Part shown: positions 1 to 64,000 of the stretch, piece by piece
How the letters are laid out: each line of letters begins with the position of its first letter
Numbering within the stretch: position 1 is the stretch's first letter
From: a bacterium
Lineage (GTDB): Bacteria; Bdellovibrionota_C; UBA2361; RFPC01
Assembly: GCA_030431715.1 (NCBI GenBank)
Contig: JAUIIO010000008.1
Coordinates: forward strand, 1 to 64,000
Reading direction: 5' to 3'
Length of the DNA: 64,000 nt
Position numbers and translations under genes: made by a program
Notes under the pieces: generated by a model
What the model saw: only the letters and a program-made list of their open reading frames with translations
Told to the model about the DNA's origin: nothing
Databases searched by the model: none

Positions 1-49
1 AACTAAATGTCGATATAATTGACACATCAACTACTTTTGGAGAGATCTC

Positions 50-517
50 ATGAAACACTATATAAAAGCATTTTTAAACACCGATACTTCAAACGTATCA
101 GCGCTCATCGGCAGGCTTACAGTTGCTCTCGTAATACTCCCCCACGGTCTACAAAAAACCTTCGGCTGGTTTGGCGGCTACGGTCTTGAGGGAACGTTAG
201 GATTTTTTACCGGTGCTCTCGGCATACCAACTCTTGTTGCTCTTCTGGTCATAGCTGCTGAATCACTTGGGGCTATCTCAATAGCGCTAGGTTTTCTTAC
301 AAGGTTCTGCGCCGCCAGCCTTGCGCTCGTCATGGCCGGAGCTATAAGCATGGCTCACTGGCAACACGGGTTTTTTATGAACTGGTCTGGTCAGCAATCA
401 GGGGAAGGATTTGAGTACCACTTACTCGTTATTGGGCTATGCCTGATCCTCACAATAAGTGGAGGCGGGAAATATGCCATTGATAACACAGTAAAGGAGA
501 AGATCTCATGCGAATAG
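50..517 (+). CDS. DoxX family membrane protein
   Basis: This 155-residue protein has four predicted membrane helices, at about residues 18-38, 60-80, 84-104 and 122-142. The first helix contains the PHGLQK stretch typical of DoxX/YphA-type proteins. Members of this family are small inner-membrane proteins, some tied to oxidative stress or quinone-linked oxidoreductases; the exact role here is unknown. A GGAGA ribosome-binding site lies about 6 bases before the ATG. The 3' end overlaps the next gene by 10 bases, so the two are probably translationally coupled. DoxX genes often sit beside glyoxalase-fold or ring-cleaving enzymes, which fits the neighbour. Confidence 0.85.
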   Translation: MKHYIKAFLNTDTSNVSALIGRLTVALVILPHGLQKTFGWFGGYGLEGTLGFFTGALGIPTLVALLVIAAESLGAISIALGFLTRFCAASLALVMAGAISMAHWQHGFFMNWSGQQSGEGFEYHLLVIGLCLILTISGGGKYAIDNTVKEKISCE

Positions 518-975
518 GACATGTACATCTTAAAGTAAGAGATCTAGAACGCTCTGAGCAGTACTATAAAGTACTACTCGGGGCATCTGAGACTGACAGA
601 GTTAATGGAGTATTCTCTTTTCTTACTCTCGGGCAAGCACATCACGACATCGCCCTGCAAGAAGTAGGCGCTGACGCCCCCCTGCCAGAACAAGGTGGCG
701 TTGGCCTCTATCACACGGCATTTGAAGTTGACTCTGCAGCTGAGCTTCTTAAAGCTACAAACACACTTGAAGCGCTAAATACAGGCTATTCACTGGTTGA
801 CCACGGCATAAGCTGGGCGCTCTATACAGCCGACCCTGATGGAAACGGTGTGGAGATATTTCTTGATCGAAGACAGGCTGAATCAGGAGTTTCAAGCTGG
901 AACGGAAGAAGCAGCAGACTCTCAAAGGCACAGATAGAAAGCCAATGCCAAAATGTCACCGGCGCATCTGTGTAG
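508..975 (+). CDS. VOC-superfamily (glyoxalase / extradiol dioxygenase-like) protein
   Basis: The protein has two beta-alpha-beta-beta-beta modules of the vicinal oxygen chelate fold. The opening HVHLKVRDLERS stretch and the later DPDGNGVEIF stretch are family hallmarks. Candidate metal ligands are His5, His69 (in YHTAF) and Glu116 (in NGVEIF), matching the 2-His-1-Glu arrangement of CatE-like dioxygenases and glyoxalases. At 155 residues it is a single-chain, two-module protein. An AAAGGAGA ribosome-binding site lies inside the end of the DoxX gene, with which it overlaps by 10 bases. The substrate cannot be told from sequence. Confidence 0.82.
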   Translation: MRIGHVHLKVRDLERSEQYYKVLLGASETDRVNGVFSFLTLGQAHHDIALQEVGADAPLPEQGGVGLYHTAFEVDSAAELLKATNTLEALNTGYSLVDHGISWALYTADPDGNGVEIFLDRRQAESGVSSWNGRSSRLSKAQIESQCQNVTGASV

Positions 976-1192
976 CATTACTGCTAACACATTTCTAACA
1001 CTCTTTTTGACGTCAGAAACTATTCCAAACGTAAAGAGCACGATATAGTCCCATTCCCCAATTTTGCTCTTTCTCAAATACATTACCGGAAGAAGTTTAT
1101 TGCATCCCTCTTGCACCGAAAGTCGGTACTTTTTACAGGCTACCGGTGCAGGAGATAGGATTAAGGTTTTTAGTGGTGTTTTTTATTTGTGA

Positions 1193-1714
1193 ATGGCAGA
1201 AAAGATACGCCTGATAGTGTGTATTTTGGCTCCACACTTGCCTGACATACGTTTTGTCAGATGCATTTTAACGCGAGTTCTTTCATTTAAAGGAATATCT
1301 GAATTGATTACCCTTACTACCAATGAGATGGATCGTACCCAAGCGCTTGAGGCAGTGTGCGCCATCGTGAAAGATGATTTTGAATGGTTCAATCGCCGCA
1401 TCGTAACCCTCTTTATGGAGGGGATCGGTAAGGCAAATTTTGATCAGATGGAACCACTGGCGCTCTGGTGGCAAAACAGCCTGAGCATCCTCTACTATGA
1501 GATCCCGCGAACGGCGACATCCGTTCCGCGGGTCTACATACCAACCGGAGATTCGCGGACGCGGGTAACGTGGGAGTACAAAGGGAGTGTGCTGATCGAG
1601 CTTAGCTACAGCTCAGAGAGCGCTTCCCTGCGTCTTACCCACACCTGCCACAAGGTACTAAGCCGGTGGCAAGCTGCATCGCTCCTCGCTGATGAGCTGT
1701 GGGTTGCCGCGTAA
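1193..1714 (+). CDS. hypothetical protein, uncertain start
   Basis: No family is recognised. The open frame encodes 173 residues, but the first 45 look unlike the rest and there is no clear ribosome-binding site before 1193. An internal ATG at 1328 begins a more protein-like segment (MDRTQALEAV...), giving 129 residues. The C-terminal half is mixed alpha/beta with several Trp and aromatic residues (ALWWQNSLSILYYEIPR) and no signal peptide or membrane helix. Codons are richer in G/C at third positions than in the neighbouring genes, and a strong G/C-rich hairpin follows. Both features fit a gene of different origin, though this is inference. Confidence 0.5.
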   Translation: MAEKIRLIVCILAPHLPDIRFVRCILTRVLSFKGISELITLTTNEMDRTQALEAVCAIVKDDFEWFNRRIVTLFMEGIGKANFDQMEPLALWWQNSLSILYYEIPRTATSVPRVYIPTGDSRTRVTWEYKGSVLIELSYSSESASLRLTHTCHKVLSRWQAASLLADELWVAA

Positions 1715-1739
1715 GTACGACACCGAGGTTTAGAAGTTA

Positions 1740-1795
1740 CACTCGTGCGACGCCGGGGAGCTGCCACTACGTGCACCCCCGGCGCGCCGCGAGTG
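1740..1795. other. long G/C-rich two-tier inverted repeat
   Basis: Outer arms CACTCG (1740-1745) and CGAGTG (1790-1795) enclose inner arms CGCCGGGG (1751-1758) and CCCCGGCG (1777-1784). A 5x5 internal loop separates them and an 18-base apical loop closes the structure. It lies between the convergent ends of the genes at 1193-1714 and 1845-2450. No U-run follows, so it is not a canonical intrinsic terminator. It could be a bidirectional stop structure or a small structured RNA. Confidence 0.5.
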
Positions 1796-1844
1796 AACCT
1801 TTAAAGGTATCACTCCTAACTCCTGCCTCATCTTCTCTTTCTAT

Positions 1845-2450
1845 CTATGCTTTGTAGAGTCCTGCCGGATCAAGACCAACCATTTCAGCCTGCACAAGTC
1901 TCTCATCAGAAGGCTTAAGTACCTTTTCGATAGCTTTTGGAAAAAGACGAAAGTGCCTCGCTCCCTCGAGCCTATCAGCAAGCGGCTCATAGATATCCTC
2001 ATCTACCGGAGCAGACCTCCAATCAACTTTACGAAACTTTGCAAGGTTAATAAGCTGTGAGTATTCTCTAAGCGTTCTCTCCCTCTCAGGACTTACATAA
2101 TTATTAAAGTACGAGATCGCCAGTTCACGTAGTGTGCGATAAACAGGCTCTCGAAACCGAATACCGACGTAATTCGACTTTGCAATGGCACCGTAATGCC
2201 CTTTGTATGTATAAACAGCTAGCACATGATCCGCATCGCGCTCGTTCGCTCTTAAATCCATGAGACGAGGAGCATGACCGTGATACTCTAGCGCTGCCGC
2301 AGCAAGGAGAGCTCCATCTAAACACTGGACCTTTCCGGCTACAAGAGCTCCAGCTGCCGAACGAGTAATCTCCTCTGTATTATAGGCCATATCATCGATA
2401 TAAGACTGAATCTTATGAGGTGTTGTAAGCCTTCTTAGTACTGTTTTCAT
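1845..2450 (-). CDS. putative transglutaminase-like cysteine protease-fold protein
   Basis: The 201-residue cytosolic protein carries a pattern like the core of transglutaminase-like domains. Cys43 stands at the start of a helix (QCLDGALLAAAAL). His75 follows in the DHVLAVY strand, and a third polar residue lies near Asn93 in the following strand. Such domains occur in peptidases and in non-catalytic relatives. The remainder is basic and helical without known motifs. A TAGGA-type ribosome-binding site precedes the ATG. The gene is convergent with the upstream plus-strand gene across the 1740-1795 hairpin. The assignment rests on motif spacing only. Confidence 0.5.
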   Translation of the reverse strand: MKTVLRRLTTPHKIQSYIDDMAYNTEEITRSAAGALVAGKVQCLDGALLAAAALEYHGHAPRLMDLRANERDADHVLAVYTYKGHYGAIAKSNYVGIRFREPVYRTLRELAISYFNNYVSPERERTLREYSQLINLAKFRKVDWRSAPVDEDIYEPLADRLEGARHFRLFPKAIEKVLKPSDERLVQAEMVGLDPAGLYKA

Positions 2451-2560
2451 AGTCCTACCGAGTCTGTGTGTCAGGATTGAGTTAGCTTTCGAATTTTATT
2501 GCAGCTCAATCACTATGTTGCGTATTCTCTAGCTACGCATAATACAAATGAGAGGCAGTA

Positions 2561-3139
2561 ATGAACACTCTATTTAATGAAACTACCGTAATTAATGAAG
2601 AAGTACTTAACGCTATCGCACACATGCCCACTTCAAGTTTATCCATACTCATGAACGAGAGCTTTGCTAACATACTAACTGATACCCATTATATGCGTAT
2701 AGCAGTTCTACTTGCGCAGAAGAGCTACGACGAAGGTGGTTGTCCAATTGGCGCTGTCATCATTGACAATCAAACTCGCAAGATCGTCGGCAAGGGACAC
2801 AATACATTGGTGCAAGAATCTCATCCATATAATCACGGTGAAACATCAGCGATCCGTGATGCGGGGCGGATTGATTTTGGACAAACCACACTTTTTACGA
2901 GCTTAAGTCCGTGCGATGTCTGTGCCACACTGCTCTATATGAGAGGCTTTTCTCGTGTAGTGGTAGGAGATATTACAAATGCATCTGGCAACGAGCCAAT
3001 GCTACGCGAAAAAGGTATCAACGTTGAAATCCTTGAAGATCAGTTCGGGATAGATCTGTATGCGAAGTTTCGCGCTGAAAAACCAGATCAAGATCTCGAA
3101 GACTGGCAGGGGCTAAACGCAGTAAGCAGCAAGGCGTGA
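2561..3139 (+). CDS. yeast-type cytosine deaminase family protein
   Basis: The protein belongs to the zinc cytidine deaminase fold. The catalytic motif is His92-Gly-Glu94 (NHGETSAI), and the zinc cysteines are Cys118 and Cys121 in LSPCDVC. The HGE form, the LSPCD.C box, the following RVVVGDI strand and the C-terminal DWQ region resemble the fungal cytosine deaminase Fcy1, not the bacterial amidohydrolase CodA. Family members convert cytosine to uracil for pyrimidine salvage. The N-terminus has about 44 extra residues compared with Fcy1. A GAGG ribosome-binding site 7 bases before the first ATG supports the longer form. It is apparently monocistronic. Confidence 0.8.
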   Translation: MNTLFNETTVINEEVLNAIAHMPTSSLSILMNESFANILTDTHYMRIAVLLAQKSYDEGGCPIGAVIIDNQTRKIVGKGHNTLVQESHPYNHGETSAIRDAGRIDFGQTTLFTSLSPCDVCATLLYMRGFSRVVVGDITNASGNEPMLREKGINVEILEDQFGIDLYAKFRAEKPDQDLEDWQGLNAVSSKA

Positions 3140-3276
3140 GCCTTTTGCTCCCATATAAGAAACTGTTGCGACTCAATATTTACAAAACCAAAGCATTATT
3201 TGAGTAGTTCACGCCAGAAATGGTATAAAAAGGTCACATAAATACATGTATTTTTTCTGCCACTGGCAATCGCCTT

Positions 3277-3837
3277 ATGGGAACTGACCTTACCCCAGAT
3301 GATGACAATTTCAGCCCTGATGAGTTTGCAGAACTCTCTCTCTTTCTTGATTGCGTAGTCAATCGACACCCCTTTGATTTACAGAACACATTTAGAGCCT
3401 CAAGTTCACGGTGGCTTACCGAAAACGATCCTGAGACACTCCAAACGCTTCAAGACGCGGTCACAAAAGGAGAACTTCTAGGTACACTAAGTGACTATTT
3501 CTGTGATCATCCTCTCGTTGCTCAAACCGTGGTGGCATATATTTCAAAACATACACTCCCTTCACTCGAAGCACAGCAAACACCTGAAGGCGAGCTCGCT
3601 CTGTTTGATGCCCTTATGCCAGAGATTATGGACCGCTTAAGAAGCATTGGAACTTCCTACAGTGACTCTCTACTCCTTCAGTATGATATGGGAGCAGAAA
3701 CAGATCCAATAGAGAGAGCAAAATTCATCTCCGATGTACTTGCTAAAGGTATTTGCACCGAGAATGAGGCATTTACTGCGCTCCTTGATCCAAGCGGATT
3801 TAAAATATTAGTCCGCAGAATCGAAGAAGGGAGTTAA
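3277..3837 (+). CDS. hypothetical acidic protein
   Basis: No family is recognised. It is a 186-residue, acidic, largely helical soluble protein with no signal peptide or membrane segment. Its stop codon overlaps the ATG of the next gene in a TAATG junction (shared base 3837), so it is very likely co-translated with the periplasmic binding protein downstream. The pairing suggests a linked role, but the sequence does not show what it is. Confidence 0.65.
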   Translation: MGTDLTPDDDNFSPDEFAELSLFLDCVVNRHPFDLQNTFRASSSRWLTENDPETLQTLQDAVTKGELLGTLSDYFCDHPLVAQTVVAYISKHTLPSLEAQQTPEGELALFDALMPEIMDRLRSIGTSYSDSLLLQYDMGAETDPIERAKFISDVLAKGICTENEAFTALLDPSGFKILVRRIEEGS

Positions 3838-4922
3838 TGCTTCGCTCCCTTTTTCTCGTATTTCTTCTCGCACTATCTTTTCAAGCTTACGCGAGTCCCC
3901 CTCCCCCTAAACAACTCCATGTAGGTGCAATCTTTCCACTAAGTGGCCCTGCCGCAGAGCACGGCGTTGCCGCCAAAAATGGCTTCTTAATGGGGATTGC
4001 AGAATTTGATAAGGACCAACGCATTAACTTTGAATTTGAAGATGATGGCTACAATCCTAAAAACACCATAAGCGCTTATAGAAAGCTTACGCGCTCTTCA
4101 GAGATCGACATCTTACTCACCACGGGATCTGGCCCATCTAACGCTGTTGCCCCTATTGCAAACGCTGAGAAGATTCCGACTCTAGCACTAGCGGGAGATT
4201 CCCACGTAGCTATCGGCCGTGATTACGTTATTCGTCTAAGAATAAGCGCTGTTGATGAAGGCATACAGCTCGCTGAGTTACTCAATAAACGTGGCTATAG
4301 CAGGGTGGGAGTTGTTTGTGCTCAAAATTCATTCACCCTTGAAGTGTGCCGAGGCGTAGCCATGGGGCTCACGCAAAAGCCTGTACTTGAAGACTACGTA
4401 CTTCCTGAAGAAGCAGACTTTAGAGCAAGCATAGAGAGGATGAAGCAAGACAACGTTGATTGTACGGTGATACTCCTCATGCCTGGGAAAATAGGCGTTT
4501 ATGCAAAACAAGCGCGCGCTCTTGGACTTAACGTTGACTTTGCAGGCGGGGTCTTTTTTGAAAGTGACGGTGACTATAAATCATCAAATAAGGCCCTTGA
4601 TAACGCAATTTATGTAATGTCAGATCCATCCCCCTCCTTTGCGAACGCATACGAAAAGAAATATCCCCCAACGGCATCAATTGGATGGGCCGCTATTTTT
4701 TACGATGCTGCCCGTATTCTATCTCAGCTACATTCAAATGATGAAATCTTAAAGCAGCTAAAGAATTTAAATGACTTTCCGGGAACTCTTGGGAGTTATA
4801 CCTATAAAAATACTGAGAATGGTGATTCCTATTACTCTTTTCCCTTTAGACCCAAAATCATCAAAGAAGGCCTCTATGTGAGATTAGAGGAGGCACATCT
4901 GCAAAAGCCTGATAACTCGTGA
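3837..4922 (+). CDS. periplasmic binding protein, LivK/receptor ligand-binding type
   Basis: A signal peptide (MLRSLFLVFLLALSFQAYAS) precedes a type I periplasmic binding fold of the branched-chain amino acid (Peripla_BP_6) family. It opens with the VGAIFPLSGPAAEHG strand-loop and continues with FEFEDDGYNPKNTISAYRKL, the usual region where the ligand-pocket loop begins. At 361 residues it is normal for the family. No permease or ATPase gene is adjacent, so it is an orphan. It shares its start with the end of the upstream hypothetical gene. The ligand is unknown. Two other binding proteins of the same family occur in this window at 12.9 and 44.8 kb. Confidence 0.82.
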   Translation: MLRSLFLVFLLALSFQAYASPPPPKQLHVGAIFPLSGPAAEHGVAAKNGFLMGIAEFDKDQRINFEFEDDGYNPKNTISAYRKLTRSSEIDILLTTGSGPSNAVAPIANAEKIPTLALAGDSHVAIGRDYVIRLRISAVDEGIQLAELLNKRGYSRVGVVCAQNSFTLEVCRGVAMGLTQKPVLEDYVLPEEADFRASIERMKQDNVDCTVILLMPGKIGVYAKQARALGLNVDFAGGVFFESDGDYKSSNKALDNAIYVMSDPSPSFANAYEKKYPPTASIGWAAIFYDAARILSQLHSNDEILKQLKNLNDFPGTLGSYTYKNTENGDSYYSFPFRPKIIKEGLYVRLEEAHLQKPDNS

Positions 4923-4932
4923 AAAGTTCAAA

Positions 4933-4962
4933 TTGCAATTTTGATATCTGAAGCTGTATAGT
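4933..4962 (+). promoter_or_regulatory. candidate promoter giving a leaderless transcript
   Basis: TTGCAA at 4933-4938 and TATAGT at 4957-4962 are separated by 18 bases. Only five bases lie between the -10 and the ATG at 4968, and no ribosome-binding site is visible. Transcription would therefore start at or next to the start codon. Confidence 0.42.
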
Positions 4963-4967
4963 CTGGC

Positions 4968-5849
4968 ATGCCCGGCTTTCATAAGAACATTTTGATCCCA
5001 ATCGCATCAGCCTTTATGTTTGGGATGTATCCTGCCGCAGCACAGCTAGCGTATAAACACGGCGCTAATCCGTTATTTCTAATACTCATATCTACATTTT
5101 GCAGAGCAGCTAGCCTTGTGATCTTCTCGGGCTTACGTGGCCACAGGCTTCTGCCCGAGAGAGGCAGCCCGGTTAAGGCAACAGTGCTTGCAGGATTTCT
5201 TCAAGCCGTATCGATCTTTGGAATTATTACATCGCTTCTCTATCTCCCTGGGCCAGTAATGATTGTAATTGTTTTTACAAGTACTACGATGCTGCTCCTC
5301 TTACTGGTGATACGAGGTGAAACCTCTTTAGACGGCATAACCGTACTTAGTACGATAGGAGCATTTATTGGCGTAGCACTTGTTGTTGATGTCTTAAACT
5401 CCTCTAGCGACTTACCAATCATAGGATTATCGCTTGCCTTTCTTGCAGCTCTTGCCACAACATTTCGTATCTATATCTTCGGAAAAGAGGTCGCAAGATT
5501 AAATCCAGGAGTTGCGGGGGCTCGCATCTTTTCAGTCACCTTGCTCTTTACCCTGCTCTTACTCTTTAACGACACTCCTACTCTACCGACAACACTATTC
5601 GGCTGGTCAGGCATTATACTAGCCTCCATCTCTCTTTGCCTCGGCACCTTTGGGATGTTTTACGGAATTTCAGCAGTGGGAACTTTTGAGTTCAGTCTTT
5701 TTGTTAAACTCGAGCCAGTGTTCACTTCACTCTTTGCATGGCTCATACTGGGTCAGATCTTAAGCATCACTCAGTACGCCGGTATCGTCCTCGTTATAGG
5801 GAGCTTAATGCTCTACAACGTTTATAAATTTCAACAACGAAAGAAATGA
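4968..5849 (+). CDS. EamA/DMT family inner-membrane transporter
   Basis: This 293-residue protein has about ten hydrophobic helices arranged as two five-helix EamA repeats. The halves begin with IPIASAFMFGMYPAAAQL and IGLSLAFLAALATTFRIYIF. The C-terminal EPVFTSLFAWLILGQ segment is the family's most conserved stretch. Members move amino acids, nucleosides or other small metabolites; the substrate is unknown. The start lacks a ribosome-binding site and may be leaderless. A short inverted repeat overlaps the stop codon. Confidence 0.85.
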   Translation: MPGFHKNILIPIASAFMFGMYPAAAQLAYKHGANPLFLILISTFCRAASLVIFSGLRGHRLLPERGSPVKATVLAGFLQAVSIFGIITSLLYLPGPVMIVIVFTSTTMLLLLLVIRGETSLDGITVLSTIGAFIGVALVVDVLNSSSDLPIIGLSLAFLAALATTFRIYIFGKEVARLNPGVAGARIFSVTLLFTLLLLFNDTPTLPTTLFGWSGIILASISLCLGTFGMFYGISAVGTFEFSLFVKLEPVFTSLFAWLILGQILSITQYAGIVLVIGSLMLYNVYKFQQRKK

Positions 5850-5888
5850 GAGGCAACACAGTAGATACCTTTATTGTGTCTAACCTCT
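5849..5888 (+). terminator. possible terminator hairpin after the EamA gene
   Basis: AGAGG (5849-5853) and ACACA (5856-5860) pair with TGTGT (5875-5879) and CCTCT (5884-5888). The structure overlaps the stop codon. The following bases are A/T-rich but lack a U-run, so it may act only as an mRNA 3' stabiliser. Confidence 0.3.
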
Positions 5889-5934
5889 TATCAAAATAGG
5901 CCGAGTTCAGGGGTAGAAACTACATAGTTGGCGA

Positions 5935-5980
5935 GTGAATATGTCACCTCTTGACGAGCGGAAGTCGTCAGGAGATTCAC
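5935..5980. repeat. inverted repeat in a gene-free stretch (5850-6244)
   Basis: GTGAAT at 5935-5940 pairs with ATTCAC at 5975-5980, and CTCTTGACGA pairs with TCGTCAGGAG with one mismatch. Seven unpaired bases sit on the left arm. This is the only clear structure in the ~395-base gap between the EamA gene and the convergent symporter gene. No convincing coding sequence is visible there. Confidence 0.45.
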
Positions 5981-6244
5981 CGCTGTAATTTCAAAAGTGG
6001 CTTCGGTAAAGTCCCTCTGAGAGAAGAGAAGGCGGCGATTACTCAAGCCAGCCTCAAATGCTCTCCACGTTCATAAGAACGCAGCAGGATCCCACGCGTT
6101 CGCTGACACGCACGTACCAACTGGGACCACTCCCCCCTGAACTCGGCTCTCGTAAAAAAGTTCTCACTGTATCGCCGTCGCTAGAAACTAACAGGAGTAG
6201 CTCCGCTACTCAAATCTTGACTCAATATAATCCTAGGAGATCTC

Positions 6245-7675
6245 CTAAGTGGCAGAACGAGGACTCGTAAGAACACTCGCAAGTATGGACACAAGTAAGC
6301 TCACCATTAGGGTCGTAATAGAAGCATACATAACAAGCATGCCATCATCTTGAAAATTCGCATAAATGGAGAATGGAAGTCCAACAAGGAGCGCTATCCC
6401 AACTCCCAAAGCAACAGCATTCGCCTGCATTCGCCGCCAATAGAGCGACAAGAGCACAGGAAAAAACATGGTAGCCGTAATTGCGCCGTTAATCATAAAT
6501 ACCCAGAGTATCTTAGGCTGCAAGAGTGCGATCGCTGTACTTGCTACTCCGACCACGAGCATTGTAACTCGCGAAGCATGGAGAATCTGCTTCTCTCCTG
6601 CTTGTGGTGCCATATACCTACGATAAATATCGATCCCTCCAAGTGAACTTACCGCGCAAAGTGCTGAATCAAGGGTTGAACAGAGGCCAGCAAAAGCCAT
6701 AAGAACAAATGCGTATAGCGCTACCCGTGGTAAAAGGTGATGAATAACCGCAGGGGCTACCATCTCAGGGTTATCAATGGAGAGTGCCCCATCAGCAACT
6801 AGAGAAGCCCCGATGAATCCGGGAATAGACAATGCAACTGGAACAAGACCAAAAAGTAATCCTCCAAAGACAAATGTCTTAACAATATCCTTTTCTCTCA
6901 CAGCAAACGCACGCTGTACAAACATCTGATCAGATATAGGACCTGTCATTAAGGCTATGGTTGCAGGAATTCCAAAGCTAAGAGCGATACCGATATCAAA
7001 TAAGGAGCTGTGCTTGCCTGTAACGCCGCCTAAACCACTTGAGACAGTTTCAAAACCTCCGCCTTCTGAGATTGTGAATGGAACAATAACAAAGGCAAGC
7101 CCGAGTACCATAAACATCTGTAAGACATCAGTAAAAACAGAAGCTTTAAGTCCACTAAGGAGCGAATATGAAAGCGCGATCACGCCCATGCTTATAATAG
7201 CAACACGGGTATCTATCCCACTAACCGAGTTAAGGAGCATTCCACCAGCATTCGCATTGGCAACAAACGCGCTACCAAGATAAATGATAGTAGCAGCAGT
7301 AAATGTAATATGACTCAAACGGTGACCGTCAAAATTATCTGCTATAAACTCTGGTAGCGTATACCCTTGTGGAAGACACTTTCGAAGTTTCACAGCCACT
7401 GCAGCAAATAAAAAGAAACAGACAACATTAGGCACGATAAACCAGAACGCTCCCGGTATCCCCTTGGTATACGCCTGAAGAGAAGCCACAAAAATAGCCG
7501 GGGCCCATACCCAGCCAACCGCAATACTAAACGCTCCCTGAAAAACACTAACTTCCCTGTCTGCAACAAGAAAGCCATCCGCATGTCGTTCCGTATGCGT
7601 ACGAAACCAGACCAACCCCACCATGACCACTCCGAAGAGCGCCAGTAAAATCAATCCTTCATATTGCTCTAACAT
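6245..7675 (-). CDS. sodium:solute symporter family (SSS) transporter
   Basis: The 476-residue integral membrane protein has about thirteen helices and sequence typical of the SSS (PutP/SGLT) family. Examples are the GAFSIAVGWVWAPAIF helix 1 region, the TLPEFIADNFDG loop after helix 3, and the AGLCSTLDSALCAVSSLGG helix where Ser/Thr residues usually form the second sodium site. It probably imports an organic solute with sodium. A strong AGGAGA ribosome-binding site stands before the ATG. It is convergent with the EamA gene. The substrate is not recognisable. Confidence 0.83.
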   Translation of the reverse strand: MLEQYEGLILLALFGVVMVGLVWFRTHTERHADGFLVADREVSVFQGAFSIAVGWVWAPAIFVASLQAYTKGIPGAFWFIVPNVVCFFLFAAVAVKLRKCLPQGYTLPEFIADNFDGHRLSHITFTAATIIYLGSAFVANANAGGMLLNSVSGIDTRVAIISMGVIALSYSLLSGLKASVFTDVLQMFMVLGLAFVIVPFTISEGGGFETVSSGLGGVTGKHSSLFDIGIALSFGIPATIALMTGPISDQMFVQRAFAVREKDIVKTFVFGGLLFGLVPVALSIPGFIGASLVADGALSIDNPEMVAPAVIHHLLPRVALYAFVLMAFAGLCSTLDSALCAVSSLGGIDIYRRYMAPQAGEKQILHASRVTMLVVGVASTAIALLQPKILWVFMINGAITATMFFPVLLSLYWRRMQANAVALGVGIALLVGLPFSIYANFQDDGMLVMYASITTLMVSLLVSILASVLTSPRSAT

Positions 7676-7729
7676 CCAATTCTCCTTATCAGGCTACTCT
7701 AAAGGTAGAATATTACCGTGATAAAAATA

Positions 7730-9298
7730 CTAATCAACGTCTTTTAAACACCATCCAAAGTTACTATTCGAGTACCGTGGCATATAGAGAAGCGGGCCAC
7801 TTTTGCTAAGCTTTGATGGCTTGGTACAGCGGTAGTATAGAGCTGCTCGTTTTCCTTTCGAGATTCTTCCCTTTATACCTCTTGTCATTTGTCTGTAGTT
7901 CATATGCCAACCCTTAAAAGACAGGAGCTCAGGTTGCATATTTGCGATACCACTATTCTCTCCAAACTTCGTTTTTAAGATCTTGAGTTTCTCATTGTCT
8001 GCTGATGCCAGCACTACTTGATCAAATTTTTCTTGGCTTAGTACTTTGAGTAACTCTTGAATCTGCGATCTTCTAAGCCACAGTTCTGCAGTCGGTGTAC
8101 GGAATCTCCCCGGTGTAAATCGCTGTGAGGAAAGATATAATACAACAAAACAGAGTCCAACTAGTGAGGCTATCCTCATAAAACGACTGACACTTACTGA
8201 CTGAACCACTACCAGAATAAAATTGCCAGAGATGACAACAAATGCTGGCAGAAAAAGTATTGAATGACGTATGTAACCTAAAGGATACATTTTCATACTG
8301 CTAAGCAAGAGACCAAAGACAATCACCATCATGCTGTACATGACCAAAAACCTTTTCGGCTTATCGAGCCACACAGCAAAGAGCGCAACTGGCCCAATAG
8401 CCACAAAGAAGATGCTAAGGAGTACCGGATATCCAAAAACAAACTCAAAAGTCCCAACTAAAAAGTCAGGTATAGCGCTAAATGACTTAACAAAATGATA
8501 TGTAAGCCAAGATTTTTTAAGTTCAACAATCCACTCAACGTGAGAGAATCCTGAGATCCGCGTTAGATACATCCAAATTCCACACGCACCTAAAATCATA
8601 TCTATGACTAACGAGCAGATCAGATGCTTTTTATTTAGCACAGTAGCTGCAACTATCGTAGTGAAGACACAATACGGAACAGCATAAAGAAAAATTCCAT
8701 AGTGAAAGAAGCATCCAATAAAAAGAGCGATACTCGATAGAATGAGATATGCAAGGTGGTCCTTCTCATAGTAAGAGCGCAAGGCACAATAGTGTGCAAA
8801 TAGAAGCATCAGCACTACGGCATAGGGCCGAATAGCAAATGAATAAATTTGGAATCCGGAAGCTGTAACTAGTGGGAGTGTAGCTAGGGCGCAGTAAATC
8901 TTCCTATCAGCACGAAAGGCAAAAAAGCAAAAGACAACTGCTAGGATCGAACATGAGAATGAAAAGAGACGAAGAGCCAATACGCCGCCGCCAAGAGAAG
9001 CGATACCGTGAAAAACCACATAGGAGAGTGCGGGATGGGTTTGATTCTTGTAAACCTCAAATAGCTGCTTAATAGGATTTAAGCTTATCCAGACAATTGT
9101 CCCTTCATCACTATTAAGCCAGAACGGATCGCGTAACTGATCAACGAAACCGGCAAAGACTGCGAATGATACAAGGAGTAGTATGATCCACAGGAGGGAT
9201 TGAATGTAATTAGGTTTCGTCTGGTAAGCTGCGTCATTATGCACCGAATAAAGATAGCATTCGCAAAAATCACCGGCAACAGAACTCTTGCTTACCAC
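7730..9298 (-). CDS. GT39/ArnT-like membrane glycosyltransferase
   Basis: The 522-residue polytopic protein resembles the GT-C fold dolichyl-phosphate mannosyltransferase/ArnT group. The first large periplasmic loop carries the acidic NSDEGTI motif followed by a QTHPALSYVVFHG segment, the family's usual acidic-pair and HPPL-like elements. About ten or eleven further helices follow, and then a short soluble tail. Members transfer sugars from polyprenyl-phosphate donors to lipids or proteins at the outer face of the inner membrane. The open frame begins with GTG at 9298 two codons after a stop, so the true start may be slightly internal. No sugar-synthesis genes lie nearby. Confidence 0.72.
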   Translation of the reverse strand: MVSKSSVAGDFCECYLYSVHNDAAYQTKPNYIQSLLWIILLLVSFAVFAGFVDQLRDPFWLNSDEGTIVWISLNPIKQLFEVYKNQTHPALSYVVFHGIASLGGGVLALRLFSFSCSILAVVFCFFAFRADRKIYCALATLPLVTASGFQIYSFAIRPYAVVLMLLFAHYCALRSYYEKDHLAYLILSSIALFIGCFFHYGIFLYAVPYCVFTTIVAATVLNKKHLICSLVIDMILGACGIWMYLTRISGFSHVEWIVELKKSWLTYHFVKSFSAIPDFLVGTFEFVFGYPVLLSIFFVAIGPVALFAVWLDKPKRFLVMYSMMVIVFGLLLSSMKMYPLGYIRHSILFLPAFVVISGNFILVVVQSVSVSRFMRIASLVGLCFVVLYLSSQRFTPGRFRTPTAELWLRRSQIQELLKVLSQEKFDQVVLASADNEKLKILKTKFGENSGIANMQPELLSFKGWHMNYRQMTRGIKGRISKGKRAALYYRCTKPSKLSKSGPLLYMPRYSNSNFGWCLKDVD

Positions 9299-9394
9299 TA
9301 TTTACATAAACTACCCTGTGATACTACCAATATCAGAGAATGAGGACATGGACGTCTTCTAAAGCTTACTTCACAAAGAGTCGATAAATTCAGC

Positions 9395-9781
9395 ATGTCA
9401 AAGAACATACTACCCATTACAATATCTATCTTGGTTATCTTTACCGCCTTAAAGCTCTTCTCCTATCTTCTCTGGAAAGCTTCCGGGGACAGTGGAACAC
9501 TCGTTGTATCACTCGAAGCTCTAGCTTTTGGAATTGGCATACTCTTAGCCGTTGGTTTCGTTATCGGATTCATCTGGTTAAGACTCGGATCAAAAGCTTC
9601 AGATGAAGAATTAAAAATTGTTGGTGGTGGAGTATTCGGTCTGACATTCCTTAGTGGCTTATGCCTTGGAGGTTTCTGTATACCAGCCGCGGCACTGAGT
9701 AGCATATTCTCCCTTCTATACCTGATCCCCATGCTAATAGGACTAAAGATAGCAAATTTATTTTACTCAAAAGATGCATGA
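9395..9781 (+). CDS. hypothetical four-helix membrane protein
   Basis: This 128-residue protein has predicted helices at about residues 7-26, 36-62, 78-100 and 102-121, with a short charged loop (RLGSKASDEELKI) between helices 2 and 3. No family is recognised. It is divergent from the glycosyltransferase at 7730-9298. It stands at the left edge of a stretch of short orphan genes with dispersed palindromic repeats. Confidence 0.6.
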   Translation: MSKNILPITISILVIFTALKLFSYLLWKASGDSGTLVVSLEALAFGIGILLAVGFVIGFIWLRLGSKASDEELKIVGGGVFGLTFLSGLCLGGFCIPAAALSSIFSLLYLIPMLIGLKIANLFYSKDA

Positions 9782-9810
9782 GTCGCTAAGGGAAAAGCTG
9801 CGCTATCAAA

Positions 9811-9834
9811 AAAGTAGCCTCATACCTTTAACCC
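9811..9834. repeat. dispersed repeat, copy A (AAAGTAGCC...ACCTTTAA)
   Basis: The sequence from 9811 to 9834 matches the arms of similar motifs near 11559, 12309 and 13983, with core GTAGCC, then TACCTTTAA. A partner-like AGGTAGCTACT occurs at about 9891-9901, inside the 3' end of the next minus-strand gene. It is the least symmetrical of the four copies. Confidence 0.45.
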
Positions 9835-9867
9835 CTATCTATAGCCAAGGATTATTGCGCGTTACCG

Positions 9868-10272
9868 TTATCCCCTACATGTATTGATATAGGTAGCTAC
9901 TACTGCTAGGTGCTGGTAGAAATCGAGAGTGCCAACATGATTCTCATGGGTATCCTGAATTATATCATCAATTCCCAGTAAACTATTTACGAAGCGTTGC
10001 TGGCTTGATGACAATAATGCGTCAGTATTAGCAGCATCATATAGGTCACGTAGAAATCTTAAATAAGGATTGTCTACAGTATCCACAATAAAACTTTCTT
10101 CATCACAGGAATTGTCAAAATTTTCTTGTGTATGAAGACCAATAGCTTGTTTGATTTTCTTAGCTATAAATTCCTTTGCCGCAATAGCCTCGACACCTGT
10201 CCTCAAACTATTAGGGCTGGTCAGCTCACTAAATACAGCTACTTCTATATCTTGATGGTTTGGGCTAGTCAT
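9868..10272 (-). CDS. hypothetical protein
   Basis: No family is recognised. The 134-residue soluble protein is acidic and mostly helical, with no signal peptide. Its last codons run into sequence that resembles the right arm of the dispersed palindrome, so its C-terminus (VVATYINTCRG) may be partly repeat-derived. It lies in a stretch of short orphan genes. The gap to its minus-strand neighbour at 10408 is about 135 bases. Confidence 0.5.
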   Translation of the reverse strand: MTSPNHQDIEVAVFSELTSPNSLRTGVEAIAAKEFIAKKIKQAIGLHTQENFDNSCDEESFIVDTVDNPYLRFLRDLYDAANTDALLSSSQQRFVNSLLGIDDIIQDTHENHVGTLDFYQHLAVVATYINTCRG

Positions 10273-10407
10273 TTTTCAGAAGCAAAAGTACTAATGTAAA
10301 GTTTTATACTACTCAGAGAGTCTGACAGTTCAGGTAATTTTCACAGCTTCGCCGCTTGAAATCAACAACTTTCTGTTAGGTCTACAACTACTATACTAAA
10401 TTTAAAC

Positions 10408-10815
10408 TTATTCGTTAGACTCACTTTTCAGAGCCTTTCCATACCCTACTGCGATATCACGAATCTTGGACCATTCGCCCAACCCTTCAAGAAAATCAGC
10501 ATACTCACGCATATGCTGGCTGAGCGACCAAAAGTTGAAGAAGTAATAACTCTCTGCCATTTGAGCAAATCCGTCGTCAGCATCAAACGCATCGTCACCA
10601 GCATCAAGTACCCGCCCTGCTATTAAGCATTCGCTTGCACACCGTTGTTGACTATGGACCCTTCCAGCGAGTTCAACCTGCTTGGCTGATTCACGAAGCA
10701 TAGAGATAGCTGCCTCCGTATCGAGGGTTGATGAATTTTCTACGATTTGTTTCATATTGGAGGGACGGTTCTCTTCGTGCGCAAAGCGATTTCCCTCTAA
10801 ATTTAAGTCAAACAT
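10408..10815 (-). CDS. hypothetical protein, start chosen at 10815
   Basis: The protein from the chosen start is 135 residues, soluble and helical, with no recognised family. The frame extends upstream to 10869, but the ATG at 10815 has a GTGGAG ribosome-binding site followed by eight A residues and a T. That is a better signal than anything upstream. The A8 tract sits exactly in the spacer between ribosome-binding site and ATG, so length changes there would alter translation. It follows the 10886-11359 gene in the same direction with a 70-base gap, so the two are probably co-transcribed. Confidence 0.55.
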   Translation of the reverse strand: MFDLNLEGNRFAHEENRPSNMKQIVENSSTLDTEAAISMLRESAKQVELAGRVHSQQRCASECLIAGRVLDAGDDAFDADDGFAQMAESYYFFNFWSLSQHMREYADFLEGLGEWSKIRDIAVGYGKALKSESNE

Positions 10816-10885
10816 ATTTTTTTTCTCCACGACGTGGCGGCTTAGTTGAATGGTGCCCATTACGGACATCTATTCAAACGGTTCG

Positions 10886-11359
10886 TTATGTCTTACGCCC
10901 ATCTGGTAGGGCTACATGAGCGAATGCCTCAAGTTGCGGGGGCGTTTTCGGCAGCAAAGCCGGCACAGAACTAGCAAAAAAGAAACGGTACTGGCCATCA
11001 ATCTTGAGTGGCCCTATCTTAAGCGTATCCGATCGCTCTAAAGTAGGCTCAATAGCTTCTGCTGTTGGTTCATCTTTTGGAGCTACAGCAATCGAGAGAT
11101 CTCGAGCTGACAACGGTTGAAAGGTACCACCTTCTGTCTCCTTTGATAGAGTTATCTGAAGAAAATAGCTGTCTCTCTCGATTAGTGCTTTAAGAGCAAC
11201 ATGTAAACTAGAGCCAAGATCTCCACCAGGAGTGAAATGTAAAGCATGTTTAGAATCGACGCAAAATGGTTGCCCATCAAGAAATACATTGAGATCATCA
11301 AGCATTGTTGATTCCCATGTTGCTAAAGGACGCTGCGGCTGAGCTCCACCTGTTGTCAT
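10886..11359 (-). CDS. hypothetical protein of the accessory stretch
   Basis: The 157-residue protein has no recognised family, no signal peptide and no membrane helix. Predicted strands alternate with a Pro-rich C-terminal part. A perfect AGGAGGT ribosome-binding site lies 6 bases before the ATG. About 36 bases upstream stands a TTGGTG-17-AATAGT promoter inside a ~114-bp repeat that recurs upstream of the gene at 14781-15140. It probably heads a two-gene transcript with 10408-10815. Confidence 0.55.
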   Translation of the reverse strand: MTTGGAQPQRPLATWESTMLDDLNVFLDGQPFCVDSKHALHFTPGGDLGSSLHVALKALIERDSYFLQITLSKETEGGTFQPLSARDLSIAVAPKDEPTAEAIEPTLERSDTLKIGPLKIDGQYRFFFASSVPALLPKTPPQLEAFAHVALPDGRKT

Positions 11360-11390
11360 TTACTACCTCCTAAATTCCTACGTAAGACAT

Positions 11391-11504
11391 AACTACTATT
11401 AACCTCACTTAGCTTCTCACCAATATATGTCATTATCAACGAAGAAGTAACTCAAACCCGTCTCCTAAGTATTTGATTAAACTACTTCCCGTTGTTGAAT
11501 GGTT
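11391..11504. repeat. 114-bp upstream repeat, copy E
   Basis: This stretch aligns along its whole length with 15159-15269 (copy F). Shared blocks include AGCTTCTCACCAA, GTCATTATCAACGAAGAAG, TTTGATTA and GTTGTTGAATGGTT. Both copies stand just upstream of minus-strand orphan genes. Within each copy, TCAACGAAGAAG and a later GTTGTTGA form an imperfect inverted repeat. The gene-free stretch 11360-11734 otherwise holds only repeat B. Confidence 0.7.
11395..11423 (-). promoter_or_regulatory. candidate promoter for the 10886-11359 gene
   Basis: On the minus strand TTGGTG (11423-11418) and AATAGT (11400-11395) are 17 bases apart. The same pair with the same spacing is kept in the diverged copy at 15163-15191, which supports function. 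Confidence 0.45.
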
Positions 11505-11558
11505 ACCGCTTAGAGCGGGGAAACTGCCTTTCATGAAAAGTGTGCCGATTCAATGCAT

Positions 11559-11580
11559 TAAAGTAGCCCCGTACCTTTAA
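11559..11580. repeat. dispersed repeat, copy B
   Basis: AAAGTAGCCCCGTACCTTTA here is the clearest form of the dispersed motif. A GTGCGG-containing segment about 40 bases downstream gives a weak inverted partner. It lies between divergent genes at 10886-11359 and 11735-12265. Confidence 0.5.
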
Positions 11581-11734
11581 GCCCAAGACTATCAATTAAT
11601 GTGCGGTCCTAACTCATCAAGACACTTATTAATCAAAGTTAATGGGGTTTTATAAGCGTTTCTGTCAATATTTTTTAAGACATATGCAATTTTTACGGTA
11701 AAATAAGCATAACATAAGAAAAGCAAATGTAATC

Positions 11735-12265
11735 ATGAAAATACATACAACTGACACCACAATTGCAGCTACTGAAGATTCTCATAATAACTCGAAGCAT
11801 AATAATGAAAGTAATCCATTGTTATCACGATTTAAAGATATGGCTTGTATAGCTACAGCTTTAAGCGCCCTTACATTTTCAGGATGCTCAGAATCTACGA
11901 CCGAAAAATTAAACAGACTAAATAGGCCTGCTATATCAAGCGTCACTGATGATCCTGAAGCTTGGGTAGGTAAAGAAATAGGCCTAGTAGGCAAGCCTAC
12001 TTTTGTGAAGGATATTTCATATCAGTCCAAAGAAATGGGAATGAGTACTCAATTTAATACGGGGTCTGAAGTATCGGTTGTTCCATCTCTAAGAGAAGTA
12101 AATCATCCACAATATTGGTATTCTATAAATAATAATGGTGATACGCTTTATTTATTTTCAAGGGAAAAATTAAGCAGTGATACAGATGCTGTCATTGGCC
12201 ATGTTAGGATGCTAAATGATGAGACTATATATCTTTATGTCACAGGTAGTGTCATCAATAAATAA
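11735..12265 (+). CDS. putative lipoprotein with OB-fold-like domain
   Basis: A hydrophobic stretch with lipobox (ALTFSGC, Cys51) suggests a lipoprotein. The frame starts 35 residues before this segment, so an ATG at 11840 may be the true start, although neither start has a clear ribosome-binding site. After the Cys, DDPEAWVGKEIGLVGKP and a later DAVIGHVRML / YVTGSVI pattern resemble the strands of small OB-fold lipoproteins, where 'W.GK.V.V.G.V' opens the domain. Function is unknown. The base composition is A/T-rich, in keeping with the surrounding orphan genes. Confidence 0.55.
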   Translation: MKIHTTDTTIAATEDSHNNSKHNNESNPLLSRFKDMACIATALSALTFSGCSESTTEKLNRLNRPAISSVTDDPEAWVGKEIGLVGKPTFVKDISYQSKEMGMSTQFNTGSEVSVVPSLREVNHPQYWYSINNNGDTLYLFSREKLSSDTDAVIGHVRMLNDETIYLYVTGSVINK

Positions 12266-12308
12266 TGCCCCATTAGTATAAGCTGGCATCCCTCCCCCAA
12301 ATTCAGCG

Positions 12309-12367
12309 AAAAAGGAGTCCCGCACCTTTAAGCCAATCAAGATCAAGAAACGTAGTACGGGGCTACC
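12309..12367. repeat. dispersed palindrome, copy C
   Basis: The left arm (GGAGTCCCGCACCTTTAAG) and right arm (GTAGTACGGGGCTACC, 12352-12367) are imperfect inverted repeats. The right arm is the reverse complement of the copy B motif. The structure lies between the convergent genes 11735-12265 and 12384-12842. Confidence 0.5.
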
Positions 12368-12383
12368 ATGCCCGACTAAAACT

Positions 12384-12842
12384 CTAAACGTTAGGACTAC
12401 CACCAGCTTGTGAAGAAAACTCAACCCTGCCCGGGTCTGTAAGGCGCTGTTTTCCCATGCGAACCAGTACCTGTGTAGGAACAAGGTTAATCGTCCAGAC
12501 ATCTACGCCGCTTAGTGTTCCAGTGACTTGGGCTTGAAGTTCAGCTACACCGCGGCAACGCTTAATCGCCCGGCCTTTTTTACCGAGCTTTTTAGCGCTC
12601 TCAGGCATACTAACAACCACAAGACCTGCAGAAAGCCATTTATTTTCGTTTGGCAAAGTGATTGTGAGATCAACAAGCCCAGTCGCTCTCTGGCCATCAT
12701 CCGCTTCAACAATCTGCACCAATTTACCACTGCAGCTAAAACTCACCTCCTCAACATACACATCTGCCAGAGAAGTCGTGGCATAACAACTAACAAGTAA
12801 AGCTGTTATCAGACTAAATAAATTAAAAACTCTTTTTAGCAT
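12384..12842 (-). CDS. secreted hypothetical protein
   Basis: The start at 12842 is chosen because AGGAGAG lies 7 bases before that ATG, although the frame extends to 12869. A signal peptide (MLKRVFNLFSLITALLVSCY...) precedes a ~130-residue beta-rich exported domain with two cysteines (in SFSCSG and IKRCRG) that could form a disulfide. No family is recognised. It follows the binding-protein gene at 12856 by only 13 bases and is presumably co-transcribed with it, suggesting a partner role in the periplasm. It could equally be an independent exported protein. Confidence 0.62.
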   Translation of the reverse strand: MLKRVFNLFSLITALLVSCYATTSLADVYVEEVSFSCSGKLVQIVEADDGQRATGLVDLTITLPNENKWLSAGLVVVSMPESAKKLGKKGRAIKRCRGVAELQAQVTGTLSGVDVWTINLVPTQVLVRMGKQRLTDPGRVEFSSQAGGSPNV

Positions 12843-12855
12843 CAGTATCTCTCCT

Positions 12856-13998
12856 CTAACGACTAGCATCTAATTTTGTGAATTTTCCGTTTTGTACCTG
12901 CATTAAGAATGTATTTTGAGCAGCATTTATAATCACACCACCCTCGTCAAACTTTATTTGCCCACTCACTCCCCGATGATTACTTATCTTTAGACAAGTA
13001 AGGATCTCTTCACTCTTAGCTCCACATTTCTCAATGGCTTTCTTTACGAGATAAACTGAATCATAAGCTTGCGCCGATGCAAAGTTTGGCTCCTGTTTAA
13101 ATCTGGCACGAAATCGGTTGCGAAACTCATCCGTTCCGGGGATGACGTAATCAAAATATATAACACCTTCTGCAATCGACGGATTCTTCTGGATTGCCGC
13201 AGAAAAAGGGATGATGTTTGCTGAGTATATCGGCAAGCTCAGCCCTTGTTGTTTTGACTGCTTGAGAAAGCTACTAAATTCACCAGTATCAAGTAAAAGG
13301 GCTAAAATAGCTTCATTATCCTTCGTCTTCTTTAATTTTGAAATTGTGGAGCGATAGTCTAGGCTACCCGCATCGAACCTTAAAATTGGATCCAATAAAA
13401 TTCCCTTCTCGCCTAACTGCTCTTTTATCGCATCAAGGATCCCCTCGTAATACGCATTAGGAGAAACTAAAGCTACAATCTTGCGATGCTTTTGCTGCGC
13501 TATGTAATCTGACAGAGGTTTCGTAGCTACTGAGTGTGGTGGCCATAGGGTAAATGCATACTCTCTCGTACGAATCATTCCCTTTCTATACCCAGAAGGT
13601 GTAATTAAAGGGACCTTCCTCTGTTCAGCTAGGGGAGCTGCAATCTCAGTGAATGAGGCCCAGTTCGGCCCAATAACTACAGGCACTTTGTTTATAGCAA
13701 CGAGCTTGTGAAATGCTGTGCTAGTAGTATGAGAATCCGAGTGGTTATCTTCAACAAGGATTTCGAGTTTCCGTCCCCCAATACCACCTGCCGCGTTTAT
13801 ATCTTCCTGAGCAAGCAGCGCCCCATTAAGTTCCGCAATCCCATCTGCCCCATAGCCCGACGTAGAGAAAATAGCACCAATACGAATAGGCTCCTCGCAA
13901 TGAGCCACTGACAACTGAAGCCCAAACGTCAATAACAACATCATCGCAGCGGGTATTTTACTTATTATATATTTAACCTTAAAAGTAGCCACGTACAT
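12856..13998 (-). CDS. periplasmic binding protein, branched-chain amino acid type
   Basis: After an N-terminal signal segment (AAMMLLLTFGLQLSVAHC) comes a Peripla_BP_6 domain that opens with IRIGAIFSTSGYGADG. It includes ILVEDNHSDSHTTSTAF and the VVIGPNWASFTEIAAPLAE pocket loop. The start is placed at 13998. The frame continues to 14082, but that part is the dispersed palindrome D read as protein. An ATG at 13944 is also possible. It is the second of three orphan binding proteins in the window, with no permease or ATPase nearby. It pairs with the secreted protein at 12384-12842. Confidence 0.78.
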   Translation of the reverse strand: MYVATFKVKYIISKIPAAMMLLLTFGLQLSVAHCEEPIRIGAIFSTSGYGADGIAELNGALLAQEDINAAGGIGGRKLEILVEDNHSDSHTTSTAFHKLVAINKVPVVIGPNWASFTEIAAPLAEQRKVPLITPSGYRKGMIRTREYAFTLWPPHSVATKPLSDYIAQQKHRKIVALVSPNAYYEGILDAIKEQLGEKGILLDPILRFDAGSLDYRSTISKLKKTKDNEAILALLLDTGEFSSFLKQSKQQGLSLPIYSANIIPFSAAIQKNPSIAEGVIYFDYVIPGTDEFRNRFRARFKQEPNFASAQAYDSVYLVKKAIEKCGAKSEEILTCLKISNHRGVSGQIKFDEGGVIINAAQNTFLMQVQNGKFTKLDASR

Positions 13999-14038
13999 TA
14001 ATCTTTTCAATCTTTTGGTTCCATTGTGGCAGCTACTT
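13983..14038. repeat. dispersed palindrome, copy D
   Basis: AAGTAGC at 13983-13989 pairs with GCTACTT at 14032-14038. CCAC next to the left arm pairs with GTGG on the right, after a two-base bulge. The left arm matches the dispersed motif (GTAGCCACGTAC). It overlaps the start region of the binding-protein gene, so it could affect that gene's translation. Confidence 0.5.
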
Positions 14039-14129
14039 GGTAGGCAAATAGATCGGTAAAGCTTAGCACCTAACGTAAGCAAGTGTGCTAATACGCATTG
14101 TTATGCGTCAAAGCATATCACTTTTGATT

Positions 14130-14669
14130 TTATTTGTGAAAATAGATTAGGTGAGTACCCCATCTAGGGAATATCAAGTTGGTATCATGTTCTATGATGT
14201 GTCCATAGCTAAATTTTGACTCTATCTTATCTCCTCGGACTATGCCCACATGTACTCCCGAAAACACTTCTCCGCGATAATTGCCGTATACTATTCCACC
14301 AGGCTCAACAGGTGTATTACTAAGAGAGAAGCCAGCATTTCTTAGTAAGGCCATCGTATCTCCCCCAATCATCTCCCAAGGAACGTCATAGCCAAGTGAA
14401 GTAAAGGCGTGCTTATCACAAAAATACAAGTTGGTGTCATCCTCATAGAGGTTACGTTTTTCTATAATACGTAGACCTAGAACATCTGCTAATCGATCAT
14501 ATTTGGGTGTCGGATCTTCTAACAAGGTGGCTAAAGAGCCTGTATTCTCCAAAAGTGATAGAATTTGTGCCCGGGCAATTTTGTCAGATTCGGATATAAT
14601 CAATTCCCGGGGTGAAGCGTTCTGTTTCTGCTCATTGTTTCTAGAATGACTTTGCTGGGATCTCATCAT
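14130..14669 (-). CDS. hypothetical protein, possible CHAP/NlpC-like fold
   Basis: The 179-residue soluble protein ends with a pattern seen in some NlpC/CHAP-type domains: PGGIVYGNYRGE, then GVHVGIVRGDKIESKFSYG, then HIIEHD and an aromatic C-terminus. A candidate nucleophile is the Cys in NLYFCDKHAF. The usual context around the catalytic Cys is not clear, so the assignment is tentative and the protein may be inactive. No signal peptide is present. It belongs to the run of short orphan genes. Confidence 0.45.
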   Translation of the reverse strand: MMRSQQSHSRNNEQKQNASPRELIISESDKIARAQILSLLENTGSLATLLEDPTPKYDRLADVLGLRIIEKRNLYEDDTNLYFCDKHAFTSLGYDVPWEMIGGDTMALLRNAGFSLSNTPVEPGGIVYGNYRGEVFSGVHVGIVRGDKIESKFSYGHIIEHDTNLIFPRWGTHLIYFHK

Positions 14670-14780
14670 GACTAGTAGTTATTACTTCGATTTAGAGGCA
14701 TGTCGCATAATGGCTCTGATTTGCTAATATTAAGAACGTGGAACTTCATTTTAGGAGAACTTCATTTTAGGGGCCCAACT

Positions 14781-15140
14781 TTAAACTCCATCATTTTTGA
14801 CAACTTTCCCATTGGTATCAGGAGATCGCATGCAGTCTTTTTGATTCAAGCGAAACTCTGGATTCTGCCGTAGAAATAAACAACGAAATTGCTTAAGTGC
14901 TATTTTTCGACTACATGCTTGAGCCTCGTCATATGATTTGGATTCAGGAGCAAGATTCATGCAAGCTTTAACGAGTGGATGTTCAGCATCGTCAGTGCCT
15001 GACCTTAGAAAACAGTGGTCCAGTTCCCATTGAATGACGGGATCGTTCAAGACACAATGATCCTCAGCAGCAGTGATGACAGGGGCCATAGCCATGTCTA
15101 AAACTACAAAAATGCAAATTCCTGATATTGTACGTAGCAT
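14781..15140 (-). CDS. small exported cysteine-rich hypothetical protein
   Basis: The start at 15140 gives a hydrophobic leader (MLRTISGICIFVVLDMAMAP...) and a mature part with several cysteines (EDHCVL, DHCFL, KACMN, QACSR, FRCLF, KDCMR), which suggests periplasmic disulfides. No ribosome-binding site is obvious. The frame extends to 15191 into the upstream repeat F, which carries a candidate promoter. No family is recognised. Confidence 0.52.
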   Translation of the reverse strand: MLRTISGICIFVVLDMAMAPVITAAEDHCVLNDPVIQWELDHCFLRSGTDDAEHPLVKACMNLAPESKSYDEAQACSRKIALKQFRCLFLRQNPEFRLNQKDCMRSPDTNGKVVKNDGV

Positions 15141-15158
15141 GATATTTTTAAGCGATAC

Positions 15159-15269
15159 AACTATTATTAACCCCATTAAGCTTCTCACCAAACCGTGTCA
15201 TTATCAACGAAGAAGTAATTCGAATCGTTGCTAAGATTTGATTAGACAGCTTCGCGTTGTTGAATGGTT
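15159..15269. repeat. 111-bp upstream repeat, copy F
   Basis: This is the second copy of the repeat at 11391-11504, in the same orientation relative to the minus-strand gene it precedes. The gene-free stretch 15192-15611 contains this repeat, a palindromic intergenic repeat at 15331-15458, and a large inverted repeat at 15478-15610. Confidence 0.7.
15163..15191 (-). promoter_or_regulatory. candidate promoter for the 14781-15140 gene
   Basis: On the minus strand TTGGTG (15191-15186) and AATAAT (15168-15163) stand 17 bases apart, the same as in repeat copy E. The start codon lies about 22 bases beyond the -10. Confidence 0.45.
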
Positions 15270-15330
15270 GTCGCTACTCTTGTAAGCACAGCGCAGAAGC
15301 TTTTTCTTGAAGTTATAGCCGAGGCAGGGA

Positions 15331-15458
15331 GATTGCCGTCATCCTTCGCAAACGCTTCGGACGACAGGCTGTCGCTCAGCCTTCTTACTATGATGTCACT
15401 GCCAAGGCTGGGAGATTGCCGCGTCGTTCGAGCTACGCTCTCAGCTCCTCGCAATGAC
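15331..15458. repeat. palindromic intergenic repeat, copy R1
   Basis: It begins with GATTGCCGTCATCCTTCGCA and ends with CAGCTCCTCGCAATGAC. The same start and end recur at 16887-17014, and the end recurs at 18834-18880 and 57775-57890. Internal short hairpins such as ACAGGCTGT are visible. The repeat looks like a non-coding miniature element. Confidence 0.7.
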
Positions 15459-15477
15459 GAAGCCCTTGGCCCAAAGA

Positions 15478-15610
15478 TCTTTTTGCCGTGAGATTGGTGC
15501 AGGTTCGAACGAAAATACCTTCCGAGCACCGGAGTCGTACGTACTGGTACATCGAGGAGCGCAGAGAAGGTATTTTCGTTCGAAGATGTGCCGATATCGC
15601 GGCAAAAAGA
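15478..15610. repeat. 45-base-arm inverted repeat next to tRNA-Asn
   Basis: The arms at 15478-15522 and 15566-15610 are inverted repeats that match at roughly 80 percent of positions. Perfect blocks are TCTTTTTGCCG at the outer ends and TTCGAACGAAAATACCTTC at the inner ends. The outer end of the right arm stops one base short of the 3' end of tRNA-Asn. Read from the tRNA it could serve as a terminator; it could also be a mobile element's end. Confidence 0.65.
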
Positions 15611-15611
15611 A

Positions 15612-15684
15612 CTCCCCGGACTGGACTCGAACCAGTGACAAGCTGATTAACAGTCAGCTGCTCTACCAACTGAGCTACCGGGGA
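15612..15684 (-). tRNA. tRNA-Asn (anticodon GTT)
   Basis: The minus strand folds as a 73-base tRNA. The acceptor stem TCCCCGG pairs with CCGGGGA, followed by discriminator G. The D arm is TAGCTCAGTTGGTAGAGCA. The anticodon stem GCTGA/TCAGC encloses loop CTGTTAA with anticodon GTT. The T arm contains GGTTCGAGTCC. CCA is not encoded. Confidence 0.95.
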
Positions 15685-15840
15685 ATAGGTAGTATATGAG
15701 AGATGCATCAACAGCGTGATGAGATTTTGCTCTCAACTCAGAGGAGGATGATTACTATTTATCTCTTGAAAGTCAAGGCGTTATAAGATTTTGAAGAGGG
15801 ATCTTTTGCGATTTTCTGGGGCTTCGGCGGTTAATGCGCC

Positions 15841-16446
15841 CTACCCGAGCCTGATTCGCCCTGAGAATGCTCTTGAAAGCGTTACTTCGTCGGCATACTC
15901 AAGCTCACCGCCCTTGGGCATGCCTTGTGCTAGGCGTGTAGTATTAACGCCCATTTCTTCAAGAATTCGCGATATATAGAGAGCTGTGGCGTCACCTTCT
16001 ACGGTGGAGCTTGTGGCTAAAATGGCTTCGCTAACTTCGCCGTCTTTAACACGCGAAACAAGCTCTTCAAGTTTCATGCTCTCAGGGCCCATGCCACGGA
16101 GTGGCGCCCACACGCCGTGCAGAACGTGATAGAGGCCACGGTACTCAGCTACTCGTTCTATAGCTAGGAGATCCATGGGCTTCTCTACGATACAGATTGT
16201 GGTCTGATCTCGTCTATCATCCTGACAGATCTGACACTCTTGTGTATCGGTAAGTGCGTAGCACTTTTCACAAAGCTTTACATCCTCAGCCGCTCGCTGC
16301 ATCGCCTCAGAAAGTGTTCCCGCAAGCTTTCTGTCATTTTGAATAAGGTGGTAGGCGAGTCGTGTTGCAGACTTTTCGCCAATGGTTGGAAGCTTTGTAA
16401 GCTCACGGATGAGCTTTTGCATCGATTGCGGGAAACGTACGCTCAT
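15841..16446 (-). CDS. recR: recombination protein RecR
   Basis: The 201-residue protein has the RecR layout: an N-terminal helix-hairpin-helix (LPTIGEKSATRLAYHL), and a C4 zinc finger (CEKC and CQIC at about residues 57-72). A Toprim domain (CIVEKPMDLLAIE, then ATSSTVEGDATALYI) and the C-terminal GGELEYADEVTLSRAF motif follow. RecR works with RecO and RecF to load RecA at single-stranded gaps. Its ATG overlaps the ybaB stop by four bases (ATGA), and dnaX lies upstream in the same direction, the conserved dnaX-ybaB-recR arrangement. Confidence 0.97.
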   Translation of the reverse strand: MSVRFPQSMQKLIRELTKLPTIGEKSATRLAYHLIQNDRKLAGTLSEAMQRAAEDVKLCEKCYALTDTQECQICQDDRRDQTTICIVEKPMDLLAIERVAEYRGLYHVLHGVWAPLRGMGPESMKLEELVSRVKDGEVSEAILATSSTVEGDATALYISRILEEMGVNTTRLAQGMPKGGELEYADEVTLSRAFSGRIRLG

Positions 16447-16781
16447 GTAAGTCCGGGAATGTTAAGCCCACCGGTAGCCTGAGCCATCTTCTCTTTAAGC
16501 TTTTTCTGCACATTTGTTAGAGCATCGTTACACGCTGCTTGTACAGCTGCCTCAAGGCCTTCGGCATCTTCCGGGTCTATGATCTCTTTATCGATCGTAA
16601 GTGAGATAATCTGGTTCTTCCCGCTGGCAACAGCTTTAACCATTCCACCGCCGGCACTTCCTTCTGCTGTGTCGTTCTCAGCTTCTTCCTGCACTCTGGC
16701 CAGATCCTGTTGCATCTTCTGAGCCTGCTTCATCATCTGCTGCATATTTCCGGGCATTCCGCCGCCAAATCCTTTCGCCAT
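16443..16781 (-). CDS. ybaB: YbaB/EbfC nucleoid-associated protein
   Basis: The 112-residue protein is a typical YbaB/EbfC family member. An N-terminal Met/Gln-rich coiled helix (GNMQQMMKQAQKMQQDLARV) is followed by the central strand core (GMVKAVASGKNQIISLTIDKE) and C-terminal helix (AVQAACNDALTNVQKKLKEKM). It binds DNA as a dimer. It sits between dnaX and recR and is translationally coupled to recR. A repeat element separates it from dnaX, but the ATG has a good AGGAG-type site (CAAAGGAGAAAA). Confidence 0.95.
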   Translation of the reverse strand: MAKGFGGGMPGNMQQMMKQAQKMQQDLARVQEEAENDTAEGSAGGGMVKAVASGKNQIISLTIDKEIIDPEDAEGLEAAVQAACNDALTNVQKKLKEKMAQATGGLNIPGLT

Positions 16782-16851
16782 GTTTTTCTCCTTTGTGTTA
16801 CCTGTTTATTATATCGCGCCGAGTTAGTCAGTAAAGTGCGTTCTACAAGAT

Positions 16852-17064
16852 AGTAGGCCTACTTTTTGACTCAGCCCATATAGAAGGATTGCCGTCATCC
16901 TTCGCAAACGCTTCCGACAGGCTGTCGCTCAGCAGCCTCCTTGCAATCATGTCCTTGCCGAGGCAGGGAGATTGCCACGTCGTTCGACCTGCGGTCTCAG
17001 CTCCTCGCAATGACGATAAGGATATAGTCCTTTGGTATAATATGCCAGTAGGCCTACTCTTTGA
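16852..17064. mobile_element. repeat copy R2, flanked by an 18-bp direct repeat
   Basis: The intergenic repeat core spans 16887-17014 and shares its start and end with copy R1. It is bracketed by 16852-16869 and 17047-17064, which match at 17 of 18 bases and contain the palindrome AGTAGGCCTACT. The right-hand copy includes the dnaX stop codon. This layout is what insertion of a miniature element with target duplication would leave, although the palindromic character of the duplicate leaves other explanations open. Confidence 0.5.
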
Positions 17065-18772
17065 TACGAACCTTTTCAATTATGGTCCCGGGAAAAGCCT
17101 TTCGGATAGACTGTACCTTGGGGTGTGCGAGTATCTCCTCACGTTTGAGGACTTTTCTGCGTTGAATTCGTTGTCTGTTCTGGTCCTCAAGACTGCCGGG
17201 CTCAGCCAGCCCCCCCTTTCCCTTCTCATGAAATTCAATACGCCAATCAAAGGCCGGCAGAAAATCATTAAGTGCCTGAGTAAGCCTTGTCTTGTTCTCA
17301 GCGCTACTAATCGATTGGATATGAAATCGTTGTCCTTCAAGAACGAGGGTCCCGGTAGAGAATTCACGCGCGGTAATACGTTTCATCTGTTCAGCAAGCA
17401 GGGGCGAAACCTGCCTTGAGCAGTGGTCCACAAACTTCGACCATGAAGGTTGTTCACCAACTACTGGCTCCGGTGCACCATTTACCCGGGCTTTTACCTC
17501 GACCGGCTCCTCTTCTACTATCTGATCAGGCTGGATGTGGACTTTTTTTTTTACTGCAGCCGTAGAAGGCGTCGCTACCGGAGAAGATGCTTTCTCAGGG
17601 GAAGATACCACTCTCGGATTCTTCATAAGATTACGCATACCGGCGAGTATATCGCTAATGTTCTTAACAGGCTCACGGGTAGCAGCCCGCACAAGCAAGG
17701 CTTCTGCTGAATAACGAGGAAACCCACTTCGCAAAGCGTTGTCAGCACCTGTGCGTACTAGGTGTACAAGGTCTTGTAGGTCAAAGCCTTCGATCGCTTC
17801 ACACTGCGCCCTAAGCTCAGCCATATCGTCGCCTGAAACTCCAAATGAGCTTAGCGCTTCTTCGTTACCGTATTTTGCGACGAGGAGCTCTCGAAAGTGC
17901 GTGACGAGATCCTCAAGGAAAAGTGCAGGATCTGTCCCTGTTGAGAAAACTTTCTCAATAACGGCAAGCACCGTCTCTGTATCTCTTTTAAATATCGCTG
18001 CTGAAAGTTCAAAGAGGAGCTTTCGTTCAACAGTACCGAGAGCAAGGCTTGTCTCGGCGGCTGTAATTTTGGAGTCCTCACAATATGAACGCACACGATC
18101 AAGAAGCGTCTGCGCATCACGCATGGATCCATCAGAGAGCCTCGCTATCATGCGAAGGGCTTCGCTCTCTACCTTAACCTTTTCCTGCTTACAGATACTC
18201 TGGAGCTGTTCCTCTACAGTATCAACAGTAAGTGCTCGAAAATCATGGCGCTGACAGCGAGACATAACGGTGTCAGGGATCTTATGTGGCTCAGTCGTAG
18301 CGAGGATGAAGAGCGTATGAGGTGGTGGCTCTTCAAGACTCTTAAGCAGCGCGTTAAAGGCCGCCGTACTCAGCATATGAACCTCATCGATAATGTAGAT
18401 CTTGTACTTTGATCCGGGAGCGGGGAGTGCGCGAAAAGAGTCAATCAGATCTCGAACATTATCGACACTGTTGTGTGAAGCTCCGTCGATCTCTCTTACT
18501 GCTAGGCTATTTCCTTTTGAGATATCCTCACAGCTTGAACAGGCAAGGCAGGGTTCAAAGGTGGACTCATCAAGTTTCTGACAATTAAGGGTCTTGGCTA
18601 GAATACGAGCAATCGAAGTTTTCCCTACCCCTCTTGGGCCAGAGAAGACATAGGCGTGAGCAACACGGTCACGCTTAATCGCGTTTTGAAGAGTACGCGT
18701 AACATGTTCTTGTCCGGCTACAGACCCAAACGTCTCAGGACGATATTTTCTGGCAAGGACAAGGTAGGACAA
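17054..18772 (-). CDS. dnaX: DNA polymerase III subunit tau (gamma/tau)
   Basis: The 572-residue protein has the clamp-loader ATPase core. It shows Walker A GPRGVGKTS (about residues 45-53), four zinc cysteines (64-80, including CLACSSC), Walker B DEVHML (about 127) and the SRC sensor (MSRCQRHDF). Domain III follows, then a linker and a C-terminal tau-type domain (SWSKFVDHC...). DnaX loads the beta clamp and joins polymerase core to helicase. The linker contains Lys408-Lys410 encoded by a run of ten A residues, where slippage would yield a gamma-length product of about 415 residues. It is followed by ybaB and recR. Confidence 0.97.
   Translation of the reverse strand: MSYLVLARKYRPETFGSVAGQEHVTRTLQNAIKRDRVAHAYVFSGPRGVGKTSIARILAKTLNCQKLDESTFEPCLACSSCEDISKGNSLAVREIDGASHNSVDNVRDLIDSFRALPAPGSKYKIYIIDEVHMLSTAAFNALLKSLEEPPPHTLFILATTEPHKIPDTVMSRCQRHDFRALTVDTVEEQLQSICKQEKVKVESEALRMIARLSDGSMRDAQTLLDRVRSYCEDSKITAAETSLALGTVERKLLFELSAAIFKRDTETVLAVIEKVFSTGTDPALFLEDLVTHFRELLVAKYGNEEALSSFGVSGDDMAELRAQCEAIEGFDLQDLVHLVRTGADNALRSGFPRYSAEALLVRAATREPVKNISDILAGMRNLMKNPRVVSSPEKASSPVATPSTAAVKKKVHIQPDQIVEEEPVEVKARVNGAPEPVVGEQPSWSKFVDHCSRQVSPLLAEQMKRITAREFSTGTLVLEGQRFHIQSISSAENKTRLTQALNDFLPAFDWRIEFHEKGKGGLAEPGSLEDQNRQRIQRRKVLKREEILAHPKVQSIRKAFPGTIIEKVRIKE
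17543..17552 (-). promoter_or_regulatory. A10 slippery tract in dnaX
   Basis: On the coding strand the codons are GTA AAA AAA AAA GTC (residues 407-411). One extra A leads to TGA after five more sense codons (reading AGT CCA CAT CCA GCC TGA). One missing A leads to TAG eight codons after the tract. Either change ends the protein just after domain III, as in gamma subunits of other bacteria. Confidence 0.55.
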
Positions 18773-18833
18773 TGGAATTAACTCTATAAATTTTTAACAG
18801 GAGAGGACAAAAGAACTTGGCGGTTATCATCGG

Positions 18834-18880
18834 GAGATTGCCGCGTCGTTCGAGCTGTGCTCTCAGCTCCTCGCAATGAC
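18834..18880. repeat. palindromic intergenic repeat, partial copy R3
   Basis: This 47-bp stretch matches the final part of copies R1 and R2 (GAGATTGCC, GTCGTTCGAGCT, CAGCTCCTCGCAATGAC). It stands 62 bases upstream of the dnaX start. The rest of the 18773-19213 gap holds a short inverted repeat at 19089-19106 and no convincing coding sequence. Confidence 0.65.
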
Positions 18881-19088
18881 TTGTGAGGGCAAAAAAGCGG
18901 CGGCCAGTAACGTAACACAGGTTAGAGTAGCTTACGGCTGCTCGCTCCCGCGCCTGACCGGGTTCGCTGTCTTCCTCGCACGCGCCCGACCACCGTTTGA
19001 AAGTATATCCTTTCCTCCAAAATTTCTCAAAAATTGAATCACCTTACTTTGAAATTTCTAACAATCTGTTGTGGCGCTCCTACAGCAC

Positions 19089-19106
19089 TGTTGCGCAAAT
19101 GCAACA
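19089..19106. promoter_or_regulatory. operator-like inverted repeat
   Basis: TGTTGC and GCAACA are separated by GCAAAT, about 110 bases upstream of the start at 19214. The symmetry suits a dimeric regulator, but no regulator gene is adjacent. Confidence 0.3.
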
Positions 19107-19213
19107 CTTTTCATTCTTAAGACCCGCGAGATCTAACGTTTTCAATACCTTACAAGATGGCACCCCCCTTGCCCTATAGAGAGGCACACACACCGAACAT
19201 GTGGGGGGTAAAT

Positions 19214-19597
19214 ATGAATATCAGACTTCTTAAAAAACTCAGTAACGATATCAAAGGGGGTAATGGACTAAGAGCTATCTTTTGGGCCAATGAGTATCTG
19301 CAAGCGAATCACCCCCTGCGCATTGCCCTCGTGACTCAAGCTGGCTTATCAGCTGACAACTCAGCTCTCGCTCAAAAAGCCACTCGTGGAGTGAAAGTAC
19401 AGGAACTCAATGAGACCGAACAGCAAGAGCTTGGACTCGTAACTACACCATCGCAGTCTGTACGCCCCGGAAGGCAACTTTCTACGGTAACCCCTCGCAG
19501 AAGAAGCCAAAATAGAAGATCGATGCCCGGCCGCGAAGTGTATCAACTTAGAAAAAATAAAACTGCACAGAGACAAGAGCTAAGACGAGCACTCTAG
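19214..19597 (+). CDS. small basic hypothetical protein
   Basis: The start at 19214 follows a GGGGGT ribosome-binding site by four bases, which is better than upstream ATGs in the same frame. The 127-residue protein has a helical N-terminal half (MNIRLLKKLSNDIKGGNGL). Its strongly basic, Arg-rich C-terminal half (TPRRRSQNRRS...) suggests nucleic-acid binding. No family is recognised. It is convergent with the J-domain gene at 19611. Confidence 0.6.
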   Translation: MNIRLLKKLSNDIKGGNGLRAIFWANEYLQANHPLRIALVTQAGLSADNSALAQKATRGVKVQELNETEQQELGLVTTPSQSVRPGRQLSTVTPRRRSQNRRSMPGREVYQLRKNKTAQRQELRRAL

Positions 19598-19610
19598 GAG
19601 AACACGAAAC

Positions 19611-21377
19611 CTATGACTTGAGCTTTAGGAGTTTGCGAAGCTCAATGATGCGCTCATAGGCTGAGGTAATCTTAATAAACTCTTCTGAATTCTTAACATC
19701 ATCTTCAGAACGAATATCGGGATGGACCTTCTTTATCTGTGCTCGGTACGCCGCTTTAATTTCCTTCTCCTTAGCACTATCATCGAGCTCAAAGATACTC
19801 AGCAGTTCTTGATACTCAATTCTTCTGGGGTGCATACCGCTACTTACATCCAGAATACTTTTTGCCTGTGAAAGAATCTGCTCGTTACCTCCCGCAAAGC
19901 CCCTTTGAGCAGCTCTCTGGTCTGCCTCAAAGAGAATACTACGCACCCTAAGTATTGCAGGAATAAAAATCACAATTGGAATGAGGATTAAAAATATCAG
20001 GGCGTAAATATTAACGTAGTAGCCCGAGAATAGGAGTCTTAAGTGACCAAAGATCCCCGGCCCTGACTGCATTTGCTGTATCATTTCACGTGCGCGAAGA
20101 GACTTATCATTATCAAGATAGGCAAGAGCAAGTGCGAACTTGATGTTGTCGGAGTCTGCTAGTCCTTTTTTATTGATGGTAGAAAAAAGTTCAAAAAAGT
20201 CCTCCGCCTGAGACACGCCTTCATTACTTCTGGCGAGATACTTGATGTGGCCTTCAAGGAGCTTTATGAGGTATCGGTAAAGGCCCTGATCACGTTCGGA
20301 AAGAAGTGCAAGAAAGTGTGATACTTCCGGATCAAGTAAAACCCCCCTCTTTTCAATTGAAAGCTTCTGAAGCGATTCTAATACCAGAGAAAACGTACTA
20401 GGAGTCCACTCAGCACTATCCTGTATGTGTGACAGGATTTTTATGGTTTTCTCCGGCTGTCCATTATCTAAAACGGCTCTTGCTGCTACGTGGAGTTGCT
20501 CATAGAGATATCCTCCAAGAGCTCGGCGCATCAATGGATCTCTCTTAGAAACTTCAAAAAGTGGCAATATTTTCTCAACGTCACCTTTCTTAGAAGACTG
20601 GGCAACAATCTGGCTCTGATCAAAGATATATTTCAGATCAGTAACTGTCTTATTAGAGGCTCCAAGTAGTCGCCTAGAGAATGTGATGATGCTACGCGCG
20701 CTGTCACGTCGCTCTTCCTTAAGATCGCTCACAAAAAGATCGGCAAGAACTTCTTCAAACTCCTTTAAAGATTTCGCATGGAGTACTGGTACATTGGCTT
20801 TTATCCATGAAAAGTCACTCTTCCCGGTAAGGACCTCAAGGATATAAATGTTACGTAATGAGATACTTGAGCTAGCTGAGTAGCCACTTAAAAGGGACTT
20901 AAAGAGTTCAATTCCTCCTTTCTCCCCCTCAATTTCACTTAGGAGCCCTACTTGCGTTCGCTCATCTCGCTCTTTGTCGCCTAGCAGCAGCTCTAGCCCT
21001 TTTGAAGCGCTAACGATATCCCCGGCGGAAAGCGCCTTAGAGACAAAGCTCTCTATATCCTCAGAGCTAAACTTCTCCCTGATATCGGCACGCTTAAAAT
21101 ACTCACGCACGATACGGGCATCTACAGACTCCTCTTTTAGTATTACCGTGCTGCCAAAAAGGGTGAGGATTACATGAGAATTGTCTGCAGGCTCAATCTT
21201 GTCGGCAAAAAAGTTAAGCCCATGAACATTACGAGTATCAGCAGTGGCTCCCATAACGTGGCTAACGAGTATAAGCGCACAGAGCACCATAAGATGGCGG
21301 AACGCTCGTCCGGTAGCGTGACTGGAAACTTCTAAGAAGAAACGTTTAAATTTTTGGAGGCAAGATACCGTATACAC
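19611..21377 (-). CDS. membrane protein with C-terminal J domain
   Basis: The 588-residue protein has an N-terminal hydrophobic segment (about residues 30-44) and about 400 residues of helical, repeat-like sequence. A single membrane helix follows (about 453-476, YALIFLILIPIVIFIPAIL), and a J domain ends the protein (about 520-585) with the HPD motif (KKVHPDI) after AAYRAQI. J domains stimulate the ATPase of DnaK-type chaperones. This layout would put the J domain in the cytoplasm and the large domain in the periplasm. The frame starts with GTG at 21377 overlapping the previous gene; an ATG at 21290 just before the hydrophobic segment is also possible. It is last in a minus-strand run with DUF1573, accC and accB. 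Confidence 0.75.
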   Translation of the reverse strand: MYTVSCLQKFKRFFLEVSSHATGRAFRHLMVLCALILVSHVMGATADTRNVHGLNFFADKIEPADNSHVILTLFGSTVILKEESVDARIVREYFKRADIREKFSSEDIESFVSKALSAGDIVSASKGLELLLGDKERDERTQVGLLSEIEGEKGGIELFKSLLSGYSASSSISLRNIYILEVLTGKSDFSWIKANVPVLHAKSLKEFEEVLADLFVSDLKEERRDSARSIITFSRRLLGASNKTVTDLKYIFDQSQIVAQSSKKGDVEKILPLFEVSKRDPLMRRALGGYLYEQLHVAARAVLDNGQPEKTIKILSHIQDSAEWTPSTFSLVLESLQKLSIEKRGVLLDPEVSHFLALLSERDQGLYRYLIKLLEGHIKYLARSNEGVSQAEDFFELFSTINKKGLADSDNIKFALALAYLDNDKSLRAREMIQQMQSGPGIFGHLRLLFSGYYVNIYALIFLILIPIVIFIPAILRVRSILFEADQRAAQRGFAGGNEQILSQAKSILDVSSGMHPRRIEYQELLSIFELDDSAKEKEIKAAYRAQIKKVHPDIRSEDDVKNSEEFIKITSAYERIIELRKLLKLKS

Positions 21378-22401
21378 TGACCCGTAGTATCTCCTGCTCT
21401 TCGTTGTTTGTCTTTACCTCAATCAGCGATCTGAGATCCTTTGTTACTCTTGTCGGATCAACAGTAACTTTTAAAACGTAAATCTGGCCTTCCTTGATCG
21501 TTTTCGTTTCAGCTTGGATGGCGGGGTGATCTGTGTCTAACGAGAGAATGTTGAGTGATTCTGCCCCCTTATTCTCAAGCCTGAGGCTTCTTGTCACCGG
21601 CTCCTCGCCCACGAGCACGCCAAAAGAAAGCGCAGCCGGACTTATCTCAACAGGTCCTTTAATGTCAGCAAAAACGGGGATATGTAAACTTTTTTGAGGA
21701 GATCCTGTCATCTCGACAACAACTCGATCTCGCAACTCACTAATTGGCGCTTCTGGTAGTAGCGTTACCTCCAACTTTTTCATCTCTGGAGTAGACTCCG
21801 TCACTACAACTTCTAAATATTCTGAGCGAGACGAAACTTTACCGAGTTTAATATCGGAGCCTTTGCGAGTACGTACCACAACAGTCTTTGGCTTTGCCTG
21901 ATCCTTCGATCCTTGATAGACCCGACCAAAGAATACACGTGACGGCTTCACCGCAACGTTTGCCTCAACTCTCCCTTTTAAAGAGAGCACCGTTGATAGC
22001 TGGTCAGGATCGTTTGTGTATACCCGTATAATCTTAGTCTTATCCCCGGAGAAACCTGTTGTATCAAACTTGGCGTCAATCTCAGCCTCTTCACCCGGCT
22101 TTATCACACTCTTTGAGGCTGAAGACGCTGTGCACCCACATGCGGGCACAACTCGTTGTATCTGAAGATCCGCATCGCCTGTGTTTTGAAGTACAAACTT
22201 ATGCTCAACCACCGTGCCCTCACTCACCGCACCAAAATTATGCGACGCCCCGGCTACTGCTAAATGAGGTTGCTTGGGAACAGAGTCTTTTTGAGCCAGA
22301 GAAATTGTAGGGACAAAAAGGAAACTAAAAACAGCTCCTAAAAGCAGAAGCCTAGCTACTGATATCACGCAGCCTGTGAGTCTTGTGAAGGTGTTTCGCA
22401 T
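21346..22401 (-). CDS. exported DUF1573 (ASH/hydin-like) protein
   Basis: A signal peptide (VARLLLLGAVFSFLFVPTISLAQ) precedes an Ig-like DUF1573 domain with the diagnostic HNFGAVSEG, VVPACGCTAS and GFSGDKTK-type segments. Two further immunoglobulin-like modules follow (one begins ISPAALSFGVLVGEEP). Such proteins are periplasmic or surface-exposed and of unknown function. The gene overlaps the accC end by about 37 bases and the J-domain gene start by about 32 bases. Confidence 0.78.
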   Translation of the reverse strand: MRNTFTRLTGCVISVARLLLLGAVFSFLFVPTISLAQKDSVPKQPHLAVAGASHNFGAVSEGTVVEHKFVLQNTGDADLQIQRVVPACGCTASSASKSVIKPGEEAEIDAKFDTTGFSGDKTKIIRVYTNDPDQLSTVLSLKGRVEANVAVKPSRVFFGRVYQGSKDQAKPKTVVVRTRKGSDIKLGKVSSRSEYLEVVVTESTPEMKKLEVTLLPEAPISELRDRVVVEMTGSPQKSLHIPVFADIKGPVEISPAALSFGVLVGEEPVTRSLRLENKGAESLNILSLDTDHPAIQAETKTIKEGQIYVLKVTVDPTRVTKDLRSLIEVKTNNEEQEILRVSVYGILPPKI

Positions 22402-23765
22402 TCGTCATCCCCTGAAAATAAATCTACGGTATCTAAGAACTTTGTATGGAAGCGACCGCTACGAAAATCAGGATGACTGAGTACTCGCCTGTGAAGATCG
22501 ACATTGGTCTGGATCCCCTCAATAATGCATTCATCAAGAGCGACGAGAAGCTTCTGTATACAAGACTCTCTGGTGCTAGCCTTCACAATAACCTTTGCAA
22601 TCATAGAGTCATAAAACGGCTGCACGGTGTAATCACTATATACTGCAGAATCTACACGTACGCCATGCCCGCCCGGAGGGTGATAACTTATAATTTTACC
22701 GGGTGAAGGAATGAGTTTGATAGGATCTTCGGCGTTAATACGTGCCTCAATAACATGCCCCGTAGGCACGATATCTGACTGAGTATGTGTAAGCGGCAGG
22801 CCTGCAGCGATGCGGATCTGTTCCTTAACAAGATCAGTGTCGGTTAACATTTCAGTAACCGGATGCTCTACCTGAAGTCGGGTATTCATCTCAATGAAGT
22901 AAAAACGCTCAGCATCAAGGTCAACGAGGAACTCTACCGTTCCCACACTGGTATACCCAACAGAATCAGCCAATTTTACAGCGGCATCTTGAATCTGCTC
23001 CTGCAAGGCCTGCGGAAGCCCCGGTGAAGGCGCCTCTTCGAGCACTTTTTGGTACCGTCGCTGGATAGAGCAATCTCGCACACTGTAATGAACAACATTT
23101 TTCATCTGGTCGCCGGCGATCTGAACTTCAACATGGCGTACGCGAGGAAGGTATTTTTCAACAAGGAGGTGACCATCATCAAAAGCCGCCTCAACTTCCC
23201 TCTGAGCAGTACTAAAGGCTGTACTAAACTCCTCTTCGTTGTTCACGATCTTCATTCCACGTCCACCACCACCGGCACACGCTTTAAGTAAGATCGGAAA
23301 GCCCGCCTTCTTAGCAATCTTTAAAGCATCCTGCGCAATAAGGATCCCTTGGCTATCTCCCGGTATCGTTGGCACTCCGGCCTTCTCTGCTGCACGCCTT
23401 GCTCGGGCCTTATCTCCCATAATGCGCATGTTACGCACACTAGGGCCGATAAATGTAATACCGCAGCTTCCACATATCTCAGCAAAAGCTGGGTTCTCAC
23501 TTAAGAAGCCATAACCGGGATGTATCGCATCGGCTTGCGTTGCCACGGCGGCAGCCATGATCGTTGCGATATTGAGGTAACTCTCTCTTGCCAGAGGAGG
23601 ACCGATACAAACACTCTCTGAAGCTAATTTGACGTGGAGCGCATCCTCGTCGGCTGTTGAATGAATAGCTACCGTTTTAATCCCTAGCTCATGACAGGCA
23701 CGGATTATTCGAAGTGCTATCTCACCTCTGTTCGCGATAAGTATTTTTCGAAAGAACTGCGCCAC
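22365..23765 (-). CDS. accC: biotin carboxylase subunit of acetyl-CoA carboxylase
   Basis: The 466-residue ATP-grasp enzyme carboxylates biotin on AccB in the first step of fatty-acid synthesis. Landmarks are the N-terminal ILIANRGEIALRIIRA, the ATP-binding KACAGGGGRGMKIV, and the EMNTRLQVEHPVTEM catalytic block. It is about 15 residues longer than the E. coli protein because of an acidic tail after the conserved end. It lies 32 bases downstream of accB, forming the usual accBC operon. Confidence 0.97.
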   Translation of the reverse strand: MAQFFRKILIANRGEIALRIIRACHELGIKTVAIHSTADEDALHVKLASESVCIGPPLARESYLNIATIMAAAVATQADAIHPGYGFLSENPAFAEICGSCGITFIGPSVRNMRIMGDKARARRAAEKAGVPTIPGDSQGILIAQDALKIAKKAGFPILLKACAGGGGRGMKIVNNEEEFSTAFSTAQREVEAAFDDGHLLVEKYLPRVRHVEVQIAGDQMKNVVHYSVRDCSIQRRYQKVLEEAPSPGLPQALQEQIQDAAVKLADSVGYTSVGTVEFLVDLDAERFYFIEMNTRLQVEHPVTEMLTDTDLVKEQIRIAAGLPLTHTQSDIVPTGHVIEARINAEDPIKLIPSPGKIISYHPPGGHGVRVDSAVYSDYTVQPFYDSMIAKVIVKASTRESCIQKLLVALDECIIEGIQTNVDLHRRVLSHPDFRSGRFHTKFLDTVDLFSGDDECETPSQDSQAA

Positions 23766-23797
23766 GTTATTACCCCTCTTTACTACACTCAGGCCAG

Positions 23798-24268
23798 CTA
23801 TGCCTGCGGATTAATAGAAAATAGAAGTTCACCAAATTCAACGACCTGGCCATCTGAAAGGTGAATCTTTTCCACCTTCCCGTCGCACGGAGACTCGATC
23901 TCGTTCATAAGCTTCATGGCTTCTACGATACAGAGCGTGTCCCCTTTCTTAACGACACTTCCTTCAGATACGAAATTCTCCGCATCAGGCGAAGGCTTAC
24001 GGTAAAACGTGCCAACGATCGGAGACTCAACTTTGGTAAGGTGGTCATCTGACGGCGCTGGCGCTGCTACTGCTTGCGGCGCCGGGGCCGTAGCGACAGC
24101 TACCTGAGCCTGTGGGGCTTGCATAGCCATAGCAGGCATAACCTGCATACCCTCTGTAAGCGTTGCACGAGAAAGCTTAATATGGGTGCCGTCTTCGATC
24201 AGTTCAAATTCGGTAACTTCATTCTCTTTAAGAATGCGGATTACATCTTCAAGTTCTTTAATATCCAT
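23798..24268 (-). CDS. accB: biotin carboxyl carrier protein
   Basis: The 156-residue protein has an N-terminal helical domain, an Ala/Pro/Gln-rich linker (about residues 45-75) and a biotinyl domain with the CIVEAMKLMNEIESP motif, whose Lys carries biotin. It shuttles carboxyl groups between AccC and the carboxyltransferase. It heads an accB-accC transcript, and the DUF1573 and J-domain genes may be read through. The 167-base gap before it has no other gene. Confidence 0.96.
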   Translation of the reverse strand: MDIKELEDVIRILKENEVTEFELIEDGTHIKLSRATLTEGMQVMPAMAMQAPQAQVAVATAPAPQAVAAPAPSDDHLTKVESPIVGTFYRKPSPDAENFVSEGSVVKKGDTLCIVEAMKLMNEIESPCDGKVEKIHLSDGQVVEFGELLFSINPQA

Positions 24269-24435
24269 AGCTTATCTCCACCAAACTGGCCCAAATCATG
24301 TCACATTCTAATACAATAAAAAAGGCCTCAACTAAAATTGAAGTTGCGGTTCTTCTAAAGGGACACAAATAGAGTAATAGGCTGAATATATTAGAAAATC
24401 TGAGCGCTGGCGGATGAGTGCGCTACGAAACAAGT

Positions 24436-24855
24436 TCAGTCATCTTCAAGGAGTTCAATATCACTGAAATCAAACTCCCCTTCAGCCAGAGTCTCCTCAT
24501 CTTTCTTAGCTGCTGTAGTAGGAGCCTCGCCCTGCTGCGGCGGGCGCGTACTACCACCGGGAGCAATTTTCTCAAGCAGTCTCGCAATTGATGAAATATG
24601 GGGGTGGCTCTGATTAAGGTCTTCTATCTCACGAACGGCGTAAGGCACACAATCCAGCCGGAACAGAATTTTGGCGAGAAGAAGTTTCGCCTCGGCATTG
24701 TCGTCGCTGTGACAGACGCACCTGAGTGCAACGTAGAGGGCTTCAAGAAAATTCCCCTCTGCTATAAGAGATTCGCAGAATTGAATATGCTCCGGAGATC
24801 CCGGAGCATCTTTCAGGTTATCAGGGAGAAAATCCGGATAGAATTCTTCTTTCAA
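24436..24855 (-). CDS. hypothetical TPR-like acidic protein
   Basis: The 139-residue soluble protein has two helix-turn-helix units that read like tetratricopeptide repeats (GNFLEALYVALRCVCHS and DNAEAKLLLAKILFRLD). A flexible linker and a very acidic C-terminus (EGEFDFSDIELLEDD) follow. It lies downstream of the pilQ-lipoprotein pair on the same strand and may be part of the pilus transcript. It may be a protein-interaction adaptor; this is inference. Confidence 0.6.
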   Translation of the reverse strand: MKEEFYPDFLPDNLKDAPGSPEHIQFCESLIAEGNFLEALYVALRCVCHSDDNAEAKLLLAKILFRLDCVPYAVREIEDLNQSHPHISSIARLLEKIAPGGSTRPPQQGEAPTTAAKKDEETLAEGEFDFSDIELLEDD

Positions 24856-24874
24856 GGATTTTCACTCTGTTTAA

Positions 24875-25603
24875 TTAAAAGAGTTCTTCTAACTGCTCTT
24901 CGTTTTCCGCATCAAGATCAGCTTCAGTAGTTGTCGCTGTCGGAGAAGGTTCTGTAAAGAACTCTATAGAGTCATCACCTAATACACGGATAAGCATTGA
25001 TTCGGCGTTCGATTCAATAACGTCTCCAGCAGAGGTTACCCCTGTTACATAGACAGTGGCGATAACTTCAAAAGGTGTCTCCGGAAGTGCTCCCTGATTA
25101 TCACGGAGGTACTTACTAAACTGCGGAGAAATAAGACCTACCGTAGTGTATAGGATATTACCTACCGGGTTAGTAGCGAATCCTTCAGGAAGACTTGAGT
25201 CAAAGGTATCCCCCGCTCCTCCACCAACACCTGTACCACCGTCAGAGATAACTGTTGGACCAACAATTCCGCCAAGGGCACTCTGATAATTCGGTAGGGG
25301 GAGAGTTGTTCCCGGAATCTCGTAGCTGTAGTTCGCTCTGCGCAGACGAATAAACTCACCTTCGAGATTATTCTGAAGCCCAAGAATCGTACGCTGCGTA
25401 GACTCACTTATAAGTGCTGAGCGTGATAAGTTGTAGGCTGAAACTCCAGTACTACCTTCCGTGTCGGCATAAAATCCAAGGAGGGTAAACGAAACCCCTT
25501 GGTCGTTATTCGTTCCACCGCAGGCTGCGATGAGCCCAACAACTGAGGCAACGACTACTGAGTACAAACCTTTTTTGAACAATTTTGATTTCAGGAAGTG
25601 CAT
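24875..25603 (-). CDS. outer-membrane lipoprotein next to pilQ
   Basis: The start at 25603 is chosen for its GGAGTAGGA ribosome-binding site. A lipobox (VVGLIAACGG, Cys28) follows a basic N-terminus, so the protein should be lipid-anchored. The rest is a Ser/Thr/Gly-rich exported domain with a Glu-rich C-terminus (DAENEEQLEELF). It begins 29 bases after pilQ, where a PilP or pilotin-like partner might be expected, but no PilP signature is visible. It could be a species-specific secretin partner; this is inference from position. Confidence 0.65.
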   Translation of the reverse strand: MHFLKSKLFKKGLYSVVVASVVGLIAACGGTNNDQGVSFTLLGFYADTEGSTGVSAYNLSRSALISESTQRTILGLQNNLEGEFIRLRRANYSYEIPGTTLPLPNYQSALGGIVGPTVISDGGTGVGGGAGDTFDSSLPEGFATNPVGNILYTTVGLISPQFSKYLRDNQGALPETPFEVIATVYVTGVTSAGDVIESNAESMLIRVLGDDSIEFFTEPSPTATTTEADLDAENEEQLEELF

Positions 25604-25632
25604 TTTCCTACTCCTATTCCTTTTAAAAAACA

Positions 25633-28158
25633 TTAAGACGACAACTTCATGGCAGCATCATCGAAGCTTCCTTCAACGATACGTGGCGTGATAAAGAAGA
25701 TAAGCTCTTCATCAGCGTTATCAACTCCCGACCTTCTAAAGAAGTGACCAAAGAAAGGCACATCCTTTAAGAACGGTACACCTTCGATAGAGTCCTGATC
25801 GGTAATCTTATAAATTCCACCCATCGCAAAAGTCTGCCCACTGGAGACAAGTACTGAAGAAGTGGCACTTCTTTCAACTTCTGATGGAATCCCATCAACT
25901 TCTTGAGAACCAAAACTACTTGATTTGGCATTGATGTCGAGCAGTACAAAGTAATCAGGAGAAGCCTGAGGAGTTACCTCAAGAGTAATACCGATTTCAA
26001 TTGTTTCCGTAGCGATACCACCACTACCTGCAGCAGAAGCCCCTGAACCAGTCGCAACTGAGAGACCACCTGACGGCGTTTTAACTCGAATCTTTTCAAC
26101 ACTCTTAATCGTAGCCTGCTGGTTGTTTGTCGTAACAACAGACGGTCTGCTTACGATTCTTACCCGACCATCTCGCTCAAGAGCGCTGAGTCGAATATCA
26201 AGCGACTTGGTTCCATCAGCACTATCAAGGAGTAAGCTAATAGCTGATCCAGCCTCGATTCCACCTGAACCAGGAAAGCTCACACCAACTCCCGGCGCAG
26301 CTGCAGGAGATACAGATCCACCGAACTCAATACTGTTCGGAAAGTTACTTCCCGCTGGGTTACCAGTTTCTGGTGACTGTACGAAGTTAAATCCAAGCTC
26401 AGAACCAAACTCGCGGAAGAAGCTACGCTGCGCTTCAACGATCTGAGTTTCAAGAAGAACTTGTGGAGTTCTAAGGTCAAGCCTTGATACGAGCTCGGCA
26501 ACATTACGAACACCGCGCTTAATATCTTTTACGATAAGCTGGTTTGTTCTCTCGTCATACGTAACCGTACCACGCTCTGTAAGAACCGTTTCAACAAGGG
26601 CACGTAGCTCTGAAGCCTTGGCGTAGCTCACACGGATGTACTTCACCACTTGTGCTTCAAGCTCTTCTTCAGCTTCTCGCGCTTGCTTAAGCGCCTCACG
26701 CTCCTGTCTAAGCTTTTCAATAGGAGCGATACGCATAACGTTTCCTTCGAGAACCTTATCGAGTCCGTTCGTTTTGAGGATAACATCAAGTGCCTGATCC
26801 CAAGGAACATCGATAAGTCGAAGAGTTACCTTACCAGTTACGTCATCGCTAGCGATGATGTTTAGGTTTGATACTTCTGCGATAATTCGAAGAGCGTTAT
26901 CAATATCAGTATCTTGAAGGTCAAGAGAGATCTTACGGCCTGTATATTTCGCCGTGTCATCAAGGAGTGAGCCGAGATCATCAAGCTCACCAACTTCTTC
27001 AACACTTACGTCATCAATAGCGGTATCGCCTTCAGCTTGTTCGTTAATAGTGAACTCTGCCGACTGCGCTCTGATATCATTACGAGCCATAACCATTTCA
27101 GGCTGAACTACGATAGTGTTCCCGCGAGCTGCAGCAACCAGTGAAGTTCCCGGCTTAGCGAAAATACGAAGAAGGGTATCGTCTCCGTCTTGGACGGCTC
27201 TTACTGAGCGAATCGCACCGCTCTGCGGTGGGGCAAGTACGGTAGAAAACTGTTGAGGATCATGTGAAGCACCTTCAAGTCTTAGAACGTACTCAGAAGG
27301 GGCTGTCTTCTGAAGCGAAAAGAATCCGGCAGATTCCATTTCAGCAACGACTGAGTTTCCATTAGCACCTGCAGTATCAATACGTACAGCGTGAAGCGTT
27401 GGAGTAAGCTCAGGAAGAGCAGGCTCTTCATTTTGAGCAGCCACTACAGCTTCTTCTTCAGGAGTTTCCTCGGTGCTTACAACAGCAAGGGCATCATCTT
27501 CCTGCTCTTCAATCGCCACATCAACGATCTCTTCTTCGTTGCTGGCCACTTGCACTTCTGGTGCAACAGGTGGAGCCGCCATAAGGTTCTGTGTATCAAC
27601 GAGTGTGACGTAAACCTTATTTCCTTCTGTTTCAGTTTTGTAAGAAACACCTTCTGTCTGAGTTAGGTCAAGAACGACACGGCTCTTGTCAGAGTGTGCG
27701 CCGAGACGAACTCGTGAAATATACGGGTTGTTCTCAACTTCAAAAATTCTGTTTAGACGATTTGCACCCTGTGGGAGATCAAGGACAAGTCGAGACGGTG
27801 ACTCAAGCTGAAGAACATTGACATCAGAAACAGCCGTACCGGTATCAAGCTCAAGGCGTGTACCAGCTTCAAGCTCTGAGAGTTTGATGCCAAGCCCTTC
27901 ACCAGACTGTGACGCAATCTCTTCAGTCTTAATGGGCTCAAGATTAATTTGTGGCTCAGCTACAGTTTGAGTAGAAGTATCAGCCAGAGTGGTTTCTTCA
28001 ATACCACTGCTCATATCAGTTGATTGCTTACGAGCTGAACAAGCCGTAAGAACAAGTGTGCTAAGAAGCACAACTATCAGCAGAGTGCTGATTTTATCAG
28101 ACCGAAAACCTTGTAAAACACTACGAATAACCTCATTCGTGCTTCGCTTTTTACTCAT
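25633..28158 (-). CDS. pilQ: type IV pilus secretin PilQ
   Basis: The start at 28158 (ATG preceded by GGGAG) gives 841 residues. The protein has a lipobox-like segment (LLSTLVLTAC, Cys40) and two AMIN-type peptidoglycan-binding domains (about residues 85-190 and 250-350). A secretin N0/STN domain (KISLDLQDTDIDNALRIIAE), a secretin N1 domain and the conserved secretin pore domain (SRPSVVTTNNQQATIKSV, VPFLKDVPFFGHFF) follow. It forms the outer-membrane channel for type IV pili. A lipobox on PilQ is unusual, because most are targeted with a separate pilotin. The gene is separated from pilO by a 344-base gap. Confidence 0.95.
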   Translation of the reverse strand: MSKKRSTNEVIRSVLQGFRSDKISTLLIVVLLSTLVLTACSARKQSTDMSSGIEETTLADTSTQTVAEPQINLEPIKTEEIASQSGEGLGIKLSELEAGTRLELDTGTAVSDVNVLQLESPSRLVLDLPQGANRLNRIFEVENNPYISRVRLGAHSDKSRVVLDLTQTEGVSYKTETEGNKVYVTLVDTQNLMAAPPVAPEVQVASNEEEIVDVAIEEQEDDALAVVSTEETPEEEAVVAAQNEEPALPELTPTLHAVRIDTAGANGNSVVAEMESAGFFSLQKTAPSEYVLRLEGASHDPQQFSTVLAPPQSGAIRSVRAVQDGDDTLLRIFAKPGTSLVAAARGNTIVVQPEMVMARNDIRAQSAEFTINEQAEGDTAIDDVSVEEVGELDDLGSLLDDTAKYTGRKISLDLQDTDIDNALRIIAEVSNLNIIASDDVTGKVTLRLIDVPWDQALDVILKTNGLDKVLEGNVMRIAPIEKLRQEREALKQAREAEEELEAQVVKYIRVSYAKASELRALVETVLTERGTVTYDERTNQLIVKDIKRGVRNVAELVSRLDLRTPQVLLETQIVEAQRSFFREFGSELGFNFVQSPETGNPAGSNFPNSIEFGGSVSPAAAPGVGVSFPGSGGIEAGSAISLLLDSADGTKSLDIRLSALERDGRVRIVSRPSVVTTNNQQATIKSVEKIRVKTPSGGLSVATGSGASAAGSGGIATETIEIGITLEVTPQASPDYFVLLDINAKSSSFGSQEVDGIPSEVERSATSSVLVSSGQTFAMGGIYKITDQDSIEGVPFLKDVPFFGHFFRRSGVDNADEELIFFITPRIVEGSFDDAAMKLSS

Positions 28159-28297
28159 GAGAAGTCTCCCTTTAAACGAACACAACATAAACAATATATA
28201 AAAACCTGTGCAGCTATGTATGTTCACATACTACTGCCACTGAAAATTTAAACTAAAAGTTCAAGTGACATAAGCTCTTACAATATCATGAAATAAA

Positions 28298-28322
28298 TCA
28301 CTGACAGCCAAACCGTCAATGA
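28298..28322 (-). terminator. possible attenuator or terminator between pilO and pilQ
   Basis: On the minus strand TCATTGAC and GTCAGTGA pair (one T-G wobble) around a nine-base loop, followed by TTTATTTC. It is the only structure seen in the 344-base gap 28159-28502, in which no pilP or other gene is visible. Confidence 0.35.
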
Positions 28323-28502
28323 CCTTTTTTCCACAAGCTACGCTTCATCACTAGCAGATCGCGCGAACTATAGTAGTAAGATGTGTAGAGTTGAAAAAAG
28401 ATTTGCATTTCTTTTAACGAACTTAAGAACGCTGTTTGAGTATGCTCAAGTAGCGGCCGGCTACCTAAGTGCCTGTAATGAATGTAGATTTACAGAAACA
28501 GT

Positions 28503-29117
28503 CTATCTACGACGCGATCGTTGATTAGACTTCTTCTTAATTCGCTCGCTTTCTTCAAGATACCTGAAGGTCGTGGCAACACAGTCCGTTTTAAGGGTTA
28601 CCGACGTTTCTTTTAGCCGGGGCTCTCGTAGTACAATCTGATTAATATTCACGATACGTGGCAGCTGACCCACTTCATCGAAGAACGTAGCCACTTGGTG
28701 ATATCCACCAGTTACAGAGATAGACACAGGAACTTCAGCATAGAACTCTTTTAAGTTCTCAGGGCGAGGCCGAAAGAGATTAATTTCTAGCCCAGCATCT
28801 GTTGCCAGATCTGAGATGGAAGATAGAAGGTCTGGAAGCTCCTTTTTATCGGGAAGTTCCTGAAGCGCAAACTTGAGCTTAATATCAAGCTCTTTTACTT
28901 CTTCACGCACTTTCTGAATATTTTGAGCAAGACGCCGCTCTTGGAGAATTTTCCCTTCAAGGAGCTGTACGCTCTCTTGGAGCTTCACGAGTTGCTTGTC
29001 CTTCTCTTTATAGAGGAAAGCCCAAAAGACATAGCTAAAGAAGACTAAAGAAAGAACACAAAAGCCCGCTTTGTGCATTGTTGGATAGTCAGAAATCTTA
29101 TCAAGAAAATCGTTCAT
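28503..29117 (-). CDS. pilO: type IV pilus inner-membrane protein PilO
   Basis: The 204-residue protein has one N-terminal membrane helix (KAGFCVLSLVFFSYVFWAFLY) and a coiled coil (residues 40-85). A ferredoxin-like periplasmic domain follows with the PilO hallmark VPVSISVTGGYHQVATFFDEV. PilO pairs with PilN to form the alignment complex between the cytoplasmic PilM ring and the secretin. It lies five bases after pilN. The usual next gene, pilP, is missing at this place. Confidence 0.92.
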   Translation of the reverse strand: MNDFLDKISDYPTMHKAGFCVLSLVFFSYVFWAFLYKEKDKQLVKLQESVQLLEGKILQERRLAQNIQKVREEVKELDIKLKFALQELPDKKELPDLLSSISDLATDAGLEINLFRPRPENLKEFYAEVPVSISVTGGYHQVATFFDEVGQLPRIVNINQIVLREPRLKETSVTLKTDCVATTFRYLEESERIKKKSNQRSRRR

Positions 29118-29122
29118 CGTTC

Positions 29123-29713
29123 TTATCCCTTCTTCTTGGAATCTTTCTTGTCGTCTTCAGCCAATAGTATTTTACCGGCGTAATTTACCTGAGCTTGCAA
29201 AACAAATTGCTTAATCTTTGCCCCAAGCTTAGTTGCTTGTTTTGTTTCGACGAGATCAACATTTACAAAATAATCTGAACTATCAAGACTTCGCATAAAT
29301 TCAGCAATTGTCTGGTTATCAAGGGCAAATCCTCTAATGCTAAATGCCCCATTGGTCTCTTTTACATCGGTAAGCCATGAACGTTCAGGAATACTGATAT
29401 TGAGGTCATCCATAACCCGAACAGGACCAATTTTATTCTTCTTAAGACGGGCAATAACGGCAAGCTTTGAGCTGAGCTCCTTTCTCTTCTTCTCGAGGTC
29501 TCGGACTTCTTTCGTCTTCTTCTGCAGTTCAACAAGTTGAGCCTGCAGCACAGATTCTCTTTCTGTGTTTTCCGCAATTGAAGCATTAATACTGCTATTT
29601 AAGAAAAAACAGGTAACAAGAAAGAGAACAAGCCCGGCCGCATAACCGCCAGCCCACAGTATACCTGTTGAATCCTGTACCGAGTCGTCGCCAAGTAAAT
29701 TAATCTTAATCAT
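29123..29713 (-). CDS. pilN: type IV pilus inner-membrane protein PilN
   Basis: The 196-residue protein begins with the PilN signature IKINLLGD, the short cytoplasmic tail that binds PilM. One membrane helix (GYAAGLVLFLVTCFFLN) and a coiled coil follow, then the periplasmic fold (SWLTDVKETNGAFSIRGFALDNQTI). It works with PilO. It lies eight bases after pilM in the same operon. Confidence 0.93.
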   Translation of the reverse strand: MIKINLLGDDSVQDSTGILWAGGYAAGLVLFLVTCFFLNSSINASIAENTERESVLQAQLVELQKKTKEVRDLEKKRKELSSKLAVIARLKKNKIGPVRVMDDLNISIPERSWLTDVKETNGAFSIRGFALDNQTIAEFMRSLDSSDYFVNVDLVETKQATKLGAKIKQFVLQAQVNYAGKILLAEDDKKDSKKKG

Positions 29714-29721
29714 AGTTCTCT

Positions 29722-30801
29722 CTACAAATAATTCGGAATGATCTTATCTCCACTCTCACGAATACCAAGACCAAGCGCTACACTCAGGAGAGGCTCATAG
29801 CTTTTTGCCTCTTGGTCATCAAACACCTCAGTGTAATCAATCTCTTTAAGAGAACGAAGCTGCTCCGTATCCAGTCCAGTCTTTTCCGCAAGTTGCTCGG
29901 TAAGTCCCTTAATGAGCGATCCTCCACCGGTGAGAAAGATCTTATCAATCCCCTCCTCTGAGCCTGAAGCGCTCCAAAAGAAACTAAGCTGACGATTAAA
30001 CTCCTCAGCTATTTGCTGAGCACTCTGGCTAAGAACATCATCTACCCGAGCGTCAGCATCTCCTGCGTACGCTTTCTCTTTTGCTTCGTCAGCATCTTTC
30101 TCGCTCATACCAAGCTCACCCTCAAGCGTCTCGCTCACCTGCTTGCCGCCGATGCTCATATCACCAGTAAAAAGCGTTACGCCACCTTTACAGATATTAA
30201 TACTTGAGTACCGAGAACCCATATTAATAAGCGCAACGGTCTCTTCCGCTACCTCAGGATAATTGAATTCAAAGACATTCTGTAATGCAAAGTAATCGAC
30301 ATCAACTATTGCTGTATCCAAGCCGGCAAGAGCAATGGCGTCAGTAAAACTGTTAATGATTTCGTTTTTTACAGCAACAACGAGAACATCGAGTTGATTC
30401 TTTCCCGTTTCCCCAAGAATATGAAAATCAAGCTTCACAGCATCAATATTGTGAGGAATAAAATTACCTGCTTCAAACTGTATATTGGTCTTTAGGTCTG
30501 CGAGCGGCATTTTTTGAAGTTTAATCTTCTTGGTAAAAACGCTCGGCCCGGGCATTGCTGTTACCACCCTTTTGGGCTCTATGTCGTGGGACTCAAGAAG
30601 ACTATGAATCTCATCAGAAGCCTCTTCACCTTTGGTAATGATATTATTTGAGTAGACATCATGTTTAAGTGGCTGAGTTACCGCGTTCACCAGTCGTGGG
30701 GTAGCCCCTGAGGTGTCAATCTCTACTAATTTCAGCGCATGCGAGCCAATATCAAGCGCGAGAAGCGCTTCATTTTTCTTGAATAAATTTGCAAGTCCCA
30801 T
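29722..30801 (-). CDS. pilM: type IV pilus actin-like protein PilM
   Basis: The 359-residue cytoplasmic protein has the actin/FtsA fold, with phosphate-1 motif LALDIGSHALKLVEI and the IFLTGGGSLIKGL motif near the C-terminus. It forms a ring with PilN's tail and connects to the pilus motor ATPases. It is first of pilM-N-O and divergent from priA across a 154-base gap. Confidence 0.95.
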   Translation of the reverse strand: MGLANLFKKNEALLALDIGSHALKLVEIDTSGATPRLVNAVTQPLKHDVYSNNIITKGEEASDEIHSLLESHDIEPKRVVTAMPGPSVFTKKIKLQKMPLADLKTNIQFEAGNFIPHNIDAVKLDFHILGETGKNQLDVLVVAVKNEIINSFTDAIALAGLDTAIVDVDYFALQNVFEFNYPEVAEETVALINMGSRYSSINICKGGVTLFTGDMSIGGKQVSETLEGELGMSEKDADEAKEKAYAGDADARVDDVLSQSAQQIAEEFNRQLSFFWSASGSEEGIDKIFLTGGGSLIKGLTEQLAEKTGLDTEQLRSLKEIDYTEVFDDQEAKSYEPLLSVALGLGIRESGDKIIPNYL

Positions 30802-30838
30802 AATTGTTCCGGTAGCGATATAAAAATTAGACGCTGTG

Positions 30839-30847
30839 TGTTATACT
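30839..30847 (+). promoter_or_regulatory. extended -10 candidate for priA
   Basis: TGTTATACT at 30839-30847 is an extended -10 (TGnTATAcT) with no clear -35. It lies about 109 bases before the priA start, in the divergent gap shared with pilM. Confidence 0.35.
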
Positions 30848-30955
30848 TTCTGCGAAGTAGAGTGTCCTTCAGTATATGATGCCAGCTCCTTTCAATTCGT
30901 AACATAAAAGACGAAGGCTGAAACTCATAAATACTCACCGTACAGGAGCTTTGGA

Positions 30956-33247
30956 ATGAACTCCTGTTTGACTCTGTGTACTATGCGGCAATTTGTAAAC
31001 GTTGTTATTTCTCCGCTCCCCTCTCCGCTCACGTACGAAGTGCCCAATACATTCGAGGTTAGAGTAGGACACCTCGTGCACGCCCCACTCGGCAAAAGGA
31101 GTGCTACAGGATATGTGGTGGAATGCTTTCAAGAAGGAGAACGACCACTTCCAACAACATTCGCAATAAAGCCAATCATTGATGTCCCTCTTAGCACCCC
31201 TTCTTTTCTCCCATCACAGTTAGAGTTTTTTGAATGGATAGCGAGCTACTATTGTGAGCCACTAAGCATTGTACTCGATAATGCGATCCCGGCGTTTGCT
31301 CCCCCGCGTTATGAGAAGATTCATTCTCTTACCGGGGAAACATTACCTGAGCGTGCCGGGAAGAAACAAAAAGAGATTTACCGTTTTCTATCTGAAAACG
31401 GACCGACTCACTACAAAGAGATCATCACGCGCTATCCTGGCTCTCAAAAGTCATTACAGGGCTTAGAATCTCAAAATATAATTAGCACCGCTCAAAAGGA
31501 ACTTAAGCAATCCTACATACAGCATCAAGAGGTGCCCGAATGGACGCAGCGAGGTTCACTCGAACTCTCTGTTGAACAACAAACTGCCCTTACGAGCATT
31601 GAGAAGCATATCCACGATATGACCTTTTCTCCTTTTCTTTTGCACGGAGTAACAGGAAGTGGAAAAACAGAGATCTATATCGAGGCAATACTTCAGACGC
31701 TCGAGTTGGGAAGAAGCGCTCTCATTGTTGTACCTGAAATATCTCTTACTCCACAACTTGTTGATAGATTTCGTGCCAGACTGGGAAATAACATAGCTGT
31801 GCTTCACAGTGGATTAAGTAAGCGCGTTCGATGGGATTCATGGAGAGCACTCCTTGAAGATGAGTGCAAAATTGCTATTGGTGCTCGAAGTGCTGTTTTT
31901 GCACCCCTTCAAAAACCGGGAATAGTTATTGTCGATGAAGAACACGATTCAAGTTTTAAGCAATCTGACGGCTTTCGTTACAATGCTCGCGATCTCGCAA
32001 TTGTGAGAGCAAAGATGTCCTCTTGTCCCGTCATTCTGGGCTCAGCTACCCCGTCGCTTGAAAGCTATTACAACGCCGCGAAGAAACGCTACACCTACCT
32101 GCCTGTCAGAAACCGTCATGCTACTCATCAATCACTTGATATCGATATCATTGATCTTAATAGCTGCAAAAAAGCCGACATGCCAACACGCAATATGTCA
32201 AAGGAGCTCTATGATGAAATTACGCAAACGCTTAATAGAAATCAGCAAGTTTTTATCCTTTATAACCGAAGAGGCTTTGCCTCTTACCTTCAGTGTGAGT
32301 CATGCGGAACACCAGCTGAGTGCCCGAACTGTAGCGTTACCTTCACCTATCATCAGTCAAAAAATTCACTTCTCTGTCACTACTGTGGCCTGACAATGGT
32401 TCCCCCTCAGTACTGTGAAGCTTGTACCGGGGAACAAGCATTTGCAGCGGCACACAGCCATCAACTCGTTACGGAAATATCAGAATCGCACGGACGCTAC
32501 GTGCCGAGAGGTGCTGGTACAGAAAAGATTTTTGAGGAGCTTCGAGAACTTTACCCTGAAGCAAATATCGATAGGCTCGATAGAGATGTTTCACAAAGCG
32601 AGAAGGATTATCGCCTGATTCTGGATCGGATGCGATCAAAGGAAACGGATATTCTTGTAGGCACCCAGATGATAGCGAAAGGCCACGATCTCCCACACGT
32701 CACTCTTGTCGGCGTCATTGATTGCGATGTTGGGCTTCACATGCCAGATTTTCGAGCCTCAGAACGCACCTTTCAACTGCTCATGCAAACTGCCGGACGA
32801 GCCGGGCGTGGCACGGAGAAAGGGAAGGTGCTTTTACAGACCAGAATTCCTGAACATATAAGTCTGCTTCGAACAAAGGATCATGATTTTAAGAAATTTG
32901 CTCTCGAAGAGCTTCAGATGAGAAAAGCTGCCTTCTATCCACCATTTTCTAAAATGCTTAGAGTGGTGAGTTCTTCTCAAGACAGAAATCTTGCTCAATC
33001 CTTACTCAAACGGTTTCGTGAAATATTAGAAGAAGACGTAGAAGGACGCGCGGCAGGAAGCATTATGATTCTTGGTCCAACTGGCGCCCCGCTAGAAAAG
33101 CTTAAAACACAGTGGCGCTATCACTTAATTGTGAAAAGCGATCGAATACAAAACATCCATCGCTGCGTGCGTCTTTTGAAGTCTGTTCAGCTCCCTTCTA
33201 CGAAGCTACGAGTCACCTACGATATCGATCCACAGGATATGCTGTAA
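30956..33247 (+). CDS. priA: primosomal replication protein PriA
   Basis: The 763-residue helicase restarts stalled replication forks. It shows an N-terminal 3'-DNA-binding domain (VVISPLPSPLTYEVP) and a helicase core with Walker A GVTGSGKTEIY (about residue 234) and DEEHDSSFKQ (about 326). The zinc cluster (CESC, CPNC, CHYC, CEAC; about 446-490) and the AGRAGRG motif VI follow. An AGGAG site eight bases before the ATG supports the start. The stop codon abuts the next gene, which is convergent. Confidence 0.96.
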   Translation: MNSCLTLCTMRQFVNVVISPLPSPLTYEVPNTFEVRVGHLVHAPLGKRSATGYVVECFQEGERPLPTTFAIKPIIDVPLSTPSFLPSQLEFFEWIASYYCEPLSIVLDNAIPAFAPPRYEKIHSLTGETLPERAGKKQKEIYRFLSENGPTHYKEIITRYPGSQKSLQGLESQNIISTAQKELKQSYIQHQEVPEWTQRGSLELSVEQQTALTSIEKHIHDMTFSPFLLHGVTGSGKTEIYIEAILQTLELGRSALIVVPEISLTPQLVDRFRARLGNNIAVLHSGLSKRVRWDSWRALLEDECKIAIGARSAVFAPLQKPGIVIVDEEHDSSFKQSDGFRYNARDLAIVRAKMSSCPVILGSATPSLESYYNAAKKRYTYLPVRNRHATHQSLDIDIIDLNSCKKADMPTRNMSKELYDEITQTLNRNQQVFILYNRRGFASYLQCESCGTPAECPNCSVTFTYHQSKNSLLCHYCGLTMVPPQYCEACTGEQAFAAAHSHQLVTEISESHGRYVPRGAGTEKIFEELRELYPEANIDRLDRDVSQSEKDYRLILDRMRSKETDILVGTQMIAKGHDLPHVTLVGVIDCDVGLHMPDFRASERTFQLLMQTAGRAGRGTEKGKVLLQTRIPEHISLLRTKDHDFKKFALEELQMRKAAFYPPFSKMLRVVSSSQDRNLAQSLLKRFREILEEDVEGRAAGSIMILGPTGAPLEKLKTQWRYHLIVKSDRIQNIHRCVRLLKSVQLPSTKLRVTYDIDPQDML

Positions 33248-33934
33248 CTACTCATCATCATCGTCACTGCCTTCAGCTTCAGCGAACTTCTCATAAAGCT
33301 GAGCATACTCAATATCAAGAGCATCGTAACGCTGCTTCAGGATAAAGTACTGCTGATTTCCCTCTTCAATCTGAATAAGAAGAATATCGATTTTCTCTTC
33401 CGTCTGAACAAGCTGAGACTTCATCTCTAAAACTTGCTCTTGCATCTGAGAGCTCATTTCAATCTCAGAGATAAGACCATCGAGCTGAGCTACAGCTTCT
33501 CTAATCTGCGCCTTAAGTTCAGAGTTTTTTGCAGAAAGATCCTTTTGTTTCTTCTCAAGGATCTTAAGTTCTTCTTTGGTCTCAATGCCGCTCGCTTCGA
33601 GCTCTCGTTCGATCTCTTCAAGCTCTCTAAGACGAGTCTCTACCGTCTCAAGCTCTGCTTGAGTAATAGTGATTCGACCACGTTCAGCTTTAAGCTCTTC
33701 TTCAACACCACCTATCTGTCCGATGAGTTCTTTAATAGACCCAATATCCACCATCTGTGAATAAAGTGATTCTATCTTCTGCTTAAGCTCTTCTTTCTGG
33801 GTCTTTTCATCGCGAAGACGTGAGATATTTTTATGAACGCCCTGCATGTTCTTTTGAATGGTGACAAAAAGTAGGGCAGCTACGGCACCCGCTGAGACAA
33901 CACCTACAATGACGACAATAAGATATGGAATCAT
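33248..33934 (-). CDS. membrane-anchored coiled-coil protein
   Basis: The 228-residue protein has an N-terminal membrane helix (YLIVVIVGVVSAGAVAALLFV) followed by nearly continuous heptad coiled coil to residue 220 and a short acidic tail (AEGSDDDDE). No enzyme motif is present. It starts eight bases after the VWA-domain gene and is clearly co-transcribed with it. The two membrane proteins probably interact. Ends of priA and this gene are adjacent with no spacer. Confidence 0.65.
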   Translation of the reverse strand: MIPYLIVVIVGVVSAGAVAALLFVTIQKNMQGVHKNISRLRDEKTQKEELKQKIESLYSQMVDIGSIKELIGQIGGVEEELKAERGRITITQAELETVETRLRELEEIERELEASGIETKEELKILEKKQKDLSAKNSELKAQIREAVAQLDGLISEIEMSSQMQEQVLEMKSQLVQTEEKIDILLIQIEEGNQQYFILKQRYDALDIEYAQLYEKFAEAEGSDDDDE

Positions 33935-33942
33935 AGATTGTA

Positions 33943-36096
33943 CTATTCCTGCTTTTCTTCCTCGTCTTCTTCCTCTTCTTCACCGGCTTGCGACTCTTCT
34001 GGATCGCCCTCGTCTTCTTCCTCCTCCTCTTGCTCCTCTTTTTCCTCAGAATCAGCAGCTTGAGGTTCTTCTTGATCGGCGTCTTCCTCTCCGGCCTCCC
34101 CAGAGGGCTCCGGCGATGTGCTAGGAGGCGTAACAACATCACTGCCTGTAAACATCGGATCATTGATATCAACATCAGTAAGAGCCGATTTTTCTTCTAG
34201 AGAGCTGAGGATGCTAACGAGTTCTTCTGAGGGCTCATACACTGGAACATCAAATGAAGTCTTTTTCTGATTCTTTTGCATGTTCAAGAAGGTCATTCCT
34301 CCTAGAGCACCGTTAAAAACAAGAACGATAAGAGTCCACAAAATAGGAGAAGGTGGCCCTTCTTCCTCTTCTTGCTCTACTACTACAACTTCAACAGCCG
34401 GCATACTTTCATCAAGTTCGGTTGTGACTTTCTCATACTCAAGAACTTCACTTGAACCGTGAACTTCTTTTTTACGCTTCATCCCAGTGAGTGTTGCCTG
34501 AAGTTCGTATACCCCCTCTTCTGGAAGAGCGCTTACTGGCACTTCGTAGCGTAAAGACTGTCCGGTGCTGGCCTTGAGTGGTAAAGCATAAATCTTTCCA
34601 CTCTTCGATTTTGCCCTGAGTGAAATGTTAATCTGTTTTAAACCAGCAGCCTCACTGCTCACAGCAACGCGAAAGTAATCTATCGTTGCAGATGACCCTG
34701 TAGCCACATCCTTCTTCGTAAGATCCTCTACTTGAACAACTTCTAAAGTGACGAGTCTTGGCTTTACGCGAAATGGAAAGGTCTGAGTTCTTTCAAAAGT
34801 AGGGCTACGTGCGATGAGCTGAAGCTTATACTCACCTGGCTTCTCAATCTCAACATAGGATGAAAATATCCCGTCATCCTTATGTCGATCGCCGTCTTCA
34901 CCGTTATCGTTTAGGAGCTTTCGCACGATTGGCTCTGAGATTTTATCCGTAGGGGTGATCTGATAGGCATACTTTGTCACACTACTCATCTCAGGGAGTA
35001 CAACAGGTCTATCCTCCTCATAAAGCCTTGCCTGAAGAAGCTTCTTCTCACCAGCAAGAACCATTGAAGGCCAATCAGTTAAAAGCTTTAACTCGGTAAG
35101 TACCGTCGCAAACCCTTCTTGGATTGAAGGACCACGAACCTGCCACATCCCTACCTCTGGTTCATCAAGGGTAATCACATCAAACTTCTGCCCCCGGTAC
35201 CATCTCATACCAAGACCAAGCTCTTCAGGGGTATAGACACTTCCTGAAGGCGATTGAAGCGAAATTTCAACGTTATCCTCATTATTAATGTAGAAGGTGG
35301 CTTCCCGGACATCGCCGTCTACCTTAAACCCCTTACTCCCAAGAGGAACCATCTGCGGCTTCTTTACAATAAGAAAAAGCTTGGTAAATGACTCCCCAAT
35401 CTCTTGAGGAGTTTCCGCATATGTGTGGGCACCCTCGGTAGCGTGTGATATCTGCTCAAGGATATCTCTATCCGCCTCTTCGCTAAATCCAAGTGTGTGT
35501 ACAACTATCTCGTCCTGCTTGAGTTCCGGTAGGAGTTGATAGAGAAGTCCTCCTGTAAGAATTTTTACGTCACCTTTTTCAGGACTTGGATCGAATTTAC
35601 CATCTGATAAAAGAATAATAACGCGCCTAGCTTCTTTTCTTTTATCTTTCTGTAGAATCTCAGCTGCTTTTTGAATTCCAGCAACAATATCGGTATAGAG
35701 CCCAGAGTTCCCGACCTTCTCAATATCTTCAGCAAACATTTTAGCCTTAATAGGCTCATACTCTGTGAGTTCTCTTATGACTCGAGCTTCCTTTGCGAAT
35801 TCAACAACCGCAAGACGATCACCTACTTTAAGAAATTGTAAGAGCAGCTTCGCCCCTTCATCTCGCAACCGTTCTGGATCAGTAATCCGCATGCTTGCTG
35901 AAGCATCGAGTAAAAGGACAGCATCAACTCTGTCCTTATCATTTACCGTAAGCTGGGCATCTCCACTCTCCGCGATCGGAGGATCCCCCTCTCCAGCAGA
36001 CACTCCCTCTTCTTGCGCAGCCGCATAGGGAATGCCGCACAGCAAAAGGAGCAGTAAGAAGAGTAAGTGTGGACGTCGTCCCGGAATGAACATCAA
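33943..36096 (-). CDS. exported VWA-domain membrane protein with acidic tail
   Basis: A signal peptide (residues 1-27) leads to a von Willebrand A domain with the metal-binding DASAS motif (residues 64-68) and LSDGKFDPS further on. Beta-rich periplasmic modules, one membrane helix (about 584-605) and a cytoplasmic C-terminal tail follow. From about 668 the tail is almost only Glu and Asp. VWA domains bind partner proteins through a divalent metal. The paired coiled-coil gene follows within eight bases. The function is unknown. Confidence 0.78.
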   Translation of the reverse strand: MMFIPGRRPHLLFLLLLLLCGIPYAAAQEEGVSAGEGDPPIAESGDAQLTVNDKDRVDAVLLLDASASMRITDPERLRDEGAKLLLQFLKVGDRLAVVEFAKEARVIRELTEYEPIKAKMFAEDIEKVGNSGLYTDIVAGIQKAAEILQKDKRKEARRVIILLSDGKFDPSPEKGDVKILTGGLLYQLLPELKQDEIVVHTLGFSEEADRDILEQISHATEGAHTYAETPQEIGESFTKLFLIVKKPQMVPLGSKGFKVDGDVREATFYINNEDNVEISLQSPSGSVYTPEELGLGMRWYRGQKFDVITLDEPEVGMWQVRGPSIQEGFATVLTELKLLTDWPSMVLAGEKKLLQARLYEEDRPVVLPEMSSVTKYAYQITPTDKISEPIVRKLLNDNGEDGDRHKDDGIFSSYVEIEKPGEYKLQLIARSPTFERTQTFPFRVKPRLVTLEVVQVEDLTKKDVATGSSATIDYFRVAVSSEAAGLKQINISLRAKSKSGKIYALPLKASTGQSLRYEVPVSALPEEGVYELQATLTGMKRKKEVHGSSEVLEYEKVTTELDESMPAVEVVVVEQEEEEGPPSPILWTLIVLVFNGALGGMTFLNMQKNQKKTSFDVPVYEPSEELVSILSSLEEKSALTDVDINDPMFTGSDVVTPPSTSPEPSGEAGEEDADQEEPQAADSEEKEEQEEEEEDEGDPEESQAGEEEEEDEEEKQE

Positions 36097-36207
36097 AAAT
36101 ATTTACCTAATGATACTATAGGCTTATACTTCGCATAACAGAAGCAAAGACACTACCATGAAAACCATTTTTCTGGCAGGTCATCATCTCCGAATATCGG
36201 TAATACT

Positions 36208-36810
36208 ATGTACTGTCAACATGTTAGAGCATTCCTAGGTATAACGCTATGGTTTCTTCTCACCTTCCCGACTCTGCTCGTAGCCAACGATTCAATCCCA
36301 TTTAAGCTACCAGCACCGCAAGATCTCTCACGCATCAGGAGTGCAATGCTCGTTACGAGCAAGGGAAAGATCTATTTCAAGCTCTACCCAAAAGATGCTC
36401 CGTGGCACGTAGCGAACTTTAAATATCTGGCCGATAAAGGATTTTACAGAGGTAAGCGCTTTCACCTGTTTCACGAGAACTACATCATTCAGGGCGGAGC
36501 CCCGACGAAAAATCCCAATAGCGGTCCAGGATATACTCTTCCTCCCGAATTCAACGACCGCACACACCTTACCGGCACCTTGGGAATGGCTCGTAAGATA
36601 GATCTGCTAAATAAATCAAGAAGATCAAACGGGAGTCAATTTCATATCCTGCTCGATGACTCTCCGCACTTAAACGGAACACTTACCGTATTTGGCCGGG
36701 TCGTTAAGGGAATGGATGTAGTGAGAAAACTCAGGAAGGGAGACACGATCAAAGATCTTAAGGTTTATGTGAAAGCCAATACACTCAAACCCACCATACC
36801 ATCACCTTGA
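36208..36810 (+). CDS. secreted cyclophilin-type peptidyl-prolyl isomerase
   Basis: A signal peptide (GITLWFLLTFPTLLVAND) precedes a bacterial cyclophilin domain with the FHENYIIQGGAP, GTLGMARK, GSQFHILL and FGRVVKGMDVV landmarks. The isomerase speeds folding of proline-containing proteins, probably in the periplasm. The catalytic Arg expected in the FHR motif is Leu here (RFHLFHENY), and the binding-site Trp is His, so activity is doubtful. The last codons (TLKPTIPSP) lie inside the first unit of the tandem repeat, so the C-terminus appears to overlap repeat DNA. Confidence 0.82.
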   Translation: MYCQHVRAFLGITLWFLLTFPTLLVANDSIPFKLPAPQDLSRIRSAMLVTSKGKIYFKLYPKDAPWHVANFKYLADKGFYRGKRFHLFHENYIIQGGAPTKNPNSGPGYTLPPEFNDRTHLTGTLGMARKIDLLNKSRRSNGSQFHILLDDSPHLNGTLTVFGRVVKGMDVVRKLRKGDTIKDLKVYVKANTLKPTIPSP

Positions 36811-37181
36811 CCTTAACCTGAACCTATACCTGCTCCAAATTTTCTTTTTTGTCTAGGTTAAGGTTCAGGTCTAGGTGCAGGTGTGTCTTACTACAGATAC
36901 GGGACACGCATGCCACCCCAAAATATAGCAACAAACCCAAACCCACCGAATAATTACCTTGACCTTAACCTAGACCTATACCTGCTCCAAAATTCCTTTT
37001 GGTCTAGGTTAAGGTTCAGGTCTAGGTGCAGGTATCTCCTACTACAGATATGGGGCACGCATGCCCTCAAAAAATAGCAACAAACTCAAACCCACCACAC
37101 CATTACCTTGACCTTAACCTGAACCTATACCTGCTCCAAAATTCTTTTGGTCTAGGTTAAGGTTTAGGTCAAGGTATAGGT
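36804..37181. repeat. three tandem hexamer-periodic hairpins
   Basis: Three copies start at 36804, 36956 and 37105 (spacings 152 and 149). Each has a left arm of ACCT every six bases (ACCTTGACCTTAACCT...), a short loop with CTCCAAA...TTTTGG, and a right arm of AGGT every six bases (CTAGGTTAAGGTTCAGG...). The arms end at 36882, 37033 and 37181. Linkers share ACTACAGATA, CACGCATGCC, TAGCAACAAAC and CAAACCCACC. The block fills the whole gap between the convergent cyclophilin and PBP1A genes. Confidence 0.85.
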
Positions 37182-37202
37182 GTATGTTCGTCTGAGAACG
37201 AA

Positions 37203-39620
37203 CTATAGATCCGGCGAACTCAGATAATCAGTAGCTTCCTCTTCCCATGCCGGTGCAGGTGGTGCGGTTCCTTCGCGGAAATATTCATAGATAGCACCCG
37301 GAGTTCCAGGTTCAACTTTTGTTCCCGACTCACGACTTACCCACATGCCATACACTCCCTCAGGCGGGATAAAATCTGCTGGTTCAAGCTTCTCTGGGGC
37401 TGTGTACTCAATCCCGAGTTTTTCAGCTTCAGCCTTTGCGGCTTCTTCAAGTTCGGCTAGCTTTCTTCTATCAACTTCATCAAGAAACGGCTTCATAGCG
37501 TTTAACCAGATTGGACTCGCCACCCGTCCTCCGGTTTCTTTGGCTCCAATCGTTTTCTTTACATCGTAACCAACCCAGACCGCAGCAGCCCACTCAGGGG
37601 TATATCCAACGTACCACGCATCCATCTGGTCGTTTGAGGTACCAGTCTTTCCGGCTGCAGGGCGTTTCATCTCTCGAATTCTCCATCCCGTTCCTCTATC
37701 AACTACACCTTTCATAAGGTATGCCATCAGAAACGCACTCTGAGGTGAGATAACCTGCTCTGCTTTCTCAAGAACATGATCTTCATAATTGTAAAGCTCA
37801 CCGCCATGTCTATCGACAACCCTTTCAATAAAGACACTTGGAAATAAAACTCCCTTGTTGGCAAAGACTCCGTAAGCTCTGGCAAGCTCTAGTGGAGTAA
37901 CCTCGCTACTTCCAAGAGATAGTGAGAGGTTCCGCCCAAGCTTACTCGTAATTCCCAATTTTCTCGCGTAACGAATGGCAGCCTCAACGCCAATGCGGGA
38001 GATAATGTCCGCCGACACAAGGTTACGTGACTTTTCGAGCGCCGACCTCAGTGGGATATCGCCCAGATAAGACTGATCATAGTTTCCAGGCGTCCAATAG
38101 CTCTCCCCTACCTTAAATGTTCTTGGACCATCATGGACAAGTGTCGATGCCGTATACCGATACCCATCAACAGCCGCCAGATAGACAATTGGCTTAAAAG
38201 CTGAACCAGGCTGTCGGTAACTCTGCGTAACCCGATTAAACTTACTACGACGAAAACTATACCCACCGATATCAGCTACTACTTTTCCATTAGCAGGATT
38301 AACGATAACCACTGCACCTTCAAGCACTGGGGTTTGATCAAGTTTATACTGATAGGACAGTGGCGTACTCTCTTTCCCTTCCAGCGCATGAACCGAAACT
38401 TCAACCACATCACCAGAACGAAGCTCTTGCTCGGGCTTACTCCAGCGAACCTTTCCATCTTTGCCAAGCATTTTCTTTGCCCACGCGGATTTAGAAAGAT
38501 CAAGCTGAACTTCCTTTAGTCCCACAATAGCAATGACTCTTCCAGCAACGAGAGATTTAACATACGCCGGATAAAGAACTCCTTCTTCATGCTCTGTTGG
38601 AATCTGCGAATGATAGGCATCTCGGTACTCAGCTTCACTTTCTAGGTGGTTTATAGGCCCTCGCCATCCGACACGTTTATCTACCTCACGCAATCCCTGC
38701 TGCAGCGCTACCTTAGCGGCGTTACTCGCAAAGAGATCAACCGCGGTGTGTATTTCTAAACCATCCCGATCAAGATCTAATTCAGGAAACTTTTCTTGAA
38801 AGAGGCGACGAACCTCGGTCACATAGTAGGGAGCCGCTTCAATATTATCATGACTCATTCGGTATACTTCTATCTCCTCCCTGAGCGCGGCTTTATATTC
38901 AACAGGAGAGATAAATTCAGCTTTAAGCATTCGATCAAGCACATAGCGTTGACGTCTTTTAGCTAGTTTGAAGTTTGATGTAGGGGAATAGCGCGAAGGA
39001 GCCTTTGGAAGTCCGGCTAACATTGCCGCTTCAGCAATAGTTACCTCTGAAATAGGCTTATGAAAGTAAAATTTTACGGCTGCTTTAATCCCGTGAGCAC
39101 CATTACCAAAGTAAATCTGGTTCAGGTAAATTTCTAAGATATCATCTTTTGAGAGGCGCTGTTCAATCCGGTACGCAAGAATTGCCTCTTTAAGTTTTCG
39201 GGTAATGGTTTTCTCTGAGGTGAGAAGGAGGTTTTTTACCACCTGCTGAGTAATAGTAGATCCACCCTGTTTTGAGCTCCCAGTTTGTAAGTTTTTAACA
39301 AATGCCCGAAAGATACTGACGAAATCGATCCCGGGGTGCTCATAGAAGGATGCATCTTCCGCAGCTAGGAAGGCATTACGAGCAATCAGGGGAATCTCTT
39401 CGATTTTTACCGGATAGCGACGTTCATCTTCATAAAACTCAGCTATCGGAGTTCCATCTGAGGCATAGACAAAGCTTGCAGCTGGCGGCGAGTAATCCGC
39501 CACTTCATTAAGCTGCGGAAGGTCTCTGGTGATATAGTGATATCCCCAAACGACAAAGACCCCGCCGGCAAGAGCACCAAGAAAACATAATATGAAGAAT
39601 ATGAGAAAAAGCTTTTTCAT
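37203..39620 (-). CDS. mrcA: bifunctional penicillin-binding protein 1A
   Basis: The 805-residue class A PBP polymerises and cross-links peptidoglycan. The N-terminal membrane helix is followed by a GT51 transglycosylase domain (AAEDASFYEHPGIDF at about residue 87, GGSTITQQVVKN and RKLKEAILAYRIE). A PBP1A-type insertion and the transpeptidase domain follow, with SAFK (catalytic Ser about 470), SRN and KTGTSND (about 660). All expected catalytic residues are present. It shares base 39620 with the next gene upstream and closes the Gld-type operon. Confidence 0.95.
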   Translation of the reverse strand: MKKLFLIFFILCFLGALAGGVFVVWGYHYITRDLPQLNEVADYSPPAASFVYASDGTPIAEFYEDERRYPVKIEEIPLIARNAFLAAEDASFYEHPGIDFVSIFRAFVKNLQTGSSKQGGSTITQQVVKNLLLTSEKTITRKLKEAILAYRIEQRLSKDDILEIYLNQIYFGNGAHGIKAAVKFYFHKPISEVTIAEAAMLAGLPKAPSRYSPTSNFKLAKRRQRYVLDRMLKAEFISPVEYKAALREEIEVYRMSHDNIEAAPYYVTEVRRLFQEKFPELDLDRDGLEIHTAVDLFASNAAKVALQQGLREVDKRVGWRGPINHLESEAEYRDAYHSQIPTEHEEGVLYPAYVKSLVAGRVIAIVGLKEVQLDLSKSAWAKKMLGKDGKVRWSKPEQELRSGDVVEVSVHALEGKESTPLSYQYKLDQTPVLEGAVVIVNPANGKVVADIGGYSFRRSKFNRVTQSYRQPGSAFKPIVYLAAVDGYRYTASTLVHDGPRTFKVGESYWTPGNYDQSYLGDIPLRSALEKSRNLVSADIISRIGVEAAIRYARKLGITSKLGRNLSLSLGSSEVTPLELARAYGVFANKGVLFPSVFIERVVDRHGGELYNYEDHVLEKAEQVISPQSAFLMAYLMKGVVDRGTGWRIREMKRPAAGKTGTSNDQMDAWYVGYTPEWAAAVWVGYDVKKTIGAKETGGRVASPIWLNAMKPFLDEVDRRKLAELEEAAKAEAEKLGIEYTAPEKLEPADFIPPEGVYGMWVSRESGTKVEPGTPGAIYEYFREGTAPPAPAWEEEATDYLSSPDL

Positions 39621-40519
39621 CAGGGTTTTGTAAGATTCTCTTCTCGAACTACCAGCCTTCTAAAGGCATAGGGGGCTAAAACCATTATCTTATCAGCATT
39701 ATCGCAGAAGGCGAAGTAGCCAATACGCTTTTTCTCCTCTTCTATCGCGTTCCCTATATACAAGGCAGTTATCCTCTCAGCGCCGTCCTCAGCCTGCCAG
39801 TTTACGTGTATCGTAGCTTGAGGAGCAAAAAGACCACTGGCTTTCATCTGCTGCTCGTTCTTATCGATGAGCCGTTCATAGCTTATCTCACTGAGATCCT
39901 TTAGAAAACCTCCAAGGAAAACGGGATCTGCCTGCTTATTGTTTACAAGCCATCCGGCCGGCGTTCCACCAACGATCTCAACAGTATGTTGAAGACTCTT
40001 GTTCGTAATACTTACACGACGAATTGAATCTATAGGCATGAGAAATACCTTCTTGCGGATAAAACTCGTTGAAGACTCCGTAAAAAGAGTTAAGTACTCT
40101 TCTGGGGCGAGAACGACTCGATCCGTATCAAGTGCTACGTAACGTTTTGAGAGGTACGTATTAAGATTTCCAAAATCAACCGTAACATGCTCTCCTCCAC
40201 GAAACGCATACGACACTCGTATGAGGGGATTTTTGAGGCCATATTTTGCTTTACGTACCGTATCTACCGTATCAAAGTGCATAAGCTCTGACAGTACCGA
40301 ATAGAGTTTCGGCAAAGCTTCTGGAATGACTCGCGGATCATTACCTTTTAATACGGTATCGTCCCCATCTCTTTCAATATTTACACTCTGTAACCTGCTA
40401 AGAGCTGGCATCTCAACGGTGAGCGGATTGAGCTCATACATATCTGATGCTGATATGATAAAAAGGAGAACTGCGGCACTTATAATAAAAAAGAAGACTG
40501 CAAGCAGAAGTTTACGCAC
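39620..40519 (-). CDS. DUF4340-like protein of the Gld-type ABC operon
   Basis: A GTG start at 40519 is chosen because GGAG precedes it and it overlaps the previous stop by eight bases (GTGCGTAA). The 299-residue protein has one N-terminal membrane helix (LLLAVFFFIISAAVLLFIISA) and a periplasmic domain. Its shape (KYGLKNPLIRVSY, then a repeat-like second half) is like DUF4340 proteins that accompany GldF/GldG-type ABC exporters. No enzymatic motif is seen. It probably acts with the three genes upstream. Confidence 0.68.
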   Translation of the reverse strand: MRKLLLAVFFFIISAAVLLFIISASDMYELNPLTVEMPALSRLQSVNIERDGDDTVLKGNDPRVIPEALPKLYSVLSELMHFDTVDTVRKAKYGLKNPLIRVSYAFRGGEHVTVDFGNLNTYLSKRYVALDTDRVVLAPEEYLTLFTESSTSFIRKKVFLMPIDSIRRVSITNKSLQHTVEIVGGTPAGWLVNNKQADPVFLGGFLKDLSEISYERLIDKNEQQMKASGLFAPQATIHVNWQAEDGAERITALYIGNAIEEEKKRIGYFAFCDNADKIMVLAPYAFRRLVVREENLTKP

Positions 40520-42053
40520 GCCTTCTCCACCAAATGAGCAGACCGAAAAGAATAAGCAGCTCGGGCGCAACAAAACTTATCGCCAAAAGAATAGTAAATG
40601 TGCTGCTAGAAATTGGGGCGAGCGACGCTCTGAGATGACGATCGGGAATCGAAAGAGAATCATCATACCCGGCAAGCCAATCAAAGACCCGCAAAGCAAG
40701 ATCTCTATTATAGAGAAAGTCGATATGCTCATTTAAGAGCCAATCACTGTCGCCGAAAACAACAACACGAGCGTCTCCTTCTTCAAAAGCCGCCGCTAGT
40801 GGAACCGGTCCATACAGATCTCCTTCTCCCTTTGTTGCAGCTGGAGGAAGTGTATCGAATAAGAGCTCAAGGTTTCTTTCTGCCCACGCATTTCTGCTAC
40901 TTAGCAGAAGCGGAGTGCCGCTTTGCTTCTCTCTGACACTGACGGATGAAGCAAGATGAAACCCTGTCATCATATCAGCGGTAAAGCCTCTTAAAATTGG
41001 ATGATTGGCATAGGTATTTACTAGAGGCTGAGTACCAATTTTTGATGACTCGTGTGCTCGTTGAAATGTATCGAGTATCACATCATCTCCAACGGTAATT
41101 CCAAAATGAGAAGAGAGCTCTTGGGCGCCTGCATCTAATCGTGGATCTGATGTTAAAAAGAACTTACCACCATCATTCTTTACATAATCAAGTATGGTAT
41201 CAATCTCACTATCTGAGAGCTTTTTTTGTGCGCGAATCATCGCAACACCAGAAGCATCTTCTGGGATCTTATCCTGAAGAGTCAAAAGTAAGGGCTTCAC
41301 TCCTATGCCTCTTGCCTGTAAGGCTTCTGTGATTTTGCTCAGTCCGTATTTCTCCTGACTCGCATAAGATGATTCCCCATGACCTAACAAGAAGTAAAAG
41401 GTCTTGCCCTGTTTTCTCAGGAGTCCTCGGATAGCTCCAATAATGTCTCCTTCACGAGTTCTTGTGAGTTTTGTTTCGAGTTGTTCTTCCCCGGTGGAAT
41501 ATTGAATTCGTACCTTTTCTTCCCCGGACATTCCTAACTGAGAAACAAGAACTGGCTCTCGAGCTGGATCGAGTATCTGAAGCTTAATTTTCTCCGGATG
41601 CTCACGCTCAATAAGCGCTAGTGTCTTTTGAAGTTTCTGTTCTTTCGTGGTGTTCTTCTCAATAATAGCTGAAATCTTCAGCTCTCCAGCTATCCGCTTA
41701 AGCACCTCCTGAGATTCTACTGAAAGGCTGTGTACCTGCTGCTCCGTAAGATCAAAATACCGGTCATATCGGTAAACAAGTACGTTGATGACCGCAATGA
41801 GTAAAATACCACCGCCGGTGAACAACACAGGAGTGAGTGTATAAGATGCCTGTCTTGACGGTTCTTCTTTAGCCGAGCGTGAAAAGTAGCTCTTCAGATC
41901 TTTAAGCCCGACACAAAAAAACCAGAGAAAAAAAGCAAGGACTGCAAGGACAAAGTGAATAAGCGTAAAGGTAAATCCCACGGCACCAAGGAGCGCATAG
42001 CTTAGCACACCAAAAAGGAACAAAATAATACTTATAATTCCGAAAAAGCGCAT
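40512..42053 (-). CDS. GldG-like ABC transporter accessory protein
   Basis: The 513-residue protein has two or three N-terminal membrane helices and a periplasmic ABC_transp_aux/GldG-type domain (YFDLTEQQVHSLSVES, then LLGHGESSYASQEKYG). A C-terminal helix (FVAPELLILFGLLIWW) ends in a basic tail. In gliding bacteria GldG works with GldA and GldF. In other phyla the same trio forms an ABC exporter of unknown cargo. It starts five bases after the permease gene. Confidence 0.83.
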   Translation of the reverse strand: MRFFGIISIILFLFGVLSYALLGAVGFTFTLIHFVLAVLAFFLWFFCVGLKDLKSYFSRSAKEEPSRQASYTLTPVLFTGGGILLIAVINVLVYRYDRYFDLTEQQVHSLSVESQEVLKRIAGELKISAIIEKNTTKEQKLQKTLALIEREHPEKIKLQILDPAREPVLVSQLGMSGEEKVRIQYSTGEEQLETKLTRTREGDIIGAIRGLLRKQGKTFYFLLGHGESSYASQEKYGLSKITEALQARGIGVKPLLLTLQDKIPEDASGVAMIRAQKKLSDSEIDTILDYVKNDGGKFFLTSDPRLDAGAQELSSHFGITVGDDVILDTFQRAHESSKIGTQPLVNTYANHPILRGFTADMMTGFHLASSVSVREKQSGTPLLLSSRNAWAERNLELLFDTLPPAATKGEGDLYGPVPLAAAFEEGDARVVVFGDSDWLLNEHIDFLYNRDLALRVFDWLAGYDDSLSIPDRHLRASLAPISSSTFTILLAISFVAPELLILFGLLIWWRRRA

Positions 42054-42058
42054 TGTTC

Positions 42059-42832
42059 TTACTTACTCCTCTGCACACTCAGACTACACATCGTACAAAG
42101 TATACCGATGAGTATAAAAGAGAGGAAATAGGAGAGAGATGATAGAGTGATTATTCCAGCTGTAAGCTCACTGGCTTTGAGCACTGGAGAGAGAGCGCGT
42201 ACCAATACAAGAAGTACTCCACTCACCGCTCCAGAGAAAGAATGCAAGAAATAAATAACAAGAAGGAGAACAAAGGTCATAAAACCGGCAAGCAGCTGAT
42301 GACGCGAAAGAGTAGAGAGGAGAAGTCCGATCGATACAAAGCTCAGCCCCGATAAGTAAACAGCGAGGAATCCACTAAGAGTCAAAGCAAATTCAGGGTC
42401 GCCATAGAGGTGAAGAAGAAGTGGGAAGAGAAGCATTCCTAAACTCAAGAGGGTAATAATTGTAGCGAGGGCAAAAAACTTCCCTAAAACAATCTGAAAA
42501 ATAGAAAGCGGAGAGGTAAAGATCATCTCTAAAGTACTCTGGCTTCGTTCGTCAGCAAAAGACTTCATACTTAGAAGAGGAGCGAGGCACACCCACAGAA
42601 ACATCACTGTCTGATAATAAGGTTCAATAACCCACTGGTTTAAATTTGGGCGTCGGCTGGCAATCTGTACGGGCAGTTCGGAAAAAGTCCGTAATTTAAA
42701 GTTAAATGAACCAAGAAGATTAAAGAAAAAATAGGCGCAAAGGAGCATAAAAGCAGAAAAAATAATGTAACCCGGTGGTGTTACAAAAAATGAGAGGAGC
42801 TCTCGTTTCGTAATTGCAAACATTTTACGCAT
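42059..42832 (-). CDS. ABC-2 type permease (GldF-like)
   Basis: The start at 42832 is chosen because its ATG overlaps the ATPase stop in ATGCGTAA. The 257-residue protein has six predicted membrane helices and the typical ABC-2 loop (SMKSFADERSQSTLEMIFTS) that contacts the ATPase. It belongs to the GldF/NosY-type group. With the ATPase, GldG-like and DUF4340-like genes it forms a four-gene operon. Confidence 0.85.
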   Translation of the reverse strand: MRKMFAITKRELLSFFVTPPGYIIFSAFMLLCAYFFFNLLGSFNFKLRTFSELPVQIASRRPNLNQWVIEPYYQTVMFLWVCLAPLLSMKSFADERSQSTLEMIFTSPLSIFQIVLGKFFALATIITLLSLGMLLFPLLLHLYGDPEFALTLSGFLAVYLSGLSFVSIGLLLSTLSRHQLLAGFMTFVLLLVIYFLHSFSGAVSGVLLVLVRALSPVLKASELTAGIITLSSLSYFLSFILIGILCTMCSLSVQRSK

Positions 42833-43538
42833 GCGTTGATTCCTGAATAGAAGAGAGAAACAGAGATTCGATTTCACTTGGCTGAAAAGTTCCGGGGGGT
42901 TTTTCAAGCTGTATCGATCCATTATGAATCACCACTAACCTGTTACAAACCTCAGCAACCTCTCCAAATATATGAGTACTTAATATAATAGTTGTAGACT
43001 GCGAGAGCTCTCTGAAAAGCTTTCGTGTGCGTTGGAGCTGTTCGGGATCCAGTCCACTGGTTGGCTCGTCAAGGAGGAGTACTTTGGGTTGATGCACAAT
43101 AGCCTGTGCGATACCAACCCGCTGCCGATACCCCTTTGAGAGATTTCCGCAAAGTTTCTTGGTAACAGAATTGAGATCACACTTTTCTATAACCTGCTCT
43201 ACGCGTTTACGAATGTCACCTGAGGGAACCCCCTTAATTTCTGCGGCAAAGGTAAGGTACTCAGACACACGAAGCTCAGGATAAAGAGGGGGTACCTCCG
43301 GGAGGTATCCGATAACCTCACGAATAGCCTGCCTTGTTCGTGATGCTGCCATTTCACCTATCCTAAAATCACCACTTGTCGGCTGTAAAAAAGTACTGAG
43401 CATTCTTAACGTTGTTGTCTTGCCCGCCCCATTAAGTCCAAGAAAACCAATAATATCTCCTTGCTCGGCAGAAAAAGATACATTTCGAACAACCGCCGTA
43501 TCCCCGTAGTATTTTGTTAGTTTCTGTACCTCAAACAT
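42825..43538 (-). CDS. ABC transporter ATPase (GldA-like)
   Basis: The 237-residue protein has Walker A GLNGAGKTTTLRML, the signature LSKGYRQRVGIAQA, Walker B VLLLDEPTSGLDP and the switch His (ILSTHIFGEV). It powers the GldF/GldG-type exporter encoded just downstream. It is the first gene of the cluster. The saccharopine dehydrogenase-like gene upstream is 20 bases away on the same strand and could be part of the transcript. Confidence 0.9.
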   Translation of the reverse strand: MFEVQKLTKYYGDTAVVRNVSFSAEQGDIIGFLGLNGAGKTTTLRMLSTFLQPTSGDFRIGEMAASRTRQAIREVIGYLPEVPPLYPELRVSEYLTFAAEIKGVPSGDIRKRVEQVIEKCDLNSVTKKLCGNLSKGYRQRVGIAQAIVHQPKVLLLDEPTSGLDPEQLQRTRKLFRELSQSTTIILSTHIFGEVAEVCNRLVVIHNGSIQLEKPPGTFQPSEIESLFLSSIQESTHA

Positions 43539-43558
43539 TCTTTGTTGTCCGCAAAGTC

Positions 43559-44695
43559 TTAAAGTGAAGGAATATTCTTATACTCAACATTACGAGCCTT
43601 GAGATGGGCAAGAAGTTTTTTGAGTGCCGCTGACGATTTGACAAGTGTTTCTGGCGGCCAAATTCCAGGCTCTGATAGGTCTCCATCTGCTAAGAGCCGC
43701 GCAAACCCGGTTGCCGTAAAGCCTGTGGTTCGAGCCATCGAAGTATATCCTGTTTTAAGGTCTTTTCTGTCAAAGAGGTCGACTTCAAAACTTCGTGCTT
43801 TCCCGTCTTTGATCCCACTTGCGTAAACACGCATGCAGGTAAACTCGTCATCACTCTCCTCAAGTGTCCACGCGTGCTTCATAAGTTCTGAGGTCAGATC
43901 GAGTGGCTTCACAGAGTCACCAGATCGAAGAACTACCGGCTTTTCAGAGAGAAAACCAGATTTTTTTAAGAAGCTAATCATGTCACTGTGACCGGGATAA
44001 CGCATAGTAAGCTCTCTCATGCGCTTCGCCGGAACCGTATAGAGAAGAGAGCGCAAGCCATCGGTGATAAACGCCTCAAGGGTTCCCACACCTGGCACAT
44101 CAACAAACTCATGTTGAGTAAGCGGCTCTCTCTCTACAATCTCCCCCCCTTCAATGATTCGTGCAGGTCGTAAATACTCCTCAATGACATCATAGGGATG
44201 CCACGCCGCCTTGTATTCAAAAGGCCACGTCCTCTCAAACGGCAATCCTCCAACATAGATGGCAGCATCCTCTAGAACATCAAGCTGAGTTGCAAAATAC
44301 CCGGTAAGAACATTACTCATACCAGGCGCTACCCCACAGTCATACCAAATTGAAGCCCCATTTTTTTTGGCAGTTGCCTCAAGTTGACGGGCATCCTCTT
44401 CAAAGAATGAAATATCAACCACCTTCTTTCCAAGCTTGGCGAGTTCACCAAGAACAGAGAATGCAATTGAACCAGGAAGAGCGGTTACAACAACATCTTC
44501 ATCAGCAAGATGCTTTTTTAGGGCCACACTATCTGAAAAGTCTAGTGAATGCTTTCTGTCTTCTGGTATCCCTCTAACTTTCTTAAGGTTTTCAGCCGCT
44601 TTATCAAAAACAGATACGTGATACGCCTGTTCCAAAGCTAAGTCTTCAGCTATCGTCCTACCAACACGCCCTATTCCAAATACAGAAATCCTCAT
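43559..44695 (-). CDS. saccharopine dehydrogenase-like oxidoreductase
   Basis: The 378-residue protein has an N-terminal Rossmann fold (ISVFGIGRVGRTIAEDL) and a catalytic domain like that of saccharopine dehydrogenase or lysine 6-dehydrogenase. Landmarks are SIWYDCGVAPGMSNVL, then the WPFEYKAAWHPYDVIEEY block and GVGTLEAFITDGLRSL. Members reduce or oxidise lysine-derived imines; the substrate cannot be decided. An internal stretch of eight A residues (44347-44354 region) keeps the frame. It is divergent from the binding protein at 44789. Confidence 0.8.
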   Translation of the reverse strand: MRISVFGIGRVGRTIAEDLALEQAYHVSVFDKAAENLKKVRGIPEDRKHSLDFSDSVALKKHLADEDVVVTALPGSIAFSVLGELAKLGKKVVDISFFEEDARQLEATAKKNGASIWYDCGVAPGMSNVLTGYFATQLDVLEDAAIYVGGLPFERTWPFEYKAAWHPYDVIEEYLRPARIIEGGEIVEREPLTQHEFVDVPGVGTLEAFITDGLRSLLYTVPAKRMRELTMRYPGHSDMISFLKKSGFLSEKPVVLRSGDSVKPLDLTSELMKHAWTLEESDDEFTCMRVYASGIKDGKARSFEVDLFDRKDLKTGYTSMARTTGFTATGFARLLADGDLSEPGIWPPETLVKSSAALKKLLAHLKARNVEYKNIPSL

Positions 44696-44774
44696 ACCCT
44701 CACTCTACGTCCAATACATAGTCTCGCTCAACATCCTTTCAAACAATAAGACTGTTTTCCCAAAAATCATTTCC

Positions 44775-44780
44775 TATACA
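44775..44780 (+). promoter_or_regulatory. candidate -10 for a leaderless binding-protein gene
   Basis: TATACA stands eight bases before the ATG at 44789, with no ribosome-binding site and no clear -35. Initiation would be at or near the A of the ATG. The 93-base divergent gap is A/T-rich. Confidence 0.3.
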
Positions 44781-44788
44781 CTTGTTCT

Positions 44789-45766
44789 ATGCGTATATTT
44801 CTTTTCCTTCACATACTCTTTCTTACTCAGCTTGCTTTTGCCGAAGAGCAGGTAGGAGTAATCATTCCCCTTACTGGCGACTTCACAAGATACGGTGAGA
44901 AAATTCGAGATGGTCTCGAAAAAGAGAAATCCGAAGAGATCAAATATATATACGAAGATGAGGGCTGTAACGCCCAAAAGGCAATTACAGCTTATAAAAA
45001 GCTCAGTCACATCGATAACATTAAGCTTTTTCTAGGCCCGTGGTGCGGCTCACCTCAAACATCGGTTGCCCCACTCCTTCCGGGCTCAAAACAGATGGCC
45101 ATACTAGGCTCAAGCGCTCCTGAACGTGTGTATACCGAATCTCAGGGAAGAATGTTCTCTGTCCAGCACTCTATAGAACAAGAATCTCGTTTTAATGCGG
45201 AAAGAGCTTATGAAATGGGAGCCCGAAAAGTTGTTATTCTGTTCTTAGATAATGATTTTAGCCGGGCACATGAGAAAGCCTTTCGTGATGAGTTTAAAGG
45301 AGAAGTTCTCGAAACTCTCACCTATAGCACTCCAGATGCCTCCGCCTTAAAATCTCTAGCCCTGAAGATAAAGAAACTTTCACCAGATACCCTTTATATT
45401 CCTGACGCCTTCCCTCTCATGCACGGAATCCTTAAAGAGCTTCACACCCTTCATCTTAACGATCTGAAAATCTTCTCTGTCTACTCTGCTGAGTCTGAAG
45501 ATGTCCTGACTGCTATTAGCTCCTTTGGCGAAGGTCTTTACTATTCTTACCCTGTAATTGGAGAGCAAGAAGCTCTCAAGTACTTTCCAGCAAAAGCCGC
45601 TCAGATTGTACGTGCTGTTGTTTCAAAGTGTGGTAGCAAAGATATCGAATGCGCCATCTCATTCCTGAAAAGCAAGTACGCATTTAATAAGAACGGAGTG
45701 CTTGAAGGAGAACTCGGACTCAAGACAGTAAAAGACGGAAAATTTAAATGGCTTTCTTTGGATTAA
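44789..45766 (+). CDS. periplasmic binding protein, Peripla_BP_6 type
   Basis: A signal peptide (MRIFLFLHILFLTQLAFA) precedes a 307-residue type I binding fold. It opens with VGVIIPLTGDFTRYGEKI and has YIYEDEGCNAQKAITAYKKL, then the FLGPWCGSPQTSVAPL pocket. It resembles the 3837-4922 protein more than the 12856-13998 one. No transporter gene lies nearby. The ligand is unknown. It is convergent with the carboxypeptidase-regulatory gene at 45777. Confidence 0.8.
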   Translation: MRIFLFLHILFLTQLAFAEEQVGVIIPLTGDFTRYGEKIRDGLEKEKSEEIKYIYEDEGCNAQKAITAYKKLSHIDNIKLFLGPWCGSPQTSVAPLLPGSKQMAILGSSAPERVYTESQGRMFSVQHSIEQESRFNAERAYEMGARKVVILFLDNDFSRAHEKAFRDEFKGEVLETLTYSTPDASALKSLALKIKKLSPDTLYIPDAFPLMHGILKELHTLHLNDLKIFSVYSAESEDVLTAISSFGEGLYYSYPVIGEQEALKYFPAKAAQIVRAVVSKCGSKDIECAISFLKSKYAFNKNGVLEGELGLKTVKDGKFKWLSLD

Positions 45767-45776
45767 TGAAGCTCAT

Positions 45777-46331
45777 TTACTTATCATATCCGATAAAGAC
45801 CCGCTCAATATCACCTTTGACCGTACCTTCAAGAGAATCTTTAAAAAAGATCATATCTTCATGCGATATGCGAAGAGAGTATGCAGATCCATACTCTAGC
45901 TGAATACTAAAATTCCCAGTCTCAGAGTTCACGGTAACTGGAATGTTGCCATTCAGTACTAACTCAGCATCAGCTACTGGTTGAAGGCTCCCGTCAAGAA
46001 CATGCCCACTAAGCGTCTGTAGAGAACCTGAACCTGTTATATTTTCAGTTGTGTCACTACTTAAACTACCACTCTTGGAATCAAATGAGTAAACCGGGTG
46101 CGCAAAACGTAGTTGATACGCCTCGTTATTGGCGACTGCAGGAAAGAGCGTAGAACCATCTGCCCCTGTAACTTGTGTTGATTCCGATTCCCCTTGAACC
46201 AGAGTAACTTTAACATTTTGAATGAGGTGATTACTTTCGTTTTTGGTAATGACTTGCAAACGTGACTGTGCCTCCGCTTGGAGCACAAGGAGAAGGATCA
46301 ACATCAATATCGTAGTGCATTTGTGAATCAT
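45777..46331 (-). CDS. secreted protein with carboxypeptidase regulatory-like domains
   Basis: A signal peptide (CTTILMLILLLVLQAEAQ) is followed by two repeated beta-sandwich modules (LVQGESESTQVTGADGSTLFPAV and LSGHVLDGSLQPVADAEL...). These look like the CarboxypepD_reg/Cna-B fold. No catalytic site is present. It starts three bases after the giant repeat protein gene and probably shares its transcript, suggesting a surface or secreted partner. Confidence 0.7.
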   Translation of the reverse strand: MIHKCTTILMLILLLVLQAEAQSRLQVITKNESNHLIQNVKVTLVQGESESTQVTGADGSTLFPAVANNEAYQLRFAHPVYSFDSKSGSLSSDTTENITGSGSLQTLSGHVLDGSLQPVADAELVLNGNIPVTVNSETGNFSIQLEYGSAYSLRISHEDMIFFKDSLEGTVKGDIERVFIGYDK

Positions 46332-46334
46332 TGT

Positions 46335-49300
46335 TTACTTCTTCCTATTTCGACGAATAAACCTTAAATCTCTTCTACGAAGTGCATGATGGAGCCCTCC
46401 CTGATCCCAGTAGTATGAACCTCTGTAATTCTTCGGACGTGAACTCACTCGAAAGCGATTCGATTTTAGAAAGACTCTGTAATCGCCACCGGGCACAACG
46501 ATAGACCAAGAAAATGGGTCTGTTACATCGGCTTTATACGTTCTCTTTGTGCGGTTATTTTTTGCTACTACTTCGATATCACCAGCTTCAAAGGAGCTAA
46601 GGATTTTATACATCCTGTCGCCTTCAACGATCGGTCGGCCGTTTTTCCCTTTTAGAGCACCACTTAACGTTATTGGCTCACCTTCACAGTAATCAAGTGG
46701 ATGGGTAACTCTCATTACTTCATCCCCATCGTAGTGGTAGAGAACAACGGTATTACGCCCGGACAGCTTGGTCGTAGAAAAAATTACTTCCGAGTTCGCA
46801 CCAACATCGTAAACATCACGTTCTGTTGTATCTGGCTGAAGAACTTCTATTTCAATAGGAACCTCGCTTCCATTAGGATTCGTAATTTTCCAACGGATGG
46901 TTTCCTCTGGCTCTTCATCGCCAGTGCAGGCTCCTCTACTATCACCATGGGCCTCGTGTGCAGACAACGCGGAAGGAGAGATGCTTATAGATTGACGATT
47001 TTCAGGATTGCCCGGTGGCATATGACAGATCGTTACCTTCTCATTTCCGCCGTGTTCATTATCATTTTCACATGCGCCATCAGAATCTCCGTGAGCTCGG
47101 TGAGCAGCAAGTGCAGATCTCGATATTGTTATGGAATGTGCATTTTCAGGATTCCCCGGTGGGATGTGACAGATAGTGACTTTTTTATCATTATCGTTCT
47201 TGTTCGACGATCTCGTATGAGACTGACTTCTACTGCGCTTCTTCTTCTTTGCAAAGGAGCTTGGTGGTTCAACACAGAGAGCTTCAAGAACAAGTCCCTG
47301 CTCTTCACAGTCCATGATTCCATTATTATTAAGATCCGTATCAACTTCCCCACAGCCGCAAAGTCCTGGATAAATCTTATTACTATCTAACTCACAGAGA
47401 TCCTGACAGTCAGGAGTACCATCACCATCAGAATCAGTATCAGCTATTCCACAACCGCATGCGCCAGGGCTAACTTTCTCAGGGTCGTTTTCACATCCAT
47501 CCTGACACTGAAAATATCCATCATTATCCTTATCAATATCTGCTTCACCACATCCGCAGACACCGGGATCAGATTTACGGTTATCGTACTTACAAAGGTC
47601 GTTACAATCTGATACGCCATCCAGATCGGTATCTGTATCCGCTATGCCGCATCCACATTGTCCGGGCTCGATTTTTTGCGGGTCGGTTATACAACTATCC
47701 AGACAATCAAGCGTGCCATCACGATCGGAGTCATAATCGGCAACACCGCACCCACATACTCCGGGTTCGATTTTTTTAGAATCCGTACTACAGGAGTCAT
47801 TACAATCAAGGGTGCCATCACCATCAGAATCAATATCAGGGAGTCCGCAGCCACATGTGCCTGGTGCAGTTTTATTCGGATCCGTATCACATTGATCATT
47901 ACACAGGAGAACCCCATCACCATCAGCATCAACGTCAGCTATGCCGCATCCACACGCTCCTGGGGCAGTTTTCCCGCGGTCAGTTGGGCAGAGATCCTCA
48001 CAATCTGCTACGCCATCTCCGTCCCGATCGCGGTCAGAGATTCCACAGCCACACACACCGGGCTCAGCTTTTCTCGGGTCCTCATCACAGAGATCAAGAC
48101 AATCGGCAATGCCATCACCATCGGTATCAGTATCAACGCTTCCGCAACCACAATATCCGGGTATTGATTTAAGAGGGTCTAAAATACAGAGATCCTCACA
48201 GTCTGCTACTCCGTCTCCATCAGTATCGGTATCAGCGATACCACAGCCGCATATACCCTCTTCTTGCTTTAATGGGTCGAAAGGACACTCATCATTACAA
48301 TCAAGTTCTTCGTCTGAATCTGAATCAATGTCAGGAACACCACATCCGCAGATACCAGGTTCTGTTTTAAGTGGATCTTCATCACAGGCTTCATCGCACT
48401 GGAGAACCCCATCATTGTCAAAATCAATATCAGCGGAGCCACATCCACATTCGCCTGGCTCTAATTTCAAATCGTCAAAGGCACAGAGATCTTCACAATC
48501 AGCTGTACCGTCTCCGTCACTATCTTTATCACTCTCACCGCAACCACAAATTCCTGGCTCAAGCTTCTTAGGGTCTTCAGGACAGAGATCGAGGCAATCA
48601 CATGTAGAATCGTTATCGCTATCGATATCTGGCTCTCCGCAACCACATTGCCCGGCCTCTGTTTTTAGAGGATCGAACATGCACTCATCCCGACAATCAG
48701 GAACCCCATCTTCATCAGTATCTCTTTCATCCACTCCACATCCGCAGATACCCTCGCGAATTTTTAGGGGATCAAATGGGCACTCATCATTACAATCAAG
48801 GGTCTCATCACCATCAATGTCAGTATCTGCTCTCCCGCAGCCACACTCACCAGGCTCAAGTTTAAATGGATCAGTATCACACAGATCTTCACATTGAAGG
48901 ACACCATCGCCATCAAGATCAATATCAGCTATTCCGCAACCACACTCGCCTGGTTCAACCTTGTATCGGTCCGTAGGGCAGAGGTCTTCACAATCAGGGG
49001 TTTCATCTCCGTCACGGTCTCTATCTGATATTCCACAGCCACACATTCCGGGCTCGGTCTTTTGTGAGTCATCTACACAAAGATCAATACAATCAGAAGT
49101 TCCATCACCATCAGTATCCGTATCTGCTGTGCCACATCCACAAACTCCCGGCTCTACTTTAAGCGGATCACTACTACAGCTATCGTTACAATCGAGCGTA
49201 CCATCACCATCAGTGTCTGTTGGATCATCCGCTATACCACAACCACAAATGCCGGCATCAATCTTTAAAGGGTCTTCAAAACAGGTATCTACACAGTTAG

Positions 49301-51563
49301 CAGTTCCATCACCATCTGTATCCGTCTCGGCATTACCACACCCACACTGCCCAGGCTCTACTTTGTCAGCGTCAGTGCTGCAAGAATCATTGCAATTTGC
49401 CACGCCATCGTTATCAGAATCGGTATCTGGGGTTCCGCAACCACACTGCCCCGGTTCCATCTTGGAACCATCTAGAGGGCAGAGATCACGCTCACAAGTA
49501 AAGTGAAGATTCAGCACATTACCGTTCGCAACACTGCTGTATTCCTGCGGCTCACAGCCAAAGTTTGGATCGGTAACACGGATAAGGCAGTTAGAGCCAT
49601 CGCTCACACTTATAAAGTAATATCCACTACTATCGCTCACGATGGTACGAGCAACACCATTCTCGTAGAAGGTCATCTGAACTTCAGGAATAGGATTTCC
49701 GTTCTCGTCTAGAATTCTACCGCTGTATATAAAAGAGCCTTCTTGCGTGATTTGAAAATTAGTTTGCTCTTCATTACACGAGATATAAGGATAGGATATT
49801 CCAGCAGGATCGAAGAACTCATCATTGTATTCAGCAGTTACCCAGTTATCTGACTGAGCAGGAACATTGAACTTATACTCACCATTGGCGTCTGTTACGG
49901 TTATGGACTGATGGTTATTTAGAATCGTAGCGCCAGGTAACCGCTGTCCAAGGGTGTCGAGTACAATACCACTAATTTCATATTCATCTTCAGGATCACA
50001 CCACTCTGGAATATATCCATTTTCTAAGCCGCTTGTGGACGCAAAGGTGTGAAAGTTTACTTTTGAGTGATGTTCTTCAACGGACTTGATTTCTATGCGC
50101 TTTGGGTCAAAGACAAAGTCATCAGAAGATGCTTCCAGCACAATAGTATCGCCATTATTCGCCTGAAAGGAATATGTACCATCCTGACGAGATATAGCCG
50201 TCTGCACACCATTTGCAAGAATTTTTACCTGTGGAAATGGCGCTCCATTAGGTCCCCTTACAGAACCTGAGATAGTATGCCTTTCCGCATCTGGCGATGA
50301 GCAAACTGCCGTGTAGCTCTTTTCTGGAGCTAGAGTTCCAAGAGCGCAGAAAGAGAATGCGTCACCTGATGGATCACTAAACGCACAACCTGCTTGATTG
50401 GCAACTACTTCCACCTTATCGTTTAGCGTTGTTGCATCACCATTATCACAGCCGTACTGCATCTGAACTGGGAAGTATGCAACTCCGTCCTTAGAAGTTG
50501 TATGTGTTCGATTCGATTGACACTGCGAAAGACCACTCGATACTCCAACATCGATACCAGAAACTGGATTTCCATCGGCATCTTGAAATGTAGCTGTACC
50601 AACTTGTTGATACTTGTATATTGGATTTGCAAAGAACTTACATACGTTATCAGGACACGTTCCGGGAGATACTACGATCTCAGGTGGATAAAATTGATAT
50701 CTCCCAACCGGAATAACACGAAAACTACTATTGATCCCTATACCAAGTGTTGCCGTTGAAACACTGGCTACTCCACTTCCATTGGTAACCAGTGTTGTTC
50801 CCTGAGGATAAACCTTAAGTGGAGTTATAATCGGAAGGTTGTTGGTAGCGCGTACTTCGAAATGGTAGGTACCCTCTACTTTTTGAGGAGGACTCTCAAG
50901 GTCGCTACACTCAGCCAGATATTGTAGAGTCGTACTTGTCGTAGGACAAAGATTTCCTCCCTGAAGTGGTGTAAACGTACAACTCTTCCCGTTTGGTGCG
51001 GAAAGTATCACCTTCGAATAGTCATTTAATGGGTCAAAATCTACATCACTACAAGCTGCTGTCCGCTTTCTCGTTGAAAAATGGAGGCTTCCGTCAGTTC
51101 CTGTAACTTCTGGACACGCATACTCAAGACCACTAATGACTCCAGTCACCCCATCAATGCCATTTCCATCTGCATCAAGGACCTCAACTTTGAGCACAAC
51201 TGTTTCGTTCACATCAGGAGTCGCTACGACCTCACAAACATTGTCCGGACACGTTTCACTACCAACTTCAAGATAGTCAGGTTCCATTTTATAACCCGAG
51301 AACGAGTAATAAAGTGTCGGAGATGAACTCTCAAGATCTCTAACATCAAATGACCAAGAGCCATCACTGCCAGAAACTCTCCCGTTTAATTCATTAATGC
51401 CATCAGTACCATGAATTTGTACTGCTTCTAGAGGATTCCCATTTGAATCTGTAAACTCGAGGGTGTATTGAAAATCAATCTGCTCTGAATAAGCAGAAGG
51501 CACCACAAATAAAACGAGAAGGACTACTTGTAAAAATATGAATCTTGAAACCGTACTACGCAA
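46335..51563 (-). CDS. giant secreted protein with 22 Cys/Asp repeats
   Basis: A signal peptide (VVLLVLFVVPSAYSEQ) precedes carboxypeptidase-regulatory-like and Cna-B-like modules (to about residue 685). Then come 22 units of about 33 residues, each with DxDxDGDG.xDCxDxC and ending in PGxCGCG, similar to calcium-binding thrombospondin type 3 repeats. Two copies of a VTICH.PPGNP...AH..HGD module follow (about residues 1450-1550), then a beta domain and a basic C-terminal tail (RRDLRFIRRNRKK). It is 1742 residues long. It is probably extracellular or surface-bound and rigidified by calcium and disulfides. No cell-wall sorting motif is seen. Confidence 0.85.
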   Translation of the reverse strand: MRSTVSRFIFLQVVLLVLFVVPSAYSEQIDFQYTLEFTDSNGNPLEAVQIHGTDGINELNGRVSGSDGSWSFDVRDLESSSPTLYYSFSGYKMEPDYLEVGSETCPDNVCEVVATPDVNETVVLKVEVLDADGNGIDGVTGVISGLEYACPEVTGTDGSLHFSTRKRTAACSDVDFDPLNDYSKVILSAPNGKSCTFTPLQGGNLCPTTSTTLQYLAECSDLESPPQKVEGTYHFEVRATNNLPIITPLKVYPQGTTLVTNGSGVASVSTATLGIGINSSFRVIPVGRYQFYPPEIVVSPGTCPDNVCKFFANPIYKYQQVGTATFQDADGNPVSGIDVGVSSGLSQCQSNRTHTTSKDGVAYFPVQMQYGCDNGDATTLNDKVEVVANQAGCAFSDPSGDAFSFCALGTLAPEKSYTAVCSSPDAERHTISGSVRGPNGAPFPQVKILANGVQTAISRQDGTYSFQANNGDTIVLEASSDDFVFDPKRIEIKSVEEHHSKVNFHTFASTSGLENGYIPEWCDPEDEYEISGIVLDTLGQRLPGATILNNHQSITVTDANGEYKFNVPAQSDNWVTAEYNDEFFDPAGISYPYISCNEEQTNFQITQEGSFIYSGRILDENGNPIPEVQMTFYENGVARTIVSDSSGYYFISVSDGSNCLIRVTDPNFGCEPQEYSSVANGNVLNLHFTCERDLCPLDGSKMEPGQCGCGTPDTDSDNDGVANCNDSCSTDADKVEPGQCGCGNAETDTDGDGTANCVDTCFEDPLKIDAGICGCGIADDPTDTDGDGTLDCNDSCSSDPLKVEPGVCGCGTADTDTDGDGTSDCIDLCVDDSQKTEPGMCGCGISDRDRDGDETPDCEDLCPTDRYKVEPGECGCGIADIDLDGDGVLQCEDLCDTDPFKLEPGECGCGRADTDIDGDETLDCNDECPFDPLKIREGICGCGVDERDTDEDGVPDCRDECMFDPLKTEAGQCGCGEPDIDSDNDSTCDCLDLCPEDPKKLEPGICGCGESDKDSDGDGTADCEDLCAFDDLKLEPGECGCGSADIDFDNDGVLQCDEACDEDPLKTEPGICGCGVPDIDSDSDEELDCNDECPFDPLKQEEGICGCGIADTDTDGDGVADCEDLCILDPLKSIPGYCGCGSVDTDTDGDGIADCLDLCDEDPRKAEPGVCGCGISDRDRDGDGVADCEDLCPTDRGKTAPGACGCGIADVDADGDGVLLCNDQCDTDPNKTAPGTCGCGLPDIDSDGDGTLDCNDSCSTDSKKIEPGVCGCGVADYDSDRDGTLDCLDSCITDPQKIEPGQCGCGIADTDTDLDGVSDCNDLCKYDNRKSDPGVCGCGEADIDKDNDGYFQCQDGCENDPEKVSPGACGCGIADTDSDGDGTPDCQDLCELDSNKIYPGLCGCGEVDTDLNNNGIMDCEEQGLVLEALCVEPPSSFAKKKKRSRSQSHTRSSNKNDNDKKVTICHIPPGNPENAHSITISRSALAAHRAHGDSDGACENDNEHGGNEKVTICHMPPGNPENRQSISISPSALSAHEAHGDSRGACTGDEEPEETIRWKITNPNGSEVPIEIEVLQPDTTERDVYDVGANSEVIFSTTKLSGRNTVVLYHYDGDEVMRVTHPLDYCEGEPITLSGALKGKNGRPIVEGDRMYKILSSFEAGDIEVVAKNNRTKRTYKADVTDPFSWSIVVPGGDYRVFLKSNRFRVSSRPKNYRGSYYWDQGGLHHALRRRDLRFIRRNRKK
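47300..49500. repeat. 22 tandem ~99-bp coding repeats
   Basis: The repeat units lie within the giant gene and are diverged, so they are not perfect at the DNA level. The spacing is 33 codons, with one unit two codons longer (the unit with ADDPTD). Protein-level comparison shows that units five apart are more alike than neighbours. On the opposite strand they create long open frames that are not genes. Confidence 0.85.
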
Positions 51564-51721
51564 AACTCTTACCTGACCGTTTTAACGAACATCAGGGTTT
51601 CGGCGCATAAAGAGAGCTTCTTAATTCTCTGAGAGTAAATTCAAGTACGAGGTGCCTATTTTGGCAATTTTTCTTCCCTCACCTAGAGGATTCACGCAGA
51701 AATAACAGAGCATGATAGGTA

Positions 51722-53026
51722 TTATGCGGTTACTTCTCTTGAAAATCTTTCAAGCTCAGCATAAACACCATCTTCTTGAAGAGACTGCTTTGCCATATGA
51801 AGGGTTGCGGCAATTTCAGCTTTCAGCGCTTCCTGTGTCTCAGGCAGCAGAAGTTCCGTATGTGAGATCTGACCAAGCACTTTAATGATACGGAAATAGA
51901 TAGTGCTGTGAAAAGAGGCACATTCTCGAATCTCACTAAAGGCAAGCGCAAGAAAGTACCCAAAGGTATCAGGCACAAGGAGAACACGCACATGCCCTTT
52001 TTCATCTCGTAGAGAAGTCTCTGGCATTTTTCGGGTAGCAAAACGGCAAAGCAGTGATCCGAGATGATCGATGCAGTTTACCGCGGTACGCGGATCATTA
52101 ATCCCCGGAGAGAGCGCTCGTACAGCAACTTCGACTATCTCTAGCATCGCGCAACCAATATCTTGTCTCGGAGTTCTCTTTGAACCGGTAATGACGCATC
52201 TATTTAATCGGTCAGTAAGTTTCTTTTTTTCACCGTGTGACCTATAGAGCGCGGCTAGATCCTGCTCAAAACTTAGGTAATCACCCGGCCTGACAAAAAG
52301 CTTGAGGTGCGTACCTGAATCTTTGGCTACTTTAATAAGGCCATCAATATCGAGCGCTTGAACATAACCAGACTTTTGGGTTTTAAGGACAGTATCATAC
52401 TCACCTCTCTGGTCATCAGCTTCTTCATCGACACTCGACTGTTCCGATTCAGAATAGGTATCGGGATAAAGTCGATCCAAAGCGAGGTGACATTCATGAG
52501 CGACATTCCCGATAACTTCAGGTGCTTGAATCATTACAGCAATATGATTGATATAATATATGAGCAGTCCAATACTACAAAGAGTCATAAAAACCGCTAT
52601 GAGTACTGATAAGTGTAAAGAAAAGTCACCATTTGGAACTGCTTCTAGACGACGAAGGAGCAGTAGCGAGTATACGGTCGTTGCCAGAAACGAACCAAGA
52701 GTAAGTTGAGTAGGGTTATCGTGTAAGAATCCACGTAGAAGCCTCGGGCCATACTGCTGGGAGGTAAGAGAAAGTACTACAACAGTAATGGAGAATACTG
52801 TTCCCGTAAGCCCGAGCATCGCGGTAAAGATTACTGACAAGGTGGAACGCGATGCTACGATAGTAGTAAGGATCCAATCTGGATAATTGTACTCTGGATA
52901 GATGAGCGTAGCCTCTAGGTCTGGAAAAAAAAGGACCAGAACCACTGCGACAGACATACACAAGACAGGAAGAAACCAATAACTTCCACTAAGCTTGTCC
53001 CAGAGATTATAAAGATATGTTTTCAT
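51722..53026 (-). CDS. DUF2254 family membrane protein
   Basis: The 434-residue protein has four N-terminal membrane helices (including VLCMSVAVVLVLFFP and TMLGLTGTVFSITVVVLSL-like segments) and a C-terminal soluble domain with the conserved SPGINDPRTAVNCIDHL motif. Both mark DUF2254. Its function is unknown; channel-like roles have been suggested for related families. It stands alone between the giant repeat gene and the ABC trio, with gaps of 158 bases upstream and 44 bases downstream. Confidence 0.86.
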   Translation of the reverse strand: MKTYLYNLWDKLSGSYWFLPVLCMSVAVVLVLFFPDLEATLIYPEYNYPDWILTTIVASRSTLSVIFTAMLGLTGTVFSITVVVLSLTSQQYGPRLLRGFLHDNPTQLTLGSFLATTVYSLLLLRRLEAVPNGDFSLHLSVLIAVFMTLCSIGLLIYYINHIAVMIQAPEVIGNVAHECHLALDRLYPDTYSESEQSSVDEEADDQRGEYDTVLKTQKSGYVQALDIDGLIKVAKDSGTHLKLFVRPGDYLSFEQDLAALYRSHGEKKKLTDRLNRCVITGSKRTPRQDIGCAMLEIVEVAVRALSPGINDPRTAVNCIDHLGSLLCRFATRKMPETSLRDEKGHVRVLLVPDTFGYFLALAFSEIRECASFHSTIYFRIIKVLGQISHTELLLPETQEALKAEIAATLHMAKQSLQEDGVYAELERFSREVTA

Positions 53027-53070
53027 ATTACTGAGTATAGCCCTTAGAAGAGTAAAAAGTGAATGATTGA

Positions 53071-53874
53071 TTAACTTGAAGCGGATTCATACCTGCGAAG
53101 AGCAATCTTCCATACGATGTTTACAAGTAGTGATACAACTAGAATAGCCATCAGCATGGCAACGAGAATCATATAACTTGAAGAACCCAAAAGGTAATGT
53201 ACTGGCGCACTTCCCACAAGTAAGACTGGGATCACAAAAGTAAAGGTTTTCTGGAAGAGATAACCATAAATAAAATCTGGCCACCTTGATATCGACTGTA
53301 ACTGCATACGGATAAAATTGATACCAACTCCCTCAAAGGTCCAGAACATCGCCGCAGACAAGAGAATCTCCACCACGAGAATTAACGCTACTGCTAAGAC
53401 AACAAAAAGCGGCAGACACAACCAATCAACGAACCCAAGGCCAATCTCTGAGCCAAAGTACCACATAACAACCCACGGAACAGGAAAGGCTATCATGCTC
53501 CCAATACGCATGTGCCTAAAAAAGACTGGAAACAGAATACCCGTTGGCTTGAGCAGGGAGAAATCCAATCTCCCTTCTCTAAGGTCAGATGAGAGCTCCC
53601 AAAAACTCATCATAAAGAGACTCATGTGAATCTGATCCACAGCCATCATAAAAGCCACAAAAAACAAAAACTCCTGACGACTCCATGGCCCTACGGTATC
53701 AACATGATCAAAAATAAAACTTACAGATCCAAATGAACTGCCATAAAAAGCAAGATCGACGAAGAAAAGTAGAATAAAGTTAATTCGAAAGCTCAGTGCG
53801 CGAGCAACATTATTACTGATGTAGCGTCGATATACAGAGAGGTAGTACCTGAGAAAAGAAAGACACTTACGCAT
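53071..53874 (-). CDS. ABC-2 permease, COG3694 type
   Basis: The start at 53874 is chosen because it lies one base after the neighbouring stop codon. The 267-residue protein has six predicted membrane helices and the YYLSVYRRYISNNVARALSFRIN opening typical of the COG3694 permease family. It forms a heteromeric pair with the next gene, driven by the ATPase at 54684-55694. The substrate is unknown. Confidence 0.82.
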   Translation of the reverse strand: MRKCLSFLRYYLSVYRRYISNNVARALSFRINFILLFFVDLAFYGSSFGSVSFIFDHVDTVGPWSRQEFLFFVAFMMAVDQIHMSLFMMSFWELSSDLREGRLDFSLLKPTGILFPVFFRHMRIGSMIAFPVPWVVMWYFGSEIGLGFVDWLCLPLFVVLAVALILVVEILLSAAMFWTFEGVGINFIRMQLQSISRWPDFIYGYLFQKTFTFVIPVLLVGSAPVHYLLGSSSYMILVAMLMAILVVSLLVNIVWKIALRRYESASS

Positions 53875-53875
53875 A

Positions 53876-54691
53876 TCACATACCTGCCGCAGTATAGAGC
53901 CGAATCCCCCTAGCCCATATAAGTCTCGAGAGAACACTCAGAATTGTTATCCAGAGCAACACAACGCTGATCGCATAAAGAACACTTCCTTCATACACTC
54001 CCATAAATATTTTTACCGGAACGTAGGTCATGTAAGGAAATGGCAACAGATACAGAAGCGACCGAAGAGCATCTGGAAAAAGTTCTAGTGGAAGTACTGC
54101 TCCTGAGAAAAAATTTGCGATAATAATAAACGTAACCCGGAGCATCCATGTCTCATCTAACCAGAAGGCGAGTATTCCCAGAGCAAAGTGAATAGAGAAC
54201 CAGAGAAGTCCGATAAGACTTGTATACAGGGCCCCGATCACAAAGTGCGAGAGGGTCAGAGAAGGGAGAAAGCCGCTTATGTACAAAGCCACTACTGATA
54301 CTGCTACAATACTTAGCTGAATAAGCTGAAAGGCGATAAACCTTGCCGTATGAAAATGCCAGAATTCGAATGGATAAAGAAGATAAGAGGAGATACGTCC
54401 AAGCCTGATATCTTCTGCTAAATGCCTGCTGTTATAGCTCTGAGAGATAAAACCAACGAGCATGACCCACGCCTGATATTCAATCATAGACTGAATCGTG
54501 TATCCCTTTATTACCTCAGCATCTGCAAAATCATATATAGAAGACCATAGTTGATACTTAATAAGAAAAAAAACAACCGCCGGTCCAATAACCTGCAAAA
54601 GAACATCACCTTTATATGCAAGAAAGTTTGCGCTTGAAATCTGCACCGTCTGAGTCCACTTGCTTAACTCACGTTGAAGCACGTTACTCAT
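53876..54691 (-). CDS. ABC-2 permease, COG4587 type
   Basis: The 271-residue permease has six helices and the central EYQAWVMLVGFISQSYNSRH segment. It is the usual partner of the COG3694 permease. Its ATG overlaps the ATPase stop codon in ATGAGTAA, an eight-base overlap, so the trio is translated as one unit. Confidence 0.82.
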   Translation of the reverse strand: MSNVLQRELSKWTQTVQISSANFLAYKGDVLLQVIGPAVVFFLIKYQLWSSIYDFADAEVIKGYTIQSMIEYQAWVMLVGFISQSYNSRHLAEDIRLGRISSYLLYPFEFWHFHTARFIAFQLIQLSIVAVSVVALYISGFLPSLTLSHFVIGALYTSLIGLLWFSIHFALGILAFWLDETWMLRVTFIIIANFFSGAVLPLELFPDALRSLLYLLPFPYMTYVPVKIFMGVYEGSVLYAISVVLLWITILSVLSRLIWARGIRLYTAAGM

Positions 54692-55694
54692 CTACAGCTC
54701 CAAGAAGTTCAGGCTTTCTTAACAACGTTTCCATAACACGCTCTATCGGAAGCTTCTCGGTGTTCATGTCTGTTACCGGGAATCGCTCAAGGATCTCTTT
54801 TGCCGTAGCACGAAAATCATGATCGGAAATACGAAGCTCTACCTGTGTTTTGTCATTATTCCATTCTGGGGCGAGATTAGACCAAATAGAGTCAGACGTA
54901 ACCACCGGCTCAGAGAAACTAAAGTTTACAAACTTCTCCCCTCCAAGAATCTTCTCAAACTCCAGTAGCGGACCATCAAATCTTTTTCTTCCACCTAGGA
55001 TAAGAACGATCCGCGAGCAAAGAGCCTGAACATCCGCCATATAATGTGAGGTAAGGATGATCGTTGTATTATGCTTGCGCTGGTACTCTAAGAGGAAATC
55101 TCTGATGTTACGCTGCGAAACAAGGTCTAGTCCAATCGTCGGCTCATCTAAAAAAAGCACCTCCGGGTTGTGGAGCAAACAAGCCATGAGCTCCATCTTC
55201 ATCCGCTCCCCGAGAGAGAGCTTACGAACATGTACTTGGAGAAGATGCTCAATGCCAAGAAGGGACGACACCTCCTCAAGACGAATTTTAAACTCTTGAG
55301 GCGGAATTTCATAATAGCTGCGCAAGAGTAAGAATGATTCAAGTGCAGGTATATCCCACCAGAGCTGAGATTTCTGCCCCATAACAAGTGCAATCCGTTT
55401 TCGGAAATCACGAGGCCTCCGAAAAGGCTCATAGCCCAATACACGCACCTCACCAGAGCTTGGCGCAATAATACCAGTGAGCATCTTCATGAGAGTGGTT
55501 TTCCCAGCGCCATTTGGTCCAAGCAGTCCAAGAATTTGTCCTCTTGGAGCATCAAAAGAGAATTCTGTTACAGCAGGTACGGTTCTATACTCTCTCTTAA
55601 AAAAACTCTTAAGCGAGCCTACAACCCCTGGAGGCTGTAAATAATTTCTGAAATTTTTTGTTAGTCCCTGACAACGAATGACGGTATCGTTCAT
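54684..55694 (-). CDS. ABC transporter ATPase, COG4586 type
   Basis: The 336-residue ATPase has Walker A GPNGAGKTTLMKML, the signature LSLGERMKMELMA and Walker B VLFLDEPTIGLDL. The N-terminal NFRNYLQPPGVVGSLKSFF extension is characteristic of this subgroup. It energises the two permeases downstream. It is divergent from the GT51 membrane protein at 55779 across an 84-base gap. Confidence 0.9.
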   Translation of the reverse strand: MNDTVIRCQGLTKNFRNYLQPPGVVGSLKSFFKREYRTVPAVTEFSFDAPRGQILGLLGPNGAGKTTLMKMLTGIIAPSSGEVRVLGYEPFRRPRDFRKRIALVMGQKSQLWWDIPALESFLLLRSYYEIPPQEFKIRLEEVSSLLGIEHLLQVHVRKLSLGERMKMELMACLLHNPEVLFLDEPTIGLDLVSQRNIRDFLLEYQRKHNTTIILTSHYMADVQALCSRIVLILGGRKRFDGPLLEFEKILGGEKFVNFSFSEPVVTSDSIWSNLAPEWNNDKTQVELRISDHDFRATAKEILERFPVTDMNTEKLPIERVMETLLRKPELLGAVDE

Positions 55695-55778
55695 AGGGTA
55701 CAGTGAAGCATAATCTCTTCACCGGGGGAAGTAACGACAGCTTTCTTTCTTCAAAAGCTTTAGGAAGGTTTCATTTTC

Positions 55779-57137
55779 ATGCTTGCCATCATCTATCACA
55801 GTATATTCTACCTTGCACTCTTTCTGTCGATCATGGAGCAGATCATCTGGAGAGGCGAGCGTAGTTTTCTTTACGGCATCCCATTTCTTCTGTTATTTCT
55901 TCAGCTCCTAGTTGCCAATCGTCAATCAACGTATAAATCTATATTCCTGTGGTGCATTCTGGGTGGAGAGATCCTCTTACTTAATTTTACAACTCATGAC
56001 GCGCTTCCAAAATATGAGCACCTCCTAGGCCTCATTACGCTGCCGATTCTTTGCTGGTGGAGTATTACCAAGACCCTTAAGGACACTGCGTCTCTGCGCA
56101 TTCCAATTCTATTTACTCTTTGCTTCCTCATAACTCTTACATTTTCGTTTCTCGCAAACCTTGGACAACGAGAATACTTTCTCATGGCAGAAGAACCCAT
56201 AGGCATACTCGTTTACGCTGATATCTGGTGCCTTTTAGCGCTTCTAGCGCTCACTTCTATATCGTTTCTTGCAAAAAGCATTATCCCTTTTCTCCTAGCA
56301 GCTCTTACGACCCTATTCTGTTTGTTGTATCTCATGGATACGTTGCCGGTAACCTCAGATACGGAGCTGATTCATCTCGAAGCGGAACACCAGTTTCGAC
56401 TGGCATCTTGTTTCCTGTTACTTCTTTCCTCACTCTTTCTATTTATCTTGCCACCTATTGGCATATTCTCAGGTAAGAACATTCTTCTTAAAAGACTCGA
56501 TCAATTAGGAACAGCACTCTTCTTTATAGCGATAGGAGGCTTAACGCTTAGCTTACAAAACAAGGTACGAACAATTTCATGTGTTCGCTCTTACCCCGAC
56601 TACAAGATTTCAGAAGAGATGGCACTTCATCTTTTCGTGGCCGAGGATCCCCTGTACTACTTTCACCACGGAATTGAATTTCATGGAATTCGCATGGCAA
56701 CCGCGCGATTTTTAGATACTGGAAGTAGAAGATTCGGTGGGAGCTCTCTGAGCATGCAACTTGCAAAAGTATGTTATCTCCCCTTTGAAAAAACCTTTAC
56801 CAGAAAAGCGAAGCAAGCAATTCTCGGCGTCCTCCTAGAATTCCAATATTCCAAAGAGGATATCATGGCCTCATATTTAGAAACGATCTCATTCTCACAT
56901 CGAGCAAAGGGCCTGACAGAGGCTTCAAAAACCCACTTTAATAAAACGCCGTTAGAGCTCGGGGAGGAAGAGGCCATGCTGCTAACTCTATCTATTCAGG
57001 ACCCCTATAGCTTTAATCCTGACTCCAAAGAGAAATCAAGAATAATACGACAAAGAGCAGCTGTTACGAGGGGGAGAGTCAGAGTTTTTAGGCCACTGCT
57101 CATAAAGAATCTAAGAACATTTAACTCAATTGAATGA
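55779..57137 (+). CDS. polytopic membrane protein with GT51 transglycosylase domain
   Basis: About 280 residues carry roughly nine membrane helices. They are followed by a glycosyltransferase-51 domain (about residues 285-435). Motif I reads AEDPLYYFHHGIE, keeping the catalytic Glu; motif II reads GGSSLSMQLAKV; motif III is RKAKQAILGVLLE. The Glu usual in motif III (RK..E) is Gln here. GT51 domains polymerise peptidoglycan from lipid II. Fusion to a multi-helix membrane domain is not a standard PBP or MGT layout. It has no transpeptidase. It is divergent from the ABC exporter trio. Confidence 0.72.
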   Translation: MLAIIYHSIFYLALFLSIMEQIIWRGERSFLYGIPFLLLFLQLLVANRQSTYKSIFLWCILGGEILLLNFTTHDALPKYEHLLGLITLPILCWWSITKTLKDTASLRIPILFTLCFLITLTFSFLANLGQREYFLMAEEPIGILVYADIWCLLALLALTSISFLAKSIIPFLLAALTTLFCLLYLMDTLPVTSDTELIHLEAEHQFRLASCFLLLLSSLFLFILPPIGIFSGKNILLKRLDQLGTALFFIAIGGLTLSLQNKVRTISCVRSYPDYKISEEMALHLFVAEDPLYYFHHGIEFHGIRMATARFLDTGSRRFGGSSLSMQLAKVCYLPFEKTFTRKAKQAILGVLLEFQYSKEDIMASYLETISFSHRAKGLTEASKTHFNKTPLELGEEEAMLLTLSIQDPYSFNPDSKEKSRIIRQRAAVTRGRVRVFRPLLIKNLRTFNSIE

Positions 57138-57266
57138 GAAAATCATGAAGCAGGTTTTTTCTATTGATCGTCTTAATACCTGTAGCTATCGTGGCTGGGA
57201 TGGGTCGTTGTTCGTAACCTAACCCTTTCACGTATCAATTGATTAACTCTAATTCTGGAGAAAAAA

Positions 57267-57638
57267 ATGTATAAAAACGTAACCCTTTTCTGCGCACTCG
57301 CGCTTTTCATCCCGGGTACCCTCTTTGCGGCTGACTCGTGTGAAAACGCTGAGACGCTCAAGCAGTGTATCGACATGAATATTGCAACATGTCGTGAAGA
57401 CGCTGAGTGTGAAGACGACCGTGAGCAGGGAATCACTTCATCTGATATCACAGATGAAATCACTGAAACTTGCTGCCCAAAAGCAGCTAAGAAAGAGAGA
57501 AAGTGCTTAAAAAGAGAAAAGCGTAAAATCCGCCAAACTCGCAAAAGAGCACCAAAATCTCTTAAGCCATTTATTCGTCAGCTTGTAGAAGACATCAAAG
57601 ATATTGATTGCTCTACAAACACTACGAACTCGTTCTAG
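57267..57638 (+). CDS. small secreted cysteine-rich hypothetical protein
   Basis: The ATG follows GGAG by seven A residues. A signal peptide (VTLFCALALFIPGTLFA) precedes a charged 103-residue protein with cysteines in DSCENAE, KQCIDM, ATCRED, AECEDD, ETCCP and later positions, and a basic C-terminal half. No family is recognised. It is probably periplasmic or secreted. It is followed by the nested hairpin element. Confidence 0.62.
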   Translation: MYKNVTLFCALALFIPGTLFAADSCENAETLKQCIDMNIATCREDAECEDDREQGITSSDITDEITETCCPKAAKKERKCLKREKRKIRQTRKRAPKSLKPFIRQLVEDIKDIDCSTNTTNSF

Positions 57639-57699
57639 TAAAACTAGAACTACTCAAACGTCCCGGCTGGTACTATAGGTATCGCCGGGGTATTCCCCC

Positions 57700-57982
57700 C
57701 CTCCCTCGTCCTCCTCTTAATCCTTCTCTTCCTCCTCCTCTTAATCTTGCACTTGCACCTTACTCCAAAGGTATGTCATTGCGAGGAGCTGAGGCGATAG
57801 CCGAACGACGAAGCAATCTCCTCGAGGTGGCTTCAACTGCTATGGGATTGCTTCGTCGTTCGACCTGCGGTCTCAGCTCCTCGCAATGACGGCTGGCTTC
57901 GTGCAAGTGCAAGAGGAAGAGGAAGAGGAAGAGGAAGAGGAAGAGGAAGAGGAAGAGGAAGAGGAAGAGGAAGAGGAAGAAT
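57700..57982. repeat. nested hairpin element with polypyrimidine/GAGGAA arms
   Basis: Within the gene-free stretch 57639-58053, a pyrimidine-rich left arm (57700-57745) faces a right arm of 11 GAGGAA units (57913-57980). Inside these, CTTGCACTTGCAC (57746-57758) pairs exactly with GTGCAAGTGCAAG (57901-57913). The loop holds palindromic repeat R4. The left loop edge carries CTCCAAA, also found in the 36.8-kb hairpins. Confidence 0.75.
57775..57890. repeat. palindromic intergenic repeat, copy R4 (complete)
   Basis: This is the most symmetrical copy: GTCATTGCGAGGAGCTGAG at its left end is exactly inverted at its right end, as are CGAACGACGAAGCAATC inward from both. It sits in the loop of the larger hairpin and looks like a miniature element inserted there. 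Confidence 0.75.
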
Positions 57983-58053
57983 AGGGAAATCCCTAGGGAT
58001 GTCCAATAAAACCCTTAGAATTTCTCAGATACGGAGTGAATGCTTACACAGTC

Positions 58054-58971
58054 CTACTTCTGTACAGGAGTAAGCTTTCCGTCACATTCGATGATGAATT
58101 CACCTTTTGGGGTACGGAGACGACCGCGGTTACAGTTCCGCTTAACAGGAGCGGCTGTCGTATTCTGAGCGGTTCCGTCGATCTCTGTCTGACTTACCTC
58201 TGTCTTAGGCAAGGTTTTAACATCTCCGGTTGAGCGCATGATAAGACTTAACTTCCCGAGCTGTCTTGAAGTCGTGATCTTAAGGGCATCTTGCGGTGAA
58301 ACGTCGAGAGTTACTGTTTTGCTTTTAGGCTGTCGGTATGAACTCTTAAAAAGTTTCTCATTACGGTCCTCAGCTGTGCTAGTGTCCCCACCAAGTGAGA
58401 GAACTCGAGCATTCTGCACGATAACGTTACTGGTAAGCTCGCGCTGGGCGTTATGATACGTAAGGACAACATCTACATGAGTTCCTGCAACTACATGGAA
58501 TTCGATCGCTGTTTCAGCATCAATATTAATGGTAACTGCACGATTACCCGGTGAAGGCTCTAGACTTGATGTCGGTTGTTTCGTTGTCAGATGTTTTTTC
58601 TGAAGAGGAATTCCAGCAGGGAGCTCTGCTCTGGCGTAAACGTCTTTAAGCTCACTGTAATCACGAATAGCACCAGCGGGTACTTGGCTAATGGGCCAGT
58701 ACATCTCAAGGAAACGCACATCTGAAAGCTTCGTGCCCGAACGCACCGGACGCTCCGGCGCTAACAAGCGCACGGTACCAACATTGTCCTGCACGCTAAC
58801 AATAGTAGCGGCTTCATCTTTCTCAGAGTTTTTCTTTATCTTTAGAACTATGGCAAAGGTCAGCATGATAGAGAATGCTAACCCGGCAGCTACTAGAAAG
58901 AGGAGCTTCTCACGACTAAGTGCCGAGCGTCTCATTCTTGATGGTGATGGTCTTCCAAATCTTTGCCCCAT
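58054..58971 (-). CDS. cpaB: Flp pilus assembly protein CpaB (SAF domain)
   Basis: The 305-residue protein has a basic N-terminus, one membrane helix (LLFLVAAGLAFSIMLTFAIVL) and a SAF domain (PVRSGTKLSDVRFLE, then ARAELPAGIPLQKKHL). The RcpC/CpaB C-terminal domain follows (GNRAVTINIDAETAIEF, then VSPQDALKITTSRQLGKLSL). CpaB works at the outer-membrane secretin of tight-adherence (Flp) pili. No other tad genes are visible in the window. The C-terminus has a short Cys-containing extension (KRNCNRGRLR...IECDGK). Confidence 0.88.
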   Translation of the reverse strand: MGQRFGRPSPSRMRRSALSREKLLFLVAAGLAFSIMLTFAIVLKIKKNSEKDEAATIVSVQDNVGTVRLLAPERPVRSGTKLSDVRFLEMYWPISQVPAGAIRDYSELKDVYARAELPAGIPLQKKHLTTKQPTSSLEPSPGNRAVTINIDAETAIEFHVVAGTHVDVVLTYHNAQRELTSNVIVQNARVLSLGGDTSTAEDRNEKLFKSSYRQPKSKTVTLDVSPQDALKITTSRQLGKLSLIMRSTGDVKTLPKTEVSQTEIDGTAQNTTAAPVKRNCNRGRLRTPKGEFIIECDGKLTPVQK

Positions 58972-59144
58972 AATCTTAAACCTTTAAATAGTACCTCGTG
59001 GCTATGAACCAATCTGCTCTGCCCCTGCAGAACTCTTAATTACGCTGACTTCCTACATTGTATAACGATTACATACATTTGAGTAGTTCAGCTCTGCTAT
59101 CTCATATAAATGCAAAAACCCTGCCTTGTATTAAGATGTTCTGA

Positions 59145-59161
59145 ATGGTTCCGGGAACCAT
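59145..59161. promoter_or_regulatory. operator-like palindrome
   Basis: ATGGTTCC and GGAACCAT flank one central base, giving a nearly perfect 17-bp palindrome in the 386-base divergent gap between cpaB and the lipoprotein gene. It may bind a dimeric regulator. No other gene or clear structure is visible in the gap. Confidence 0.35.
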
Positions 59162-59357
59162 ATTTTTAAATGCAGTATTTTCAGCTCCTTATGTCAATAA
59201 CCTCTCCGACATCTCTCCCTATTTCCTGACTCCTTCACCTCAGTACATACCCACCGAAACTACGATGAGAGATCAAGGAAGAGTTCTACCCCTCTCTCGT
59301 GGCATTATTTAAAAGGATTGCTATAGTAGTCTTGAATTTAGTTTTGGACTACGTGAT

Positions 59358-59837
59358 ATGATTTTTCGCACCTTCATTTTCCTCTCATTTCTCACTTTAG
59401 CACTTAGCTCTTGTAGCCTCTTCACTGGCGGCAGTAGCGAATCACCTGAGGATGCCAGCGACATGAACCAGGAAGCTATGACGGGCGAAGACCTTGAGGC
59501 TCCTTCACTCAGCAAAGTCCCTATAGAAGAGCTCCCGCAATCTGATGGTTCATCCAGCAACGACACCTCTCTTGATAAAGTCGAAATACTCTGGAAAATC
59601 CCAGAAGAGGCAGCTGACGGCTTCATTATGCACTACGGCTTCGCCGCAGATGCTCTTACTTACAGGTTAAGACTTCAAACAAGTGAGATAGAGCAATATC
59701 AAGATCCTCAGTTTGGTCCCGTATTCCGATATATTATTGCCGACCTCCCACCTGAAAAGACTGTTTACATTAGTCTTCAAACAATTCGCGGTGATGTCGT
59801 ATCCGAACCAAGTGAAGTTTTTGAAGTAGCTCCATAA
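59358..59837 (+). CDS. lipoprotein with fibronectin type III-like domain
   Basis: A lipobox (TLALSSC, Cys19) follows a short leader. A Ser/Asp/Glu-rich linker is followed by a beta domain (VEILWKIPEEAADGFIMHYG, then YRLRLQTS, and VYISLQTIRGDVVSEPSEVFEV) that reads like a fibronectin type III module. It is probably anchored in the outer membrane. It precedes metH by 60 bases, in the same direction. Confidence 0.72.
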   Translation: MIFRTFIFLSFLTLALSSCSLFTGGSSESPEDASDMNQEAMTGEDLEAPSLSKVPIEELPQSDGSSSNDTSLDKVEILWKIPEEAADGFIMHYGFAADALTYRLRLQTSEIEQYQDPQFGPVFRYIIADLPPEKTVYISLQTIRGDVVSEPSEVFEVAP

Positions 59838-59897
59838 TGAAACTGAATTTAAAGAATATCTGACTCCGATATCCTGCCCACTTTTTGCTAGTATTCC

Positions 59898-62800
59898 ATG
59901 AGTAACAACACCTTCGAAGTCGTCAAAGAACTCTTAGAGCAGAGAATCATGGTCATGGACGGTGCGATGGGCACCATGATTCAGGGATACAACCTGACCG
60001 AAGAAGACTTTCGGGGAGAGCGATTTAAAGATCATAGCCACTCTTTACAAGGAAACAATGACCTTCTGACACTAACAAAACCGAATGTCATTGAAGAGAT
60101 TCACCGCAAGTTCCTTCAGGCTGGAGCCGATTTTATTGAAACAAATACATTTAACTCGACCTCCATCTCGCAATCAGACTACGGAACCGAAGACATTGTA
60201 TTTGAACTCAATAGCGCATCTGCTCGTCTTGCGAAGGAACTTGCAGAAGAATTCACAAAACGAAATCCAGACAAGCCTCGCTTTGTAGCAGGGGCTATAG
60301 GCCCCACCAATAAAACAGCAAGTATGTCTCCAGATGTAAATGATCCCGGATACCGAGAGGTCTCTTACATGGATCTTGTGCGAGTCTACACAGAGCAGAT
60401 TCACGGGCTTTTAGAAGGTGGGGTCGACCTTTTCTTAATTGAAACCGTCTTTGACACCTTAAATTGTAAAGCTGCAATGTTTGCTCTAGATGAAGTCAGG
60501 AAAGAAACAGGCAAACCGCTTCCACTTATGATCTCAGGAACGATCACCGACCAGAGTGGAAGAACCCTTTCCGGACAAACAGCAGAGAGTTTCTGGGTTT
60601 CACTCTCACATGCTAAGAATCTCTTAAGCATCGGATTCAACTGCGCGCTCGGCGCAAAGCAGATGAAACCGTTCTTAGCCGATCTTGCCGAAGTTTCGAC
60701 CACTAATATAAGCGCCTATCCAAACGCTGGCCTTCCTAACGAATTCGGACAATACGACGAAACTCCTGATGAATTTGCTGATCAGGTTAAGGAATTTGCT
60801 GCGGCAGGTCTTGTGAACATTATCGGGGGATGTTGCGGAACAACGCCGCATCATATTCGTAAAGTCTCTGAGTTCGTGTCTCATTTTAAGCCGAGAAAAA
60901 TTCCAGTAAAACGATCCGGACTACATCTCAGTGGTCTTGAACCTCTCTCGGTAAACTCACTCTCAAACTTCGTGAATATCGGAGAACGAACAAACGTAGC
61001 CGGCTCAAGAAGGTTTGCATCACTTATCCGCGAAGAAGACTACGAAGGAGCGCTCGCCATTGCCCAAAATCAAGTTGATGGTGGGGCGCAAGTTATCGAC
61101 GTCAATGTCGATGAAGGGATGCTTGATTCAGAAGCGGTGATGAAACGCTTTCTTCTTCTTATGTCTGCCGAGCCGGACATCGCAAGGTTACCAGTGATGG
61201 TCGACTCTTCAAAGTGGAGCGTCCTTGAGGCTGGCCTCCAATGCCTTCAGGGAAAGGCTATCGTTAACTCTATAAGCTTAAAGGAAGGTGAAGCTACCTT
61301 CTGCGAGCAAGCCGAGAAAATTCGGCAGTACGGCGCTGCCGTTGTCGTAATGGCCTTTGATGAAAAAGGACAGGCCGATACAACAGAGCGACGAATTGAG
61401 ATATGTGAGCGAGCCTATAAAATCCTCACGGAAAAGATTGGATTCCCCAGAGAGGATATCATATTTGACCCAAACATTCTGACCGTAGCCACGGGAATGG
61501 ATGAACACAATGACTATGGGGTGTCTTTTATTGAGGCAGTACGGTGGATCAAAGAGAACCTTCCCGGAGCGAAAGTAAGCGGTGGTGTAAGCAACATCTC
61601 TTTCTCCTTTCGAGGAAACAACGCCGTGCGCGAGGCGATGCACGCCGCCTTTCTTTACCATGCTATACGCGCAGGTCTTGATATGGGTATCGTTAATGCC
61701 GGACAGCTTACCGTTTACGAAGAGATTCCAGAGGAGCTCCTTACACGGGTTGAAGATGTTATACTTAATCGTCGTGACGATGCTACCGAAAGGCTTATTA
61801 GCTACGCAGAAGAAATTAAGGGACAAACAAAGGAAGAAAAGGAGTCAAATCTTCTTGAATGGCGAAACGAGCCCGTTGAGAAACGCCTTGAACACGCCCT
61901 GATGAAGGGAATCGTTGAGTTCATCGAATCAGACACTGAAGAAGCAAGACAAAAACTCGGGAGACCGCTCGCCGTCATTGAAGGACCACTTATGAACGGC
62001 ATGAACATTGTCGGAGACCTCTTCGGTGAAGGCAAGATGTTCCTGCCGCAAGTTGTTAAAAGCGCAAGAGTAATGAAGAAAGCGGTCGCCTATCTCACTC
62101 CTTACATGGAGGAGGAAAAGCTTAAAGGTGGCGAAAGCGAAAGAGGAAAGGTGCTGCTAGCGACCGTAAAAGGAGACGTACACGATATCGGGAAAAATAT
62201 TGTTGGTGTCGTACTGGCATGCAACAATTTCGAAGTTGAAGACATCGGAGTAATGGTCCCTGCCCACGTCATACTTGAAAAGGCTTGTGAAATAAACGCA
62301 GATGTAATTGGCCTTAGTGGCCTTATCACCCCATCACTCGACGAGATGGTCACCGTCGCAAATGAGATGCAAGCGGCAGGCATGGACCTGCCTCTTCTTA
62401 TCGGTGGCGCAACAACTTCTGAAAAACACACCGCTATTAAAATAGCACCGCGCTACAAAGGCCCTGTCATTCACGTCAAAGACGCATCTCGTAGCGTACC
62501 GGTAGTTCAAAATCTCATCTCAGAAACGAATGCAAAAGCATTTCATGAAGAGTACCGGGCAAGGTATGAAGAAGTTGCAAAACAGCACCTCCAGCAGATG
62601 TCACTTCGCGATTACTGTTCATACGAAGAGGCTGTTGCCAATAAACTTGACCTAGACTGGCAGAACTACACTCCTCCGGTACCTAAAAAAACAGGGGTAA
62701 GTGTTTATCACGATATTCCTCTTTCAAACCTGATTGAATATATAGATTGGACTCCATTTTTCATGACTTGGGAGCTTCGCGGAGCGTATCCAGACATATT

Positions 62801-63590
62801 CCAATCACCGAAGGTCGGTAAACAGGCCAGGCAGCTCTACGATGATGCACGTGCCATGCTTAAAGAGATCGTCGAGCACAAGCTTGTTTCTGCAAAAGGA
62901 GTAGCTGGCTTGTTTCCTGCCAACGCTGTGGGAGATGATATTGAGCTTTATACCGATGAATCGCGCAGCGAAGTGCTCTGTAAGTTCCACACCCTGCGTC
63001 AGCAAACTCGAAAACGAGATGGCCAGAAAAATATATCCCTTTCAGACTTTATTGCGCCAAAAGAGTCTGGCCTAGCTGACTATATTGGAGGATTCGCCGT
63101 AACCACAGGTCTCGGCATGGAAGACGCCATCGCCAAGTATGAAGAAGATTTAGATGACTATAACTCTATTATGCTTAAAGCCGTCTCAGATCGACTTGCT
63201 GAGGCATTCGCGGAGTACTTACACGGAATCGTGCGCAGAGATCTCTGGGCGTATTCTCACGATGAAATTTTAACCAATCGCCAGCTTATACGCGAAAAGT
63301 ATGTGGGGATTCGCCCAGCTTCAGGGTACCCGGCATGCCCAGATCACACGGAGAAGAAAGAGCTTTTTGAAATTCTCGATGTTGAGAAGAACACCGAAAT
63401 CTCTCTTACCGAAAACTACGCGATGTATCCAGCTGCGGCCGTTGCGGGCCTTTATTTCTCACACGAGAAATCTCATTACTTTGGTGTTGGCAAGATCAGT
63501 AAAGATCAGGCAAAAAGCTATGCTGAGCGAAAGGCTATGCCACTTGAGGAGATTGAAAAATGGCTCGCGCCAAATTTAAATTATTCTTAG
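59898..63590 (+). CDS. metH: cobalamin-dependent methionine synthase MetH
   Basis: The 1230-residue protein has all four MetH modules. The homocysteine domain has zinc cysteines in GFNCALG (about 249) and GGCCGTT (about 312-313). The methyltetrahydrofolate domain contains [14 protein letters not shown], the cobalamin domain contains the DVHDIGKN ligand motif (His about 760), and the C-terminal reactivation domain has [12 protein letters not shown]. It methylates homocysteine to methionine. No cobalamin or SAM riboswitch is seen in the 60 bases upstream. The start has no clear ribosome-binding site, and TAGTAT stands just before it. The length equals that of the E. coli enzyme. Confidence 0.97.
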
Positions 63591-64000
63591 GCATATCTTC
63601 AGGAGCTCTAGCGATCGCTCTCGCGCTTTTGTACCTATCAGAAAATCCCGATTGCCCCACCCCAAAATGCAACACACTCGCCAGTTCAGTTTCTTCATGC
63701 ACCTGCGGCACTTCTACGTACAATAAAATGCCGTGGCATATGGGCAACACCTACTGTTGTAGTAGTAACACTGGCGAATACAATCTCCAGAGGTCGCCGT
63801 GTGAGAACTCAATCGACAAACAATTTCGAATGAGAAAAGCATTCTGCCACCCTATAACAATTCGGCGAGATGAAATTTTTGAGTTTTATAAACTCACACC
63901 GGGCGTATACCTAAAGATTCATCCAGCCCTTATCCCTATACTTGATTCGATAAAGGAGGAGCTCACCCCCTACTATCCAATCATTCGACAGAAAGATTCA
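63560..64000 (+). CDS. truncated cysteine-rich membrane-anchored protein (window edge)
   Basis: A frame beginning at 63560 overlaps the metH end by 31 bases and stays open to the window edge (147 codons). The ATG is preceded by GAGGAG at a proper spacing. A short basic start and a hydrophobic segment ([18 protein letters not shown]) indicate a signal anchor. The exposed part has many cysteines ([27 protein letters not shown]), suggesting disulfides or metal binding. The family is not recognised and the C-terminus is missing. Confidence 0.65.

What the first reader, a model, noticed from the sequence alone, without database searches (positions are those of the whole stretch)
36804..37181. Tandem hairpins with hexanucleotide-periodic arms between convergent genes
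Three units of about 150 bp each form a hairpin. The left arm carries ACCT every six bases and the right arm AGGT every six bases, so the arms can pair in register or shifted by six. Linkers of about 70 bp are also repeated. The unit begins inside the end of the cyclophilin gene, so the last residues of that protein come from repeat DNA. The block fills the space between two convergent genes. It is seen directly. That it acts as a bidirectional terminator, protein-binding array or RNA element is inference.
Basis: partly seen in the sequence, partly recalled or inferred. Interest (0 to 1): 0.62.

Follow-up and report, generated by a model that had tools for sequence, protein, structure and literature searches.

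The report
Dispersed hairpins built from six-base words
This is one copy, tripled in place, of a family of hairpin-forming DNA repeats that lies just behind the ends of many genes in this bacterium and some distant relatives; its stems are strings of six-base 'words' with a fixed core, a build I found described nowhere, while its behaviour is that of ordinary bacterial intergenic palindromes.

Summary
Three hairpins (36804-36882, 36956-37033, 37105-37181), arms (ACCTNN)5/(AGGTNN)5, repeat every 149-152 bp, fill the gap between convergent cyclophilin and PBP1A genes and supply the cyclophilin stop codon. They fold at -34 to -41 kcal/mol (z -4 to -7).

They belong to a dispersed family: 122 four-word arms in the genome against 0 in the backwards control. 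Widening the core to (CYTNNN)n/(ARGNNN)n finds hairpins with other vocabularies in 8 of 46 genomes of the same phylum, four with tens of matches, and only single matches in 3 of 337 others.

In class A just 7 of 16 NN words make up 99% of 281-336 words (chi2 229). Word order is non-random, and NN barely matches between paired arms, so the fixed ACCT/AGGT core carries the stem in any register.

Placement matches REP elements: outside genes, median 16 nt after stops, about 20-fold sparser between divergent genes. Orthologous gaps are filled or empty (2 of about 14 shared; background about 8%), so copies turn over and are not conserved terminators. RAYT genes are flanked by other repeats, and there are no target duplications except in one relative, where the hairpin rides on a MITE.

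Verdict: a REP-like dispersed palindrome family with unusual, apparently undescribed arms. Termination is possible but unproven.

The parts
36804..36882 (.). Hairpin unit 1: left arm (ACCTNN)5 36804-36833, loop, right arm (AGGTNN)5 36855-36882
   Evidence: sequence; inverted repeats; RNA fold -39.1 kcal/mol, z -6.8
36956..37033 (.). Hairpin unit 2: arms 36956-36983 and 37006-37033
   Evidence: fold -36.2 kcal/mol, z -6.4
37105..37181 (.). Hairpin unit 3: arms 37105-37132 and 37154-37181
   Evidence: fold -41.2 kcal/mol, z -6.3
36883..36955 (.). Repeated linker 1, duplicated along with the hairpin
   Evidence: direct repeats, alignment
37034..37104 (.). Repeated linker 2
36775..36810 (+). 3' end of the cyclophilin gene made of repeat DNA; stop codon TGA 36808-36810 lies in the first ACCTTGACC
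   Evidence: ORF 36208-36810; alignment of the three units
36208..36810 (+). Flanking gene: cyclophilin-type peptidyl-prolyl isomerase
   Evidence: Pfam PF00160, 5e-36
37203..39620 (-). Flanking convergent gene: class A penicillin-binding protein (PBP1A type)
   Evidence: Pfam Transgly 2e-68, Transpeptidase 6e-34
57703..57983 (.). Second element of the superfamily in the window (class C, TCCTCN/CTTNNN arms with an expanded (AAGAGG)12 right arm), between genes
   Evidence: period-6 scan, tandem repeat finder 57911-57980

Best explanation
A family of dispersed intergenic palindromic repeats that works like REP/BIME elements but has a stem of its own kind. Each arm is a string of hexamer words with a fixed core (ACCT here; CCT or CTT across the superfamily), so the two arms can pair in any register although the variable letters differ. 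Copies arise by an unknown mobile or copying step and by local tandem duplication, and persist behind stop codons, where they are transcribed as a long stable hairpin at the mRNA 3' end. In this window one copy has landed in, or duplicated through, the end of the cyclophilin gene, was tripled by a ~150-bp tandem duplication, and fills the gap to the convergent PBP1A gene. Shown: the family, the word build, the placement, the turnover between genera, the predicted fold. Inferred: transcription, any effect on mRNA ends, and the spreading mechanism.
For: Dispersal: 63+59 four-word arms in the own genome, control 0; hairpins with unrelated flanks and loops. Placement: none inside genes in 840 kb; arms per kb of gap 2.1 convergent, 0.85 tandem, 0.1 divergent; in tandem gaps median 16 nt after the stop and 120 nt before the next start, 11 of 12 nearer the stop. 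The REP literature describes the same placement (PMC3733652). Turnover: orthologues of G001 genes carrying an element have one in G000 in only 2 of about 14 cases (background about 8% of genes); a conserved convergent pair has 136 bp with a hairpin in G001 and about 35 bp without one at G000:C28:~321.06 kb; another such gap is filled with REP-type repeats instead. Structure: z -4 to -7; in G001 locus-specific words match between arms (0.84 vs 0.49 re-paired, 0/500). Word build: 7 of 16 NN words = 99%, chi2 229, ordered.
Against: No mobilising enzyme identified: Y1 (RAYT-like) transposase genes exist in all seven genomes tested, but the two in this genome are flanked by other palindromes. No target duplications in G000, G001 or G032. 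Single arms occur, which a hairpin-only function does not need. No transcript data. My gene calls are home-made.
Confidence: 0.62

Rival explanations
1. Selected bidirectional transcription terminators: the palindrome stops RNA polymerase for both convergent genes.
For: Tight fit between convergent stop codons; bidirectional symmetry; very stable fold; canonical intrinsic terminators are scarce in this genome.
Against: No U-tract behind the stem; canonical terminators are equally scarce in gaps without the element (1/22 vs 9/90 convergent); not conserved at orthologous 3' ends; REPs show the same placement.
Confidence: 0.18
2. Rho loading sites: the C-rich, CYT-repeating 5' arm exposed just after the stop codon recruits Rho, and the palindrome is simply two such sites facing each other from convergent genes.
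For: Pyrimidine arm comes first on the sense strand in 21 of 25 tandem gaps, and lone CYT arms occur; hairpin polarity CYT-first 59:2, 48:0 and 44:0 in G000, G011 and G032.
Against: Polarity is mixed in G001 (27:11) and G008 (3:6); a complementary purine arm 15-100 nt downstream would sequester the site; the strict word vocabulary is not needed for Rho.
Confidence: 0.1
3. Remnants of MITEs: the hairpin is internal cargo of an insertion-sequence-derived miniature transposon whose ends have decayed.
For: In relative G011 a hexamer-phased hairpin sits inside a ~180-bp element with GTAATTGCTCA.../...TGAGCAATTAC ends and 8-bp target duplications (4 exact, several 7/8). The ends and 8-bp duplication recall IS66-type elements (from memory).
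Against: No such ends or duplications around copies in G000, G001 or G032; G001 loops are unrelated between copies.
Confidence: 0.15
4. Arrays of DNA-binding sites: each AGGTNN hexamer is a contact for a cooperatively binding protein, for example for chromosome organisation.
For: In the three window units the cores do not change while the NN letters do; only seven NN words are allowed; lone arms exist.
Against: Core and vocabulary differ completely between genera of one family; confinement to gene 3' ends is not expected of a pure DNA site.
Confidence: 0.1

Closest known systems
REP / BIME / REPIN elements (GTAG- and CGTC-tagged palindromes, RAYT-associated)
   Same: Dispersed intergenic palindromes between convergent or tandem genes, close to upstream stop codons, rarely between divergent genes, often in tandem clusters, species-specific families (PMC3733652).
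   Different: REPs are 20-40 bp with a tag tetranucleotide and no hexamer periodicity; this stem is ~78 bp of period-6 words, and the RAYT genes of this genome are flanked by other repeats.
MITEs with terminal inverted repeats (IS66-like ends in relative G011)
   Same: Short, non-coding, palindromic, multicopy; in G011 the hexamer hairpin is the inside of such an element with 8-bp duplications.
   Different: No terminal repeats or target duplications at copies in this genome.
Bacterial stem-loop sequence families and hexanucleotide microsatellites
   Same: Some arms have expanded into plain hexamer repeats, e.g. (AAGAGG)12 at 57911-57980.
   Different: Most arms are not one repeated hexamer but ordered strings of several words with a shared core.
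Intrinsic bidirectional terminators
   Same: Palindrome between convergent stop codons.
   Different: Stem far longer than usual, no U-tracts, turns over between genera.

Membership tests
REP elements (GTAG/CGTC superfamilies) | Dispersed palindromes in intergenic space, near 3' ends, rare between divergent genes | tested here: met
REP elements (GTAG/CGTC superfamilies) | 20-40 bp palindrome tagged at one end by GTAG or CGTC | tested here: not met
   ~78-bp hairpins made of ACCTNN/AGGTNN words with no such tag
REP elements (GTAG/CGTC superfamilies) | Same repeats flank the RAYT gene (GTAG type) | tested here: not met
   Y1_Tnp genes at G000:C43:4646 and C44:147728 are flanked by GGGACG..CGTCCC and GGTACC..TTTTGAAAGG palindromes, not hexamer arms
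MITE | Terminal inverted repeats with target-site duplication | tested here: not met
   3 of 52 flanks with a >=5-bp repeat in G000 (0.8 expected), 0 of 18 in G001, 1 of 9 in G032; met only for the G011 carrier
Intrinsic terminator | G+C-rich hairpin followed directly by a U-tract | tested here: not met
   sequences behind the right arms
Intrinsic terminator | Transcripts end there | not testable with these tools
   no transcript data
Known RNA families | Match to an Rfam model | tested here: not met
   only a tRNA and SRP RNA in the window

The most novel reading that the evidence does not exclude
The arms are written in a restricted alphabet of hexamer words (in this genome ACCT plus one of GC, AG, GA, TA, AT, TG, AA, in a preferred order) because a phylum-specific machinery makes or reads them: either an enzyme that adds or copies hexamers, as telomerase-like or reverse-transcriptase systems do, or a repeat protein that reads one hexamer per module. 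Each lineage has switched to its own core and vocabulary while keeping the 6-base phase and the palindrome.
Probability: 0.13. Interest if true: 0.85.

Novelty: new variant of a known kind. Interest (0 to 1): 0.55.

Why it matters
Dispersed bacterial palindromes are known in many families, but I found none described whose stems are ordered strings of phased hexamer words that pair in any register, with a different vocabulary in each genus. The pattern (fixed core, seven allowed dinucleotides, unmatched variable letters in one species but matched ones in a sister genus) makes the origin and upkeep of intergenic palindromes testable by comparing lineages. It also shows that a hairpin filling a convergent gap need not be a conserved terminator.

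Tried and rejected
1) A single MITE family with TIRs and duplications: rejected for G000, G001 and G032, kept for G011. 2) Mobilisation by the resident RAYTs: their flanks carry other REPs. 3) Conserved, gene-specific terminator: orthologue test negative. The PBP1A orthologue of G001 does carry a hexamer hairpin 32 bp behind its stop, but 2 of about 14 is what chance allows. 4) Stop-codon arrays: the five NN words that create stops (TG, TA, GA, AG, AA) are all in the vocabulary and make up 64% of words against 35% background, but the TCCT class and the G001 families share NN words without creating stops, so this stays unexplained. 5) Wide distribution: the strict pattern over 84,980 species' genomes gave 14 scattered single stretches, mostly coding or simple repeats; Geomonas and WOR-3 look-alikes are isolated. 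6) A 24,073-aa open frame on contig C2 is masked sequence (72,000 N), not a giant gene.

Full report
Observation. The block between the convergent cyclophilin (36208-36810, +) and PBP1A (37203-39620, -) genes holds three hairpins whose left arm is (ACCTNN)5 and right arm (AGGTNN)5, spaced 152 and 149 bp, with repeated linkers. All 18 ACCTNNACCTNNACCT matches of the window lie here, against 0.02 expected. The cyclophilin stop codon TGA (36808-36810) is part of the first ACCTTGACC, and about its last nine codons align with the linker of the other units. Predicted RNA folds are -34 to -41 kcal/mol with z-scores of -4.3 to -6.8 on both strands. Between the three units the ACCT/AGGT cores do not change while NN letters do, e.g. 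GA to AG.

A dispersed family. The window is G000:C7 of a 3.97-Mb, 56-contig genome. Four-word arms occur 63+59 times there, against 0 for the pattern read backwards; the paired-arm pattern matches 52 times (shifted matches of one hairpin count separately). Flanks and most loops are unrelated between copies, and several copies are locally duplicated (contigs 7, 15, 16, 28, 55). The strict hairpin pattern is absent from 45 other genomes of the phylum. In 84,980 species' genomes it gives only 14 scattered stretches, none a family (the own genome is left out there).

A wider architecture. The own genome has further arm classes, TCCTNN and TCCTCN/CTTNNN, and the generic form (CYTNNN)4-loop-(ARGNNN)4 is found in 8 of 46 genomes of the phylum (own 59, G011 48, G032 44, G001 27, four others 1-3) and once each in 3 of 337 genomes from elsewhere; the backwards control is 0-1. 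The core was chosen after seeing this family, so hairpins phased on other cores elsewhere are not excluded. Each genus has its own words: ACCTNN here, CTTGCT/CTTGCA/CTTCAT in G001 of the same family, CTTAGG-CTTGAA ends in G032. In G011 the hairpin is the inside of a ~180-bp element with GTAATTGCTCA/TGAGCAATTAC ends and 8-bp target duplications.

Words. In class A, 72 unique arms give 336 words; GC, AG, GA, TA, AT, TG and AA are 333 of them. With simple repeats removed, 281 words show strong dependence of the two letters (chi2 229, p about 1e-46; GG, GT, AC and TC absent), and word order is non-random (0 of 500 shuffles). The NN letters are barely complementary between the arms of one hairpin: no excess at word level (0.40 vs 0.42), a small one at letter level (0.69 vs 0.64, 12 of 500). 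So the core alone makes the stem register-free. In G001 the words do match between arms (0.84 vs 0.49, 0 of 500). That is either selection for the hairpin or template-directed correction of palindromes; the data do not separate the two.

Placement. In 840 kb of own sequence with my own gene calls, no hairpin lies inside a gene. Arms per kb of gap are 2.1 (convergent), 0.85 (tandem) and 0.1 (divergent). In tandem gaps hairpins start a median 16 nt after the upstream stop and end 120 nt before the next start. G032 has the same bias against divergent gaps. The pyrimidine arm comes first on the sense strand (21 of 25 tandem gaps), and CYT-first outnumbers ARG-first hairpins 59:2 here, 48:0 in G011 and 44:0 in G032, but not in G008 (3:6) and less so in G001 (27:11). 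REP elements show the same placement (PMC3733652).

Function or turnover. Canonical intrinsic terminators are scarce with and without the element, and no U-tract follows the stems. C-terminal fragments of 24 G001 genes with an element behind them were searched in the own genome. Of about 14 clear orthologues only two have an element at the 3' end (one is the window's PBP1A), against about 8% of genes overall. A conserved convergent pair has a 136-bp gap with a hairpin in G001 and about 35 bp without one here; another conserved convergent gap holds RAYT-type palindromes here instead. The elements therefore come and go. Y1-type transposase genes occur in all seven genomes tested, including hairpin-poor ones, and the two in the own genome sit among other repeats.

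Conclusion. Shown: a real, dispersed, phylum-restricted superfamily (as far as the generic pattern reaches) with hexamer-word arms and REP-like placement and turnover. Inferred: that it is transcribed as a 3'-end hairpin and may protect or end transcripts.

Noticed in passing
window 57703-57983: Another element of the superfamily, class C, with one arm expanded to about 12 copies of AAGAGG, behind a plus-strand gene.
   Followed up: partly
L227 (G000:C43 around 4646) and G000:C44:147.6-148.6 kb: Two Y1 (RAYT-like) transposase genes, each among its own palindromes: GGGACG..CGTCCC type and GGTACC..TTTTGAAAGG type.
   Followed up: partly
many own-genome loci, e.g. L040, L043, L053, L256, L277: A further palindromic repeat, GTCATTGCGAGGAGCTGAGG...GCGGCAATCTCC, often sits next to or inside the loop of hexamer hairpins.
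   Followed up: no
L052, L057, L062, L064: Repeats of the type AACCGCAAAGGACGCAAAGAGCGCAAAG next to hexamer elements, with an ~8-9 base period of their own.
   Followed up: no
L110, L112, L122, L125 and others (G011): A multicopy ~180-bp MITE with GTAA..TTAC ends and 8-bp duplications, often at contig ends.
   Followed up: partly
G000, about 35 places (query 2369-2468): Unusually many copies of a flagellin-like C-terminal domain in one genome (identity judged by eye from the query sequence).
   Followed up: no
G000:C2:31820-104041: Apparent 24,073-aa open frame is a masked stretch of 72,000 N, an artefact.
   Followed up: yes
window 47703-47886: Two copies of a 99-bp direct repeat in the 1742-aa ORF 46335-51563.
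   Followed up: no
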